This document shows positions 1 through 64,000 of a stretch of 64,000 nucleotides of DNA, piece after piece. Under the pieces are notes generated by a model, which had not been told where the DNA came from, ran no database searches, and saw only the letters and a program-made list of their open reading frames with translations. Positions within the stretch are counted from its first letter, which is position 1. Every line of letters begins with the position of its first letter. The stretch spans positions 1-64,000 of the forward strand of contig JAHEDY010000004.1 in assembly GCA_024640985.1 (NCBI GenBank), written 5' to 3'. The position numbers and the translations under genes are program-made. Source of the DNA: Gammaproteobacteria bacterium. Its GTDB lineage: Bacteria > Pseudomonadota > Gammaproteobacteria > Pseudomonadales > Litorivicinaceae.

Positions 1-87
1 CTGTAAATCGCTAGGAATGCGTCTCACAAAGTAATACACACCACGTTTGAGATAGGTGTATTTGGGGGCATCAATTTGTGCACTCAT
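1..87 (-). CDS. Site-specific integrase, N-terminus only (runs off left edge)
   Basis: The first 29 codons of a minus-strand gene start at an ATG at 87-85 and stay open to the window edge. The peptide contains KYTYLKRGVYYFVRRIPSDL, which resembles the N-terminal DNA-binding segment (DUF6538/arm-binding type) of phage and island tyrosine integrases. The catalytic domain lies outside the window. The gene begins 76 bases beyond the 3' end of a tRNA-Phe gene and points away from it, the usual arrangement for an integrase at the att site of an element inserted in a tRNA gene. No strong ribosome binding site is visible. The family call rests on a short peptide and on context. Confidence 0.6.
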   Translation of the reverse strand, partial: MSAQIDAPKYTYLKRGVYYFVRRIPSDLQ

Positions 88-163
88 TTGTTGTACCTAC
101 AATACTGCTGGACACGGTAAGTGCAGGCATATCAACGAGTTATGTAAAGAGATGTGCTGAGAA

Positions 164-240
<77 letters not shown>

Positions 241-257
241 ACAAGAGTAGGTCGCGT

Positions 258-286
258 ATTGAACAGAAATTGTTGGATGGTGTCAA
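258..286 (-). promoter_or_regulatory. Promoter of tRNA-Phe
   Basis: On the minus strand a perfect -35 TTGACA (286-281) is followed by a 17-base spacer and a -10-like TTCAAT (263-258). The next bases, ACGCGACC, form a GC-rich discriminator typical of stringently controlled stable-RNA promoters. Transcription would start near 251, about 11 bases before the tRNA. The -35 hexamer overlaps the stop codon of yggX (285-283). Confidence 0.75.
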
Positions 287-555
287 CTTGATGGCGGAAT
301 ATAGCCCTCTGCTCTAGCGTACTCCTCATTTTCAAGAAACCGATGCATTTCTTTCATCAAAAATTTTCTCGAGTCTGGCTCCATCAAACTCAACCGATGT
401 TCGTTAATGAGCATGGTTTGATTTGACTGCCACTCTTTCCAAGCTTTCTCCGAAACATTCTCGTAGAGATCTTTTCCTACCTGACCCGGCAGCGGTGGCG
501 CCAATAATCCTGGGAGTTCTTGCTTATATTTCCGACAAAAAACCAGACGCGTCAT
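283..555 (-). CDS. yggX: Fe(II)-trafficking / oxidative protection protein YggX
   Basis: This 90-residue protein matches the YggX family in length and pattern: conserved Cys at residue 7 in LVFCRKYKQELPGL, then KAWKEWQ and a C-terminal stretch with MEKEM-like MKEMHRFLENEEY. YggX is a small cytosolic protein linked to protection of iron-sulfur clusters. The gene overlaps the mutY stop by 4 bases (552-555), so it is probably translationally coupled to mutY, itself an iron-sulfur enzyme; mutY-yggX is a conserved pair in gammaproteobacteria. Its stop codon overlaps the -35 element of the downstream tRNA-Phe promoter. Confidence 0.95.
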   Translation of the reverse strand: MTRLVFCRKYKQELPGLLAPPLPGQVGKDLYENVSEKAWKEWQSNQTMLINEHRLSLMEPDSRKFLMKEMHRFLENEEYARAEGYIPPSS

Positions 556-1577
556 TTGATCTCCTCACGACTAAGAATGTGTTGAATGGGGGCAGGAACC
601 CCTTTTTGAAATCTCTCAGTTCGGCACCACTCACCTACTCGTACATCCGCCGAATTGACTGAGGCAACATAGTGCTCAATTCGAACTCGAAAGTGACTGA
701 AGGTGTGTTTGCTTGCTCCGACATACTCTGTTTCAAGCTGCTTTGTGTTTACGATATCTGCTGCCAATTGGTTCAAGCTTACCCCAATTGGTGGACAATA
801 AAGCCCGCCCCATATCCCCGGTGATGGCCTTTTAATAAAAAGCGTCTCTTCGTTTGCATTGACCAATTGCAACATAATCCAGAGCTCTTCTTGCCGCTGC
901 TTGACTTGCTTGCGCTCAGGGAACCTGGAAATCGAACCGCTTTGCAGTGCCTGGCAGTCATCGGCAACCGGGCAGGCTTTACAGTTGGGCTTACTGCGCC
1001 GACATATCAGTGAACCTAAGTCCATCATCGCTTGCGTATGTATTTTTGATTCAGCCCCGCTATCGGGGGTCAAGGTATCCGCAAGATCCCACAGTTGATT
1101 TTGCGCATTTGATTTGGATGGGTCGCCCGCGATGCAAAATAAGCGTGATAATACTCGTCTTACATTGCCATCTTGGATCACTCCTCTCGCTCCGAATCCA
1201 AGCGATAAGATAGCTCCTGCTGTTGAACGCCCGATTCCAGGCAGAGCGACCAAGGCGTCAAGATCATTCGGCAAACTCCCTTGATGCTCTTGCATAATCA
1301 ACTGCGCGGCTCGGTGAAGATTTCGCGCTCGTGAGTAGTATCCAAGGCCCGCCCAATGTGCTAACACGTCATCAATTGGTGCTGAAGCGAGAATTTCCTC
1401 CGAAGGAAAGCTCGCAACAAAACGATTGAAATACGGAATGACAACTTGGACTTGAGTTTGCTGAAGCATGATCTCCGAAATCCAAGTTTCATAGGGTCCA
1501 TGCTGCTGCCAAGGCAGATCGTGTCGGCCATGCTTTCTTTGCCATTCGGCAAGACGCTCTGCGAATCTTTCGATCAT
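552..1577 (-). CDS. mutY: A/G-specific adenine DNA glycosylase MutY
   Basis: This base-excision repair enzyme removes adenine mispaired with 8-oxoguanine. Its 341 residues are near the usual family length. Visible features are the catalytic Glu35 in SEIMLQQTQ, the helix-hairpin-helix LPGIGRSTAGA (about 112-122), the catalytic Asp136 in IQDGNVRRVL, and the 4Fe-4S ligands Cys192, 199, 202 and 208 (C-x6-C-x2-C-x5-C). The C-terminal third is the NUDIX-like domain that recognises 8-oxoG. The start overlaps the asmA stop by 4 bases, and the end overlaps yggX by 4, so asmA-mutY-yggX form one transcription unit. Confidence 0.97.
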   Translation of the reverse strand: MIERFAERLAEWQRKHGRHDLPWQQHGPYETWISEIMLQQTQVQVVIPYFNRFVASFPSEEILASAPIDDVLAHWAGLGYYSRARNLHRAAQLIMQEHQGSLPNDLDALVALPGIGRSTAGAILSLGFGARGVIQDGNVRRVLSRLFCIAGDPSKSNAQNQLWDLADTLTPDSGAESKIHTQAMMDLGSLICRRSKPNCKACPVADDCQALQSGSISRFPERKQVKQRQEELWIMLQLVNANEETLFIKRPSPGIWGGLYCPPIGVSLNQLAADIVNTKQLETEYVGASKHTFSHFRVRIEHYVASVNSADVRVGEWCRTERFQKGVPAPIQHILSREEIK

Positions 1578-3460
1578 TGCTTCAGCAGTTGTTGGAGAAG
1601 TTCGGATCCTTGGCCGGTAGCACGATCTTGAAGAGCATCCTGAACAGATGATTTCAGTGCGTCCTTTGCCTGTTGCAGTTGCTTTTGGGCTTTCTTTTTC
1701 ACCTCAACCTCAGCCATTTTGGACATGATGCGTTGAAGTGCCGTTTCATCCACTGAGCACGCAAGGTTCTCGTTGCGAATTTGTCCCCTACACACGAGTG
1801 GTAAACTGACTCCACGCAAAAACTCAGGAGCCATGCACGAACCAAGAACACCATCCGAGGGCACACGGATTGTTCCTTGAATGTTCGCGGCCGTCGAGAC
1901 AAGACTCACCCTTCCGCTTCCCTGAATATTCAAATTAGCGACGGTTGCATCGACAGCTTCGATGACAGCGATTCCTTCTTGAAATTCAGCTCTCGCTGTC
2001 AGTGTATCGGCAGCATCGAAAATACTTTCCCCATTTCCTCCGCTCAACTGACAGAGCGTATCAGACAGATTGAGGGGGCCGAGGAACGCATTTTTGATCT
2101 GCAGTCGTAAGGGCCCCGAAACGGAAGCCAACATTTCGTCCGGTGTCCGTCCCGCCATCCGCAGATCAAAGGTCGATTTTAGAGATCCCGATAGCGAATC
2201 AAGCGGTTTGGAAAACTCAAATTGTGAAAGTTGCATCTCAGTCATTGAGCCTGTGATATTGGTAATTTGTGGCGCGATCAGATGCGTGCCGGCGAGCCGG
2301 AGTTCTCCGCCAAAAAGGTTTGCATCTAGTCGGCCGAGCGTAATTTCATCTGACCCTACACCCAGATCGAAACCTACCTGGTTGACCAAGTGGCTGGAGA
2401 CGGTCAACTCGCCAAAATCAAGTTTGTAGGTTCCAGTCACCAAGGGGAACGGCATTGTCGATGAGCCTGGCTGTGCTGACGGATCTGAGGATAAATAGCT
2501 GTCGAGGTTGAGCCTATCTGCGAGTAGTTCCAAGTCCACATTCAATGGACGTAAGCTAAGATCAATCCGGCCATCGATACTGGTTTCGTCGAGGATCAGC
2601 GAAAAAGGCCGTAGACTTATCATTTCGTTAGATAACTTGATCCCAGTATTGATGGACAGCCGATTCAGTCGTTCGAGATTCTGTGTATCAGGAACCGGCC
2701 AATTACCAGATCTTAACCATTTCCGCAGGGAAAACTCGCTAACCTCAATTTGGCCTTCGCCACTCAATTGTCCTTCGCTTGAAGCACTCAGATAACCGTC
2801 ATACGCCAAAGTCAAATCACGTGATTCGATAGACGACTGCCGGATCGTCAATCCGTCAAAGCTTGCCGTTGGAATGATTTCTGCGCGAACCGTGATTGGC
2901 GCTTGATAATCGCGAAAGGTAATGTAAGCCGATAGCAATAAATCACTTGCGGTTACAGGTGATAGTGAGTCGACGGAGAGCTCAAGGCGACTGAGCATTA
3001 GGTCAGGATGCAGTCCAAGAATCTCACCGTCAGTAACAGCCACTTGTCTGATTAAAATCGTTTTCGATTCCGACGCGCTCGCATCTTCGCTCATGGCTGA
3101 TGGCTGTTTCGAATGAGAGAGTTCGAGTTTGACCTTGGGTGCAATCGCAGTGAGTTGATCGATGATGATGGTGTCGCTCAAGACGGAGAAAATCGATAAG
3201 GAGCCTTCCAATTGATCGGCTTCAAACCTCCAGTTATTCGATGAGGCGCTGACATCGTCCATTGAAATGCCGAACCATGGCCAGAACGTCCACTCAATAT
3301 TTCCTTTAAGTTCAAGTTGAACCTGTTGGTTCTTAGCGGCATTGACGAGCGTTGGCTTTAAGTCATTTGGATCGAGTACTTGGGTGATGTAGGCGACCGT
3401 TGCAGCCAACGCCACAATCGAAATTACTATTAAGATTAAAAAACCTTTTACAAATCGCAT
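1574..3460 (-). CDS. asmA: AsmA family protein
   Basis: This 628-residue protein has an N-terminal membrane anchor (about residues 5-26, FLILIVISIVALAATVAYI) followed by a long periplasmic region rich in beta-strands. The order (N-terminal AsmA domain with LDPNDLKPTLVNAAKN, then the C-terminal AsmA repeat region ending in charged coiled sequence) is typical of AsmA. AsmA-like proteins are large membrane-anchored bridge proteins that influence outer-membrane lipid and protein assembly; the exact substrate is unknown. It is the first gene of the minus-strand unit, divergent from hisB, with about 70 bases for two promoters. The C-terminus (AKDALKSSVQDALQDRA) is amphipathic and Gln/Ala-rich. Confidence 0.9.
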   Translation of the reverse strand: MRFVKGFLILIVISIVALAATVAYITQVLDPNDLKPTLVNAAKNQQVQLELKGNIEWTFWPWFGISMDDVSASSNNWRFEADQLEGSLSIFSVLSDTIIIDQLTAIAPKVKLELSHSKQPSAMSEDASASESKTILIRQVAVTDGEILGLHPDLMLSRLELSVDSLSPVTASDLLLSAYITFRDYQAPITVRAEIIPTASFDGLTIRQSSIESRDLTLAYDGYLSASSEGQLSGEGQIEVSEFSLRKWLRSGNWPVPDTQNLERLNRLSINTGIKLSNEMISLRPFSLILDETSIDGRIDLSLRPLNVDLELLADRLNLDSYLSSDPSAQPGSSTMPFPLVTGTYKLDFGELTVSSHLVNQVGFDLGVGSDEITLGRLDANLFGGELRLAGTHLIAPQITNITGSMTEMQLSQFEFSKPLDSLSGSLKSTFDLRMAGRTPDEMLASVSGPLRLQIKNAFLGPLNLSDTLCQLSGGNGESIFDAADTLTARAEFQEGIAVIEAVDATVANLNIQGSGRVSLVSTAANIQGTIRVPSDGVLGSCMAPEFLRGVSLPLVCRGQIRNENLACSVDETALQRIMSKMAEVEVKKKAQKQLQQAKDALKSSVQDALQDRATGQGSELLQQLLKQ

Positions 3461-3494
3461 GACACCCTCTGTCGTCAGTCGGACCCAGTACCGC

Positions 3495-3500
3495 TATACT
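3495..3500 (+). promoter_or_regulatory. Candidate -10 element for the hisBHAF operon
   Basis: TATACT in the context CCGCTATACTACGG lies about 32 bases upstream of the hisB start. A weak -35 (TCGTCA, 3472-3477) is 17 bases upstream. The same CCGCTATACT decamer precedes typA. A good ribosome binding site (AAGGAA) follows at about 3520. Confidence 0.5.
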
Positions 3501-3531
3501 ACGGTGTTTATAACGGCTTAAGGAACAGGCC

Positions 3532-4125
3532 ATGGCAGATCGTATTGCCTCAGTTGAACGAAATACACTGGAAACGCAGATTCAAATCAACCTGAATCTC
3601 GATGGAACCGGTATTGGCGAGTTCAACACGGGGATTCCATTTTTCGAACACATGCTGGATCAAGTCTCGCGTCATGGCTTAGTGGATCTTCAAATTCAGG
3701 CGACTGGTGATCTTGAAATTGATGACCACCACACTGTCGAAGACGTCGGTATTACGCTGGGTCAGGCATTTGCTCAAGCTGTTGGCGATAAAAAAGGGAT
3801 GACTCGCTATGGTCATGCTTACGTGCCGCTTGATGAAGCTTTGAGTCGAGTCGTGATTGATTTTTCGGGGCGGCCTGGTTTGTTTTATGAAATCCCATTT
3901 ACGCGTTCTGCCGTTGGCGGTTTTGACGTGGATCTTTTCAGAGAATTTTTTCAAGGCTTTGTGAATCATGCACAAGTCACTTTGCATATCGATAATCTGA
4001 AGGGCGACAATTCACATCATCAAATAGAAACTGTGTTTAAGGCGTTTGGTCGTGCTTTGCGGATGGCGTTGACGCCTGATGTGCGGATGAGTGGGATCGT
4101 TCCCTCGACCAAAGGGTCTTTATAA
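3532..4125 (+). CDS. hisB: Imidazoleglycerol-phosphate dehydratase
   Basis: This enzyme catalyses the sixth step of histidine synthesis, dehydrating imidazole glycerol phosphate. At 197 residues it is the monofunctional form, lacking the phosphatase half of the enterobacterial HisB. The two metal-binding motifs are visible: DDHHTVED near residue 66 and HHQIE near residue 165. It opens the hisB-hisH-hisA-hisF unit. hisH starts on the base after the stop. The start ATG follows AAGGAACAGGCC. Confidence 0.98.
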
Positions 4126-4767
4126 ATGCGACAAACAGTCGCGGTTATTGACTACGGGTCTGGAAATCTTCACAGCGTTGCAAAAGCAGTCGAGCATGCC
4201 GGTTCAAATCAAGTGGTCGTGACTTCTGATGCGGCAACGATTGCCGCCGTTGATCGAGTTATCTTGCCAGGAGTTGGCGCGATGGGCGATTGCATGAGAG
4301 GACTTCAGGAGCGTGGATTAGATCGCGTTGTTTTGGATTTGATTGGATCAAAGCCCTTGATGGCCGTTTGTGTCGGGATGCAGATTCTCACGGAGTATGG
4401 GGAAGAAAGTTCAGGCATCCATGCGCTTGGTGTCTTTCAAGGCCACATCACGCAATTTCCTCGGTCGATGACTGGATGCGCCGGTGAGCCGCTTAAAGTG
4501 CCTCACATGGGGTGGAATGAAGTGATGCAGGTTTCGCATCCTATGTGGGAAGGAATCCCAGACCGAACGCGTTTTTATTTTGTGCATAGCTACCGGTACG
4601 CGGATATTCATGCCGAGTGTGTTGTTGGCACCTGTGACTATGGGTCTCCCTTTGCAGCCGCGCTTGCAAGAGACAGGGTGTTTGCGGTCCAGTTTCATCC
4701 TGAAAAATCGCATGATTTTGGCATTCAACTTTATCGTAACTTTTTAACTTGGGACGGGACATGCTGA
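4126..4767 (+). CDS. hisH: Imidazole glycerol phosphate synthase, glutaminase subunit HisH
   Basis: This class I glutamine amidotransferase (213 residues) supplies ammonia to HisF. The nucleophile is Cys82 in AVCVGMQ, and the His191/Glu193 pair lies in QFHPEKS. The oxyanion region is [12 protein letters not shown]. It directly abuts hisB, and its last 7 bases overlap the hisA start. The pairing with hisF three genes on supports the synthase complex. The residue after the nucleophile is Val where many homologues have Leu. Confidence 0.97.
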
Positions 4768-5492
4768 TTATTCCTGCTATTGATCTGAAAAATGGGACTT
4801 GTGTGCGTCTTCGCCAGGGACGTATGGAGGATGCGACCGTCTATTCAGATGACCCCGTAGCGACTGCAGATCGATGGGTTGATGCTGGAGCACAACGGTT
4901 GCATGTGGTTGATCTCGATGGTGCGTTTGCCGGTAAGCCTGAAAATAAAGAGGCTGTCGCCGGAATTTTGAGCAAACATCCTGAGCTTCCGGTGCAACTT
5001 GGCGGCGGCGTTCGTGATATTGCGACCATCGATGCGTACCTTGATCTTGGGTTGAGGTGGGTCATTATCGGAACTCAAGCAGTCAAAGAGCCTGAATTTG
5101 TGACAGAAGCTTGCCGGCAGTTTCCTAATCAAATCATTGTGGGTGTCGATGCCAAAGATGGTTGGGTGGCTACAGAAGGATGGGCTGAAGCAAGTACGGT
5201 CTCAGCCGTGGAAGTCGTCAAGCGATTTGCTGATGTTGGTGTTTCTTCGATCGTCTACACCGATATCGGTCGGGATGGCATGCTCTCTGGAGTCAACATT
5301 GAGGCGACCGCATCGTTGGCACGTGAAACAGGGTGTCCGGTCATCGCTTCTGGTGGTTTAAAAGGGTTATCGGATGTGACTGAGCTTCTCGCTGTTGAAG
5401 CAGATGGTGTCATCGGCGCAATCACTGGTCGGGCGATTTATGAAGGCACTCTTGATCTGTCTGAAGCCATCGGTTTGACGGAGTCGAGATAG
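4761..5492 (+). CDS. hisA: Phosphoribosylformimino-5-aminoimidazole carboxamide ribotide isomerase HisA
   Basis: This (beta/alpha)8 barrel isomerase (243 residues) converts ProFAR to PRFAR in histidine synthesis. It begins MLIIPAIDL with the catalytic Asp8; the second catalytic Asp is in YTDIGRDGM near residue 129. Phosphate-binding loops are QLGGGVRD and IASGGLKG. I chose the ATG at 4761 over an in-frame TTG at 4749 because the family starts immediately before the IPAID strand. It overlaps the hisH stop, so coupling is likely. Confidence 0.97.
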
Positions 5493-6254
5493 GTGGGGCT
5501 TGCGAAACGAGTCATCCCATGTCTCGATGTTGATCAGGGGCGTGTCGTCAAAGGTGTTCAGTTCGAGGGTATTCGAGATGCAGGCGATCCTGTTGAGATC
5601 AGTCGTCGTTATAATCAAGAAGGTGCCGATGAGATCACGTTTTTAGATATTACAGCGAGCCATGAGAATCGAGCGACGACCTATGACACGGTGTCACGGA
5701 TGGCAAGTGAAGTGTTTATCCCTTTGACTGTCGGTGGAGGCGTTCGAAACACCGACAACATTCGTGATTTACTCCTCGCAGGCGCAGATAAAGTGAGCAT
5801 CAATACAGCGGCTGTCTTCGAGCCCGAGTTTGTCAAAAAAGCAGCAGATAAATTTGGATCCCAATGCATCGTTGTGGCCATTGATGCGAAACAGGTAGGA
5901 CCAGACCGTTGGGAAATTTTCACCCACGGAGGGCGCAAACCAACCGGTTTCGATGCAGTTGAATGGGCTCAGCGGATGGTTTCTTACGGCGCCGGAGAGA
6001 TTCTGCTCACCTCGATGGATCGAGATGGGACTCGTGATGGGTTTGATTTGGATCTGACTCGATCGGTCGCTGATGCTGTGACTGTTCCTGTGATTGCTTC
6101 AGGTGGTGTTGGTAATTTGCGGCATTTGGTTGATGGTGTGATCGAGGGACACGCTGAGGCCGTTTTGGCCGCAAGCATCTTCCATTTCGGGCAATTCACC
6201 ATTGGCGAAGCGAAAGAAGCCATGGCCAATGCTGGCATCGAGATCCGTCGCTAA
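5493..6254 (+). CDS. hisF: Imidazole glycerol phosphate synthase, cyclase subunit HisF
   Basis: This 253-residue barrel enzyme forms imidazole glycerol phosphate and AICAR from PRFAR with ammonia from HisH. Catalytic aspartates are in IPCLDVDQG (Asp12) and TSMDRDGT (about 131). Phosphate loops LTVGGGVRN and IASGGVGN are present. It starts with GTG on the base after the hisA stop and has no clear ribosome binding site of its own, so coupled reinitiation is likely. Its TAA stop overlaps the stop of the convergent protease gene in the tetranucleotide CTAA (6251-6254). Confidence 0.97.
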
Positions 6255-7504
6255 CGGGCTAGAAGCTGAGCTCCGCGGAGCAAGTTGTAGGCGTGAAGTA
6301 ACTGATTGTCTTTGGTCAGCCGATCGACAACCCTCTCGTTGGTTAGGTCTTCGGCTCCTATGTTTTCTAAATGCTTGGGAAGATCTGCCTCGCGAACACG
6401 GGTATCTGATTCAATCAATGCCTCACCGCCAGAAACCTGAATGGTGGGCTGAATCCCGGTTGCTTGAATCGAGCGACCATTCGGCGTGTAGTACAGTGCT
6501 GTCGTTAGTTTTAAAGCATAGTCGTTTTCAAGTGTTAAGATGGTTTGCACCGAACCTTTCCCAAAGGAGGGTGTGCCAATCAGCACGGCACGTTCATGAT
6601 CTTGGAGTGCCCCGGCAACGATTTCTGCTGCAGATGCAGAGCCACCGTTAATCAGGATGACGATCGGCTCTTGGTTTAGGACTGTGGCGTTAGTCGCCTC
6701 ATATTTGGCATCGAGAAACTCATCGCGTCCTTTGGTGCTGACAATGAGACCCTGGTCAATAAATGCATCAACCACTTCGATCGCTGCGGACAATACGCCA
6801 CCAGGATTGTTTCGCAAATCGAGGATGAGGCCGTTGAGCTGACCTTGGGCCTTTAGATTTCCGATGGCCTTTATCAGATCTGGGCCCGTGCGGTTTTGGA
6901 ATTGTGAAATGCGAAGATAACCCACTCCGTGGGGAAGCATTTCTTGCCTAACACTGGTGACACGGATGACAGCACGTTCGAGTGCCACCGTTAATTCTTC
7001 AGCCTTGCCTTGCACCTCCCGAACAATCCCAAGTTCCACTGTGGAACCAAGCGGTCCTCGCAGAATATCGATAGCTTCCTGAAGACTGATATCACGAATT
7101 GGTTGGTCGTCGACATGCGTGATGACATCTTTCGCCAAAATTCCCGCACGTGATGCCGGAGAATCGTCGATTGGAGCAATCACTTCAATTAGGCCGTTCA
7201 CGACATCCATTTCGATGCCAATCCCGCCAAATGAACCTGAGGTTGAGTCACGAAGGCTTGAAACATCCCGGGGCTTTAAGTAGCCCGAGTGAGGGTCGAG
7301 CTTGGTGAGCATGCCATTGATTGCATCGTTTAATAGCGTCTGGTCATCAATTTCTTCAACATACTCGCCCTTGATATGCTCATACACTTCAATGAATGCA
7401 CGCAAGGCATCGAGCGATTCCACATCAGAGGGTTGTTCTGCAGCATGAAGAGCAAAAGGGGCGATGAGGAGACAGCTCAGAGTATTTCGAATTAGTTTCA
7501 TCAT
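6251..7504 (-). CDS. ctpA: Carboxyl-terminal processing protease (S41 family, CtpA/Prc-like)
   Basis: This secreted serine protease has 417 residues. It has a signal peptide (about 1-21, cleaved near FALHA), a PDZ domain (about 90-170, GGIGIEMD...SPASRAGI) and an S41 core. The catalytic pair is Ser289 in [10 protein letters not shown] and Lys316 in FGKGSVQ. It cleaves unfolded or C-terminally tagged periplasmic proteins. The gene lies 4 bases after envC, and the gpmI-envC-ctpA order is conserved in gammaproteobacteria, which suggests a link to cell-wall hydrolase control. Two ATG codons are adjacent at the start; the first is used here. Confidence 0.95.
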
Positions 7505-7508
7505 GTTC

Positions 7509-8594
7509 TCAGTTTAACCATGAACTTGGATTGACAGACTTTCCGTTTCGGGTCACTCCGAAATATAAAGCAGTCACATCCAGACTACCTGTATTTCCAG
7601 CAATCGCAATCACCTGGCGGGCGAGAACTGCCTGCCCAGTTTCGACTTTTAAGCTCTGGTTGTGACCGTAAATGGTGGCATGCCCATCGTTGTGTGCAAT
7701 GACGATCACCAGTCCGTAGCCGAGCAGATAACCAGCGTATGCCACTTTCCCGGCTTGTACAGCTCTGACATCGCTACCGTCAGTGGCACTGATCACAAGT
7801 CCTTGCCAGTCACCAAAGCCGTCTTGTCGATTTTGCCCGAAGCGGCGCAAGACGCGTCCATCGACAGGCCATCGCATTTTACCTTTCAGGGGTTCAAGCG
7901 CTGCGCCTCCGGATTCGAGCTGGAGTGATTTAATCCGCCGGTCTAATGATTGAAGATCAGAGTTCAGAGCGTCTTCACGCTGTTGTTTGGTCCGTAAATT
8001 GCGGCTGATACTTGCTAACAACTGCCGCTGGTCTCGAGTGCGTTGCGATAGAGCGTCCCGTGTATCAGTGAGGTCGAGCAGTGTTTTTTGCGCGTTATTG
8101 GTATTTCGCTCTTGCTCGACCAATAACGATCGCAAGTTGTCGGCAGTCGCTTCGATCTCCGCTGCATTTTTTTGACGTGCTTCCAATAAAAATGGAAGGT
8201 ACTCCGAGAGATGACCTTCACTTGGTGTGCTTGATCGGAGTGCTCGGCCTGTGACGTAATAGGCGACGAGCTCGTTTCGATATTGGTCAAGAAGTCTCTG
8301 AAGATCTGAGGTCTTTGAGACGATTTTGTTTTCGGTCTCTTGCTGGGTTTCGCTGAGATCTCGTAATACCTGTTCTGAAGAGGCGATTTCCCGAGTCAGT
8401 TTTTTTGATTCGGAATTCAGTCGATTCAGCTCTGATTCGATCACCTTCAATTTTTTGGCATCGAGTTGCACATCGCGTTTGAGTGTTTTCAGCTGTTGTT
8501 CGGCCCGAAGACGCTGAGTCTCAGCATCTTGAATCTCACTAGCCTGGCTTTGAATGCTAACAAGAGCGATCCATAACCAAACGATTGCTCGCAT
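7509..8594 (-). CDS. envC: Murein hydrolase activator EnvC
   Basis: This periplasmic division protein (361 residues) has a signal peptide (about 1-18, IALVSIQSQA), a long coiled coil (about 20-230) and a C-terminal LytM/M23 domain (about 240-361). The LytM domain is degenerate: the zinc-site region reads QGLVISATDGSDV and lacks the expected His and Asp, although HATIYGH is kept. That is the known state of EnvC, which activates amidases such as AmiA/AmiB rather than cutting peptidoglycan itself. Its start overlaps the gpmI stop by one base. Confidence 0.94.
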   Translation of the reverse strand: MRAIVWLWIALVSIQSQASEIQDAETQRLRAEQQLKTLKRDVQLDAKKLKVIESELNRLNSESKKLTREIASSEQVLRDLSETQQETENKIVSKTSDLQRLLDQYRNELVAYYVTGRALRSSTPSEGHLSEYLPFLLEARQKNAAEIEATADNLRSLLVEQERNTNNAQKTLLDLTDTRDALSQRTRDQRQLLASISRNLRTKQQREDALNSDLQSLDRRIKSLQLESGGAALEPLKGKMRWPVDGRVLRRFGQNRQDGFGDWQGLVISATDGSDVRAVQAGKVAYAGYLLGYGLVIVIAHNDGHATIYGHNQSLKVETGQAVLARQVIAIAGNTGSLDVTALYFGVTRNGKSVNPSSWLN

Positions 8595-10123
8595 TAGAAT
8601 TGAAGGAGCGACCGGCCGGTCATTTCGGTTGGTTGATCGACAGCTAATAGTGCCAATAACGTCGGTGCGACGTCACGCAGAGCGCCAGGCGATAATCCTT
8701 TTGCGCCCAAAGGATTGGCTGCTAACCAGATGGGTACCGGGCCTGTGGTATGCGCAGTAAACGGCTGCCCATTGTCAGGGTTAAGCATTTGTTCCGCGTT
8801 TCCGTGATCCGCTGTGATCAGACAGGCTGCACCGACCGCGTCGCAGGCTTGGATCACTTGTCCAACTGCCTCATCGAGTGCTTCGATCGCTTGGACAGCA
8901 GCATCAAAATTGCCGGTGTGACCCACCATGTCTCCATTGGCATAATTGCAGACGATCAGATCAAAGGATTGTTTCGAAATGGCATCCACTAAGTACTGAG
9001 TGACTTTTGGAGCGCTCATTTCAGGCTGTAAATCATAGGTCGCGACTTTGGGAGATGGGATTAATTCGCGATGTTCACCAGCAACTAAGGCCTCTTGGCC
9101 GCCACTGAAAAAGAAGGTGACGTGCGCATACTTCTCTGTTTCCGCGATCCGAAGTTGTCTCAGGCCTGCTTGAGAAACCACCTCACCCAAAGTTTTGGTG
9201 AGCGTTTCTGGGGGGAAGGCTACTCGGACATTTAAATCATCGGCGTATTGGGTCAGGGTCGATACTGAAAGATCGGGGATCCAGTTGGGCCGATTGAGTT
9301 CGGGTAGCGATTTGGCACTGAGCGCTTTGGTAATTTCTCGCGCACGATCGGCTCTGAAGTTCATCACGATGACCACATCTTCAGAGCGCATTTCCCATGA
9401 TTCGCCCAGCCGAGTTGCTCGGACGAATTCGTCATTTTCACCGCGTTGATAGGCCTGCTGTAGACCCTCAATCGCTGTTCCTGCTGAGAATTCGGCTTGG
9501 CTTTTGGTGATTAGATCAAAGGCGTTTTGGATCCGATCCCAATTGTTATCACGGTCCATCGCGTAATACCGTCCACAGAGGCTCGAGAGCTTATAGTTGG
9601 TATGCACCGTTTCCAGGCGTTGGAAGCGTACCAAGGATGCTTCTGCTGACTGTGGAGGCATGTCTCGCCCATCGAGGAATGCGTGCAATCGAGTCATGGG
9701 AACGCCTAAGGAATCGGCCAGCCCAATCATTGCTTCAATGTGGTCTTCGTGGCTATGAACGCCGCCAGGACTTAATAAACCCAGTACATGCAGGGTGCCG
9801 CCCTGAGCTTTGGCTTGTCGGCATGCGCTGACTAATACTTCGTTGGTTTCAAAATCACCTTCGTCGATCGCTTTACTAATGCGCGTGAAGTCTTGATACA
9901 CAATGCGGCCTGTTCCGAGGTTCATGTGTCCTACCTCGGAGTTGCCCATTTGGCCTTTTGGCAAGCCAACCGCTTCACCAGATGTCTCAAGTGTTGCGTG
10001 CGGCACGGTTTGATTCAGACGATCAAAGGTTGGCGTGTTCGCGTGATAGATTGCATTATCGTCTGCTGCTTCGCGCAGCCCGAAGCCGTCCAAAATCAAA
10101 AGTACAACAGGTTTTGGTCGCAT
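8594..10123 (-). CDS. gpmI: 2,3-bisphosphoglycerate-independent phosphoglycerate mutase
   Basis: This manganese-dependent glycolytic enzyme (509 residues) interconverts 3- and 2-phosphoglycerate. The first metal aspartate is in LLILDGFG (Asp12), and the phospho-serine is Ser62 in GNSEVGHMNLGTG. The C-terminal metal motif ITADHGNAEQM is intact. It is the first gene of the gpmI-envC-ctpA unit and is divergent from the rhodanese-grxC-secB unit across about 120 bases. Confidence 0.98.
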   Translation of the reverse strand: MRPKPVVLLILDGFGLREAADDNAIYHANTPTFDRLNQTVPHATLETSGEAVGLPKGQMGNSEVGHMNLGTGRIVYQDFTRISKAIDEGDFETNEVLVSACRQAKAQGGTLHVLGLLSPGGVHSHEDHIEAMIGLADSLGVPMTRLHAFLDGRDMPPQSAEASLVRFQRLETVHTNYKLSSLCGRYYAMDRDNNWDRIQNAFDLITKSQAEFSAGTAIEGLQQAYQRGENDEFVRATRLGESWEMRSEDVVIVMNFRADRAREITKALSAKSLPELNRPNWIPDLSVSTLTQYADDLNVRVAFPPETLTKTLGEVVSQAGLRQLRIAETEKYAHVTFFFSGGQEALVAGEHRELIPSPKVATYDLQPEMSAPKVTQYLVDAISKQSFDLIVCNYANGDMVGHTGNFDAAVQAIEALDEAVGQVIQACDAVGAACLITADHGNAEQMLNPDNGQPFTAHTTGPVPIWLAANPLGAKGLSPGALRDVAPTLLALLAVDQPTEMTGRSLLQF

Positions 10124-10168
10124 GGTTTGGTCCAGAAATCATCGAATTAAACGGATCTCGGCAAGGAT

Positions 10169-10210
10169 CTGACGAGGGACCCGTGACTTCGTCAGCGACA
10201 TCATTATACT
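10169..10210 (+). promoter_or_regulatory. Candidate promoter and inverted repeat upstream of the rhodanese gene
   Basis: A TATACT -10 (10205-10210) has a GTGACT -35 (10183-10188) 16 bases upstream. A perfect 7-base inverted repeat, CTGACGA (10169-10175) and TCGTCAG (10189-10195) with a 13-base spacer, is centred on the -35. It could be an operator or could be chance. Confidence 0.4.
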
Positions 10211-10246
10211 CGACGTCTTAATTTGGATCACGGTCTCTCAACATTT

Positions 10247-10672
10247 ATGCAGGATTTTATTGGATTTGCTCAGGAAAACTGGGTGCTTTTGGTGTTGTGG
10301 CTGTCAGCTGCTGGAACGCTTTACTACACAGAAACTAAAAAAGCGGGAAAATCGGTGAACACCACAGAAGCCACCCGGATGATCAATCGGGAAAATGCAT
10401 TGATTCTCGATATTCGAGAACAGAAAGAATTCTCTCAAGGCCATATTGCAGGCGCCTATAATCTGCCAGCGAGCGTGTTTGATAAAAAGCTGTCAGAGCT
10501 TGACCGGTATAAAACGCATCCGGTGGTGGTTGTTTGCAAGATGGGAACGTCTGCGGGATCAATCGCAAAAACATTGAAAAAGCGTGGATTTGAGCAGGTG
10601 GTGCGACTAGCTGGCGGAATGTCTGAATGGACAGCCTCGTCGTTGCCAGTGAAAAAAGGAAAGTCATCATGA
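10247..10672 (+). CDS. Membrane-anchored rhodanese-like sulfurtransferase (YibN-like)
   Basis: This 141-residue protein has an N-terminal membrane segment (about 11-27, NWVLLVLWLSAAGTLYY) and one cytoplasmic rhodanese domain. The active-site Cys97 sits in VCKMGTSAG, and the domain also shows LILDIREQKEF and LAGGMSEW. It is expected to carry persulfide sulfur; the acceptor is unknown. I took the ATG at 10247 over an in-frame TTG at 10223 because it starts just before the hydrophobic segment. It overlaps grxC by 4 bases (ATGA). yibN-grxC-secB is a conserved order. Confidence 0.9.
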   Translation: MQDFIGFAQENWVLLVLWLSAAGTLYYTETKKAGKSVNTTEATRMINRENALILDIREQKEFSQGHIAGAYNLPASVFDKKLSELDRYKTHPVVVVCKMGTSAGSIAKTLKKRGFEQVVRLAGGMSEWTASSLPVKKGKSS

Positions 10673-10938
10673 CTGAGGTGGTGATGTACACCACTGGCAT
10701 CTGTCCATTTTGCATCATGGCAAAGCAGATGTTTGATGGTCTGGATGTGTCGTATCGAGAGATCCGGGTGGATCAACACCCTGAAAAACGTCGAGAGATG
10801 ATGGAAATGACGGGGCGGCGAACCGTTCCGCAGGTTTTTATTGGTGATCGACATGTCGGCGGTTGTGACGATACCCAGGATGCGCTCCGTTCGGGACAAC
10901 TGGAAGTTTGGCTAAAGGAAGCAGGTATTCATGTCTGA
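10669..10938 (+). CDS. grxC: Glutaredoxin 3
   Basis: This 89-residue dithiol glutaredoxin has an active site Cys12-Pro-Phe-Cys15 (GICPFCIMAK). Most glutaredoxins have CPYC, so Tyr is replaced by Phe. The glutathione-binding TVPQVFI with the cis-proline and HVGGCDD are present. It reduces disulfides and glutathionylated proteins in the cytosol. The ATG at 10669 overlaps the rhodanese stop; a longer in-frame start at 10627 would lie inside that gene. Its end overlaps the secB start by 8 bases (ATGTCTGA). Confidence 0.95.
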   Translation: MTEVVMYTTGICPFCIMAKQMFDGLDVSYREIRVDQHPEKRREMMEMTGRRTVPQVFIGDRHVGGCDDTQDALRSGQLEVWLKEAGIHV

Positions 10939-11365
10939 AGAAGTAACTCAAAATTTTTCAATCGCGCGGGTTTATACCAAGGATTTATCGCTCGAGTCAC
11001 CAAAGTCTCCACAGATGTTCGAAAAGCAATGGAATCCAAAGCTTGGTCTTGAAGTCGATGTGACCAACGAGCAATTGAATGACACGCTTTATGAGGTGGT
11101 GTTGAAGCTCGGTGTGACGGTGAAAACCGATGACGAAGTCGCGTTTTTAATCGAGATTCAGCAAGCGGGTGTTTTTGTGCTTCAAGGTTTCGATGAGGCG
11201 ACTGTGGAACATGTTCTGGGTTCAATGTGTCCCAACATTTTGTTCCCCTATGCGCGTGAAACGATTGATTCGTTGGCCGTTAAAGCCACCTTCCCCGCGC
11301 CGATGCTGGCACCGATCAATTTTGATGCATTGCTAGAACAGCGGAAACAGCAGACCACGAATTAA
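10931..11365 (+). CDS. secB: Protein-export chaperone SecB
   Basis: SecB holds preproteins unfolded and delivers them to SecA. The 144-residue protein shows the family core: FSIARVYTKDLSLESPKSP, the acidic LEVDVTNEQL, and the late block LGSMCPNILFPYARETIDSL. The start overlaps grxC by 8 bases. The stop overlaps that of the convergent ntrC in TTAA (11362-11365). gpsA, which often follows secB, is absent here. Confidence 0.97.
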   Translation: MSEEVTQNFSIARVYTKDLSLESPKSPQMFEKQWNPKLGLEVDVTNEQLNDTLYEVVLKLGVTVKTDDEVAFLIEIQQAGVFVLQGFDEATVEHVLGSMCPNILFPYARETIDSLAVKATFPAPMLAPINFDALLEQRKQQTTN

Positions 11366-12783
11366 TCGTCGTTTGTTTCTGTATCCGTAAACCCAAGTTC
11401 TTTGAGTTTACGGGTCAGTGTATTTCGTCCCCAACCCAGTTTTTCTGCGGCTTCTTTTTTGCGGCCAGCGGTATCTGCCAGTGCCACTTCAATCAAGGTT
11501 CTCTCGAATTCTTCCGTCAGCTTGCTGATGACTTCGCCTTCGTGTGAACGCAATAAGCTGGCTGCGCGTTCTCTTAATAAGCCTGTCCACGTGAGAGTTG
11601 ATCGTTGTGTTCCCTCGACAGGTGATGTGACCTCAGGCGGTAGATCCTGCAGTTGAATCTGAGCATTTGGTGCCATCACAGATAGCCAGCGACACATGTT
11701 TTCTAACTGTCGGACGTTGCCTGGCCAGTTAAACTCAGCCAGTGCCCGCTTGGCATCGTCACCCAAGTGCTTGGGCTCTGTGTTGATTTCTCGTGCAGCT
11801 AGCGCCAAGAAATGTTCGGCGAGGGGGGGGATATCTTCGCGTCGATCTCGGAGCGCTGGAAGCTGGATGCGGATGACATTAAGGCGGTGGAATAGGTCTT
11901 CTCTGAACAGACCTTCACGAACGCGCTCTTCAAGATTTTGGTGTGTCGCGGCAATGATCCGCACATTGACTTTAACAGGCGAGGTGCCTCCGACCCGATA
12001 AAACTCATTATCAGCTAACACGCGTAATAACCGAGTTTGCGTATCAAAAGGCATATCACCGATTTCATCGAGAAACAGTGTGCCTTCGTTGGCTTGTTCG
12101 AACCGTCCGGTTCGGGCTCCAGTGGCACCGGTAAAGGAACCTTTTTCATGGCCAAAGAGTTCTGATTCCACGAGATCTTTCGGAATCGCCGCCATGTTCA
12201 ATGCGATAAAGGGCCCGTTTTTTCGCGGTGAGTTGGTATGAACAGCCTTGGCGACCAACTCTTTTCCTGTTCCAGACTCGCCGTTGATGAGCACGGTAAT
12301 TTCTGCTTGGGCAAGCCGGCCGATGGCTCGGAAGACATCTTGCATTGCCGGTGCTTCGCCCAAAATTTGTGGTTGAGCATTATCGACCTCGGCTTCAGTA
12401 GCAATCGGATGTTGCTGGTGCCGCTCGAGTGCGCGCTGAACCAGTAAAATGGCATCGTCCACGTCGAAGGGTTTAGGTAAGTATTCGAATGCACCGCGGC
12501 TATAAGAGGCTACAGCGCTATCGAGGTCGGAGTGAGCCGTCATCACAATGACGGGAAGTTTGGGTGATACGGTATGGAGGTGTTCAAGGAGTGATAAGCC
12601 ATCTTCGCCAGGCATCCGGATGTCAGTCATGACAACGGTCGGGGTTTCGGCTTCGAGCGCTTTTCGGGCTGCTTTAGCGGAATCAAAGACAGCGTGTTGC
12701 AAGCCTGCGCCCTGAAGGGCTTTTTCTAACACCCAGCGAATCGAGCGGTCGTCGTCAACAACCCAAACTGTGGGTGAGCTCAT
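11362..12783 (-). CDS. ntrC: Nitrogen regulatory response regulator NtrC
   Basis: This sigma-54 activator (473 residues) has a receiver domain with phospho-acceptor Asp54 (VMTDIRMPGEDG), an AAA+ domain with Walker A GESGTGKE (168-175), and the sigma-54 contact loop GSFTGA (215-220, usually GAFTGA). The C-terminal Fis-type helix-turn-helix reads KLGWGRNTLTRKLKEL. It drives nitrogen-limitation genes once phosphorylated by NtrB. The gene overlaps ntrB by 4 bases and is third after glnA. Dyads matching NtrC sites stand before glnA and glnK in this window. Confidence 0.97.
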   Translation of the reverse strand: MSSPTVWVVDDDRSIRWVLEKALQGAGLQHAVFDSAKAARKALEAETPTVVMTDIRMPGEDGLSLLEHLHTVSPKLPVIVMTAHSDLDSAVASYSRGAFEYLPKPFDVDDAILLVQRALERHQQHPIATEAEVDNAQPQILGEAPAMQDVFRAIGRLAQAEITVLINGESGTGKELVAKAVHTNSPRKNGPFIALNMAAIPKDLVESELFGHEKGSFTGATGARTGRFEQANEGTLFLDEIGDMPFDTQTRLLRVLADNEFYRVGGTSPVKVNVRIIAATHQNLEERVREGLFREDLFHRLNVIRIQLPALRDRREDIPPLAEHFLALAAREINTEPKHLGDDAKRALAEFNWPGNVRQLENMCRWLSVMAPNAQIQLQDLPPEVTSPVEGTQRSTLTWTGLLRERAASLLRSHEGEVISKLTEEFERTLIEVALADTAGRKKEAAEKLGWGRNTLTRKLKELGFTDTETNDD

Positions 12784-13841
12784 GGCGTATCTCCAAATGG
12801 CAATATCACATCGATGGCGGTATGTCCGGGTTCAGATTCCACTTCAATCCAGCCGTGATGCCGCGAGATGATGGTTTGTGTAATGGATAATCCAATTCCA
12901 GAGCCTTGGGCGCGACCTGAGACCATTGGGAAGAAGATTCTGTCTTTGAGGTCGTCAGGAATCCCTGGTCCGTTATCCTCGATTCGTACTCGAAGCATGG
13001 TATGCGCACCTTTAGACCCCGGATGGGCGCGGCGAACGGCGCGCGTACTGAATCGAACCCACGGGGATGGCGTGTTGGATTCGGTCACCGCTTCCAGTGC
13101 GTTTTTCGCAATGTTTAGAATCGCTTGGAACAATTGATTCCGATCGGCGTGAATTTCCGGGAGGCTTGGATCGTAATCGCGGCGCATCTCGATGCTGCCG
13201 CCGGATTCAGCACCTAACAATGAGCGTGCGCGCTCAAGAATGAGATGAATATTGAACTCTTCGCTGTCGTGCGCCTGCGGAGTACCGAGTAAGCGATCAA
13301 CCAACTCTTTTAAACGATCAGCTTCAGAGATAATGATGGAGAGGTACTCCTGAAATTCGGCTGCACCTGCTTCTTTGGCAAGGAGTTGTGCGGCACCTTT
13401 GATACCACCAAGCGGATTCTTGACCTCATGGGCCAGCCCTTGAGCCAGCTTCCGAAATCCGGCTTCATCGCTTAAGAGTCGGCTATCGCGTGAAATTTTC
13501 AGCAGTTGATCGACTTCAGAGAGTTCCACAAGCACCAGACCAGATCCAACAGGATCCTGCAATCGACTGAAGGATGCATCAGTGGTCGTGGCAAAGTCGT
13601 CTCTGATCAAAATAAGTTCTCGAAAGGTAAAACTGTGTCCGCTGCGGATGCAGTGCGATAGAGATTCTTTCAATTCAGATGCTTGGCCATCAGCAACCCA
13701 GCTTTCGAAGGGTGCCGATGCCAATTGACGCATCCCCATGGACGTAATCCGAGTCGCGGCCTCATTGGCCCAACAAACGGTCCGCTCCTCATCGAGTAGG
13801 ACGATTCCGGTGTTGAGCGCATCAAGAAGCCGAGTGTCCAT
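12780..13841 (-). CDS. ntrB: Nitrogen regulation sensor histidine kinase NtrB
   Basis: This cytosolic kinase/phosphatase of NtrC has 353 residues and no membrane segments. An N-terminal PAS domain (about 5-110) is followed by the H-box with His138 in LAHEVKNPLGGIKGA, the N-box IAKNALEAV and the G-boxes DNGPGIP and GSGIGLSITQTI. Its activity is set by PII proteins; a glnK gene lies elsewhere in this window. It follows glnA after 36 bases that contain an 8-bp hairpin, and it overlaps ntrC by 4 bases. Confidence 0.96.
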   Translation of the reverse strand: MDTRLLDALNTGIVLLDEERTVCWANEAATRITSMGMRQLASAPFESWVADGQASELKESLSHCIRSGHSFTFRELILIRDDFATTTDASFSRLQDPVGSGLVLVELSEVDQLLKISRDSRLLSDEAGFRKLAQGLAHEVKNPLGGIKGAAQLLAKEAGAAEFQEYLSIIISEADRLKELVDRLLGTPQAHDSEEFNIHLILERARSLLGAESGGSIEMRRDYDPSLPEIHADRNQLFQAILNIAKNALEAVTESNTPSPWVRFSTRAVRRAHPGSKGAHTMLRVRIEDNGPGIPDDLKDRIFFPMVSGRAQGSGIGLSITQTIISRHHGWIEVESEPGHTAIDVILPFGDTP

Positions 13842-13850
13842 GGATCAATC

Positions 13851-13870
13851 GGCCGGAGTGACCTCCGGCC
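13851..13870 (-). terminator. Hairpin between glnA and ntrB
   Basis: GGCCGGAG and CTCCGGCC form a perfect 8-bp stem with a 4-base loop, immediately after the glnA stop codon. There is no T-run on either side. It is more likely an attenuating or RNA-stabilising hairpin than a full terminator, and would let much more glnA than ntrBC be made from the shared promoter. Confidence 0.6.
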
Positions 13871-13877
13871 ATCTCGG

Positions 13878-15284
13878 TTATACGCTGTAGTACATTCCGA
13901 ATTCGATTGGGTGAGTGGTCATATTCAGACGCTCCACTTCACCACGCTTGAGCTCGAGATAACCATCGATCATCCCGTCGGTGAATACACCACCGGCAGT
14001 GAGGAAGCCACGATCTGCGTCCAACGCATCCAGCGCTTGCTCAAAACTTGAAGCAACCGTCGGAATTGCTTTCGCTTCTTCTTCAGGTAAGTCATACAAG
14101 TCTTTGCTAGCCGCTTCGCCCGGGTGGATCTTGTTCTGAATCCCGTCAAGACCTGCCATCAGCATGGCAGCAAATGCCAAGTATGGGTTTGCGGTTGGAT
14201 CTGGGAAGCGAACTTCGATCCGGCGACCTTTGGCGTTAGAGACGTAAGGAATACGGATCGACGCAGAACGGTTGCGAGCCGAGTAAGCCAACATGACTGG
14301 CGCTTCGAAACCAGGGACCAGACGCTTGTATGAGTTGGTTGATGCGTTAGTAAAGGCATTCAATGCCCGAGCATGCTTGATAATACCGCCGATGTAATAA
14401 AGCGCCTCATCAGACAGTCCTGCATAGCCGTTTCCTGCGAACAAGTTTTGACCATCTTTCCAGATTGACTGGTGACAGTGCATGCCTGAACCGTTATCAC
14501 CGACCAGTGGCTTCGGCATAAAGGTCGCTGTCTTGCCGTAGGCGTGCGCGACATTGTGGATCACATATTTCAGGATCTGCACTTCATCGGCTTTTTTCAC
14601 CAGCGAGTTGAACTTCACGCCAATTTCGTTTTGACCGGCGGTTGCCACTTCGTGGTGATGCAACTCAACTTCGAGCCCCATGCCTTCCATGGTTTCGCAC
14701 ATGGCCGTGCGGAGGTCCATGTGTGAGTCGACTGGAGGAACTGGGAAGTATCCACCTTTCACCAATGGACGGTGACCCATGTTGCCGCCTTCGATTTCTG
14801 CGTGGCTTGACCATGCGGCTTCTTCAGCGTCGATTTTATACATCGCGCCTTGCATGTCAGCTTTCCACTGCACGTTATCGAAGACGAAAAATTCAGGCTC
14901 TGGTCCAAAGAAACAGGTGTCGCCAATCCCTGTGGATTTCAAGTACTCTTCAGCGCGACGTGCGACCGAGCGAGGGTCGCGTTCATAGCCCTGCATGGTG
15001 CTTGGCTCAACGATGTCACAGCGAACATTAATGGTGACTTCTTCTGTAAATGGATCGACGACTGCAGTGGAGTCATCAGGCATCAAAATCATGTCAGACT
15101 CGTTGATGCTCTTCCAGCCGGCAATCGACGAACCATCAAACATCGCGCCTTCAACGAAAAATTCGCTATCAACAGCGTGGGCTGGGAATGTCACGTGTTG
15201 CTCTTTACCACGTGGATCAGTGAAGCGTAGGTCAACCCAGCGGGCTTCGCTATCTGCAATTAATTTCAAAGTATTTTCGGACAT
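13878..15284 (-). CDS. glnA: Glutamine synthetase type I
   Basis: This dodecameric ATP-dependent enzyme makes glutamine from glutamate and ammonium. At 468 residues it is the GSI-beta form. The adenylylation site Tyr397 is present in [11 protein letters not shown], so activity is probably tuned by GlnE. Other landmarks are [10 protein letters not shown], the catalytic [10 protein letters not shown] block and the Asn/Arg-rich [10 protein letters not shown]. It heads glnA-ntrB-ntrC and has a sigma-54 promoter with two NtrC sites upstream. Confidence 0.99.
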
Positions 15285-15347
15285 GTCTGGCTCCGTCTGT
15301 CGAACTCAAATCCTCAACCCGTGCGGGCTGAGCGCTCAGTTGCTATT

Positions 15348-15363
15348 AGCAATCGCTGTGCCG
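15348..15363 (-). promoter_or_regulatory. Sigma-54 promoter of glnA
   Basis: On the minus strand the sequence CGGCACAGCGATTGCT has GG at -24 and GC at -12 with exactly 10 bases between, and matches TGGCAC-N5-TTGC closely. Transcription would start near 15338, giving a leader of about 54 nt before the glnA ATG at 15284. Confidence 0.88.
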
Positions 15364-15428
15364 CTTTTTTCAAAGGCTTGGTTTTAAAGCAAATGCGGGT
15401 GCTATTGTGGTGCAAGTCACCCCTAAAT

Positions 15429-15445
15429 TGCACCTAATTTGTGCA
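15429..15445 (-). promoter_or_regulatory. NtrC binding site, promoter-proximal (glnA)
   Basis: TGCACCTAATTTGTGCA (plus strand) is a GCAC-N7-GTGC dyad with flanking T/A symmetry, the NtrC consensus. Its centre is about 99 bases upstream of the predicted sigma-54 start. Confidence 0.85.
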
Positions 15446-15460
15446 AAACAGGATTTAAGG

Positions 15461-15477
15461 CGCACTGTATTGGTGCA
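15461..15477 (-). promoter_or_regulatory. NtrC binding site, promoter-distal (glnA)
   Basis: CGCACTGTATTGGTGCA is a second GCAC-N7-GTGC dyad. Its centre lies 32 bases (three helical turns) from the first site and about 131 bases upstream of the predicted start, nearly the spacing known for the enterobacterial glnA enhancer. Confidence 0.85.
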
Positions 15478-15523
15478 AATTGTTGCCAAGCAAAAAAACA
15501 CACAGCTGACATCAAGTGTCCGC

Positions 15524-15529
15524 TATACT
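15524..15529 (+). promoter_or_regulatory. Candidate -10 element for typA
   Basis: TATACT in CCGCTATACTCCCG stands 23 bases before the typA ATG. No good -35 is visible at 16-18 bases. The decamer CCGCTATACT is identical to that before hisB. A strong GGAGG follows at 15541. Confidence 0.45.
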
Positions 15530-15551
15530 CCCGCGCGCTCGGAGGACATAT

Positions 15552-17375
15552 ATGATTGATCGCATACGTAACGTGGCCATTATCGCGCACGTTGACCACG
15601 GAAAAACCACACTCGTCGACAAGTTGCTTGCTGCGTCAGGAACACTGGATCGGAAAGATATTCTGAATGAACGGGTGATGGATTCAAACGACCAAGAAAA
15701 AGAGCGGGGCATTACCATTCTCGCCAAAAATACGGGTCTTTCTTGGAACAACTATCGAATTAATGTGGTCGATACACCGGGTCACGCAGACTTCGGTGGT
15801 GAAGTCGAGCGGGTCTTGTCAATGGTTGATGCGGTTCTCTTGGTGGTTGATGCGGCCGAAGGTCCAATGCCACAAACTCGCTTTGTGACACAAAAAGCAT
15901 TTAATCAGGGACTGAAGCCAATCGTAATCGTCAATAAAGTCGATAAGGTTGGAGCAGATCCACACGGTGCGATTGATAAAGTCTTTGACTTATTTGATCA
16001 GCTCGGCGCCACCGATGATCAACTTGATTTTCCAGTGGTCTATTGTTCAGCCATCAATGGCTTGTCAGGTCCAGAACCGGACCAGTTGGCAGAGAGTATG
16101 GAGCCGATTTTGCAGGCCATTGTTGATCACTGCCCTGCTCCAGAAGTCGATTTAGATGGGCCGTTGCAGCTTCAGATTTCTGCGCTGGATTATAACTCAT
16201 TCCAGGGAGTCATTGGTGTTGGTCGGATTCGTCGTGGCCAGCTCAAGCGGAATCAACAAGTCACGGTGGTGGATCGCGATGGCGCCACGCGGAACGGAAA
16301 GATTCTGCAGATTCTCGGCTACTTCGGCCTTGAGCGTATCGAACAACAGACAGCGACAGCAGGCGACATCGTCTGCATCACTGGACTGGATCCGCTATCA
16401 ATCTCTGACACCATTTGTTCCACGGATGCCCCCGAAGGATTGCCCCCTCTCACTGTTGACGAACCAACTGTGAGTATGACATTCCAGGTCAACGACAGTC
16501 CGTTTGCGGGTAGAGATGGAAAATACGTGACTTCTCGTAATATTAAAGATCGATTGGATCGGGAATTGATTCATAACGTTGCTTTGCGCGTCGAACAGGG
16601 TGATACCCCGGATAAATTTGTTGTCTCAGGTCGCGGTGAACTGCATTTGTCTGTCTTAATTGAATCCATGCGACGCGAAGGATTTGAACTGGGCGTCTCT
16701 CGTCCCGAAGTGATCGTCCGCGACAATCACGGTGTCAAAGAAGAGCCATTTGAATATGTCGTGATCGACATCGAAGATCAGCATCAAGGTGCGGTCATGG
16801 AAGCGATGGGGCTTCGAAAGGGCGACATGAAAAATATGGCACCAGACGGACAAGGTCGACTGCGTTTGGAATACATCATCGCCGCACGTGGTTTGATCGG
16901 GTTCCGGTCACAATTCCTGACGATGACCTCAGGTACCGGCATCATGAGCCATGTGTTTGATCACTATGGACCAGTCAAAGCTGGTGATCTTGGCAATCGA
17001 ATCAATGGGGTGCTGGTTTCGATGACCGATGGCGCAACCACTGCCTACTCATTGTATAACCTTCAGGACAGAGGTCGCCTCATGGTCGGGCCTGGTGTGG
17101 ATGTCTATGAAGGCATGTTACTTGGCATCCATGCGCGAGATAACGATTTACCCGTGAATCCAGTGAAGGGTAAGCAGTTGACGAATATCCGCGCTGCGGG
17201 CACTGATGAGAACCTGATTCTCACACCGCCCATCAAAATGACGCTTGAGTCTGCTCTGGAATTCATTGATGATGATGAACTAGTCGAAGTGACACCGGCT
17301 CACATCCGACTTCGCAAGAAGTTACTTAAAGAGTCTGACCGCAAACGTGCTGGTCGGTCTAAGGCGGCAAGCTAG
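15552..17375 (+). CDS. typA: Ribosome-associated translational GTPase TypA/BipA
   Basis: This 607-residue translational GTPase is related to EF-G and LepA. G-motifs are [25 protein letters not shown] and NKVDK; the C-terminal TypA-specific region follows domains II, III and V. It helps 50S ribosome assembly and growth under stress or cold. The ATG at 15552 follows GGAGGACATAT; an upstream in-frame start at 15516 would add 12 unrelated residues. It is divergent from glnA. Confidence 0.98.
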
Positions 17376-17385
17376 GAGTGCGTGC

Positions 17386-17404
17386 CGCCCCTTACAAGGG
17401 GGCG
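17386..17404 (+). promoter_or_regulatory. Hairpin covering the prolyl aminopeptidase ribosome binding site
   Basis: CGCCCCT pairs with GGGGGCG (one G-U pair, 5-base loop TACAA). The only purine-rich ribosome binding site before the ATG at 17406 (AAGGGGG) lies in the loop and 3' arm. This could limit translation. If translation instead starts at GTG 17382, using AGGAG at 17374, the hairpin would be inside the coding region. Confidence 0.4.
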
Positions 17405-17405
17405 T

Positions 17406-18365
17406 ATGCACAGACTGTATCCTGAAAGTCAGCCCTACCTAGAAGAGGTGATGACCACAAACGACGGTCATCATCACTTGTGGGTCGCACACTTTGGCAA
17501 TCCCAAGGGCCTCCCTGTGATCTGCCTGCACGGTGGTCCAGGCGCAGGCACCTCGCCTCTGATGCATCGTTTTTTTGATCCTGACACTTACCATATTGTC
17601 TGCTTTGATCAGCGCGGGTGTGGCCGATCACAACCCTCGGGTTCATTGCGCTCGAATACAACTGACCTATTACTCGATGATCTGGATCAGATCACAACGC
17701 GTTACAACCTTCTGCGTTATGCGCTGTTTGGGGGATCTTGGGGCGCAACATTGGCATTATTGTGTGCGGCACGACACCCAGATCGTTGCCTTGGCGTTGT
17801 GTTACGCGGTGTTTTTTTAAATACGGAAAGTAATCTTGAATGGATGTATGGGCGAGGAGCATCTGCCATGTATTCTGCGGCTTGGGCCGATTTTATGGCG
17901 CCAATTGGATACCCGACCGGATCGTTTCAAGAGCTACTCAAAGCCTATCACGCTCTTTTGCATGCCGATGACGAGTTTACGCGATTGCAGGCGGCTCGTG
18001 CTTGGAACCTTTGGGAGTATCGGTTATCTGTCAGTGACTCACAGGCTAAAAAAACCAGCCGTTTTTCACCTCACGCTGAGCTGGCGCATGCTCAGATCGA
18101 ACACCATTATCTCAGCCAAGCCTGTTTTTTAGATCCAACAACGTTTAGTGATCCCAATGCGGACATCGCTTTACTGCCGATGGTGTTGCTCCATGGCGCA
18201 AATGATCACGTTTGTCCGCTGTCCAATGCGTTTAGAATGAAAGAGTTGTACCCAGGCCTCAAGCTCCGCGTTTTAGATCAGGCGAGCCATTGTGCGTTTA
18301 GTCCGCAGATGGCCGAAGGACTTTGTCAGGCGACCCAAGAATTGGCCGCACTTTACGGCCATTGA
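17406..18365 (+). CDS. pip: Prolyl aminopeptidase (proline iminopeptidase)
   Basis: This alpha/beta hydrolase of peptidase family S33 has 319 residues and removes N-terminal proline from peptides. The oxyanion motif HGGPGAGTS is near residue 42, and the nucleophile Ser111 is in FGGSWGATLAL. The Asp267 (GANDHV) and His295 (ASHCAF) complete the triad. It starts 30 bases after typA. An in-frame GTG at 17382 is a possible alternative start. Its stop directly abuts the stop of the convergent tatC with no spacer. Confidence 0.94.
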   Translation: MHRLYPESQPYLEEVMTTNDGHHHLWVAHFGNPKGLPVICLHGGPGAGTSPLMHRFFDPDTYHIVCFDQRGCGRSQPSGSLRSNTTDLLLDDLDQITTRYNLLRYALFGGSWGATLALLCAARHPDRCLGVVLRGVFLNTESNLEWMYGRGASAMYSAAWADFMAPIGYPTGSFQELLKAYHALLHADDEFTRLQAARAWNLWEYRLSVSDSQAKKTSRFSPHAELAHAQIEHHYLSQACFLDPTTFSDPNADIALLPMVLLHGANDHVCPLSNAFRMKELYPGLKLRVLDQASHCAFSPQMAEGLCQATQELAALYGH

Positions 18366-19328
18366 TTAGCTTTGGGATGGCTTCGGTGGCCCGACATCTG
18401 TCCCATCGGTATCAAGCGGTTCCGGTTTGTCGAGTTCCTCAATGATCGGTGAATCGTCATCGTCTGCTTTCACTGGCGCATAAAGATCAAATTCATCGAT
18501 GTCATCTGAGGAATCATTGTCTTGATCTGAAGCCTCGTTATCGATCAGTGCGACTGCTTGAGAGTCAGTTGGCTCACTCTCGCCGCCATCGACATCTTCA
18601 GTTTTCTTAGAGCCAAGAAAACGAGCTCCAATCAGCCCTGCTTCAAATAAAAGCCACATCGGGACCGCAAGGAGTGTTTGGCTGATCATATCTGGCGGAG
18701 TCACGAGCATACCAACAACAAAACACCCGATGAATACGTAAGGCCGCTTCTCCTTGAGAGACTCTGGTGAAGCAATGCCCGCTTTGATCAGAAGCATTGT
18801 GGCCACTGGAATCTCGAATGCGAGACCGAATGCGAGAAATAACTTCAAGACAAAGGAAAGATAAGCATCAATATCTGTCATCACCGTCACGCCAGTTGGG
18901 CCGACGGTGGTGAAGAATCCAAAGACTAATGGGAATACCACAAAGTACGCGAAGGCCATGCCGGCATAGAACAGGAAAATACTTGAGATGAGCAAAGGTC
19001 CTGCAATCTTTTTCTCGTTGGCATAGAGCCCTGGCGCGATGAATCCCCATAGTTGGTAAAGAATCATCGGAGCACCGCAATAGACGCTGAGGTATAACGC
19101 CAACTTAAAGGGCGCTAAGAAGGGTGAGGCGACCTGAGTTGCGATCATGGATGCGCCTTCGGGTAAGAGCGACTGCAGCGGTTCGGCAAGATACGCATAG
19201 AGGTCATTGGCAAACGCAATGAACCCGATAAAGAAGATTAAAATCACAACCAAAATCCGGATCAGGCGATCACGGAGTTCGATGAGGTGTGCGATCAGTG
19301 GCTGATCATTCAGGCTTGGATCGCTCAT
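18366..19328 (-). CDS. tatC: Sec-independent translocase subunit TatC, with long acidic C-terminal tail
   Basis: TatC is the twin-arginine signal receptor in the inner membrane. The six-helix core (about residues 1-238) has family landmarks such as LIAHLIELRDRL and the periplasmic loop LAEPLQSLLPEG. After GARFLGSKK the protein continues for about 80 residues (239-320) that are strongly acidic: about 27 Asp/Glu against 5 Lys, with DNDSSDDIDEFD and KADDDDSPIIEE. Typical TatC proteins end soon after the last helix, so the tail is an extension. The start overlaps tatB by 23 bases. Confidence 0.95.
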   Translation of the reverse strand: MSDPSLNDQPLIAHLIELRDRLIRILVVILIFFIGFIAFANDLYAYLAEPLQSLLPEGASMIATQVASPFLAPFKLALYLSVYCGAPMILYQLWGFIAPGLYANEKKIAGPLLISSIFLFYAGMAFAYFVVFPLVFGFFTTVGPTGVTVMTDIDAYLSFVLKLFLAFGLAFEIPVATMLLIKAGIASPESLKEKRPYVFIGCFVVGMLVTPPDMISQTLLAVPMWLLFEAGLIGARFLGSKKTEDVDGGESEPTDSQAVALIDNEASDQDNDSSDDIDEFDLYAPVKADDDDSPIIEELDKPEPLDTDGTDVGPPKPSQS

Positions 19329-19614
19329 TCTTTTCCGTTGTTGTTATATCACTGGTGGTTTGATCGAGGCCTAGTGGATCCGATCCCGCGATGTCTTCCA
19401 TCTTTAAGCCACCACCACGTGCTTCAAGCTGTCTTTTCAGATCTTCAAGTTCGAGTTCGCGGTTGATATCTTGTTGGATCGATGACACTTGGCCGCGCAA
19501 CTTTTTAACCCACAGCCCAACGCTGCGGGCTAACCGGGGCAAACGCTCAGGGCCGACGACGACAAGACCAATGATGGCGACGAGCAGTAGCTCAGTCGCA
19601 CCAATATCGAACAC
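19306..19614 (-). CDS. tatB: Sec-independent translocase subunit TatB
   Basis: This 102-residue protein starts MFDIGATELLLVAIIGLVVV with the conserved Glu8 and Gly-Pro hinge (VVGPERLP), then an amphipathic helix (ARSVGLWVKKLRGQ) and a charged tail. TatB partners TatC in binding twin-arginine signal peptides. It starts immediately after the tatA stop and overlaps the tatC start by 23 bases. Confidence 0.96.
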   Translation of the reverse strand: MFDIGATELLLVAIIGLVVVGPERLPRLARSVGLWVKKLRGQVSSIQQDINRELELEDLKRQLEARGGGLKMEDIAGSDPLGLDQTTSDITTTEKNERSKPE

Positions 19615-19875
19615 TTAGACTTTCTCTTTCGTTTCAGTCTGCTGTTTCGTGTGTTCTTCGCTAGACTCATTCTGCTGAACAGTACTCTCGGCAGTCGGTT
19701 GTGACGCTTCGTCAGCAGGTTTTTCTTCAGACTTATCGGTGACGGATTGACGAAAGCCTTTCACCGCACTGCCAAGATCCGAACCGAGCGACTTCAGCTT
19801 TTTGGTACCAAAGATCATGATCACAATGGCCAGGACAATTAATAATTGCCAAATACTGATACCACCAATTCCCAT
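19615..19875 (-). CDS. tatA: Sec-independent translocase subunit TatA
   Basis: This 86-residue protein has a single membrane helix ([18 protein letters not shown]), the FGTKKL hinge and the amphipathic [15 protein letters not shown] helix of TatA. TatA oligomers form the conduit for folded proteins. The hydrophilic tail is rich in Glu, Gln, Ser and Thr. It is the first of tatABC, 27 bases after hinT. Confidence 0.96.
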
Positions 19876-19902
19876 AACGGGCTCCTATTGTTTTATGTGT
19901 TG

Positions 19903-20241
19903 TTAGTTAAAGCCAGTAAACGGGCCACCACCGAGGACATGGTAGTGCATGTGATACACCTCCTGATAACCTCCGGGACCCGTATTCAACACCGTTCTGA
20001 ATCCTGAATCCAGCCCTTGTTCCTTTGCGATCTGAGGAATCTTGAGCTGAATGCGCCCTAATAAGCCTTCATCAGAGGATGTTGTGTCCAATAAATTTTC
20101 AATATGTCGGCGTGGAATCACCAAAAAATGAACCGGTGCCTTGGGGTTGATGTCACGAAAAGCTAAACAATCGTCATCTTTGTAGATGACTTCTGCCGGA
20201 ATTTCGCCGTCCCGAATTTTGCAAAATAAACAATCAGTCAT
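19903..20241 (-). CDS. hinT: HIT family purine nucleoside phosphoramidase (HinT-like)
   Basis: This 112-residue histidine-triad protein has the catalytic motif HMHYHVL (His97, 99 and 101) and the N-terminal Cys-x-x-Cys (CLFCKI) seen in many bacterial members. It hydrolyses adenosine phosphoramidates and lysyl-AMP-type adducts. The ATG at 20241 overlaps the hisE stop by 8 bases (ATGACTGA); a TTG two codons earlier is possible. It lies between hisE and tatA. Confidence 0.93.
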
Positions 20242-20569
20242 GCCCAATCTCTCGATTTGCCTTCTCGACTAAACCACTGACACCTAAACGTCGCTCAAGC
20301 TCAGCAAGTACTGCACTGGGTGGTTCGTCCAAATGGGACAGCAAGACCAGTGTATGAAACCAAAGATCCGCCACTTCGTGAATCACATCTTCATTGTTTT
20401 TTGAGCGCACGGCATCCTTAGCGGCCATAACGACTTCAGTCGATTCTTCACCCACCTTCTTTAAGATGTGGTCGAGCCCTTTGTGATGCAACTTCGAGAC
20501 GTACGATTTCTCCGGATCGCCGAAGCGGCGCTCAGCCAACATATCTTCGAGGACTTCAATGACTGTCAT
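20234..20569 (-). CDS. hisE: Phosphoribosyl-ATP pyrophosphatase HisE
   Basis: This 111-residue all-alpha MazG-like enzyme carries out the second step of histidine synthesis, cleaving pyrophosphate from PR-ATP. The acidic metal-binding region [14 protein letters not shown] and the later [14 protein letters not shown] are visible. It is separate from hisI, unlike the enterobacterial HisIE fusion, and overlaps it by 4 bases. The rest of the pathway present here is hisBHAF, 14 kb away. Confidence 0.96.
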
Positions 20570-20985
20570 TGCTGGTCTCCATACAGAGTCTTAGGCTCAA
20601 TCAACACCGGTTCCACTGCTTCCCAATGACCGTTTTCGGTTGGCGCCCAGGAAAAACAGGATGCACGCCCAGTATGACAAGCCACGCCAGTCTGTAGGAT
20701 ACCTAAAAGAACGGCGTCCTTGTCACAATCAATCCGAAGATCCACTAATTGTTGTGTTTGACCAGATGATTCACCTTTGCGCCACAATGCCCGCCTAGAT
20801 CTTGAGTAATACACCACCTGTCCGCTCTTCAGTGTCTCATTCAGAGCTTCACGATTCATCCAGGCAACCATCAAGATGTTTTTGGTGGAGTGATCCTGAG
20901 CGATCGCACAGATTAAGCCATCGGCATTGAAGTTCACTGCGTTGAGCAGTTGTTCTCGAGTGAACTCGTCCTTGAATTCCATCAT
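20566..20985 (-). CDS. hisI: Phosphoribosyl-AMP cyclohydrolase HisI
   Basis: This 139-residue zinc enzyme opens the adenine ring of PR-AMP, the third step of histidine synthesis. Metal ligands are in [11 protein letters not shown] and the C-terminal [17 protein letters not shown] and MAWMNREAL-type [10 protein letters not shown] are family hallmarks. Overlaps of 4 bases join it to ubiB upstream and hisE downstream. Two ATG codons are adjacent at the start. Confidence 0.96.
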
Positions 20986-22604
20986 GATCGCCTGAGAATG
21001 AATACGAGAGATAACGCGGCAATGGCAAACGGCCAGTGTCTGACAAGCCAGTCATGGTCGGCCATCAATGCAACCCCAGAGACCAGCAGTCCGCTGATGC
21101 CGAGTAACGAACTGATATGCCCTGAGTATCGCCGCTTTTTTGATTCCAGAGCCATGTGCTTAAGAGCTTCAGCCTGCTGCAGTTGTATCGATTCCAGGCG
21201 TTCCATACGTTGTGGAGTCGAAAGAAGGGTATTGGTGAGCGCAGGGAACTGCACCGCCCAGCGTGAGAGATTGCGCTTGGCATAATCCGCAATTCCTTTT
21301 GGCCCTAGACGCTCTTTGACCCAACGCTCGAGGAAGGGTTTGCCGGTTTTCCACAGGTCGAGCTCTGGATAGAGTTCGCGTCCAAGACCCTCGATGTTGA
21401 GCAATGTTTTTTGCAGCAGCACCAGCTGTGGTTGGACTTCCATCTGAAATCGCCGAGCCACTTCGAATAATCGAATCAGTAGGACTCCGAAGCTGATTTC
21501 ACCAAGCGGTTTTTGAAAGATCGGTTCACATACCGTTCGGATGGCACTCTCAAATTCGCCGATATTGGTGTCTTTCGGCACCCATCCTGATTCCACGTGG
21601 AGTTCAGCGACTGCCCGATAATCACGATCAAAAAATGCGATCAAATTTTGTGCAAGATACGCTTGTGATTCAGGATCTAGGGTGCCGACGATCCCGAAAT
21701 CAATCGCTTTGTACACAGGATTTTCAGGATCGGTAATATCGACGAAAACATTGCCGGGATGCATGTCCGCATGAAAGAAACTGTGATCGAAGACTTGCGT
21801 GAAGAAAATCTCAACGCCCCGTTCGGCGAGCTTTTCCATGTTGACCTTTTTCTCTTTGAAGATATCAACGCGAGAAATTGGGACACCGTAGACTCGTTCT
21901 TCGACCATCACGTTGCGGCGAGTGTAATCCCAGTAAATTTGCGGCACATAACAAATTGGCGAATGCTCAAAGTTTCTGCGGATGAGTGCTGTGTTTGCTG
22001 CTTCACGCATCAAATCCAACTCATCTAAAATCGTCATGCGATAGTCAGAGACGACCTGGACAAGCTTGAGACGTTTCCCATCGACGAAGTTTTTCTCAAC
22101 AAACCTCGCGATTGTCATCATCAGTTTCAGATCTTCCTCAATGACTTTTTCGATTCCAGGCCGAATGACTTTGACGATGACTTCTTCGCCGGTCTTAAGT
22201 CGCGCGGAATGGACCTGGGCGACTGATGCTGATGCCATTGGTTCCGCTGAGAATTCACTAAAGATCGCATCAATTGTGCACTCGAGGTCGCTTTCAATAA
22301 TTGCTTTTGCAGTCGCACCTGCAAAAGGCTTGACCTGATCTTGCAATTCCGCGAGTGGCGTGGCGATATCTGGTGGTAATAGATCTCTTCGCGTCGAGAG
22401 CATTTGTCCAAATTTGACGAAGACGGGTCCTAAGGTTTGAAGCGCGTCACGAAGTCGCTCACCACGCGAGCGTTTCATGCGAATGGTTGGAATACACCAG
22501 GCGAACGCTTTGAGGGCTCCGCGTTTTGGCTGAGGCAATAATTCATCAATGCGCTCTGAAAAGAGCACACGAAGGATTTTTAGAAGGCGAAATGAACTAC
22601 CCAT
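20982..22604 (-). CDS. ubiB: Atypical kinase UbiB, ubiquinone biosynthesis
   Basis: UbiB is an ADCK/COQ8-type ATPase needed for ubiquinone production. The 540-residue protein has the KxGQ motif (FVKFGQMLSTRRD), an Ala-rich nucleotide loop (SASVAQVHSA), the catalytic region FHADMHPGNVFV and AIDFGIVG. The C-terminus has hydrophobic segments (LLGISGLLVSGVALM and WPFAIAALSLVFIL) that anchor it in the inner membrane. I chose ATG 22604, which overlaps ubiJ by 8 bases (ATGGGTAG); an ATG 10 codons earlier (22634) lies deeper in ubiJ. Confidence 0.96.
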   Translation of the reverse strand: MGSSFRLLKILRVLFSERIDELLPQPKRGALKAFAWCIPTIRMKRSRGERLRDALQTLGPVFVKFGQMLSTRRDLLPPDIATPLAELQDQVKPFAGATAKAIIESDLECTIDAIFSEFSAEPMASASVAQVHSARLKTGEEVIVKVIRPGIEKVIEEDLKLMMTIARFVEKNFVDGKRLKLVQVVSDYRMTILDELDLMREAANTALIRRNFEHSPICYVPQIYWDYTRRNVMVEERVYGVPISRVDIFKEKKVNMEKLAERGVEIFFTQVFDHSFFHADMHPGNVFVDITDPENPVYKAIDFGIVGTLDPESQAYLAQNLIAFFDRDYRAVAELHVESGWVPKDTNIGEFESAIRTVCEPIFQKPLGEISFGVLLIRLFEVARRFQMEVQPQLVLLQKTLLNIEGLGRELYPELDLWKTGKPFLERWVKERLGPKGIADYAKRNLSRWAVQFPALTNTLLSTPQRMERLESIQLQQAEALKHMALESKKRRYSGHISSLLGISGLLVSGVALMADHDWLVRHWPFAIAALSLVFILRRS

Positions 22605-23220
22605 GCGATGCCTCGAGTCGTTTGATGCGTGCATCTAAACGATCAATTTGACGATTGAGTGCTGTGACCCTTGATTCGGATTCGCCGAACACAGGACTCG
22701 TCACTAGCGTCTTTTGTTCCGTGCGAAGGAACTCTTCTGTCTGGCGCTTGAGTGATGCCCGACTGGTGAGCCATTGAGTTCTCGCAGCACGAAGGGTCTT
22801 GATCAATAAGCCGGCTGGCATAGGTCCCAGCGCCTGAGTCACAGCATCTTCCCAGTCAAGATCCATCGCCTGAAAGGTTTTTTGCATTGTTTGCAAAACG
22901 CCGACACTACCGCGGATATCGAGTCCTTCAAAGATCAATGGCGCATTCGGTTGCGTCAGTGATCGTGCGGTTTCAACCAGGCTTCCGAGGGTTCCTGATA
23001 ATTCGACATCGGCCGTTTCTTGAGACTCGGTAGCGAGCCACCATTGCGATTCGCCACAGACAATCCAAACATCGAGATCCAGATCAGTAATCCTCAGTTT
23101 CAGGACTTTACCGACCATCGGGGCAAGCTGCTCTGGTTGAATATCGGCTGCACGCATCCCAGCGGTGATGGCTTGCTCAGAGGCGGCCACTAAACCTGCC
23201 AGCATCAGGCGAGGGATCAC
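22597..23220 (-). CDS. ubiJ: Ubiquinone biosynthesis accessory factor UbiJ (SCP2 domain)
   Basis: This 207-residue protein has an N-terminal SCP2-like lipid-binding domain (about 15-115, with [15 protein letters not shown]) and a C-terminal coiled coil ([20 protein letters not shown]). UbiJ and UbiK (also in this window, 52049-52285) support the soluble Ubi hydroxylase/methylase complex. It sits between ubiE and ubiB, the conserved order, with a 4-base overlap to ubiE and an 8-base overlap to ubiB. Confidence 0.92.
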
Positions 23221-23960
23221 GATTTCACTCCCGTATGAATGGCAACAATGCCGCCTGTTAAATTCTGATAGCTGACGGTTTCAAAGCCCGCCTGACGCAT
23301 CATCTCAGCAAGCGTTTCCTGATTGGGATGTTTTCGAATCGATTCGGCGAGGTACTGGTAGGATTCTTTGTCTTGAGCGACCAATTGGCCCATCGCGGGT
23401 AACACAGAGAAACTGTACACGTCGTAGATTTGTTGAAGTGGAGCGGAGACAGGTGTTGAGAACTCGAGAATCAGTGCTCTTCCACCTGGCTTTAACACGC
23501 GGTGCATCTCATGAAGTGCCGCATCTTTATTGGTGACATTTCTCAGTCCAAAACCGATGGTGACCCGATCAAATGACTGGTCGGGATAGGGCAGTGTCTC
23601 AGCATCACACTGACACCAACTCAAGCCCTTCAGTTCCCCGTGATCGATGCATCGGTCACGGCCAACACGTAACATTTGGTCATTAATGTCTGCGAGAACG
23701 ACGTGACCTTCTGAACCTGTGCGATCTGACATTGCGCGGGCTAAATCGCCCGTTCCGGAGGCTAAATCGAGAATCTCCATCCCCGATCGGATAGCAATGG
23801 ATTCAATGGCGACTCGTTTCCACAGCCGATGGAGCCCCGCTGACATCAGATCGTTCATCAGATCGTAGCGTCTGGCGACACTATTAAAGACTTCTCGTAC
23901 CCGATAGGTTTTCTCTTCGACCGGGACTTCTTTAAATCCAAAATGCGTGGTTTCTTTCAT
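23217..23960 (-). CDS. ubiE: Ubiquinone/menaquinone C-methyltransferase UbiE
   Basis: This 247-residue SAM-dependent enzyme methylates the benzoquinol ring of ubiquinone (and menaquinone where made). The SAM-binding motif is [14 protein letters not shown], followed by the family signatures [17 protein letters not shown] and [15 protein letters not shown]. It begins six bases after hslU, so ubiE-ubiJ-ubiB are probably co-transcribed with the argS-hslVU block. Confidence 0.97.
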
Positions 23961-23966
23961 GCAGCC

Positions 23967-25289
23967 TCAGAGAATGTATTGCGACAAGTCTTCATCTTGA
24001 CTTAATTCAGTCAGACGAGATTCAACAAATGCACGGTCAATTGTGACGGTTTCGGGCGCCGTTTGGCCAGTTTGAAACAGTAAATCTTCAAGAACACGCT
24101 CGACTAAGGTGTGCAACCGCCGTGCACCAATGTTTTCAGTTTTCTCATTCACACGCGCTGCAATTTCAGCGATGGCTTCAACTCCGCTATCGGTGAATTC
24201 GATCGGTATCCCATCTGTTTCGAGAAGTGCCTTGTACTGCGTGACCAGCGAGTGGTCGGGTTCCGTCAAAATGCGCGCGAAATCCGCGGGGTTGAGCGCA
24301 TCCAGTTCAACTCGGATCGGCAATCGCCCTTGAAGCTCAGGGACCAAATCCGATGGTTTCGCCAAATGAAAGGCGCCTGAGGCAATAAACAAAATGTGAT
24401 CGGTTTTCACTGTCCCGAATTTGGTTTGCACAGTGGTACCTTCAATCAACGGTAACAGGTCTCGTTGCACTCCTTCGCGACTGACATCGGCGCCTTGTGC
24501 GTTCTCGCGTCGGCAGACTTTGTCAATTTCATCCAAAAAGACGATTCCACGGTCCTCAACATGTCGGATCGCTGTGAGCTTGACCTCATCATCTGATATC
24601 AATCGTGCCGCTTCCTCATCAATTACGATTTTATAGGCATCGCGAATGGGTAGTTTTCGTTTTTTCTTCTTGTCTTGGCCGAATTTGGTGAACATGTCTT
24701 GCAGTTGGCTAGCCATCTCTTCCATACCTGGAGGCGTCATGATGTCGACGCCAACCCCGATCGCTTTGACATCGATTTCAATCTCTTTATCGTCGAGCTC
24801 GCCTTCACGAAGTTTTTTACGAAACACCTGCCTTGCACCGCTGTTGTCCGATTGAATGGGCTGGTCATGACGTGGCGGAGGCAACAAAATGTCGAGGATT
24901 CGCTCCTCAGCGAGGTCTTCGGCTTGATGACGAACCTCGAGCATCCGTCGCTCGCGCTCATCTTTGATGGCAACACCGACTAAATCACGAATGATCGATT
25001 CAACATCGCGGCCAACGTAACCGACCTCTGTGAATTTTGTTGCTTCAATTTTGATGAATGGAGCTTCGGCAAGGCGCGCTAGACGACGCGCAATCTCTGT
25101 TTTACCAACCCCGGTTGGCCCAATCATCAGAATATTTTTCGGGGTGACCTCTTTGGCGAGATCCTCCGGTAAGCGCATCCGGCGCCAACGATTTCTGAGC
25201 GCAATGGCAACTGCGCGTTTCGCATCGGCTTGACCGATAATGTGTCGGTCAAGTTGTGAAACAATGTCATGTGGCGAGAGATCAGTCAT
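23967..25289 (-). CDS. hslU: ATP-dependent protease ATPase subunit HslU
   Basis: This AAA+ unfoldase (440 residues) feeds substrates to HslV. Walker A is GPTGVGKT (57-64), Walker B is IVFLDEID, and [13 protein letters not shown] is the substrate pore region. The C-terminus DEDLSQYIL is the HslV-activating tail. The start overlaps hslV by 8 bases (ATGACTGA). Confidence 0.98.
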
Positions 25290-25830
25290 GGGTCGCGTTC
25301 AATTCGTCAATGGTTAGGTTGTTGTTCGTATAAATACAGATTTCACCGGCTGCTTTGAGTGCTTCTTCCACGATGGTTCGCGCTGGCAGTTCGGTGTTTC
25401 GTAACAGCGCAAGTGCTGCTGCCTGAGCAAAAGGTCCGCCAGAACCAACCGCAATGATGCCGTCTTCAGGCTCCATCACATCACCGTTTCCGGTAATGAT
25501 CAGAGAGGTTTCAGGATCAGCCACGGCAAGAATCGCTTCAAGGCGACGCAGCATGCGATCTTGACGCCAGTCTTTGGCGAGTTCGACTGCTGCGCGGGTG
25601 AGATTGCCTTGATGTTTTTCGAGTTTCGCATCAAACCGCTCAAATAAGGTAAAGGCATCGGCGGTACCGCCTGCGAATCCCGCAAGAACTTTGTTTTGGT
25701 ATAGGCGCCTAACCTTACGAGCATTGCCTTTCATGACAGTGTTGCCAAGCGTGACTTGGCCATCGCCGCCAATACAGACCTGGTCGCCTCGACGAACCGA
25801 TACGATCGTTGTGCCGTGAAATTGCTCCAT
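25282..25830 (-). CDS. hslV: ATP-dependent protease peptidase subunit HslV
   Basis: This 182-residue proteasome-like threonine peptidase forms the HslVU core. A short propeptide MEQFHG precedes the catalytic Thr7 in [10 protein letters not shown]. Lys in [10 protein letters not shown] is the expected base-region residue, and [13 protein letters not shown] is conserved. It starts 2 bases after the SPOR gene and overlaps hslU. Confidence 0.97.
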
Positions 25831-25832
25831 AA

Positions 25833-26417
25833 TTACTCCCTTCGAACTTGTGCGTCGTACCCGTTTTTGGTGAGAACGTCAGCTGCAGCGCGCATGTCAC
25901 GGACTGTCTTAAATGGCCCTAGGACAATTCGATACCAACCGCCATTGGTTTGGCTCGGCGGAATCACGCGCGCTTTCAGATCGAGAAATAGCAACGCCAC
26001 GCGGGTACTTTCAGCTGAATCCGCGGTCCTGAACGATGCGACTTGGATCACGGTGCTTTTGAGCTTTTCAGCAACCGCTTCATCACGGGATTGTCCTGCT
26101 TCAACATCAATGGGGACTTCGCCTGAGATCAACAACTCATAAAAGGTATAAAAGTTCTCGGGTGCCTCTGGAACTTCCTGTTGAATCGTGGTCGTTGTCT
26201 CGGAGGTCGCCACCGCTTGCTTCGGCTCTTCAGTGAGCTGCGTAGAGGGTTTGGGAAGCGTCGCGGAGTCCGGCGCAATTGCGGTTTGATTCAGCCAAAT
26301 CAAGATCGCTGCCACTGCTCCAAGGAGCACAATGCTTAAGGTGATTCCAACAGCTGCCGTGGGCCCTTTTTTTTCAGGACGCCGATGTCGCGTGGCTTGG
26401 GTTGAATAGTCGCGCAT
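25833..26417 (-). CDS. SPOR-domain membrane protein (FtsN-like)
   Basis: This 194-residue protein has a short basic cytoplasmic start (RHRRPEKKG), one membrane helix (about 24-44, [19 protein letters not shown]), a Pro/Gln/Thr-rich periplasmic linker and a C-terminal SPOR domain (about 115-190, [20 protein letters not shown]). SPOR domains bind denuded septal glycan. The position between argS and hslV is where many gammaproteobacteria carry FtsN or its paralogue; a division role is likely. The start shares one base with the argS stop (TAATG). Confidence 0.88.
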
Positions 26418-28159
26418 TACATTGACCGCGGGGCGCTCACACCAAGTAGATCGAGCCCGTTTCGAATGACGATTTGTACAGCTGTCGCTAGCGCTAATCG
26501 TGCATCACGCACCTGAAGATCATCAACCAACAGTCGTGTTCCATTATACCAGCGGTGGAAATCAGCGGCGAGCTCTTGCAGGTAATAGCAAATCAGGTGT
26601 GCTTCCAGTGAGTCGGATGCTTTTTTGACGACCTCAGGGAACCGCCCGACTGCGGTTGCCAAATCGAGCTCGTCTTGAGTGGTCAGTTCAGTGAGGTGGT
26701 TGAGACCATGTGCTTCATCAAACGGTGTCTCATTCAATCCTTCAAGCACTCGACAAATCCGCGCGTGCGCATATTGAATGTAATAGACCGGATTATCTTT
26801 GGTTTGGCTGGTCGCGAGTGAAAGATCAAAATCCAAATGTTGATCGGCTTTCCGCATCACATAAAAGTAACGACAGGCATCACGGCCAACATCGTCTCGT
26901 AACTCCCGTAACGTGACGAAAGACCCAGAGCGAGTCGACATTTGTAAGCGTTCACCCTCCTTATACAGAATGGCAAATTGCACCAATCGAATAGTGAGTC
27001 GTTCAGGATCAAAACCGAGCGCCTCAGCAGCGGCTTTGATGCGGACGATATACCCATGATGATCGGCGCCCCAAACATAAATGATTCGATCGAATCCTCG
27101 GGAAAATTTGTTCGCGATGTATGCGATATCACTCGCGAAGTAAGTCGTTTCACCGTTGTCTCGGCGCACTACTCGATCCTTGTCATCGCCGAAGTCGGTG
27201 GATCGAAACCACAACGCACCGCCTTTTTCGAACAAATATCCGCGCGCTTCAAGCGTTGCGATTGCTTGATCAATTTCCCCGGAAGTCACCAGCGACTTTT
27301 CACGAAACCACTGGTCAAAATTTGCACCAAATTCAGAGAGGTCATCTTGAATATCTTCAAGGATCGAATGCAGCGCGAGATTAAATGGAAGGTTCCATCG
27401 ATCACCGAGCGCTTCTTTGGCGCTCTGAATTAATCCATCAATGTGCGCGTCTTTCGTCGTTTCGGAATCGGGCGTGACGTCTTTGATGAGATCGTGAAAC
27501 GCGATTGCGATGGAATTCCCCGTGTTGTCATGCAGGGTGTCGCCTAATTCTGCAATGTATTGGCCTTGATAGCCTGCCGATGGAAAGACGATGGCCTCTC
27601 CGGTGGTTTCCAAATAACGAAGGTACACGCTGACGGCCAGAATATTCATTTGTCGTCCGGCGTCATTGACGTAGTACTCAGCCTCGACTTGATGCCCCCG
27701 CGCTTTGAGCAAGTTGACCAAGGTCGCTCCATAGGCTGCACCTCGACCATGACCCACATGCAAGGGTCCAGTTGGGTTTGCTGAGACGTATTCCACTTGG
27801 ACGCGTTCTTTGGTGGTTGGATGCAAACCAAATTGGTCGCGCTCAGTCAGACAACGAACGACCGGTTCAAAGGCAGCGCCTTTCGCTAAGCGAACATTAA
27901 TAAAACCAGGTCCTGCAATTTCAACAGCCTCAATGGCCTCTGACGCCGGGAGATGTTCGATGAGCTTCTCAGCCAGGGCACGAGGGGCTATTTGAGCCGC
28001 TTTGGCATGCATCATGGCTACATTTGTAGCCAGATCACCATGCGCGGGATCACGTGTGTTTTCGATGTGCACAGGTTTGCGATCGACGGAATTGATGATG
28101 TTGTCAGCGATGAGTTGATCGAGCGCTCGTTCGAAAAGCGCAGCGACAGCGTCCTTCAT
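26417..28159 (-). CDS. argS: Arginyl-tRNA synthetase
   Basis: This class I synthetase (580 residues) charges tRNA-Arg. The HIGH motif is HVGH at 134-137 (PTGPLHVGHGRG), and the KMSKS-equivalent is MSTRSG in ERLQMSTRSGSF. The N-terminal additional domain and C-terminal anticodon-binding DALR region (ending NGLDLLGVSAPRSM) are complete. It follows priA after 33 bases. Confidence 0.98.
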   Translation of the reverse strand: MKDAVAALFERALDQLIADNIINSVDRKPVHIENTRDPAHGDLATNVAMMHAKAAQIAPRALAEKLIEHLPASEAIEAVEIAGPGFINVRLAKGAAFEPVVRCLTERDQFGLHPTTKERVQVEYVSANPTGPLHVGHGRGAAYGATLVNLLKARGHQVEAEYYVNDAGRQMNILAVSVYLRYLETTGEAIVFPSAGYQGQYIAELGDTLHDNTGNSIAIAFHDLIKDVTPDSETTKDAHIDGLIQSAKEALGDRWNLPFNLALHSILEDIQDDLSEFGANFDQWFREKSLVTSGEIDQAIATLEARGYLFEKGGALWFRSTDFGDDKDRVVRRDNGETTYFASDIAYIANKFSRGFDRIIYVWGADHHGYIVRIKAAAEALGFDPERLTIRLVQFAILYKEGERLQMSTRSGSFVTLRELRDDVGRDACRYFYVMRKADQHLDFDLSLATSQTKDNPVYYIQYAHARICRVLEGLNETPFDEAHGLNHLTELTTQDELDLATAVGRFPEVVKKASDSLEAHLICYYLQELAADFHRWYNGTRLLVDDLQVRDARLALATAVQIVIRNGLDLLGVSAPRSM

Positions 28160-28192
28160 GGTGTCCCTCCGGTTAAGGGCGGGAGTGTAGCA

Positions 28193-30154
28193 TTACCAAA
28201 GGTCCCAGGGATCGACATCCAACTGAAACATCACTTTTCCTCGCTTTTTATAAGCCCAAGGTCCGGTTTCTTTCAGAACCCACTGCAGCAGCGGACGTTT
28301 TCCAAGAATGAGCAGTTGGCCGTGATATTGGCGATTGCGCCGCTCCATCGGGGCAGGTGCAGGGCCAAGGAGTCGAACGGGGCTATTCAATGCTCGAATC
28401 GCATGGGCAACATCACCTAAGGCGGTGAAGACGGCTTCGGCGGTTGACGCCCTTGCCGAAATCAGGGCGAGATATGTATCTGGTGGCCATTGGAATTGCT
28501 GGCGCTCCGCCATGATGGCGGCGGCGAGCTCATCGTAGTTTTGTTTTAAAATTCGATCGAACCACTCGGAATCTGGCCTGTGTGTTTGAATCAAAACTTG
28601 TCCGCGCGCTCCATGCCTTCCAGCGCGGCCGGAAACTTGGGTCAATAGCTGCGAAAAATGCTCGACCGATCGGAAATCGGCTCCGGATAACCCCTGGTCT
28701 GCATCGATCACAATGACGGTGGAGAGATTTTTAAAATCGTGGCCCTTCGCGAGCATCTGTGTCCCAACTAAAATACAGGGATCACCATCAATCACAGGCT
28801 GGATGAGTTGTTCAAATGCACGTCGTCTTGCGGTTGTATCGCGATCAACCCGAATAATGGGAGTCTCAGGGAAGGTTGTCGCTAATGCTTCTTCAAGACG
28901 TTCCGTGCCGAGGCCAACAGCAAGAAGGTTCAATCCAGAACATTCTGGGCAGACAGTGATCGATTGTTGGCGGTGGTCACAGTGGTGACACCACAAGACG
29001 TTTGGATGGCGATGTAGGGTCGGCTTGGCGTCACAGTGACGACATCCGGGAATCCATCCGCAATCAGTACACATTAAAACAGGTGAATAACCGCGCCGAT
29101 TCAAAAAGACTAAGGCTTGTTGTTGGTGATCAATGGCGTCTCGAATGGCTCGCCGAGAAGCGTCACTCAAACCATCTTTGGGTTTGTCATGGCGCGCATC
29201 GATCAGGCGAATGGTGGGTGATGGCTGCTGACCAGGCCGACTGGACAGACGTAATCGGATGTATTTTCCAAGCTCAGCCTGGTGCCAGCTTTCAAGGGAC
29301 GGTGTTGCTGAAGAAAGTACCACTGGAATCGTCATTTGCTGAGCGCGGACGATGGCGAGATCGCGCGCCGAATAACGGCATCCTTCCTGATTTTTGTAGG
29401 CGCCATCGTGCTCTTCATCTACCAAAATGAGCCCCAGATTTGGCATTGGTGTCAATAATGCAGAGCGTGTGCCGATCAATACATCAGCTTTGCCTTGAGA
29501 TGCGGCAATAAAGGCTTTCGCCCGCGCGCCATCGGCAAGTCCAGAATGTGAGACGGCGAGCGTACCGGTCAGTTGTTGCTGGATTCGAGTCACCATTTGG
29601 CCTGTCAGTCCGATTTCAGGCACCAGCAACAGCACTTGCTTCCCACGCTCGAGGGTTTTGCGAATCAATTCTGAAAACACCTGAGTTTTCCCGCTACCAG
29701 TGACGCCTTGAAGCAAAAAACACTGGAAGTCGTCTGATGCTTGATTCACACAATCGATCGCGTTTTGTTGCTCATCAGTGAGTGGGTAGTTAGGTGGTTG
29801 GGACTGGCCCTGCTCTGTTTTGGCAGGAGGAAGAGGCTTTCCCTTGCGAATCGATGTCGGGAGGCTCGACAACAGAAGGTCTCCAGGCGGAGCGAGATAG
29901 TAATCGGAGGCAAACCGAATCAATGCGTGGTGGGAAGGGTTGATCACAGGAGCATCATCGAGGACTTCAAGGATCGATTTGATGGTGCTCAAGTCTTGGG
30001 GTTCGATTGCTTCTCCGGCGCTGATCCCAATGATTTCGCGAGATCCGAGCGGTGCTTTGACGCGCAAGCCGGCCTCGATCGGCTTGTCAGAACTGTAGGT
30101 CAGGGGCTCAAAAAAAGGCCCTGGAACAAAAACTTTGATAAAAAAGCGTGACAT
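28193..30154 (-). CDS. priA: Primosomal replication restart helicase PriA
   Basis: This superfamily 2 DNA helicase (653 residues) reloads the replisome at stalled forks. Walker A is GVTGSGKT (about 150-157) and the DEEH box is at about 246-249 (LVDEEHDG). The zinc region has eight cysteines between CTDCGWIPGCRHC and CPECSG. I use ATG 30154 (MSRFFIKVFVP) because the family starts at the 3' DNA-end-binding domain; the open frame extends upstream only through unlikely sequence. It is divergent from rpmE. Confidence 0.97.
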   Translation of the reverse strand: MSRFFIKVFVPGPFFEPLTYSSDKPIEAGLRVKAPLGSREIIGISAGEAIEPQDLSTIKSILEVLDDAPVINPSHHALIRFASDYYLAPPGDLLLSSLPTSIRKGKPLPPAKTEQGQSQPPNYPLTDEQQNAIDCVNQASDDFQCFLLQGVTGSGKTQVFSELIRKTLERGKQVLLLVPEIGLTGQMVTRIQQQLTGTLAVSHSGLADGARAKAFIAASQGKADVLIGTRSALLTPMPNLGLILVDEEHDGAYKNQEGCRYSARDLAIVRAQQMTIPVVLSSATPSLESWHQAELGKYIRLRLSSRPGQQPSPTIRLIDARHDKPKDGLSDASRRAIRDAIDHQQQALVFLNRRGYSPVLMCTDCGWIPGCRHCDAKPTLHRHPNVLWCHHCDHRQQSITVCPECSGLNLLAVGLGTERLEEALATTFPETPIIRVDRDTTARRRAFEQLIQPVIDGDPCILVGTQMLAKGHDFKNLSTVIVIDADQGLSGADFRSVEHFSQLLTQVSGRAGRHGARGQVLIQTHRPDSEWFDRILKQNYDELAAAIMAERQQFQWPPDTYLALISARASTAEAVFTALGDVAHAIRALNSPVRLLGPAPAPMERRNRQYHGQLLILGKRPLLQWVLKETGPWAYKKRGKVMFQLDVDPWDLW

Positions 30155-30267
30155 AGGCTTCCGTGAACACCTTAGTGTTTGATAGACTCCGCCGCCCAAC
30201 TTAGATGCCGTGCCTAACGCGTAAGGTGGTTGGGGAAGCGGCATCGATTATACAGAGGATAGAACAA

Positions 30268-30483
30268 ATGAGAGCGGATATTCATCCAGCATACACCGAC
30301 GTTAAAGTCACATGCTCATGTGGTGCGTCGTATGATACACGGTCAACCAAAGGCGAAGACTTTTCTGTCGATGTTTGTCAAGAGTGTCACCCTTTTTATA
30401 CGGGTAAGCAGAAAGTGGTTGATACCGGTGGGCGAATCGATCGCTTCAATAAGCGCTTCGGTGGCCGCACAATTTCCAAGTAA
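30268..30483 (+). CDS. rpmE: Ribosomal protein L31 (zinc-binding form)
   Basis: This 71-residue large-subunit protein has the four zinc cysteines: Cys16, Cys18, Cys37 and Cys40 (TCSCGASY and [14 protein letters not shown]). It is therefore the C+ form that stores zinc. The ATG at 30268 follows AGAGGATAGAAC. A clean terminator lies 10 bases after the stop. Confidence 0.98.
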
Positions 30484-31210
30484 ATTCTTTACAAAAGCCG
30501 CTTTGATCGCGGCTTTTGTCTATTCAGGGGCGAGCGTCGCGGACTCCTGTCCGCCCCCTCAAACTCTTTCTCCACCATTGAAACTGCAGCGTGTCATCGA
30601 TGGCGATACCGTCAAGCTAAGCAATGGTTCAAGCGTTCGGTTGACGGGCTTTAACAGCTTCGAGCTCAAAGATTCCGGTTGGAAGCGTCAATATGCGCAA
30701 AAGGCGCGATCGCGCGCTCAAGAGGTGTTGAGTGAGACGATCTTCGTGACTCCCTGGCCTGCGTCGAGGGATCGTTATGGACGGTTGCTTGGCAATCTAT
30801 GGATGGGGGAATCTTATCTCGGAGAAGTCTTAGTTGCCGAAGGGCTTGCGTTGACGGTTTCAATTCCTCCAGAAAACCGTTTGGTTGCTTGCTTGTTGGA
30901 TCTGGAATGGCAGGCGCGTGATGCAAAACGGGGCGTTTGGGCATTGAATCGGTTGCCCGAGGGGGCAGAAGCACTCAATCGTGGTGGATTCCAGCATCGA
31001 GTTGGTGAAATCACTCAAATCCTTGATACGAAAACATTGGTGTTAAGTGATCGGTTACGAGTCATGCTCCCAAAGGCCGATTCATCGATGCAGGTCGGGA
31101 TGCGACTCGAAGTCCGAGGTTGGGTGTCTCGATCGCCAGCATCGATCCGGAGGCAATTTCCGTGGACCTTAACACTCAAAGATCTGACCAATCGCACCCG
31201 CGTGTTTTAG
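30461..31210 (+). CDS. Secreted thermonuclease-like (SNase) protein
   Basis: The SNase fold is clear: [20 protein letters not shown], then [12 protein letters not shown] and AKRGVW. By alignment with staphylococcal nuclease, the two catalytic Arg (in VRLTGF and DRYGRLL) and the Glu (NSFELK) are kept; the calcium-site Asp is Asn, as in many homologues. The start is uncertain. GTG 30461 gives a signal peptide ([20 protein letters not shown]) and overlaps rpmE by 23 bases; TTG 30503 is the next option. The rpmE terminator hairpin lies within this signal-peptide region. The stop overlaps mrcA in TTAG. Confidence 0.8.
30493..30519 (+). terminator. Rho-independent terminator of rpmE
   Basis: AAAAGCCGC and GCGGCTTTT form a perfect 9-bp stem with loop TTTGATC, ending in a T-rich tail (TTTTGT). 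It lies 10 bases after the rpmE stop and inside the likely signal-peptide codons of the downstream nuclease gene. Confidence 0.85.
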
Positions 31211-33630
31211 AACAATTGCTGAGGTGTTTGGATGGCTTGCCCGTCGTTTGAGGGGATCACAGCTTCAGGGGCTGCATCCTTCGGCGGGTTCTCCAATAAG
31301 AAGAATTCGCGCATGGAATTATTTTGCGTGCCACGTGCTTTCGCGCCGGTTTCTGGATCAATCCGTGTTGCAATGACGCCCGTTGGCAAGGGAGGGATCT
31401 CTTCGGGGACGCGATCCAGCGCGTGCTTCATGAATTCAATCCAGATCGGTAATGCAGCTCGCCCACCGTATTCAGCTCGCCCCAGTGTTTTCGGTTGGTC
31501 AAAGCCCACCCATACTGAGGCAACCAGATTCTTTTGGTAGCCATTGAACCAAGCGTCGACTTGATCGTTGGTGGTCCCTGTTTTACCAGCTAAATCCTGG
31601 CGACCCAAGGATTTGGCTTTTTTCGCTGTGCCTTGCTGGACAACATCTTTGAGCATGTCGTTGATGAGGAAATGAATCCGCTCATCTAAAACACGAGGTG
31701 CAATTCTGTCGGTGTAGTCCAAATCGAAAAAGTCAGATTTTGCCGGACGCAGTCGGTTATCGAAATCGAGGTCCACAGACACAGAACGGCCATCACAATC
31801 GGATTGACAGACGCTCACCGGACGCGTCTGATATAAAATGGCACCATCGGCTGATTCGATGCGATCAATTAGGTGATTTTTTACCCGGAATCCACCATTT
31901 GCAAAAATCGCATAAGTCTCCGCCATTTCTAGGGGCGTCAGAGACGCAGTGCCGAGTGAAATAGATAAATCTCTGGGAAGTTTGGTGGTATCCACCCCAA
32001 ATCGCTCTGCAATATCAATGATTCGATTCACTCCCAGTTCCCGAACCAGGCGCACAGAGACGAGATTGCGTGACCGATACAAGGCGGTTCTGAGCCGAGT
32101 AGGCCCGAGGAATGTCCCGCCAGAGTTCTGCGGGCGCCAGTCAGTCGCCCCTTCAGTCTGGTCAAACACGACGGGTGCATCGTTGATTAAGGTTGCTGGG
32201 GTCATTCCGGACTCAAGCGCTGCAGTATAGATCAGAGGCTTAATTCCCGACCCCACCAGTCGCCCACCCTGAGTGGCTCGGTTAAATTTCGACTCGAAAT
32301 AGTTAAAACCACCGATCATGGCTCGAATCGCGCCAGTGTTCGGATCGAGCGCAACAAATCCCGACTCAACTTCTGGTTTTTGCGCAAGCCACCAGCGCTT
32401 TTCATCTTGAAGAACCCGAATTAAATCACCTGGCTCGACCAAGCTGCGCGCATCTTTCACACGAGGTCCGATGCTGTTGACACTCCGATATTCTCGCGCC
32501 CACTCAAAACCTGGTTTCTCAATCACAATGGATTGTTCGTCCGAGGTGACCGCGCGGATGGAATTGTCGGTGACTGAGACAACCACTGCCGGTTGTAATG
32601 GGCCAATTGCATCGACGCTTGCCAGTTGGCGTTTCCAGTCAAATAGCGTGGTTCCGGTCAGTGTTTGTTCGACGCCTCGCCAACCATGGCGGCGATCGTA
32701 TTCCATCAGTCCTCGGATGACGGCATCTTGAGCAAATTTTTGTTGTTCGCCGTGAATGGTCGTGAATACACGGAGACCATCGGTGTAGGCACGATCATCA
32801 AAGATTTCCAGTGCGATGCGGCGCGCTTCTTCAGCAACATAAGGAGCGGTCAGATCCAGTTGGACGCCATGAAGCGAGGCCGTGACCGGTTGTTCAAGAG
32901 CCAAGTTAAAGTCGTACTCTTCGATAAAGCCCAGTTTCAGCATTCGGCCTAAAATCCAATCGCGACGTTCCTTTGCGCGCTCCGGATTGGCAATCGGATT
33001 GTACTTTGAAGGAGCCTTCGGGAGACCTGCGATCATTGCAGATTGCGCAAGGGTTAACTCGTCGAGAGTTTTTCCGTAATAAATTTGCGAAGCCGCATTC
33101 ACACCATAGGCTCGGTGTCCTAAAAAAATCACATTGAAGTAAAGTTCAAGGATCTCGTCTTTCGTCAGCGACTTCTCGATTTCGAGTGCCAGCAGGATTT
33201 CTCTAAATTTCCGAGCAAAGGTTCGCTCGTGGCTCAAGAAATAATTTTTCGCAACCTGCATGGTGATGGTGGAACCACCGGATTGAATCTGACCGCTTGA
33301 AACCAATTGCCAAGCTGCGCGAGCCAAGCCTAGGGGATCAATCCCAACGTGATCGCGGAAGTTGTCATCCTCAGCTGCGAGAAAGGCGCGCACCAGGTCA
33401 AGCGGGACTTCGTTAATACTGACGGGGTCACGCCGCTTCTCACCAAACTGTGCAATTAGTTGTCCATCTGCGCTGAAAATCTGTAGAGGTGTCTGCAGTT
33501 GAACGGTTCGAAGAGATTCAACATCCGGAAGGCCTGGCTTCAGATACAGATATCCGCCAATCACAACGCCTGTTCCTAAGATGGCTAGCGTCAATCCGAG
33601 GCTGATCAGAAAACGTATTGGCCCTGTCAC
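31207..33630 (-). CDS. mrcA: Penicillin-binding protein 1A (bifunctional transglycosylase/transpeptidase)
   Basis: This class A PBP (807 residues from GTG 33630) has an N-terminal membrane helix (FLISLGLTLAILGTGVVIGG), a glycosyltransferase domain with the catalytic Glu in AAEDDNFRDHVG (about residue 87) and QSGGSTITMQVAKNYF, and a transpeptidase domain with SxxK (VGSGIKPLIY), SxN (RSRNLV) and KTGT (LAGKTGTTND). GTG 33630 follows ATGGAAGCATT; a TTG at 33675 would add 15 residues. It is divergent from the pilus-like genes, the conserved arrangement. Confidence 0.97.
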   Translation of the reverse strand: MTGPIRFLISLGLTLAILGTGVVIGGYLYLKPGLPDVESLRTVQLQTPLQIFSADGQLIAQFGEKRRDPVSINEVPLDLVRAFLAAEDDNFRDHVGIDPLGLARAAWQLVSSGQIQSGGSTITMQVAKNYFLSHERTFARKFREILLALEIEKSLTKDEILELYFNVIFLGHRAYGVNAASQIYYGKTLDELTLAQSAMIAGLPKAPSKYNPIANPERAKERRDWILGRMLKLGFIEEYDFNLALEQPVTASLHGVQLDLTAPYVAEEARRIALEIFDDRAYTDGLRVFTTIHGEQQKFAQDAVIRGLMEYDRRHGWRGVEQTLTGTTLFDWKRQLASVDAIGPLQPAVVVSVTDNSIRAVTSDEQSIVIEKPGFEWAREYRSVNSIGPRVKDARSLVEPGDLIRVLQDEKRWWLAQKPEVESGFVALDPNTGAIRAMIGGFNYFESKFNRATQGGRLVGSGIKPLIYTAALESGMTPATLINDAPVVFDQTEGATDWRPQNSGGTFLGPTRLRTALYRSRNLVSVRLVRELGVNRIIDIAERFGVDTTKLPRDLSISLGTASLTPLEMAETYAIFANGGFRVKNHLIDRIESADGAILYQTRPVSVCQSDCDGRSVSVDLDFDNRLRPAKSDFFDLDYTDRIAPRVLDERIHFLINDMLKDVVQQGTAKKAKSLGRQDLAGKTGTTNDQVDAWFNGYQKNLVASVWVGFDQPKTLGRAEYGGRAALPIWIEFMKHALDRVPEEIPPLPTGVIATRIDPETGAKARGTQNNSMREFFLLENPPKDAAPEAVIPSNDGQAIQTPQQLF

Positions 33631-33738
33631 AATGCTTCCATTTCGAATCTTGGGCAGAAGTGTACCTAAAATCAAAGTCCAATATCGATTTGACAGACTT
33701 TATTTTCCTGCTTGGCTCTCCGGGAATTGGAGGGAGTC

Positions 33739-34302
33739 ATGCACACGAACCCGTCTCAAGTACAACAAGTCTACATGGGGTGCGACGCGCTTTATTGGAT
33801 AACTGATGGAGATTGCCAAAAGCAGTCATTTGAAGCTTTCCAACAGAAGCTGCAGCCAAGACACATGATTGTGTCTGAGTTTTGGATTCAGCGAGACATG
33901 ATTCCTTTGGATTTCGTGACCATGGACGCAGGTGGTGTTGGATTTGATTCGTTCGAGTGTGTTGAGCAAGGTGAGCGTTTTCAGATGCGTGCCGCATTGC
34001 GTTCTCGAGCCCTTCAATGCATTTCGGACTGTGTTCAGTTTCCACAACTGGATGCTTTGACGCCGGAGACGGACTGGGTCTGTTCACAACAAGCTGATGG
34101 AGTTTTTGCATGGCATAGCCATTCTCAGGTGACCGCTTGTTTGGTCGTTGACCAAAGCGTCAGGCGTGTTGGCCACTGGCCTTTAAACCAGCACGCGGAG
34201 CAAGTGCACGCTTGGGCTACGCGACTGGACTGCTCGGTGCCTGAGCTACAATTTGTCCCGATCCAGCAGATAGCGAATGGTTCTCTGCCATGCTCAATCT
34301 AA
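33739..34302 (+). CDS. PilM/HofM-position protein, half-length and divergent
   Basis: This 187-residue protein stands where pilM or hofM normally is: divergent from PBP1a and first before pilN-, pilO- and pilQ-like genes. I do not recognise clear PilM actin-fold motifs. PilM is usually about 350 residues and HofM about 260. The visible parts are a PilM-like start (VQQVYMGCDALYWITDG), LDAL followed by TPETDWVCSQQ, and DGVFAWHSHSQVTACLVVD, which could match a retained subdomain. GGAGGG lies at a good distance from the ATG, so it looks expressed. It overlaps the next gene by 13 bases. Confidence 0.7.
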   Translation: MHTNPSQVQQVYMGCDALYWITDGDCQKQSFEAFQQKLQPRHMIVSEFWIQRDMIPLDFVTMDAGGVGFDSFECVEQGERFQMRAALRSRALQCISDCVQFPQLDALTPETDWVCSQQADGVFAWHSHSQVTACLVVDQSVRRVGHWPLNQHAEQVHAWATRLDCSVPELQFVPIQQIANGSLPCSI

Positions 34303-34781
34303 TCCACTGGCGCGGGGTGATGATACGGAAGCGATTCATTTGGTGCGCGCGCTGGTGTCTTTTTCTCACATTGAGTTTGGTCTCGGTTGCGCTCTCGGCA
34401 TCAATCATGTTGCTCTCACTCAGCAAAGATTTGCCCGATCAGACGGAGCAGCTTGCGGACTTGGTTCGTCAAAACACGACCATGAGCCAACAGCTCAACG
34501 AGATGCAACTGTCCGTTGATCAACGCTTGCAGGCCCAAACAAGCCAGCTCGAACATCAGGAACATCTCAGTCTGCGCTTGTCGAGACTTCAGCGATTGTC
34601 ATTGATTGATGCGTTTCGGGTCATCTCAGTCACCGATACCAAAAAAAGCACGGTCGTTCGGCTGCAGATCGGTGATCTGGCACAACTGACGTCCCAGCCT
34701 TTAGAGAATCCGTTTGATGTTCGTCTTGTGCAGCCGGGTGAACATGCGGTGATCGCTGAGTTGGTTTTCAGCGATGGCTAA
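34290..34781 (+). CDS. PilN/HofN-like inner-membrane pilus assembly protein
   Basis: This 163-residue protein starts MLNLIHWRG, resembling the INLLPWR start of PilN, followed by basic residues (MIRKRF), a membrane helix (CLFLTLSLVSVALSASIMLL), a coiled coil (about 45-105, QTEQLADLVRQNTTMSQQLN) and a short C-terminal ferredoxin-like region. PilN bridges PilM in the cytosol and PilO in the periplasm. The gene overlaps the previous one by 13 bases and the next by 8 (ATGGCTAA). Confidence 0.8.
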   Translation: MLNLIHWRGVMIRKRFIWCARWCLFLTLSLVSVALSASIMLLSLSKDLPDQTEQLADLVRQNTTMSQQLNEMQLSVDQRLQAQTSQLEHQEHLSLRLSRLQRLSLIDAFRVISVTDTKKSTVVRLQIGDLAQLTSQPLENPFDVRLVQPGEHAVIAELVFSDG

Positions 34782-35496
34782 TTTTCAACAGTGGGTTGCT
34801 CGTCACACGAATGTGGTTCTGATTGCCTGGTTTCTCATTGTTGCAGCTGTACTGGGCGTTTTCGTCGTGAAGCCACTCTTCGATCGTTACGTGGCCCGTT
34901 TAATCGACCAACGCCAAGTCATCGAGCAGACGGCACGTCACCAGCGGTTAGATCAACGACGGTTGGCATTATCTCAGGCGATCGAAGAGATCGACGCAGC
35001 ATCTCACTCATTGGACCTGATGGCCTTGGTCGCGCATCTCAGTGACATGGGTGAGATTCTCGATGTTCAGGTCACGTCTGATCAGTGGGTGGTGAGTTTA
35101 GCGATGTCCGGTCAGTCCGATGTAGGTGCAATTTATGATCTGCTCTCGCGTATCTCTGGACTGGCAGTAGACACCATTGCGTTGCAAACAATGGATGGCG
35201 AACAGCAGCTTCGCTTGTCACTCGAGCCTTCGGAAGCAGTTTGGTTGCACACAGTTGATGGGTCGTTGTCAGAACTCGCTTGGGGTGATCGTCTTGGTGA
35301 ACTCTCTGTCTGCCCGAATCTCAGGTTGCGAGCTCAATTGGGGGAGCGGTTTCAAGTGGTGATGAATGATTCAGACCGTCTGTCGATCGCAACAGGCGAC
35401 TGGCTCAATGCCGATTGGCGATTCCTGGGTTATCGAGATGAACAGTTTATTTTAAAAAATGGATTAGGACGGACATGCGTAACACCAAGCTTCTGA
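34774..35496 (+). CDS. PilO-like protein fused to a PilP/HofP-like C-terminal domain
   Basis: This 240-residue protein has a membrane helix (about 15-35, VVLIAWFLIVAAVLGVFVV), a coiled coil and a PilO-type periplasmic domain to about residue 160. The last 75 residues (from LSELAWGDRLGELSV) end in a pattern like the PilP/HofP beta-domain: LSIATGDWLNADWRFLGY then FILKNGLGRTC. No separate pilP exists before the secretin gene, so I infer a PilO-PilP fusion. The fusion reading is from pattern only. It overlaps the secretin gene by 22 bases. Confidence 0.7.
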   Translation: MANFQQWVARHTNVVLIAWFLIVAAVLGVFVVKPLFDRYVARLIDQRQVIEQTARHQRLDQRRLALSQAIEEIDAASHSLDLMALVAHLSDMGEILDVQVTSDQWVVSLAMSGQSDVGAIYDLLSRISGLAVDTIALQTMDGEQQLRLSLEPSEAVWLHTVDGSLSELAWGDRLGELSVCPNLRLRAQLGERFQVVMNDSDRLSIATGDWLNADWRFLGYRDEQFILKNGLGRTCVTPSF

Positions 35497-36638
35497 TCGC
35501 AATTTTCCTAGGGCTTGTCTGTTCGAAGATCAGTGCATCAGAAACCATCCAGCTTGCCTTTGAGCAAACGCCTTTGGCTGAAGCGGTGAGCTTCTTTTCT
35601 GAAACTTCCGGGTTGAATGTGTCGATTCCAGAAGGATTCAATCCATCGATCACGGTCAAGCAAACGGCTGATGATTACCGGCAAGCGATTGAGAAGATCG
35701 CAGCTGCAGCGGGTCTGACGGCGATTGACGTACCAACCGGGTTCGAACTTCGGAACCGGACTGAACGCTTAAGTGTCCTGGTGATTGACTTAAAGCATCG
35801 AGAAGCCGAACAGGTGCTGAACCTGGTGGAATCATCAAGTCAAACGACAGCAGCAGAAGTCTCTGTGATTGCTGATCCTGAAACGAATCGCCTGATTGTT
35901 CGAGGTGATCTGTCAGAGGTATCAGCGATCAAGCAATTGGTCGAAGTGCTTGACGTTTCGGTCAAGCAGATTCTTATCGAAGCCAAACTCGTGTCTCAGG
36001 ATACCGATAAGCGACGAGATTTGGGTATTCGATGGTCATTTGCTACATCAGAGCCTGGTCGTTCCGGGATACAGGGGCAAACACAGGGGTTTGCGGATCA
36101 ATCAGGCCGTTCAGCGATGTCGCTGGCTTTTGTTTCCGATCCGAAACTCCTAGCCCTAGAACTGCAGGCGCTTGAGTCATCAGGCGTAGGCGAGGTGATC
36201 TCTGAGCCCCGTATTGTGACGACTAACCGACGGGCAGCGACGATTCGACAGGGCCAACAGCTACCCTTTGTCACAGTCGACGAAGAGGGCCGGTCGTCAA
36301 CGGAATTTAAAGATGCGGTCCTTGAATTAAAGGTCACACCGATTTTGCGCGACGATGGAAAAATCGAAATGATTCTTGAAATTCGGCAGGATCAAGTCAG
36401 CCAACTGATAACGGCACAGGGCCCTGCGATTGAGACGCGCGAATTAAATACGCGTGTGACCGTTGATCCGGAAGAAACCCTGGTTCTCGGTGGTATTTAT
36501 GAATCGCGCGAGGAGAGTATTCTGGTCGGGATCCCCGGTTTATCCTCGATTCCGATACTGGGTCAGGCGTTTCAATCAACTCAGCGTCGAGCCTTTAAAT
36601 CAGAACTGTTAATATTTATCACTCCGCGCATCCTATAA
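35475..36638 (+). CDS. Short PilQ/HofQ-type secretin
   Basis: This outer-membrane secretin has 387 residues, about half the length of Pseudomonas PilQ. It has a signal peptide (about 1-22, IFLGLVCSKISAS), an N0/STN domain (LAEAVSFFSETSGLNVSIP), one N1 domain (EQVLNLVESS to QLVEVLDVS) and a complete secretin core ending KSELLIFITPRIL. The core includes VGEVISEPRIVTTN and VLGGIYESRE. AMIN domains are missing, so it is like HofQ/ComE of the DNA-uptake type. aroK follows after 10 bases. Confidence 0.88.
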   Translation: MRNTKLLIAIFLGLVCSKISASETIQLAFEQTPLAEAVSFFSETSGLNVSIPEGFNPSITVKQTADDYRQAIEKIAAAAGLTAIDVPTGFELRNRTERLSVLVIDLKHREAEQVLNLVESSSQTTAAEVSVIADPETNRLIVRGDLSEVSAIKQLVEVLDVSVKQILIEAKLVSQDTDKRRDLGIRWSFATSEPGRSGIQGQTQGFADQSGRSAMSLAFVSDPKLLALELQALESSGVGEVISEPRIVTTNRRAATIRQGQQLPFVTVDEEGRSSTEFKDAVLELKVTPILRDDGKIEMILEIRQDQVSQLITAQGPAIETRELNTRVTVDPEETLVLGGIYESREESILVGIPGLSSIPILGQAFQSTQRRAFKSELLIFITPRIL

Positions 36639-36648
36639 CTGAGGTTTC

Positions 36649-37179
36649 ATGTCCGATATTGCGTTTCCGCTCATTCTGATCGGCCCAACTGGCGCTGGTA
36701 AGACGACTGTGGGTCGGCTCTTGGCCAATAGGCTTGGAGTGCCATTTTTTGATTTAGATGAGGAGATTGAATCGCGTTGCGGGGCGGATATCCCTTGGAT
36801 CTTTGATGTTGAAGGTGAGTCCGGGTTTCGTGATCGTGAGGCGCGGGTGTTGAGTGATCTTGTTGGGCAAGGTGATGTTGTGGTTTCGACCGGTGCAGGT
36901 GTCATCTTAAGACAGGAAAACAGAGAGCTGCTGGCCAAGCATATCAACCGGGTGATTTGGTTACAGGTGGATTTGAAAACACAATTTGATCGGCTGAAAA
37001 ATGATAAAAATCGACCGCTACTGCAAGTCGCTGATCCGAAGGCGAAGCTGCGCGCGATGGCTATTGAGCGAGAACCGCTGTACCAATCTTGCGCTTCGAT
37101 TCAGGTACAGACTCGCAAAACAAATCCGTCTATTGTGGTGCATCAAATTATGGAACAGCTTCATGGGGAAGAGCGATGA
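36649..37179 (+). CDS. aroK: Shikimate kinase
   Basis: This 176-residue kinase phosphorylates shikimate in the aromatic amino acid pathway. Walker A is GPTGAGKT (12-19). Shikimate contacts are in DLDEEIE and the Arg of SGFRDREAR. The lid has Arg in NDKNRPLLQ. It overlaps aroB by 4 bases (ATGA). Confidence 0.97.
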
Positions 37180-38252
37180 GAACGCTGAACGTCGATCTAG
37201 GCGAGCGCGCCTATCCGATCCACATTGGACGCGGACTTCTGAACTCGGATTTGCTGGCATCGGTGATCCGTGGTCGCCAGGTACTCGTTGTCACCAATGA
37301 TCGCATTGCTCCTCTGTATTTAGAACGGGTGCTTGCTCAATTATCGGATTTTGAAGTCGCAACTGTGATTCTTCCCGATGGCGAGAATCACAAACAGATT
37401 GATACTTTGGATTTGATTTTTTCAGAAGCACTCGAGCGTCGTTTTTCGAGGAATGCCACCATGATTGCGCTTGGCGGGGGCGTGGTTGGCGATATGGTTG
37501 GATTTGCTGCAGCGACCTATCAACGAGGCATCGACTTCGTTCAAATTCCCACCACTTTGTTGTCACAAGTTGACTCATCGGTTGGCGGGAAGACTGGCGT
37601 CAACCATCGCTTTGGAAAAAATATGATCGGCGCGTTTCACCAGCCTGTTGCTGTGTTGATCGATACCGACGTTTTAGCAACATTGCCGGCCAATGAAATG
37701 TCAGCGGGTATGGCCGAAGTCATTAAATATGGGTTATTGGGTGACGAGGCGTTTCTCACGTGGATTGAGGATCATCTTGATGCGTTGATGTCAAAACACA
37801 GCCAAGCGATTTCGACAGCGATTGAGCAGTCCTGCCAGATGAAAGCGAAGATTGTGGCGCGAGATGAGCGTGAAGGTGGTGTTCGAGCCCTTCTTAATTT
37901 AGGACATACCTTTGGTCATGCGATCGAGGCGCACTTAGGGTATGGCGGCTGGCTTCACGGAGAAGCAGTGGGTGCTGGGATGGTGCTCGCCGCACGCGTA
38001 TCTTGTGCCATGGGAATGTTGGTGGAATCAGATGTGCAGCGCGTGCTGTCCATCTGCCAGCGTGCGAATTTGCCAACGGAACCCCCGAAAGGAATGACGC
38101 CGGATGATTTCTTCCGGCATATGGCTGTGGATAAAAAAAATGTCGACGGTCGACTTCGGCTTGTGTTGCTACGCGCGTTAGGGGTCGCCTATCTCGAGGA
38201 TCATGCGCCGATGGCGCTATTAGATGATGTACTGACAGCGTGCTGTCATTAG
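37176..38252 (+). CDS. aroB: 3-dehydroquinate synthase
   Basis: This NAD- and zinc-dependent enzyme (358 residues) closes the DAHP ring in the shikimate pathway. Signatures are [31 protein letters not shown], and the metal residues in MAEVIKYG and [12 protein letters not shown] use ATG 37176, which overlaps the aroK stop; the open frame extends into aroK without meaning. Confidence 0.97.
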
Positions 38253-39058
38253 TTCGATCTCAGCACGCGTGTATTGAGCGGATCCGCTCAGCCGTTCGCT
38301 GGGCGAAACGTTTAGTCGTGTTGGTTGGTGCGCCTGGTCAAGGGAAGACCGTGGTGCTCCAAGACTTGGTGTTGCGAACCCCAACGAATCCACTGTGCCT
38401 CGAGGGCGAATTAATTTCTGATCGGACAGATGCGGTGCTTCGACTGATGGGCTTGGTGGGATTAAGACCAGAGGGTTCGATCCATCAGATGCTTGGGCGA
38501 TTACAAACTAAGCATTCCACAGGCTCCGAGCAGGGTATTCCTGAAATCATCGTCGACGATGCGCATTGTCTTCCCGATGATGTTTTGCAGTTATTTCATG
38601 AGTTGACCGCAGGAGCTTATGGTCGCCGTTGGTCGGTGTTGTTGGTCGGGGAAAGCCAGCTTGTTTCGAGATTGCAGGAACTTCAGCCAATTGCTGTGCT
38701 TTGCAGTGTGGTGATGCTGCCGCCATGGGATCAACAGGATCTGGAACAAGCGGGGTCAAAATTCTACCCGGGTCACGAGTGGTCGAGTATCCCCTCGAGT
38801 TTGCTACAGCGATATGGATCTCAGCCAAAGCAACTGCTGCGTTTAGTCGGTGAGTGGGAGGACTCAGTTGCGTCGGCTCCGGATCTTCCGGAGCGTGAGG
38901 CTAAGGTGTCGATGGTGCGAATCTCTTCTTCTTGGATGATTGGATTCGGCATTGCCCTTGCGGTCTTGATCGCTGTGTTGATATTTGTTCAACTCGGTGA
39001 CGAAAAAACACCCGCTCGAACGTCGACACCAATTCCCTTAACGCCAAATAATCAGTAG
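38240..39058 (+). CDS. DamX-like AAA ATPase without SPOR domain
   Basis: This 272-residue protein is in the damX position after aroB. It has an ExeA/DamX-type ATPase domain with Walker A GAPGQGKT and Walker B EIIVDDAH, then one membrane helix (about 229-251, [20 protein letters not shown]) and only about 20 periplasmic residues. DamX normally carries a long linker and a C-terminal SPOR domain; both are absent, and the following 220 bases encode no SPOR domain. It starts at GTG 38240, overlapping aroB by 13 bases. Confidence 0.82.
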
Positions 39059-39080
39059 TCTACGTAAGCGGACCTTTCAT

Positions 39081-39109
39081 TTGCTCCGCGCCATCGAGAG
39101 TCATATACT
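39081..39109 (+). promoter_or_regulatory. Candidate sigma-70 promoter of gltB
   Basis: TTGCTC (39081-39086) and TATACT (39104-39109) are separated by 17 bases. Transcription would start near 39116, leaving a leader of about 165 nt before gltB. Confidence 0.6.
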
Positions 39110-39170
39110 ACGCGGCCTTTTTCTTTATGGATTCAGTCGGTTGGATCCGATCGACGCGAGACAACTGCTT

Positions 39171-39260
39171 GAGCTGAGAGTCAGCTCGCAACGTTCGTCG
39201 TCAAATTTCGGCGGGGCGATTAACGACCCGTATTATTTAAGGTTGCGGCCTGTTTGGCCG
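39171..39260 (+). promoter_or_regulatory. Structured 5' leader of gltB (three hairpins)
   Basis: Three hairpins follow one another. GAGCTGA/TCAGCTC has 7 bp and a 3-base loop (39171-39187). CGGGGCG/CGACCCG has 6 pairs, one mismatch and loop ATTAA (39212-39230). CGGCC/GGCCG has loop TGTTT (39246-39260). The last ends 8 bases before the ribosome binding site AGGAAG (39269). None matches a riboswitch class I know. Confidence 0.5.
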
Positions 39261-39280
39261 TGTATTTTAGGAAGACATGT

Positions 39281-42200
39281 ATGACCAAAGGTCTCTATAC
39301 CCCTGGTGAGTTTCGCGACAATTGTGGATTTGGATTGATCGCTCATTGTGATGGTGAAGCCAGTCATAATTTGTTAATGACGTCGATCGAAGCATTGACG
39401 CGGATGACGCATCGCGGCGGAATCGCAGCAGATGGAAAGACGGGTGATGGCTGTGGATTGTTGTTCCAGATGCCGGATGCATTTATGCGGAACGCAGCAT
39501 CAGAAACCTGCGGTGTGGAACTGGGTGATTTATTTGCAGTCGGAATGGTCTTCTTGTCCACCGATCCGTCGGTTGAAGCAGACGCCATTTCGGCAATTGA
39601 AGCGGTCTTAAACAGCCGTCAGTTAGCGGTCATTGGCTGGCGTGATGTGCCGGTCGATCCGTCGAATCTAGGTCCCATTGCACGCGGTAACATGCCGGTA
39701 TTTAAGCAGGTATTTGTTGAGCCACAGGGCCAGAATCAAGAGCAGTTCGATAATGAACTGTTTATGGCGTCACGACTGATTGAACGTCGCATGGCTTCAA
39801 ATTCAGAGAATTACCTGTGCTCGCTGTCGCGCCGGGTGGTGTCTTACAAAGGGTTGATGATGCCTGTGGATTTGCATCATTTTTATCCCGATCTGGACGA
39901 TCCGCTCATGGCAACCGCGATTTGCGTGTTCCATCAGCGTTTCTCCACCAATACACTTCCACGTTGGCCGCTGGCTCAACCGTTCCGACTACTCGCGCAC
40001 AACGGCGAAATCAACACCATTGCTGGGAATCGAAACTGGGCCAATGCGCGGGGTCATCTCTTCACGTCCGCTCGTTTGCCGGAAATCGATCAAATTTTAC
40101 CCCTGGTGAATTCGACCGGATCGGATTCGTCGAGCTTGGATAATATGCTTGAAGTCATGGTGGCAGGCGGCATGGACTTGTTCCGAGCCATTCGTATGCT
40201 GGTTCCACCAGCTTGGCAGAACGTGGATGACATGGATGCGGATCTACGTGCGTTTTACGAATACAACTCGATGCATATGGAGCCTTGGGATGGTCCTGCG
40301 GGTATCGTCTTAACAGACGGTCGTTATGCCTGTTGTTTGCTCGACCGAAACGGGCTGCGCCCTGCGCGTTGGGTGAAAACTAAAAATGGTTATCTCACGC
40401 TCGCCTCAGAGATCGGTACCTGGGACTACAAGCCTGAAGATGTCATTGCGAAAGGTCGTGTTGGGCCTGGAGAAATTCTGGCGATCGACACAGAAACTGG
40501 CGAAATGCTGTCGGCTGATGATATCGATCATCAATTGAAAGTCCGGCAGCCATACAAGCAATGGTTGCGTGAGCAGACCATTCGTTTTGAAGCGGATATG
40601 AAAGATCCTTTCTCAGATCTGAAACAACTGTCAGAGAAAGGTCTTGCTCCCTATTTGAAACTGTTTAATTTGACCAGTGAAGAACGTCACCAAGTGATTA
40701 AGCCATTGGCCGAGACTGGACAGGAAGCTGTCGGGTCGATGGGTGACGATACGCCGATGGCTGTGCTGTCGACCGAGCAACGACATGTCGCTGATTATTT
40801 CCGTCAACAGTTCGCTCAGGTGACCAATCCGCCGATCGATCCGCTACGTGAATCGATTGTCATGAGTCTTGAGACCTGTCTTGGCATGGAGCTCAATCCC
40901 TTTGAAGAGACTGCTGATCATGCTGAACGCGTGATCTTGCATTCGCCGATTTTATCGGCGCCAAAAATGGATCGCCTGAAGGCATTGGAGCATCCAAAGT
41001 ACGGTCGTATTCAGATCGAGCTCGCTTTTGACCCAGCCATGGGTCTGAAGGCTGCTGTTGAATCAGTGTGCCAACAAGCTGTTGATGCTGCGCGTTCTGG
41101 GAAAACACTCCTCATTCTGTCCGACCGTCATGTTGCTGAGCATCAGTGGGTTGTGTCGGCGACCATGGCTACAGGTGCGGTCCATCATCGCCTGATTGCC
41201 GAAGGTCTCCGTTGTTCTGCCAACATTATCGTTGACACAGCTGAAGCGCGTGATTCTCATCAATTTGCTGTCCTGCTTGGGTTTGGTGCGACTGCTGTTT
41301 ATCCTTACTTGTCCTACCGAGTGATCAACGACTTGGTTGATTCTGATGAATTGGTGGGTGATCCACTCGAGTTGCATCGAAATTACCGGAAAGGGATCAA
41401 CAAAGGCTTATTGAAAATCCTTTCGAAGATGGGTATCTCGACGGTGGCGAGCTATCGTGGCGCACAATTATTTGAAGCCGTGGGCCTGTCAAATGAGATC
41501 GTCGATTTATGCTTTAAAGGTGTTCAAAGCCGCATTGCAGGCGCAGATTTCTCTGATTTTGAAAACGATCAAAAGATCCGTCAGTCCTTGGCCTGGTCGA
41601 CTCGGAAGCCCGTGCCTCAAGGCGGATTTCTGAAGTATATGCATGGTGGTGAATACCACGCCTATAACCCAGATGTCGTGCAGACCTTGCAACAAGCTGT
41701 CCAAACCGGCTCCTACTCGACCTATCAGAAATACGCCAAGCTGGTGAACGATCGTCCGGTAGCAACGCTGCGCGATCTCTTAAAGTTGGAAAAAGATGCT
41801 GGTCGTACCATTACGGTCGACGAGGTTGAACCGATTGAGTCCATCTTAAAACGCTTTGACTCTGCCGGTATGTCGCTTGGGGCGTTGAGCCCAGAGGCGC
41901 ACGAGGCCTTGGCGCAGGCCATGAATGAGTTGGGTGCGCGGTCGAATTCTGGTGAGGGTGGTGAAGATCCTGATCGGTTTGGTACGAGCCGTACGTCCAA
42001 GATCAAGCAGATCGCATCCGGTCGCTTTGGGGTGACTCCGCATTATTTGGTTAATGCGGAAGTGTTGCAGATCAAGGTCGCTCAAGGAGCGAAGCCTGGA
42101 GAAGGCGGTCAGTTACCAGGTGGAAAGGTGAACGCACTGATTGCGCGACTTCGCCATTCGGTTCCCGGAGTGACGCTCATTTCGCCGCCGCCACATCATG

Positions 42201-43729
42201 ATATTTACTCGATTGAAGATTTGGCTCAGCTGATTTTCGATTTGAAACAGGTCAATCCAAAGGCATTGGTCTCTGTAAAACTGGTCAGTGAGCCAGGTGT
42301 CGGCACCATTGCTGCCGGTGTCGCAAAGGCCTATGCAGATTTGATCACTATTTCTGGTTATGACGGTGGTACTGCAGCAAGTCCATTGACCTCGATTAAA
42401 TATGCGGGATCACCTTGGGAGCTTGGTCTTGCAGAGGCGCATCAGGCGCTTCGTGCGAATGATTTGCGCGACAAGGTCCGTTTACAAACCGATGGTGGTT
42501 TGAAGACGGGTCTTGACGTGGTGAAAGCTGCGATCTTGGGAGCCGAAAGTTTCGGGTTTGGAACCGCGCCAATGGTGGCCATGGGTTGTAAGTATTTGCG
42601 AATCTGTCACCTCAATAACTGTGCAACTGGTGTGGCGACTCAAAATGAATTGCTGCGGGAACAACATTTCCGTGGCACGGTCGAAATGATTAAACATTTC
42701 TTCACCTTTGTGGCGGAGGAGACTCGTGAAGTCATGGCTGAGCTGGGTGTGAAAACCATTGCAGAACTTGTCGGGCGGACAGACCTGCTCACGCAAGTTG
42801 GTGGGCGTTCCCAGCGTCAAGCTAAGCTCGATTTTTCACCGATTTTGTATCAAGGCCCTGAGCACGAGGGTAAGCCACAATTGTGCGCAGTTGAGAAGAA
42901 CCCGCCTTATGATGATGCGCCTCTGAATCGAGCAATTGTTCATGCGGCTCGTGATGTGATGGTCTCGGGTGAGGGTGGCGAATTTCATTTTGCGATCACA
43001 AACCAAGACCGCTCTGTTGGCGCGACCTTGTCAGGTGAAATTTCTTTGGCTCATGGCCGTGAAGGAATGGCGACTCCGATTCGTTTGAATCTGGAAGGAA
43101 CAGCCGGTCAGAGCTTTGGTGTGTTTAATGCGCCAGGCCTCGAAATGCGTCTCCGTGGAGATGCCAACGACTACGTGGGTAAAGGGATGGCTGGCGGTCG
43201 TTTGGTGATTGCACCACCTGAGGGGTCCACCTTTGCGAGCCAGGATACCTCCATTATTGGCAATACCTGCCTTTATGGGGCAACGGGCGGAACCCTGTAT
43301 GCGGCTGGCCGTGCGGGTGAGCGATTTGCAGTCAGAAACTCTGGTGCAACAGCTATCGTCGAAGGCACTGGCGACCATTGTTGTGAATACATGACCGGTG
43401 GCCTGGTGATTGTTCTCGGGAGAACTGGCCGTAACTTTGGTGCCGGGATGACTGGTGGTTTTGCCTATGTTCTTGACGAATCGCGAACATTTGTCGACCG
43501 ATATAATCATGAGTTGGTTGAGATTGCTCGGATTAGCACAGAGCAGATGGAGCAATATCGTGCGCATTTGCGCTTGCAGATCCGTGACTATGCTGAGGCG
43601 ACAGGAAGTGCATGGGGTCAGACGATCTTGTCTGATTTTGAGTCTTTCGTGAGCCATTTCTGGTTGGTGAAGCCAAAGGCGGCCAGCTTGGGCGATTTGT
43701 TGGCGTCGTCACGGTCAGACGCGCAATAG
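39281..43729 (+). CDS. gltB: Glutamate synthase (NADPH) large subunit
   Basis: This 1482-residue enzyme transfers the glutamine amide to 2-oxoglutarate. A short propeptide precedes the catalytic N-terminal Cys15 ([11 protein letters not shown]) of the class II amidotransferase domain. The FMN-binding central domain includes [14 protein letters not shown] and the 3Fe-4S cysteines lie in [15 protein letters not shown]. The C-terminal GXGXG beta-helix ([11 protein letters not shown] region) closes the protein. ATG 39281 follows AGGAAG. With GlnA it forms the GS-GOGAT cycle. Confidence 0.98.
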
Positions 43730-45175
<1,446 letters not shown>

Positions 45176-45183
45176 AGATATTG

Positions 45184-45199
45184 GATTCCCATGGGAATC
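45184..45199. repeat. 16-bp perfect palindrome between gltD and metY
   Basis: GATTCCCATGGGAATC is a perfect palindrome 8 bases after the gltD stop. There is no loop or T-run, so it is a poor terminator. It could bind a dimeric regulator of metY; no regulator is identified. Confidence 0.4.
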
Positions 45200-45248
45200 T
45201 TGATTACACACTGCGTATCGTTAAATGACCGAGAAGAGGACAACTAAA

Positions 45249-46520
45249 ATGCGTGACGAAACCCTGGCAATCCATGCGGGCTATCAGACTGATCCAACCA
45301 CTAAGGCGGTCGTTCCTCCGATTTGCCAGAATGTCGCCTTTGAATTTGATGACGCAGCGCATGGCGCGGCGCTCTTTAATTTAGAAGTTCCTGGCAATAT
45401 TTACACGCGGATTATGAATCCGACCTGTGATGTGCTTGAGCAGCGTGTTGCCGCGCTAGAGGGCGGGATTGCAGCGCTTGCTGTGTCATCGGGCATGGCC
45501 GCAATTACTTACGCACTGCAAACACTCGCTAGCCAAGGTCACAATATTGTGACTACACCGCAGCTGTACGGTGGGACTTACACGTTGTTTGCACACATGT
45601 TGCCAAGCCAAGGGGTCGAAGTTCGTTTTGCAGAGACAGATCGGGCGGAAGATCTTGAGAAGCTTGTCGATGAAAATACCCGCGCGATTTATTGCGAGAC
45701 CATCGGTAATCCGGCTGGCAACATTGTCGATATTCGTGCAATGGCTGCGATGGCATCGCGAAATGGTCTACCACTGGTTGTCGACAACACAGTGGCGACG
45801 CCAGCATTGTGTAAGCCGATCGAATTGGGCGCCAACATTGTTGTGCACGCATTAACCAAGTTTATGGGTGGCCACGGGAATTCGTTGGGTGGAATTATCG
45901 TCGATGGCGGTAACTTTGATTGGACCGCTCAGGGTGACAAATTCCCTGGCATGACAGCTCCGGAGCCTGCTTATCACGATGTGGTGTATTCCGATGCATT
46001 TGGTCCGGCTGCCTTCATCGCACGTGCTCGGACGGTTCCGTTGCGAAATACCGGTGCGGCTCTTGCACCAATGAACGCATTTTTGTTGTTGCAAGGCATT
46101 GAGACCTTGAATCTTCGAATGGAACGCCACTGTGAGAACGCCCAGAAAGTCGCTGAGTTCTTAAAATCGCATGCCAAAGTTGAGTGGGTCAGTTATGCCG
46201 GTCTTCCAGAGCATCCGCATTATGAATTGGCGAAAACACAATTGGGTGGAACGCCATCGGCACTGTTGACCTTTGGCGTCAAAGGTGGATTCGAAGCAGG
46301 TGTGAAGTTCTATGATGCCCTTGGCCTGTTTAAGCGTTTGGTGAATATCGGAGATGCTCGTTCACTTGCTTGTCATCCAGCATCAACGACGCATCGTCAA
46401 TTGTCTGAAACTGAGCAGCTGGCGGTGGGTGTGAAGCCTGAAATGATCCGTTTGTGTGTCGGAATCGAGCATATCGATGACATTCTTGCCGATCTTGAGC
46501 AGGCACTCGCTGCTGTATGA
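45249..46520 (+). CDS. metY: O-acetylhomoserine sulfhydrylase (aminocarboxypropyltransferase)
   Basis: This PLP enzyme (423 residues) makes homocysteine (or methionine with methanethiol) from O-acetylhomoserine. The long form with [20 protein letters not shown] and the PLP lysine in [16 protein letters not shown] identifies the MetY branch over cystathionine synthases. ATG 45249 follows AGAGGACAACTAAA; an upstream ATG at 45225 is possible. It sits between gltD and hemE, which are adjacent in many relatives, and overlaps hemE by 4 bases. Confidence 0.93.
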
Positions 46521-47593
46521 CATCCGAGTTAAAGAACGACCGCTTTCTCAGAGCACTACTCCGTCAACCTGTTGATCAAACTCCGGTTTGGATGATGCGT
46601 CAGGCGGGGCGTTACCTTCCTGAATATCGAGCAACCCGGAAGGTGGCTGGTGACTTTATGAGCCTTTGCAAGAATGCAGAGCTTGCTTGTGAGGTCACCA
46701 TTCAGCCGCTTGAACGGTATCCACTGGATGCGGCGATTCTCTTTTCTGACATCTTGACCATTCCGGATGCCATGGACTGTGGGCTGTACTTCGAAGCTGG
46801 CGAGGGCCCTCGTTTCGAGCGTCCTGTGCGTACTCGCGCAGATATTGATGCGCTTCCGGTACCACCCATGGCAGATGCTTTGGATTATGTGATGAATGCC
46901 GTGAGTACAATTCGTCGTGAACTGAATGGTCGAGTGCCTTTAATCGGCTTTTCAGGCAGCCCCTGGACGTTGGCGACCTATATGATTGAGGGCGGTGGCT
47001 CGAAAGAGTATCGGTATGCAAAGGGATTGATGTATTCAGATCCTGGAGCGCTTCACGCACTCCTTGAGAAGTTGGCCATTGCTGTCACCGATTATTTGAA
47101 CGCGCAGATTGCAGCAGGTGCTCAGGCAGTTCAGATTTTTGATACCTGGGGTGGTGTTTTAACCGAGCCTGCCTATCGTGAATTTTCGCTGGCCTATATG
47201 GATCGGATCGTGAATGGTCTGGTTCGTGAATCGGAAGGTCGTCGGGTCCCCGTGATTTTATTCACGAAGGGTGGTGGCGCGTGGCTCGAACAGATGGCTG
47301 CCACAGGATGCGATGCACTTGGCTTGGATTGGACAGTTGATCTCGGTCGTTGCAGAGAGCGTGTCGGTTCCCAAGTGGCTTTGCAGGGAAATTTGGATCC
47401 ATCCGTACTGTTCGGGTCTAATGACTTGGTGAGCTCAGAAGTTGAACGACTGTTAAAAAGCTTTGGTTCACATTCCGGTCACGTATTTAATTTAGGTCAC
47501 GGTATCAATCAGCACGTTGATCCTCAGCGTCCTGCCACTATGATTGATGCAGTACAAAGGATTAGCCGCGAGATTCACTCCGGCTCATATTGA
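46517..47593 (+). CDS. hemE: Uroporphyrinogen decarboxylase
   Basis: This 358-residue cofactor-free enzyme converts uroporphyrinogen III to coproporphyrinogen III in heme synthesis. The signature [15 protein letters not shown] and the catalytic Asp in [11 protein letters not shown] are present, with [20 protein letters not shown]. It overlaps metY by 4 bases; tolC begins 10 bases after its stop. Confidence 0.98.
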
Positions 47594-47603
47594 GGTCGAC
47601 ATC

Positions 47604-48896
47604 ATGCGCATGATTGCAATTGCGTTGGGTCTCGTCCTGGCGGGTAACGCTATGGCCGAGTCAAAAGGATTATCCGATATCTACAATTTGGCCGTGGCTA
47701 ACGATCCAGCGTTACGCGCTCAAATGGCAACCCGTGATGCTTCTCAAGCGCTGAGTGATCAGGTCAGAGGTGCTCGTGGTCTTAGCGCCACGGGGAGCTT
47801 ATCCGCCAAGGAAACGCAAAATTTCAAAGCCGACGATAATTACGAGACCGGAACGTTATCTGTGACGCTGAGTTTGCCGCTTTATGATCAGGGATTACAG
47901 GCATCGATCGATAGTCAAGACGCAGCCACACGAGAAGCGGATGCGGCCTTAGCTGCTTATCGGCAGTCACACATTGTGTCTGTGACGAATGCGTATTTTG
48001 CCGTGTTGTCGGCAGACCAAGATTTGCTGGCTGCGAAGGCTGAAGTCGAGGCTTTTGAGCGTCAGCTCGAGCAAGCCTCTGAACGATTGACCGTTGGAAT
48101 TGGGACGCGTGTCGATGTTGATCAGGCGCGTGCGCGTTTGGATTTGTCCCAGGTCGGTCTGATCAGCGCTGAAGTCGCGTTGGAAACGGCAAAATCGGAT
48201 TTGCGCCAGTTGGTTGATGCGCCAGTGAGCGATCTCGCCGATCTCGTTGAGAATGTCTCTGCTGAAGTCCATCGATCATTAGACGGGAATCTTGATGCGT
48301 TGGCGGATAATCATCCCGAGGTGATTGCCGAACAAGAAGCGTATCGAAGTGCGGTGGCTGATCTGGACGAAGCGCGCGCTGAAACGACGCCTAGCCTTGC
48401 ATTGTCGTCCACATTTTCGGTGTCGGATGTCTCCGGTAGCAATACCAGTTCAAACAATGTCAATGCTCGCAGTAATGTATTGAGTTTGACGCTGTCTGCG
48501 CCGATTTACACCAACGGCGTGGCGTCTGCGAAGGTGGCTGTGGCTCAAGCGGGTGTGGTCAAAGCGGAAGCGAACTTGCTGAAAGCACGCCGTCAGGTGC
48601 TCGGTTCCATGCAGGAAGCTTATCGAAACCTCGAGGCGAGTGCCCGTACTGTGGAAGCGCGTCGTTTGGCGATTGTATCAGCAGCTAGCCGCGTTGAAGC
48701 GACTGAAGCGGCATACGCCGTTGGCTCTGGCGATATCGTTGAAGTACTGAACGCGAAAAAAGACTTGTTCGCAGCCGAGCGTGATTTTGCAAAGGCTCGC
48801 TACACTCACGTCATCCGCCAATTGGAGTTTGATCAGGCAATTGGTGACTTGTCTGAATCGGCGATCGCGCGCATTGATCAGCAATTAATTCAGTGA
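47604..48896 (+). CDS. tolC: TolC family outer-membrane efflux protein
   Basis: This 430-residue protein has a signal peptide (about 1-18, MIAIALGLVLAGNAMA) and two repeats of the TolC/OEP fold. It shows LSDIYNLAVANDPALRAQ, SVTNAYFAVLSADQDLLAAK and, in the second half, AYAVGSGDIVEVLNAKKDLF. It forms the trimeric outer-membrane channel for tripartite pumps or type I secretion; no inner-membrane partner is nearby. I use ATG 47604 after TGAGGTCGAC; an upstream in-frame ATG overlaps hemE. Its end overlaps the convergent dnaE2 by 7 bases. Confidence 0.92.
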   Translation: MRMIAIALGLVLAGNAMAESKGLSDIYNLAVANDPALRAQMATRDASQALSDQVRGARGLSATGSLSAKETQNFKADDNYETGTLSVTLSLPLYDQGLQASIDSQDAATREADAALAAYRQSHIVSVTNAYFAVLSADQDLLAAKAEVEAFERQLEQASERLTVGIGTRVDVDQARARLDLSQVGLISAEVALETAKSDLRQLVDAPVSDLADLVENVSAEVHRSLDGNLDALADNHPEVIAEQEAYRSAVADLDEARAETTPSLALSSTFSVSDVSGSNTSSNNVNARSNVLSLTLSAPIYTNGVASAKVAVAQAGVVKAEANLLKARRQVLGSMQEAYRNLEASARTVEARRLAIVSAASRVEATEAAYAVGSGDIVEVLNAKKDLFAAERDFAKARYTHVIRQLEFDQAIGDLSESAIARIDQQLIQ

Positions 48897-51800
48897 AAAT
48901 CTCGAGAGCTTGGGGTGAGTTCCCCAAGCCAAGCGCTGGCATCTTGCAGGGTGTCAGCGATGATATGAACGACACCGTGAGACTCTTGAACCTTGCCTCT
49001 GACTTTGAGTAAGCGGCTTGCTAGGATCTGATGCCGAAAGGTTTCCACCAGTGAAGGCCAGACTAAACAATTAATCTGACCTTCTTCATCTTCAAGTGTA
49101 ATAAACACCACTCCTGAGGCAGAGCCTGGTCGTTGACGCGTGGCAACAAGACCTGCCACCCAAATTCGAAGATCAGGATGTCTAGGGAGGCGGTTCAGTT
49201 CTGAAGAACGTCTGCATGTTTGAAATTCCGACTTGGTGCGCAAAAGACTCATTGGGTGAGCGTCCAGTGACAAGCCCGTTGTTCGGTAGTCGGCGACTAA
49301 GGTTTCTCCGAGCTGGGGGATTCTGGGCTTGAAGTCTTGGTCTGTTTGCACAGATTGCTGAAACAACGGAAGCTGTGATTCCTGATCACCCAGTTGCCAA
49401 AAACTATCGAAACGATTGTCGGTGAGCGCTCGAAAGGCGTGTGCACTTGCCAAAGTCTCGAGTTCAGATGTCGACAGTTCGGTTCGAATACGAAAGTCAT
49501 TCAAACTCTGGAACGGATGATGGCGTGCCTGAAGCAGTGTCTGAGCAGTCTTCATGCTGAGACCTTTGATGAGATGGAATCCAAGACGAATACATGGTGA
49601 ACCATCTAAGTCTTCAAGCGTTGATGACCATTCTGATGCATTGACATCAATTGGGCGGACAGTAATTCCATGGCGTTGAGCGTCTTGTAATAATTGTGAG
49701 GGTGTATAGAACCCCATCGGCTGCGCATTGAGAAGGCCGCAGTAAAATGCAGCCGGAAGATGACATTTAAGCCAAGCGGATAGATACACCAGTAATGCGA
49801 AACTGGCCGCATGTGACTCGGGAAATCCGTATTTACCAAAGCCTTCAATTTGATGACAGAGTCGCTCAGCGAATTCCCGTGAGTGACCGCGTGCAAGCAT
49901 CCCGTTCACGATTTTTTCGTGGAAATGAGAGAGCCCATGTCCGCCTTTCCAGGTTGCCATGGCGCGCCTGAGCGCGTCGGCTTCTCCAGCACTAAAACCT
50001 GCGGCAACCATGACCAGTTGAATCACTTGTTCCTGAAAAATTGGAACACCGAGTGTCCTATCCAAGACGGCACTGATCTCTTTTGGTTGTTGCTCTTTGG
50101 ACTCAAGACCTTCTCGGCGTCTTAAGTAAGGGTGCACCATGTCACCTTGAATAGGACCCGGGCGAACGATGGCAACCTCAACAACAAGGTCATAATAAGT
50201 CCGTGGTTTTAATCGTGGCAGCATCGCCAACTGCGCACGAGATTCGACCTGAAATACACCAATGGCGTCTCCTTTGCAGAGCATGTCATAGACGCTAGGG
50301 TCTTCTGGTGAAATATCTGCGATGGTGCGAGGAGGATGGTGGTATTGCCCTTGCGTTGGTTGGTAGCGGGCTTGGTAGTCACAAGCGAGCTCAAGACTTC
50401 CTCGAATTGCAGTCAGCATGCCGAGAGCGAGAACATCAACCTTTAATAGTCCGAGCGCGTCAATATCATCCTTATCCCACTGCATACAGGTTCGATCTTC
50501 CATGGCTGTATTTTCAATGGGACATAATTCCGATAGAGGCCCTTGCGAAATCACAAAACCACCGACATGCTGAGTCAGATGTCTGGGAAACCCCAAAATT
50601 TCTGTGACCAATTCTGTCAGCAGTCGAATTTGTGGGCCTTGAGGGTTAATACCAAGTTCGGCAAAGCGATCCAGCATGGCATCTTTTTTGTCCCACCAAG
50701 CCAGACTTCCAGATAAGGCTTCGATTAAGTCCAACGGAAGGTTGAGCGCCTTGCCAACGTCCCGAATTGCGGAACGCTTTTTGTAGGTAATCACAGCAGC
50801 AGCTAACGCAGCTCGTTCTTTTGAATATTTTCGATAGATGTATTGAATGACTTCATCTCGCCTGTGATGTTCAAAATCGACATCGATATCCGGTGGTTCA
50901 TCCCGTTCTTTAGACACAAATCGTTCAAACAAGACGGAAACACGACTCGGATCGACTTCGGTGATCAACAAGCAGTAACAGACGACAGAATTCGCCGCAG
51001 AACCACGCCCTTGGCACAAAATGCCCTGAGAGCGAGCAAAAGCCACAATATCGTGAACGGTCAAAAAGTAGCACGCGTAATTCATTTCCTGAATCAGTGA
51101 CAACTCTTTTTCGATCAGTTGACTGATGTCTTGTGGGATCCCGTTTGGCCAGCGTTGGTTGGCACCTTCAAGAACCAGGTCTTTTAAAAAGAGATATTCA
51201 TCTGAGTATTGTGGTGGGCAGATTTCTTTTGGGTATTCATAACGGAGATCGGCCAGAGAAAAATCAAAACGATCGAGAATATTGAGAGATTCGTGTAGCC
51301 AAGGTTTTGGGTAACGTTGCAAAAGCCCTTGATGATCCATCAGAGTTCGCTCACTGGAGCGTTCCAGTTGATCAGCAATCTCGAGAATCGGAGCACCCAG
51401 ACGAATGGCGGTTAACGTGTGCTGTAGTTTCAGGCGCTGTCGAACATGCATGATGGGTCGCTGACTGGCGACAACAGGGAGGTTCCATTCGAATGCAGTC
51501 AAATCAATGCGTTCGGCGAATTCTGCTTGATGCCCTGATTCTGGAAGGTGTGCTGTGATCCATAAGCGCCCTCTGAATGCATAAGACAAACTTTCAAGCT
51601 GTGTTGTCCAATCCAGTGCCTGAGGGTTTGGGTGCCAGAGGCAAAGTAGAGTGTCTGTATGCCCAATGAAATCGCGTCGGGTTAGTTGATAAGAGCCTTT
51701 AGGAGATCGCCTACGCGCGAGTGAAATTAATTGACCAAGTTCGCCCCAGGCGTTGCGACTGGGTGCCAGGAGTGTCAGTTCGAGTTGATCGTCGAGCCGA

Positions 51801-51997
51801 AATCGTGCTCCATGAATCAGCGGAAGATTCAGTGTTTGAGATGCAAGATGGGCTCGCACAGCACCGGATACAGAGGCCTCGTCTGTGAGGCCCAATCCAG
51901 CATATCCCAGCGAGTGGGCGCGCATGACATATTCTTCTGGGTGCGACGCACCTGTCAGAAAAGTGAAATTCGATGTACAACACAGCTCCGCAAACAT
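48890..51997 (-). CDS. dnaE2: Error-prone DNA polymerase DnaE2 (ImuC)
   Basis: This 1035-residue C-family polymerase matches the DnaE2 branch: start FAELCCTSNFTFLTGASHPE, an N-terminal PHP domain, catalytic aspartates in PPDIDVDFEHHRR, and a C-terminal OB fold (GVVFITLEDEEGQINCLVW). It carries out mutagenic lesion bypass. imuA and imuB, its usual partners, are not adjacent. A perfect LexA box overlaps the start codon, and no ribosome binding site is visible. Confidence 0.96.
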   Translation of the reverse strand: MFAELCCTSNFTFLTGASHPEEYVMRAHSLGYAGLGLTDEASVSGAVRAHLASQTLNLPLIHGARFRLDDQLELTLLAPSRNAWGELGQLISLARRRSPKGSYQLTRRDFIGHTDTLLCLWHPNPQALDWTTQLESLSYAFRGRLWITAHLPESGHQAEFAERIDLTAFEWNLPVVASQRPIMHVRQRLKLQHTLTAIRLGAPILEIADQLERSSERTLMDHQGLLQRYPKPWLHESLNILDRFDFSLADLRYEYPKEICPPQYSDEYLFLKDLVLEGANQRWPNGIPQDISQLIEKELSLIQEMNYACYFLTVHDIVAFARSQGILCQGRGSAANSVVCYCLLITEVDPSRVSVLFERFVSKERDEPPDIDVDFEHHRRDEVIQYIYRKYSKERAALAAAVITYKKRSAIRDVGKALNLPLDLIEALSGSLAWWDKKDAMLDRFAELGINPQGPQIRLLTELVTEILGFPRHLTQHVGGFVISQGPLSELCPIENTAMEDRTCMQWDKDDIDALGLLKVDVLALGMLTAIRGSLELACDYQARYQPTQGQYHHPPRTIADISPEDPSVYDMLCKGDAIGVFQVESRAQLAMLPRLKPRTYYDLVVEVAIVRPGPIQGDMVHPYLRRREGLESKEQQPKEISAVLDRTLGVPIFQEQVIQLVMVAAGFSAGEADALRRAMATWKGGHGLSHFHEKIVNGMLARGHSREFAERLCHQIEGFGKYGFPESHAASFALLVYLSAWLKCHLPAAFYCGLLNAQPMGFYTPSQLLQDAQRHGITVRPIDVNASEWSSTLEDLDGSPCIRLGFHLIKGLSMKTAQTLLQARHHPFQSLNDFRIRTELSTSELETLASAHAFRALTDNRFDSFWQLGDQESQLPLFQQSVQTDQDFKPRIPQLGETLVADYRTTGLSLDAHPMSLLRTKSEFQTCRRSSELNRLPRHPDLRIWVAGLVATRQRPGSASGVVFITLEDEEGQINCLVWPSLVETFRHQILASRLLKVRGKVQESHGVVHIIADTLQDASAWLGELTPSSRDFH

Positions 51998-52016
51998 ACT
52001 GTAATTATAGACAGTA
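51997..52016 (-). promoter_or_regulatory. LexA (SOS) box of dnaE2
   Basis: TACTGTAATTATAGACAGTA matches the gammaproteobacterial SOS consensus TACTGT-N8-ACAGTA without mismatch. Its first base is the A of the dnaE2 start codon on the minus strand. The core contains TATAAT on the minus strand, 6 bases before the ATG, which could be the -10 element. Confidence 0.92.
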
Positions 52017-52048
52017 ATTGACGGACTCTCATAGCGAGTTTTTGCTGA

Positions 52049-52285
52049 TTACTTTTCCAATGCAGCCAGTCGTGTTTCAAGTTCAGCGAGTTTCGCTTCT
52101 GCTTTTGAAAGCTTTTCGATCTGTTTGTCATAGTCTTCACGGGTGACTACGTTGAGATCTTTTAAACCTTGAGCGATCAAATCCTCGACTTGTTGTTTGA
52201 ACTGAGCTTGCATTTTGCGTGCAGGCTCAGGGAGTGCCTCGGAAATTTTTGTGGCGATATCATTAAATGCGTCACGATTCAGCAT
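52049..52285 (-). CDS. ubiK: Ubiquinone biosynthesis accessory factor UbiK (BMFP family)
   Basis: This 78-residue protein starts MLNRDAFNDIATKISEALP and ends in a coiled coil (EAKLAELETRLAALEK), the pattern of the YqiC/BMFP family. UbiK works with UbiJ, encoded at 22597-23220, in ubiquinone synthesis. ATG 52285 follows a strong AAAGGAGG; an in-frame start at 52315 is not needed. It is divergent from glnK, a conserved neighbour pair. Confidence 0.92.
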   Translation of the reverse strand: MLNRDAFNDIATKISEALPEPARKMQAQFKQQVEDLIAQGLKDLNVVTREDYDKQIEKLSKAEAKLAELETRLAALEK

Positions 52286-52353
52286 GGTCAGCCTCCTTTC
52301 GGTTGATGTGTTCATGATGCGGGCGATTCAAAAAAATTTCATCTGATTCAGTT

Positions 52354-52370
52354 CGCACTATTTTAGTGCT
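52354..52370 (+). promoter_or_regulatory. NtrC binding site, distal (glnK-amtB)
   Basis: CGCACTATTTTAGTGCT is a GCAC-N7-GTGC dyad. Its centre is about 131 bases upstream of the predicted glnK sigma-54 start. Confidence 0.82.
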
Positions 52371-52396
52371 GCGAAAGTCGTTACAGTGCGTGGTGT

Positions 52397-52411
52397 GCGC
52401 AATTTCGGTGC
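52397..52411 (+). promoter_or_regulatory. NtrC half-consensus site, proximal (glnK-amtB)
   Basis: GCGCAATTTCGGTGC has one mismatch from GCAC-N7-GTGC. Its centre is 42 bases (four turns) from the distal site and about 89 bases upstream of the predicted start. Confidence 0.65.
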
Positions 52412-52466
52412 TTTCTGGGGGGTCTAAAACCCGCCAAAGCCCGCAATCTCCTGCGAAGTGATTGAT

Positions 52467-52482
52467 TGGCACGGTGTCTGCA
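52467..52482 (+). promoter_or_regulatory. Sigma-54 promoter of glnK-amtB
   Basis: TGGCACGGTGTCTGCA has GG-N10-GC and the full TGGCACG -24 element. Transcription would start near 52493, 48 bases before the glnK ATG. AAGGAGC serves as ribosome binding site. Confidence 0.92.
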
Positions 52483-52516
52483 ATGACTCCCTCAGAGAGG
52501 TTTTTCCTCCCGTTAG

Positions 52517-52879
<363 letters not shown>

Positions 52880-52930
52880 GCGCAACAACAACACAACTCG
52901 ATCAAAGACACACTTCGCAGGAGAGTCATT

Positions 52931-54199
52931 GTGAACGATTTAGCTACTGTGAGTGGCGATCTGGCCCAGTTGGCCTACGCCCTCGATACATTTTATTTTC
53001 TCTTATCCGGCGCATTAGTGATGTGGATGGCGGCAGGTTTCGCCATGCTCGAAGCTGGCCTTGTCCGCGCTAAAAATACCACCGAGATCCTAACCAAAAA
53101 CGTTTTGCTTTACGCGATTGCGTGCGTGATGTATCTCATCATTGGGTACAACCTGATGTACATCAACGATTCCTGGAGTGGAGTCATCCCAGATCTTGGA
53201 TTCTTGATTGGCGATGAAAATACAGCCGAAGCTGTTATCGCTGGAGGGGACGATGCGCCCTATTATTCAGCGCGCTCTGATTTCTTCTTCCAAGTCGTCT
53301 TTGTTGCAACTGGCATGTCGATTATTTCAGGTGCCGTGGCTGAGCGGATGAAATTGATCGCCTTCCTTTTGTTTGCGGTCATTTTTACCGGCTTTATTTA
53401 TCCAATCCAAGGTTCGTGGAGTTGGGGCGGCGGCTTCTTGTCAGAGGCTGGCTTCAGCGACTTTGCAGGCTCGGGGATTGTCCACATGTGTGGAGCAACA
53501 GCAGCCTTAGCGGGTGTATTAGTACTGGGTGCACGTAAGGGTAAATACGGCCCGAACGGGGAAATCAATGCGATTCCAGGGGCAAATATGCCGCTGGCAA
53601 CATTAGGCACCTTTATTTTATGGTTGGGCTGGTTTGGTTTCAACGGCGGCTCTGAATTGATGGTGTCCAATGTTGACGAATCCAACGCAGTGGCTCAGGT
53701 GTTCCTGAACACCAACATGGCTGCCGCGGGTGGAGCCATTGCTGCAGCCATCGTTGCGAAGCTTCTGTTCGGTAAAATGGATTTGTCGATGGCCCTGAAT
53801 GGTGCGCTTGCGGGCTTAGTTGCTATCACCGCCGATCCGTTATCACCAACAGCACAAATGGCGACTGTCATTGGCGCGATTGGTGGTGTTCTGGTTGTCT
53901 TCTCAATCCTGAGCTTAGACCGGTTGAAGATCGATGATCCTGTGGGCGCGATTTCTGTCCACGGCGTCGTTGGTATCTGGGGTCTGTTGGCGGTTCTTCT
54001 GTCAAACGGCGATGCAACCTTCGGCGGTCAAATCCTCGGTATTGTATCGATCTTCGCATTCACATTCGTCGCATCACTGGTGGTGTGGACGATTCTGAAG
54101 ATGGTCATGGGTATCCGTGTGACCGAGGAAGAAGAATATCTGGGTCTCGATGTCGTCGATTGCGGTATCGAAGCCTACCCAGAATTCAAGCGTTCTTAA
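52931..54199 (+). CDS. amtB: Ammonium channel AmtB
   Basis: This 422-residue Amt/MEP/Rh channel has about 11 membrane helices. The twin pore histidines are in GIVHMCGATAALAG and AISVHGVVGIWG. MLEAGLVRAKNTTEI and the motif MSIISGAVAERMK are typical. It starts at GTG 52931. I see no cleavable signal peptide of the enterobacterial AmtB type, but MNDLATVSGDLAQ is a polar periplasmic start. A strong terminator follows. Confidence 0.97.
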   Translation: MNDLATVSGDLAQLAYALDTFYFLLSGALVMWMAAGFAMLEAGLVRAKNTTEILTKNVLLYAIACVMYLIIGYNLMYINDSWSGVIPDLGFLIGDENTAEAVIAGGDDAPYYSARSDFFFQVVFVATGMSIISGAVAERMKLIAFLLFAVIFTGFIYPIQGSWSWGGGFLSEAGFSDFAGSGIVHMCGATAALAGVLVLGARKGKYGPNGEINAIPGANMPLATLGTFILWLGWFGFNGGSELMVSNVDESNAVAQVFLNTNMAAAGGAIAAAIVAKLLFGKMDLSMALNGALAGLVAITADPLSPTAQMATVIGAIGGVLVVFSILSLDRLKIDDPVGAISVHGVVGIWGLLAVLLSNGDATFGGQILGIVSIFAFTFVASLVVWTILKMVMGIRVTEEEEYLGLDVVDCGIEAYPEFKRS

Positions 54200-54223
54200 A
54201 TACCTCCCTCTGGGACAAGGTTG

Positions 54224-54247
54224 GGGCGGCTTTGCCGCCCTTTTTTT
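54224..54247 (+). terminator. Rho-independent terminator of glnK-amtB
   Basis: GGGCGGC and GCCGCCC form a perfect 7-bp stem with loop TTT, followed by seven T. It is 25 bases after the amtB stop. Confidence 0.95.
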
Positions 54248-54301
54248 ATTTCTGAATTTGCGTACACTCACCGATCCTAAAAACGATAAAGAGATGAAAT
54301 T

Positions 54302-55261
54302 TTGCGCGCTGTATTTCTTGACTATCAATCCATGAAGCCTGATGAGCTAGATTTCGAAAAGCTCGCCGGTGCGACCACTGAATTTGTCACCCATGATGCA
54401 ACTCCGCCGGACTCTATTGTCGATCGCATTCAGGGTTTTGAGGTTGTGATCTTGAATAAGGTCAAATTTCAACGTGCTCACTTTGAGGCTGCGCCTGAAC
54501 TCAAACTCATCTTGGTCTCGGCGACCGGGACGGATAATGTCGATAAAGCGGCGGCAAAAGATCACGGAGTGGTGGTGTGCAATGTGACTGCCTATGGAAC
54601 CCCGTCGGTTAGCCAACATACGCTGATGTTAATGCTTATGGTCGCTACACAAGCGGAGCGTTACCGTCATGACGTTCAAGCTGGTCGCTGGTCGGAAAGC
54701 CCGATGTTTTGTCTGATGGACTATCCCATTATTGATCTGGCAGGGCGGACACTTGGATTGATCGGGTATGGTGAACTGGGTCAGGCAGTTGGGCGACTTG
54801 CTGAAGCTTTTGGTATGCGCGTTTTGGTCATGGGACGTGAAGGCGTTGAATACAGCGATGGGTCTGAGCGAGTCAATTTCGACACATTGCTAGAGCAGTC
54901 TGATTTTATCAGCTTGCATGGGCTGTTGAATGAGCAAACTGCTCAAATGATGAATCGCGATGCCTTCCAAAAAATGAAGCCGGGCTCGTTTCTGATTAAT
55001 ACCGCACGCGGTGGTCTCGTCGATGAGGATGCGCTATGTGATGCTCTGGAATCAGGGCAACTGGCTGGTGCTGGGCTTGATGTTGTCACAACGGAACCGC
55101 CGGCGGCAGATTCTCGGCTGTTGAACTGCAAGCATCCGAATTTGGTCATCACGCCACATTCCGCATGGGCAAGTCGTGAGTCACGTCAACGCATTGTGGA
55201 CATTATGCAGGCGAACTTAGAGGCTTTTATCGAAGGTGCGCCGATGAATCGTGTGGCTTAA
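54302..55261 (+). CDS. NAD-dependent D-2-hydroxyacid dehydrogenase (hydroxypyruvate/glycerate type)
   Basis: This 319-residue enzyme has the nucleotide site GLIGYGELGQAVGRL and the catalytic set Arg (NTARGGLVDEDAL), Glu (TTEPP) and His (ITPHSAWAS). It resembles glycerate dehydrogenase/hydroxypyruvate reductase most, but the substrate cannot be fixed from sequence. It starts at TTG 54302 after AAAGAGATGAAATT, consistent with the family start RAVFLDYQSM. Its last 35 bases overlap the convergent HAD gene. Confidence 0.87.
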   Translation: MRAVFLDYQSMKPDELDFEKLAGATTEFVTHDATPPDSIVDRIQGFEVVILNKVKFQRAHFEAAPELKLILVSATGTDNVDKAAAKDHGVVVCNVTAYGTPSVSQHTLMLMLMVATQAERYRHDVQAGRWSESPMFCLMDYPIIDLAGRTLGLIGYGELGQAVGRLAEAFGMRVLVMGREGVEYSDGSERVNFDTLLEQSDFISLHGLLNEQTAQMMNRDAFQKMKPGSFLINTARGGLVDEDALCDALESGQLAGAGLDVVTTEPPAADSRLLNCKHPNLVITPHSAWASRESRQRIVDIMQANLEAFIEGAPMNRVA

Positions 55262-55949
55262 GTAAGTCCACTAACTGCTCGAGGCGAGTAATGGTGTGAT
55301 CTGCAGGTACCGCCTCCTCGGGTGTTCGCCTGTGTGTGTTGAACCAAACGGTCTTCATACCCACTTGGCTTGCTCCAATCACGTCATGCTCGACGTCATC
55401 ACCGATGTGCAGACATTCATGAGCTTCAATGTTGAGGCGAGCGAGGGCTTCTTCGAACATCACCGGATCGGGTTTGGGTTTTGGGAAGTGCTGTGACTGT
55501 AGGGAAAATTGAAAATATTCACCCAGTGGCATGGCCATTAAGTCAGCGTTTCCATTGGTGATCGCGGCTAGCGGATAAGCTTTGGACAGATGCGAGAGTG
55601 TTTCAACCGTTCCAGGGTAGGGCTTCACCTTCTGACGCTCCTCGTAAAAGACCCGAAAGCCCTCTCCGGCGAGCTCCTCTGCTTCGGTCTCAGTGGCCCC
55701 TTGATGTTGGAACCATCGAATCAGTGTTTGTCGGCGAACGACCGTAAGGTTATGCGCGATCTCTGGCTGTTCCTGAACAATTTGCTGTCGAATCCCACGG
55801 AATGTTTCCAAACTGAAGTCGGCCATCCAGGCAGCCGGTGTTAAGGCTCTCAAATGTGCAGCCATCACATCTTCGGCATTTAAGATCGACAGATCGGTTT
55901 CCCAAAGGGTGTTGTCCAGATCAAATGTTAGCGCTCGGATGGATTTCAT
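55227..55949 (-). CDS. HAD-family phosphatase (YigB-like)
   Basis: This 240-residue hydrolase has motif I TFDLDNTLWETD, motif II ITNGN, a lysine in FPKPKPDPV and motif IV HIGDDVEHDV. YigB-type enzymes dephosphorylate flavin precursors such as FMN, but HAD substrate ranges are broad. The order xerC-yigB is conserved. It overlaps xerC by 4 bases. Confidence 0.9.
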   Translation of the reverse strand: MKSIRALTFDLDNTLWETDLSILNAEDVMAAHLRALTPAAWMADFSLETFRGIRQQIVQEQPEIAHNLTVVRRQTLIRWFQHQGATETEAEELAGEGFRVFYEERQKVKPYPGTVETLSHLSKAYPLAAITNGNADLMAMPLGEYFQFSLQSQHFPKPKPDPVMFEEALARLNIEAHECLHIGDDVEHDVIGASQVGMKTVWFNTHRRTPEEAVPADHTITRLEQLVDLLKPHDSSAHLR

Positions 55950-56842
55950 GATTTGGTTTTCGCCCGCGGATGTGCGTTGTCATACACTTCAGCGAGATGC
56001 TGAAAATCGAGATGGGTGTAAATTTGTGTTGTTGACAGACTCTGGTGCCCCAAGAACTCCTGAATGGCTCTTAAATCTCCAGAGGACTCCAGAAGATGCG
56101 TCGCGGCTGAGTGCCTTAACGCATGCGGATGTACGTGTTGGTCAAGTCCCGCGGCTTGTGCTCGTGAATCAAGGCGTCGCTGCACGGTCCGAGGAGAGAC
56201 GGCGATCCCCTTTTTGGTAATAAAGACCGAATCGCTTAGACCTTTATCCCAGTCTGCTCGAGCCTTGAGCCAGGCTGTGAGTGCGCCACGGGCTTTGTTT
56301 CCCACAGGAACAATTCGTTCTTTGTGACCTTTACCAAGCACTCTGAGTTCTTCGGGAATCCCTCGAACGTCTTTGAGTGTTAAGCCCAAGACTTCAGCTA
56401 ATCGAAGCCCCGAGGAGTACAGCAATTCATACATAGCCTGATCCCGAATTGACTCTGGGTCATTGGGGTTGATCGGGCTATCGAGCAGACGTTGCATTGC
56501 ATCTGGGCTTAGTACGTTCGGCAGGTGCTTTCCAGTTTTGGGTGCGCGGATGTCGGCGGCGGGATTGGCTTGGATCAGACGTTGGTTCACCGCTTCTTGA
56601 AGAAGGCCGCGGAGCGCAGATAATTTGCGGCTGATTGATCGTCCAGTGATTCGTTGTGAACTCAGTGCCCGTACCCAACCAATAATCGAGAGAGGATCAA
56701 TTGCTGTTAATTCGATCTCTTCGCCCAAGAACTGGACAGCTTGTTTGAGATCGCGTGAATAGGCTTCGATGGTCTTCTCGCTTCGTCGCTGCGTCTGACG
56801 CATGCCGTCAAGATATGCTGCGACGAATGCGCTGAAGGTCAC
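55946..56842 (-). CDS. xerC: Tyrosine recombinase XerC
   Basis: This 298-residue recombinase resolves chromosome dimers with XerD at dif. The catalytic set is present: Arg in SSGLRLAEVLGL, Lys in LGKGHKERIVPVG, His-x-x-Arg in HALRHSAATHLL, His in EFLGHQSLS and Tyr in TTQIYTHLDF. It is in the dapF-DUF484-xerC context, which identifies XerC rather than XerD or a phage integrase. Confidence 0.96.
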   Translation of the reverse strand: MTFSAFVAAYLDGMRQTQRRSEKTIEAYSRDLKQAVQFLGEEIELTAIDPLSIIGWVRALSSQRITGRSISRKLSALRGLLQEAVNQRLIQANPAADIRAPKTGKHLPNVLSPDAMQRLLDSPINPNDPESIRDQAMYELLYSSGLRLAEVLGLTLKDVRGIPEELRVLGKGHKERIVPVGNKARGALTAWLKARADWDKGLSDSVFITKKGIAVSPRTVQRRLDSRAQAAGLDQHVHPHALRHSAATHLLESSGDLRAIQEFLGHQSLSTTQIYTHLDFQHLAEVYDNAHPRAKTKS

Positions 56843-56845
56843 GAC

Positions 56846-57526
56846 TTACTGCGCCTGATCGAGAAGCCGAGGAAGAATCATCGCTAGCGCCTCGCCGATA
56901 TGATCGAGAAATAGAGTGTCTTGATTGGATTGGAAGTGCGTGGCGTCCGGATGCCCAAGAGCCAGCACTCCGTAGGTATGTCCGCGGACCAGCGCAAGAG
57001 TTGCACAGCTTTCAACGGCCGATGAATCGTCACCAAAGAGTTGGTTTTTTCGATCTGTGGTTAGACGGCCAATCCAAGGCTCTTTGTCTGAGACGGTCTG
57101 TGCAAGTTGTCCGCCATCTTCAAGTGACGCGGCTTTGATCGGCTGAATCATGGTCAAACTGTCTGGAACGTTGAATTGATCGGACAGCAGTAGTCTGACC
57201 ACAGGAATGTCAAAACCACAGGCAAGCTTTTCATCAAGAACGACCGCCAGGTCATCTAAATCCCGTGCATCAAGAAGAGACAACACCAGTGTTCGTGTCT
57301 TTTCGAACAGCACGCTGTTGATGCGTGCTGTTTCAATCATGTGGTCATTTTCTCGCTCGAGCTGTTGAATCTGCTCTCGGAGTTTCCTGAGCTGATATTC
57401 CACCAGCGAAATTGCCACACCGGATTCGGTTGGAATTTTTAGCTCACGCACCAGTATTGGATGTTGCTCGAAGAAATCGAGGTGGTCCTGCAAATAGGCT
57501 GCGATCTGGTCTGCTGTGATCGTCAC
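56846..57526 (-). CDS. DUF484 family protein
   Basis: This 226-residue cytosolic protein has an N-terminal DUF484 region (ADQIAAYLQDHLDFFEQHPI), a coiled coil (LVEYQLRKLREQIQQLEREN) and a GAF-like domain (about 90-220). It is always found between dapF and xerC in gammaproteobacteria; its function is not established. It overlaps dapF by 4 bases and starts 3 bases before xerC. Confidence 0.9.
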   Translation of the reverse strand: MTITADQIAAYLQDHLDFFEQHPILVRELKIPTESGVAISLVEYQLRKLREQIQQLERENDHMIETARINSVLFEKTRTLVLSLLDARDLDDLAVVLDEKLACGFDIPVVRLLLSDQFNVPDSLTMIQPIKAASLEDGGQLAQTVSDKEPWIGRLTTDRKNQLFGDDSSAVESCATLALVRGHTYGVLALGHPDATHFQSNQDTLFLDHIGEALAMILPRLLDQAQ

Positions 57527-58362
57527 AACCGAAACTCTCCTTCAAATACGGATTCAGCAGGTCCGGTCATCATCAGATCGTGACCGATTCCTTGCCATTC
57601 AATCTGCAGGTTTCCGCCTCGAGTTGCAACACTGACTTGGCTGTCTAACTGCTCGAGTAACCGGACATAGGCCACTGCAGCACAAGCACCGGTCCCGCAG
57701 GCTAGTGTTTCACCGGCGCCTCGCTCGTAAACACGCAATCGAATTTCTGTTCGAGAGACGATTTCGACAAAGCCAACATTCACCGAATCTGGAAATTGAG
57801 GAAGCATCTGGACTGCTCGCCCAATGTCTTCAACGGCAATGGACTCGACCGAATCGACGACGCAGACAGCATGAGGGTTTCCCATACTAATGAGTCCGAA
57901 CTGCTTCTGGTCAAATGGGATGTCGAGAGCAACTGTTTGTGAAGCATCCGGTTCAGGTGGAGCTACATATGGCAGGGCTTTGGGATCGAAGACAGGTTGG
58001 CCCATGTTGACACGAACAAGACCGAGATCTGTGAACACAAGTTCGATCAATCCACGTGCTGTATTCACGGTAATCACAGGCTTCGATGTCAGTTCTCGGT
58101 CGGTGACAAATTTGGCAAAGCAACGTGCCCCGTTTCCACAGTGTTCAACTTCGCCGCCGTCAGAATTGAAAATCCGATAGTCAAAATCAGCATCCGGTCT
58201 CGACGGTGGTTCGATCAGCAGCAGTTGGTCGAATCCAATGCCGGTATGGCGATTGGCTAGCTTTTGAATTTGGCTCGCACGCAGATTGACATGCTGGCTC
58301 ACGGCATCAATCACGACGAAGTCATTACCGAGGCCGTGCATTTTTGTGAACTGAACTCTCAT
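57523..58362 (-). CDS. dapF: Diaminopimelate epimerase
   Basis: This 279-residue cofactor-free enzyme converts LL- to meso-diaminopimelate for lysine and peptidoglycan. The two catalytic cysteines are in EHCGNGARCF and LACGTGACAAV. The start MRVQFTKMHGLGNDF at 58362 overlaps the lysA stop by 4 bases (ATGA); the open frame extends into lysA but is not needed. Confidence 0.97.
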   Translation of the reverse strand: MRVQFTKMHGLGNDFVVIDAVSQHVNLRASQIQKLANRHTGIGFDQLLLIEPPSRPDADFDYRIFNSDGGEVEHCGNGARCFAKFVTDRELTSKPVITVNTARGLIELVFTDLGLVRVNMGQPVFDPKALPYVAPPEPDASQTVALDIPFDQKQFGLISMGNPHAVCVVDSVESIAVEDIGRAVQMLPQFPDSVNVGFVEIVSRTEIRLRVYERGAGETLACGTGACAAVAYVRLLEQLDSQVSVATRGGNLQIEWQGIGHDLMMTGPAESVFEGEFRL

Positions 58363-59618
58363 GATCTGTCCACCAAGTGCTCGAGGGCCCACAAGCTCTC
58401 AATCGATTCGCGCTGGCGAATCAGGTGGGTTTGGCTTCCATCGACTAAGATTTCTGGTGCTCTGCCGCGGGTGTTGTAATTGGATCCCATCACAAAACCA
58501 TAGGCACCTGCCGAGCGGACCGCGAGTAAGTCACCTTCTTTGAGTCGTAATTGACGCCCCTTGCCCAGAAAGTCTCCAGATTCGCAGACCGGACCCACGA
58601 CATCGTAGGACGCTTCAATCTGTCCAGCGCTTGGCGTTGTATTGACAGGAATGATGTTTTGCCAAGCGCCGTAAAGACTTGGCCGAATTAAATCATTCAT
58701 CGCGCCATCAACAATTGCAAAGGCTTGGTCTTGGTTGGTCTTGGTCAAAATGGTTTGCGTGACAAAAATTCCAGCATTGGCTGCAATGGAACGGCCAGGC
58801 TCGAGAACCAATGTCAGATCTCGATCTTTCAGCCGTTCTTTTACAGCTGCGAGGTATTCCGATGGATGCGGTGGTTGCTCCTGGTCATAGGTTACGCCGA
58901 GTCCACCACCAAGATCGATGTGCTGGAGGGTGATTCCTTTGGCAGCTAGCTGATCAATCAAGCTCAAGAGCTTTTCAAGAGACTCGATCAGCGGTGAGAT
59001 GTCTGTCAGTTGGCTACCAATATGGCAATCGATACCCACAGGGTTTAACCCCGGGAGTTCTTGTGCGCGCTGATAGGCGGCGATGGCCTCTTCGTGCGCA
59101 ATGCCAAACTTATTGGCTTTCAGACCGGTAGAAATGTACGGATGGGTTTTTGGATCCACATCTGGATTAATGCGCAGTGAAACCGGAGCAATCCGACCCA
59201 TGTCTGTTGCAACGGCATTGAGATGCTCGAGCTCCGCTAGAGACTCAACATTGAAGCAATGGATTCCGACTTCCAACGCACGACGCATTTCATGCTGCTG
59301 CTTGCCGACTCCCGAAAACACGACTTTCGAGGGGTCGCCTCCTGCTTTGAGCACCCGCTCAAGCTCACCTGCTGACACAATATCGAAGCCTGCGCCCTCT
59401 TTCGCCAATATTTGCAGGACTGCCAAATTTGAGTTGGCCTTCATGCCGTAACAAACCAAGTGTGGAATATCCGTTAAGGCATCTGCATACGCATGGTAGT
59501 GTCTGATTAAGGTGGCTTTTGAGTAGATAAAACAAGGCGTTCCGAAACGCGAGGCAATCTCGGATACAGGAACACCTTCGGCGTAAAGCTCACCGTCTCG
59601 GTATTGGAAATGGTCCAT
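58359..59618 (-). CDS. lysA: Diaminopimelate decarboxylase
   Basis: This fold-type III PLP enzyme (419 residues) decarboxylates meso-diaminopimelate to lysine. The PLP lysine is in VCYGMKANSNLAVL, with the phosphate loop LDLGGGLGVTY-like IDLGGGLGVTY and the active-site Cys in GPVCESGDFLGK. It starts 2 bases after lptM and overlaps dapF by 4 bases. Confidence 0.98.
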   Translation of the reverse strand: MDHFQYRDGELYAEGVPVSEIASRFGTPCFIYSKATLIRHYHAYADALTDIPHLVCYGMKANSNLAVLQILAKEGAGFDIVSAGELERVLKAGGDPSKVVFSGVGKQQHEMRRALEVGIHCFNVESLAELEHLNAVATDMGRIAPVSLRINPDVDPKTHPYISTGLKANKFGIAHEEAIAAYQRAQELPGLNPVGIDCHIGSQLTDISPLIESLEKLLSLIDQLAAKGITLQHIDLGGGLGVTYDQEQPPHPSEYLAAVKERLKDRDLTLVLEPGRSIAANAGIFVTQTILTKTNQDQAFAIVDGAMNDLIRPSLYGAWQNIIPVNTTPSAGQIEASYDVVGPVCESGDFLGKGRQLRLKEGDLLAVRSAGAYGFVMGSNYNTRGRAPEILVDGSQTHLIRQRESIESLWALEHLVDRS

Positions 59619-59620
59619 AA

Positions 59621-59737
59621 TCAGCGTCCGTCGACAGTTTTGTCCGGTTGATCAGGAAGGAACAAAGGTCCGGTTTGTCCGCACGCCCCGAGCAATAAGC
59701 TCGAGCCGATAATGATGCTAGTCAGTAATTTTTTCAT
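59621..59737 (-). CDS. lptM: Small lipoprotein LptM (YifL-like)
   Basis: This 38-residue gene has the start MKKLLTSIIIGSSLLLGACG with a lipobox LGAC (Cys19), followed by QTGPLFLPD, the signature of LptM/YifL. LptM assists maturation of the LptD/E lipopolysaccharide export channel. The position before lysA-dapF is the conserved one. A TATACT -10-like element lies 6 bases upstream of the ATG, so the mRNA leader may be very short. Confidence 0.93.
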   Translation of the reverse strand: MKKLLTSIIIGSSLLLGACGQTGPLFLPDQPDKTVDGR

Positions 59738-59800
59738 GGAGAGAAGTATACCCGGATTTGAATTGAAACCGGCTACACTGTTTGCAACATGAGGCAGAAA

Positions 59801-60607
59801 ATGTACGCAAATATCTTAACAATTGCAGGTTCTGATTCTGGCGGCGGCGCAGGAATCCAAGCCGATTTAAAAGCGATCTCAGCCACTGGTGCCTACGGGC
59901 TCAGTGTGATCACTGCGCTGACGGCGCAAAACACGGTTGGGGTCGATGCGATTTATCCGGTTGCGATCGATTTTTTAAAGCAACAGATGCAGACAGTGGC
60001 TAGTGATATTCAAATTGATGCAGTCAAAATTGGGATGTTGGGAACACCGGAGGTGACGGAGGCGGTTGCTGCATTTGTCGCCGGCCTTGACTGCCCTCTG
60101 GTCGTGGATCCCGTCATGGTTGCGAAAAGCGGTGATCGGCTACTGCATGCAGATGCCATTGCCTCATTGCGTGATTTGTTGATTCCCAAAGCCACCCTGA
60201 TTACGCCGAATTTACCTGAGGCAGCAGATCTTCTTGGCCTGACTGAGGCCGAAAATCGTGAAGCAATGCAGGCGCAGGCGTCCGCATTATTAAAGCTAGG
60301 CCCTGGTGCTGTGTTACTCAAAGGCGGTCACTTGACGACTGAGGACTCGCCAGATCTTTTAGTGTTCGAACATCAATGTACTTGGTTCGAAAACGAACGT
60401 ATCCGGACAGCAAATACGCACGGAACAGGATGCACGCTATCCAGTGCGCTTGCGTCTTATCTTGGGCAAGGTTTTTCAATTCCCGAAGCCGTGTTGGCAG
60501 CCAAAACTTACATCAGTGGAGCAATTGCAGCATCCGACCAGCTCAATGTCGGTCATGGTCACGGTCCAGTCCATCATTTTTGGGATCTATGGAGGAACGA
60601 TGGCTGA
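59801..60607 (+). CDS. thiD: Hydroxymethylpyrimidine/phosphomethylpyrimidine kinase
   Basis: This ribokinase-fold enzyme (268 residues) phosphorylates HMP and HMP-P for thiamine synthesis or salvage. Signatures are ILTIAGSDSGGGAGIQADLK, DPVMVAKSGDRLL and NTHGTGCTLSSALAS with the catalytic Cys/Asp region. ATG 59801 follows TGAGGCAGAAA; ATG 59789 is an alternative. No TPP riboswitch fits in the 63 bases upstream. It overlaps nudF by 8 bases. Confidence 0.95.
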   Translation: MYANILTIAGSDSGGGAGIQADLKAISATGAYGLSVITALTAQNTVGVDAIYPVAIDFLKQQMQTVASDIQIDAVKIGMLGTPEVTEAVAAFVAGLDCPLVVDPVMVAKSGDRLLHADAIASLRDLLIPKATLITPNLPEAADLLGLTEAENREAMQAQASALLKLGPGAVLLKGGHLTTEDSPDLLVFEHQCTWFENERIRTANTHGTGCTLSSALASYLGQGFSIPEAVLAAKTYISGAIAASDQLNVGHGHGPVHHFWDLWRNDG

Positions 60608-61229
60608 TTGGCCAAAACTTCAGTTCGCGGAGAAGGATTGGAACCTTCAGTCGCAAAAGCGTCTCGTGGAGGGCTTTTTCCAGTTGGATCAACTGACACT
60701 CACACATCGTGGCTATCAGGCCGATTCGGTCGGCCCAATGGTTCGCGAACTTTTGGTGAGGACGCCGGCTGTGGTGGTCATTCTGTGCGATGTGGAACGA
60801 CAGCAAGTGGTCATGGTGGAGCAGTTCAGGATTGGAGCGGCGATGTCAGAGCTCGCCGACAGTCCATGGATGCTTGAGTGGGTTGCAGGGATTTGTGATT
60901 CGGGAGAGACACCCGTCGAGACCTGCCGTCGAGAAGTGTTTGAAGAGACAGGCTTGGTGATCGAGGGTGAGCTTCGGCGATTATTTACCTACTACCCAAG
61001 CCCAGGTGGCTCCAACGAGTTGATTCACTTGTATTTTGCGCGTTGTAATGCGTCCAATGCAGATTGTTTTTGCGGTCAAGGCAGTGAACATGAGGATCTT
61101 AAGGTTCACGTAATTTCCATTGCGTCAGCTTTGGAAGCATTGCAGACTGGGATGGTAAATAACGCAGCCACCATCATCGGGCTTCAGTGGTTGCAGGCAA
61201 ATCTGGATCAATTGGTGAAAGGAGAGTGA
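60600..61229 (+). CDS. nudF: ADP-ribose pyrophosphatase (NudF, Nudix family)
   Basis: This 209-residue Nudix hydrolase cleaves ADP-ribose. The Nudix box is complete: GICDSGETPVETCRREVFEETG. Upstream VEQFRIGA and downstream YPSPGGSNE are NudF hallmarks. The ATG at 60600 overlaps the thiD stop (ATGGCTGA). The open frame extends back to 60444 inside thiD, but the family starts near this ATG. The Cys before RREV is not common. Confidence 0.93.
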   Translation: MADWPKLQFAEKDWNLQSQKRLVEGFFQLDQLTLTHRGYQADSVGPMVRELLVRTPAVVVILCDVERQQVVMVEQFRIGAAMSELADSPWMLEWVAGICDSGETPVETCRREVFEETGLVIEGELRRLFTYYPSPGGSNELIHLYFARCNASNADCFCGQGSEHEDLKVHVISIASALEALQTGMVNNAATIIGLQWLQANLDQLVKGE

Positions 61230-61230
61230 C

Positions 61231-61713
61231 TTGCCTCAGAAGGCTCGCCATGTACCAAATTTAAAGCGGCACCATGCAAGTTGTGGCTTGAATTACAGCC
61301 TATTGTTACGTTTGGCGCGCCGCTTTGGTGCCGACGAATCCATCCAGTTTGTGCTTCCATTTGGTGGTCAGGATTGTTTGGTGCGCATGCGGTTCACCGA
61401 TCTGGGTCCATATACTGGCTTGTGTGAAAGTCAGTGCAGCTTGTTACGCAGTGGTCATACTTGGATTCCATTACCTGCATTTACTGTGCGCCTCTACCAC
61501 GATATGCAATTGGCTGAAGTGACCGATGAGAGCTCGTCAGACTTTATTGAGGGAGCCTATCCATACCCCAATCCATCGATGGTCCAACCCAATGAACGAG
61601 AGCAATTGGATCAGTTTTTAAGCGAATGGCTCTCTTATTGCCTGCATCACGGCCTCGCCGATTTATCAGCATACGGAATCAACACCAATGAGTTATCAAG
61701 CACAGGATATTGA
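61231..61713 (+). CDS. yqiB: DUF1249 family protein (YqiB-like)
   Basis: This 160-residue protein belongs to the DUF1249 family found next to nudF. Landmarks are YSLLLRLARRF, the R-rich VRMRFTDLGPYTG, HDMQLAEV and NEREQLDQFLSEWL. No function is established. It starts at TTG 61231 after AAGGAGAGTGAC, 1 base after nudF. It overlaps parE by 26 bases. cpdA and yqiA, which usually lie between yqiB and parE, are absent. Confidence 0.88.
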   Translation: MPQKARHVPNLKRHHASCGLNYSLLLRLARRFGADESIQFVLPFGGQDCLVRMRFTDLGPYTGLCESQCSLLRSGHTWIPLPAFTVRLYHDMQLAEVTDESSSDFIEGAYPYPNPSMVQPNEREQLDQFLSEWLSYCLHHGLADLSAYGINTNELSSTGY

Positions 61714-63580
61714 AGTCCTTTCTGGACTCGATCCCGTCAAACGTCGCCCAGGAATGTACACCGACACAACCCGCCCCAATCATCTGGCGCAGGAAGTAAT
61801 TGATAACTCGGTGGATGAAGCCTTAGCCGGCCATGCCAATCGCATTGACGTCGTTCTGTGCTCCGATGGCTCGGTGTCGGTGAGCGATAACGGCCGCGGA
61901 ATGCCGGTGGATTTGCATCCGGAAGAAGGGATCCCTGGTGTTGAACTGATCTTGACCAAACTGCATGCCGGTGGAAAATTTTCCAACAAAAACTACCAAT
62001 TCTCAGGTGGCTTACATGGCGTTGGCGTGAGTGTGGTGAATGCACTATCCACAGCTGTCGATGTCGAGGTTCGCCGTGACGGAAAACGCTATGACATCGG
62101 CTTTGCCAGTGGCGATAAGGTTCGCGAGTTGAGTGAAGTCGGGACTTGCTTGAAAAAAGACACCGGCACCACTGTTCGATTTAAACCCGATCCTCAGTAT
62201 TTTGATTCAGCCAATATTTCCGTGGTTCGACTTCGTCATCTTCTCAGAGCGAAGGCTGTTTTGTGTTCCGGGTTAACGATTTGTCTGAATGATGAAAAGA
62301 CTGGTGAGACAGAATCCTGGTGTTTTGAAAATGGTCTGACCGACTATCTTCACTCCGAAATCGGGGATTCATTGGCTGTTCCAGAGACTCCCTATACTGG
62401 AAATTTTTCGGCTTCGCACGAGGCGGTTGAGTGGGCTCTGACTTGGTTGCCCGAGGGCGGAGATCTTGTGACCGAGTCCTATGTGAACCTCATTCCGACC
62501 CCACAGGGTGGGACGCATGTGAATGGCCTGCGGACCGGATTGATGGATGCACTTCGTGAATTTTGTGAGTTTCGCAATCTGATTCCTCGCGGTCTCAAAC
62601 TCTCACCAGATGATCTGTGGGAGCGCTGCGCCTATGTGTTAAGCGTCAAGTTAGAGGATCCGCAATTCTCGGGGCAAACCAAAGAACGCTTAAGTTCAAG
62701 AGAATGTGCGGTCTTTGTCAGTGGCGTTGTCCGCGACGCCTTTAGTTTGTATTTGAATTCCAACACGGCCCTTGGCGATCAGTTAGCGGAAATCGCGATT
62801 GCCGCGGCGCAACGACGATTAAAGTCGAGAAAACAGGTTGCGCGTAAAAAAGTGACCCAGGGTCCCGCATTGCCTGGCAAGCTCGCTGACTGTGCAGGCG
62901 GTGATGCAATGGCTGGAGAGCTGTTTCTGGTCGAGGGTGATTCAGCCGGGGGCTCAGCGAAACAAGCCCGTGATCGTGAATTTCAGGCGGTGATGCCCCT
63001 GCGTGGAAAAATCTTGAATACCTGGGAAGTTGATTCGGATGAAATCTTGGCTTCTCAGGAAGTTCATGACATTGCGGTGGCTTTGGGTGTGGATCCGAGT
63101 TCTTCCGATTTAACCGCTCTGCGTTATGGCAAGGTCTGTATTTTAGCGGACGCTGATAGTGACGGATTGCACATCGCAACCCTGCTGTGTGCGCTCTTTG
63201 TGAAGCACTTCAGACCCTTGGTTGAGCAAGGGCACGTGTTTGTCGCGATGCCGCCATTGTATCGGATTGATATCGGTAAAGAGGTGTTTTACGCCCTGGA
63301 TGATGCGGAAAAACAAGGCATTTTGGATCGCCTGACAGCCGAGAAACGAACCGGAAAGATGAGTGTCACGCGCTTTAAAGGACTGGGTGAGATGAACCCT
63401 AGTCAATTACGGGTCACTACCATGGATCCGGATACTCGGCGATTGGTGCAGTTGGTCCTTGATGATTCGGATGAATCTGCTGGAACTGACGAGGTGATGG
63501 ATAAGTTGCTCGGCAAGAAGCGAGCGGCTGATCGCAAGCAATGGCTTGAGGCGAGCGGCCACATGGCGGATATTGCGTAA
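61688..63580 (+). CDS. parE: DNA topoisomerase IV subunit B
   Basis: This 630-residue GHKL ATPase decatenates chromosomes with ParC. ATP-binding motifs are VIDNSVDEALAG, DNGRGMPVD and SGGLHGVGVSVVNALS, with the QTK loop GQTKERLSS. The TOPRIM domain has LVEGDSAGGSAKQARDREFQ and LADADSDGLHIA. The length and lack of a long insert fit ParE rather than GyrB. parC is not in the window. Confidence 0.97.
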   Translation: MSYQAQDIEVLSGLDPVKRRPGMYTDTTRPNHLAQEVIDNSVDEALAGHANRIDVVLCSDGSVSVSDNGRGMPVDLHPEEGIPGVELILTKLHAGGKFSNKNYQFSGGLHGVGVSVVNALSTAVDVEVRRDGKRYDIGFASGDKVRELSEVGTCLKKDTGTTVRFKPDPQYFDSANISVVRLRHLLRAKAVLCSGLTICLNDEKTGETESWCFENGLTDYLHSEIGDSLAVPETPYTGNFSASHEAVEWALTWLPEGGDLVTESYVNLIPTPQGGTHVNGLRTGLMDALREFCEFRNLIPRGLKLSPDDLWERCAYVLSVKLEDPQFSGQTKERLSSRECAVFVSGVVRDAFSLYLNSNTALGDQLAEIAIAAAQRRLKSRKQVARKKVTQGPALPGKLADCAGGDAMAGELFLVEGDSAGGSAKQARDREFQAVMPLRGKILNTWEVDSDEILASQEVHDIAVALGVDPSSSDLTALRYGKVCILADADSDGLHIATLLCALFVKHFRPLVEQGHVFVAMPPLYRIDIGKEVFYALDDAEKQGILDRLTAEKRTGKMSVTRFKGLGEMNPSQLRVTTMDPDTRRLVQLVLDDSDESAGTDEVMDKLLGKKRAADRKQWLEASGHMADIA

Positions 63581-63647
63581 ATCTCCTTGAATTTTCAGCC
63601 AATTTCTCTAAGATTCCGCGTCCTGAAACCCAATTGAGGACCCGGCA

Positions 63648-64000
63648 TTGATCGACGTGTTCCCGCGAGAATCTGCTCACACTTGGCTTGATTTAGTTGA
63701 GACCACACCGTCTCTGGTATTCGATCCAGAGGTATGCCGGCACCAGTGGACCGATCTGTCCCAGGCGCTTCCGGGCGTCACGCTCTATTACGCAGTGAAA
63801 TCCAACCCCTATCCCGGGTTATTGCAAACGATTGCTGATGAAGCGGGTTGCTTTGACGTGGCGAGTGCTGCGGAAATTAAAATGCTCGAGCAGCAAGGGG
63901 TTCATCCATCGCGGATGATCCATACGCATCCCATTAAGACCGATGTTGAAATCGAAAAAGCGGTCGCCGCTGGTGTTACAACCTTTGTGGTGGATAACGT
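63648..64000 (+). CDS. PLP-dependent ornithine/lysine-type decarboxylase (partial, runs off right edge)
   Basis: The first 117 codons of an open frame from TTG 63648 (after GAGGACCCGGCA) run to the edge. The peptide carries the fold-type III PLP lysine in LYYAVKSNPYPGLL, then FDVASAAEI and MIHTHPIKT, typical of the eukaryotic-like ornithine/lysine/diaminobutyrate decarboxylase group. The substrate cannot be decided without the C-terminal half. It follows parE by 67 bases, with no terminator visible between. Confidence 0.85.
   Translation, partial: MIDVFPRESAHTWLDLVETTPSLVFDPEVCRHQWTDLSQALPGVTLYYAVKSNPYPGLLQTIADEAGCFDVASAAEIKMLEQQGVHPSRMIHTHPIKTDVEIEKAVAAGVTTFVVDN

Follow-up and report, generated by a model that had tools for sequence, protein, structure and literature searches.

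A four-gene cluster between PBP1a and aroK

Four open reading frames (ORFs) were found on the + strand at positions 33739-36638 of the window (i.e., the whole 64,000-nucleotide stretch that was analysed), with overlaps of 13, 8, and 22 nt. A reading made earlier from the letters of the DNA (the sequence-only reading) had placed four overlapping genes at the position of pilMNOPQ, between PBP1a and aroK, and the ORFs and overlaps are exactly as it claimed. The genes and their neighbours are as follows.

31207..33675, - strand: PBP1a, the divergent and conserved upstream neighbour (Pfam Transgly, 2.1e-65; Transpeptidase, 3.3e-26)
33739..34302, + strand: PilM-position protein (mini-M), 187 amino acids (aa), predicted reduced actin-like fold, phosphate-1 motif absent
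34290..34781, + strand: PilN-like protein (mini-N), 163 aa, with an N-terminal NLxxWR motif, transmembrane (TM) helix, and coiled coil
34774..35496, + strand: putative PilO-PilP composite, 240 aa, no lipobox
35475..36638, + strand: AMIN-less secretin (mini-Q), 387 aa, with a signal peptide, N0-like region, Secretin_N, and secretin domain
36649..37179, + strand: aroK, the conserved downstream neighbour, identified by position and sequence

The PBP1a gene keeps its place in relatives, and its Escherichia coli counterpart is mrcA. The aroK gene, which adjoins hofQ in E. coli, was detected in 22 of 22 genus genomes searched (as a partial or weak match in some) and is followed here by aroB, a gene for an AAA protein, and gltB. 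The cluster site, between the divergent PBP1a gene and aroK, is the place of pilMNOPQ/hofMNOPQ. In Pfam and NCBIfam searches, a significant family match was obtained for the last of the four genes only. Named relatives of its product came from Litoricola MAGs, HIMB30, and LSUCC0096, and the genome belongs to the marine OM252/Litoricola lineage. The genome under study (G000; 1.63 Mb, with an estimated completeness of 98.85%) was compared with congeneric genomes that include a sister species (G002), LSUCC0096 (G001), and a genome that is probably HIMB30 (G009).

Other features of the window were also recorded. Between aroB and gltB, in the position of damX, lies a gene (38240-39058) for an AAA_22 ATPase whose C terminus carries a TM helix; a profile search gave no SPOR domain match for it. 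A frame at 30320-31210, judged by eye to encode an SNase-like secreted nuclease, adjoins rpmE and PBP1a and lies beside the cluster in relatives too. A search of the window for DNA uptake sequences revealed no over-represented word resembling DUS/USS.

The secretin and the PilN-like protein

The secretin was matched by Pfam Secretin (5.6e-42) and Secretin_N (3.1e-10), and no AMIN domain was detected in the Pfam/NCBIfam search, in agreement with the earlier description of a 387-aa secretin without AMIN domains. Among NCBIfam models, PilQ (1.9e-74, below the curated cutoff) scored ahead of HofQ (2.6e-54) and GspD (3.7e-45). Profile alignment with hhalign to the PilQ of the order (100%; E value, 8e-62) covered PilQ columns 292-713, the C-terminal part, and alignment to E. 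coli HofQ (probability, 99.9%) ran end to end (residues 1-386 on 1-409). It is the sole secretin in the genome under study.

The order-level PilN HMM matched members of the mini-N family (best, 8.6e-5), and hhalign aligned mini-N to PilN at 82%. The N/DLxxWR motif was present, in varied form, in all eight complete mini-N members; the protein has the PilN-type N-terminal PilM-binding motif together with a TM helix. Of the five families for which the sequence-only reading had proposed HMM searches, Secretin and, with the order-level HMM, PilN were recovered; PilM, PilO, and PilP gave no significant match.

Full-length pilMNOPQ clusters at the same site in 22 genomes of the order served as the reference set. 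Their products span 352 to 384 aa (PilM), 186 to 251 aa (PilN), 196 to 216 aa (PilO), 174 to 188 aa (PilP), and 693 to 752 aa (PilQ). By these lengths, the PilM-position protein and the secretin are much shorter here, and PilO and PilP are represented by one gene. The claim that every protein is shortened therefore stands for these proteins and was overstated for mini-N, which at 163 aa is modestly shorter than the 179-aa HofN of E. coli.

Structural models of mini-M and the 240-aa protein

No sequence-profile match to mini-M was found in Pfam, in NCBIfam, with the order-level PilM HMM, or with hhalign, and nothing significant was found for the 240-aa protein in Pfam, NCBIfam, the order-level HMMs, or hhalign. 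We therefore predicted the structures of both. The AlphaFold model of mini-M, built with eight genus sequences, reached a pLDDT of 71.7 and a pTM of 0.70, and one of the five models was good. Foldseek matched it to PilM (5eox; E value, 1.3e-5; probability, 1.00), EpsL (1yf5; E value, 2e-5), and BT_3980 (E value, 2e-6). With VIA, matches to PilM, cyto-EpsL, and FtsA had Z scores ranging from 6.5 to 7.7 (6.8 for PilM-PilN 2ych and 7.3 for cyto-EpsL). At moderate model confidence, mini-M is predicted to be a remnant of the PilM/GspL actin-like fold. Identification as Hsp70 or pantothenate kinase was rejected, since those matches in the fold library have only the general fold in common. No TM helix was present in the model. 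The phosphate-1 (nucleotide) motif was absent from all eight mini-M sequences and present in 20 of the 22 full-length PilM proteins of the order, and mini-M presumably does not bind nucleotide.

The model of the 240-aa protein (pLDDT, 79.5; pTM, 0.41) comprised a TM helix and coiled coil (residues 2-76), a ferredoxin-like domain (79-154), a linker (163-176), and a beta domain (179-240). The top VIA matches of residues 79-154 were PilO structures 3jc8 (Z, 8.4) and 2rjz (Z, 8.2), with root mean square deviations (rmsd) of 2.2 to 2.4 over 75 to 76 residues, and the model identifies this domain, at the level of the fold, as the PilO periplasmic domain. Residues 179-240, approximately, weakly matched PilP 2y4y (Z, 5.6; rmsd, 2.6 over 61 residues) and the PulC HR domain (Z, 5.4). 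In hhalign, PilO aligned to the N-terminal half and PilP to residues 192-227, colinearly and in both cases weakly. The assignment of the C-terminal domain to the PilP/GspC HR type is therefore supported but unproven. The earlier proposal that this one protein spans PilO and PilP thus held well for PilO and less firmly for PilP. PilP is not encoded as a separate lipoprotein: the composite is a single ORF, and a lipobox was found in none of nine composites, compared with 18 of 22 PilP proteins of the order.

Selection on the four genes

Between the genome under study and its sister species (dS, 0.25 to 0.42), dN/dS was 0.09 for mini-M, 0.14 for mini-N, 0.28 for the 240-aa protein, and 0.10 for the secretin. 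Other pairs gave values from 0.05 to 0.25, compared with 0.02 for PBP1a. The four genes are under purifying selection, with the M, N, and O-P genes less constrained than the secretin gene. The four frames were intact in eight genomes with their overlaps conserved, and lengths were similar in congeneric genomes. This conservation at similar lengths, together with dN/dS of 0.05 to 0.28, indicates that the ORFs are not chance frames and bears out the earlier view that the genes are selected, not decayed.

Other parts of a putative uptake machinery

Other parts of a pilus and DNA-uptake system were sought across the genome. ComEC (734-735 aa) is present, and a minor-pilin operon follows ispH; it encodes pilins like PilV, PilW, and PilX and a GFxxxE pilin, and an N_methyl pilin was recognised in it. 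Both comEC and the minor-pilin genes are intact. Inspection of this operon by eye revealed no tip gene of PilY1 size. PilA, PilB, PilC, and PilD were not found in the assembly. A genome check suggested in the sequence-only reading, for pilB, pilC, pilD, pilins, and comEC, therefore turned up comEC and the minor pilins and failed to turn up pilABCD. In the sister species and LSUCC0096, pilA is divergent to pilB-pilC-pilD-coaE, and pilABCD occurs in other congeneric genomes too. In the genome under study, contig C26 opens with the last bases of pilD (its 3' end). The genes beyond pilA, which the sister species and other relatives keep, are absent from the assembly as well. Given this contig start and the missing far flank, the absence of pilABCD is likely an assembly gap; true loss was considered unlikely on the same grounds, and pilABCD is presumably present in the genome itself.

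The missing genes bear on two readings without a pilus. The four proteins might form a secretin complex that acts as a stand-alone outer-membrane channel for DNA or protein, as would fit an assembly that is 98.85% complete yet has no PilB, PilC, or PilA and, in addition, the HIMB30 genome, in which the cluster is intact and pilABCD is deleted. However, the gap falls exactly at the pilABCD locus and has swallowed conserved flanks too, the sister species has pilABCD, and minor pilins are kept, so that we regard such a channel as the least probable reading. Were pilABCD truly absent, the complex, ComEC, and the minor pilins could constitute a motor-less DNA entry channel, which we consider only marginally more credible. 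The earlier suggestion of a minimal secretin machine was qualified: the cluster is probably no stand-alone machine and instead encodes the envelope part of a reduced DNA-uptake system of the type IV pilus (T4P) kind.

No PilT-type ATPase of the pilus system was found among the PF00437 matches over the cutoff in the genus. Those matches were PilB, Tad CpaF, proteins of a separate locus on contig C20 of G009, and weak ones in 1,252-aa frames (G008 and G017). The CpaF-type ATPases of G002, G003, G006, and G020 were rejected as PilT candidates, as their neighbours are TadB/C-, CpaC-, and TadE-like. The PilB, PilC, and PilT of G009 were rejected as cognate components, as they lie in a separate locus with its own 798-aa secretin. 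Uptake of DNA by a type IVa pilus (T4aP) lacking PilT is known from nontypeable Haemophilus (PMC6668835). No type II secretion system (T2SS) was detected in the genome under study, with no T2SSE match over the cutoff and no T2SSF match, and mini-Q scores higher as PilQ than as GspD.

Three observations were made in passing. Tad-type islands occur in G002, G006, G020, and G003 (L109, L115, L116, and L117, respectively); their CpaC-like proteins are short (292 to 321 aa in G020 and G003), and the match of these proteins to the secretin profile is weak and ends early. The second T4P-like locus of G009 (L118, G009:C20:90000-105536, and G009:C20:89084-89977) encodes PilB (567 aa), PilC, PilT, and the 798-aa secretin; STAS-type signalling genes come next. 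The PilB of LSUCC0096 (495 aa; L107:9358-10845) matches the PilB profile only from position 123 to 459 of 564, and the motor therefore seems reduced too.

A general reduced T4aP for adhesion or surface contact, with DNA uptake incidental, is the other reading that retains a pilus. It would accord with the PilA major pilin and minor pilins of relatives and with the many roles of T4aP. The missing PilT and a minor-pilin operon with no large tip gene of the PilY1 type count against it, as do the close association with ComEC and the AMIN-less, HofQ-type secretin, and we judge it unlikely. The hof/com likeness proposed from the sequence was upheld by the end-to-end HofQ alignment, ComEC and minor pilins in this genome, PilABCD in the sister species, and the failure to find PilT.

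Co-occurrence and repeated loss across the genus

The secretin was found in 10 of 22 congeneric genomes, 8 of which have the cognate PilC and 8 of which have ComEC; secretin, PilC, and ComEC were detected in 0 of the remaining 12. Some congeneric genomes are incomplete, but among those without the secretin, G005 (98%), G015 (95%), and G012 (91%) are fairly complete. One genome with an intact cluster (G013, 90% complete) gave no ComEC match. At the PBP1a-aroK site, fragments of the M gene and the end of the Q gene are left in G004, G015, G018, and G019; no more than a trace of M, if anything, is left in G005, G008, G011, G012, G014, G016, and G017. The flanks of the pilABCD site are joined in eight genomes (G005, G009, G011, G012, G015, G016, G019, and G021), seven of which are also without an intact cluster. 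The eighth, G009, has an intact mini cluster, nothing of pilABCD except the ends of pilA and pilD, and no detected comEC, and plausibly represents an early stage of loss.

In a tree of PBP1a, the deepest members are among those with the mini form, and at least five changes (losses) are needed. The short form is ancestral in the genus and has been lost repeatedly, usually together with pilABCD/comEC. In phylogenetically independent pairs compared for co-loss, all differing pairs agreed in direction, and they were too few for significance. The sequence-only reading had envisaged full-length pilMNOPQ elsewhere in the genome and premature stops in these genes in close relatives as evidence against it. 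No other pilMNOPQ, full-length or otherwise, was found in the genome under study. Evidence of the second kind was seen in other species: relatives that have lost pilABCD/comEC retain no more of the cluster than deletion scars.

With all stages of loss on display in relatives (G009/HIMB30, the scars in G018, G004, G015, and G019, the clean sites of others, and at least five losses), the cluster might be what remains of a lost pilus, in decay and retained here by chance. However, eight genomes have all four frames unbroken and the overlaps preserved, dN/dS between the genome under study and its sister is 0.09 to 0.28, and comEC and the minor pilins are intact here, and we hold decay to be very unlikely.

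A probable reduced DNA-uptake pilus

The cluster probably encodes the alignment complex and secretin of a reduced, PilT-less type IV pilus of the Com/Hof type that serves DNA uptake (natural transformation). DNA uptake, pilus extension, and the protein contacts are inferred as follows. PilB/PilC would extend a short PilA pilus, with a few minor pilins, through a ring of the 387-aa secretin. The 187-aa PilM remnant may, free of nucleotide, provide a docking site for PilN in the cytoplasm, in the manner of GspL in the T2SS, and PilN would partner the PilO portion of the 240-aa protein. The PilP-like C-terminal domain of the latter may contact the N0 ring of the secretin directly, without a separate lipoprotein. 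DNA, most likely from seawater, would be drawn into the periplasm and then pass through ComEC.

The cluster suggests that PilMNOP can be trimmed to three genes, with about 590 residues in all, and still be selected. With loss of the PilM nucleotide motif and an apparent merger of PilP into PilO, it offers a compact test case for the role of PilMNOP. The cluster further points to a DNA-uptake system in the cosmopolitan marine OM252 lineage that has apparently gone unreported, and to the repeated loss of this system; the OM252 genome paper reports flagella and does not mention pilus, pili, competence, or comEC (PMC8269220). Cultured strains exist with and without parts of the system.

Comparison with known systems

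The T4aP pilMNOPQ clusters of the order and the sister genus (G022) share gene order, neighbours, the PilN motif, and the C-terminal half of PilQ with the cluster described here. They differ in having a PilM of about 355 aa, a separate PilP, and a PilQ of about 725 aa, including the N-terminal half that is missing here. In G022, PilM and PilN occupy one 541-aa frame (L048:3357-4982) with a GspL-like layout, which could be an assembly error. A Halomonas locus (L150) was rejected as a short match, as it has full-length pilMNOPQ.

The hofMNOPQ genes of E. coli and comABCDE of Haemophilus occupy the same place (mrcA/PBP1a-aroK) and include an AMIN-less secretin; AMIN-less T4aP secretins were already known (PMC7545093). 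However, Hof has five genes (259, 179, 146, 134, and 412 aa), whereas the cluster here has four, with PilO and PilP apparently in one protein and a 187-aa PilM without a sequence-detectable PilM domain. Likeness to the GspL/GspM/GspC proteins of the T2SS was also seen: mini-M resembles cyto-EpsL as much as PilM, and the 240-aa protein has a GspC-like layout (i.e., a TM protein ending in a putative HR-type domain). In the literature, GspL is described as a fusion of PilM and PilN (PMC10191384). In contrast to the T2SS, the secretin here is of the PilQ/HofQ type, not GspD, and the locus is that of pilMNOPQ.

Mini clusters at the PBP1a-aroK site were also found in other families of the order, in genus g46 of family f45 (G068, G181, G222, and G241; L280-L283) and in G049 (L042). 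Like the cluster here, they have an AMIN-less secretin (396 to 480 aa) and one protein between PilN and Q. The PilM of g46, unlike mini-M, has 287 to 329 aa and a PilM_2 match (checked in G241), and G049 has a 322-aa PilM/PilN-like protein. These clusters are probably independent reductions, and a reduction of this kind may therefore have arisen more than once. What is unusual in the cluster described here is the PilO-PilP composite together with a PilM of 187 aa.
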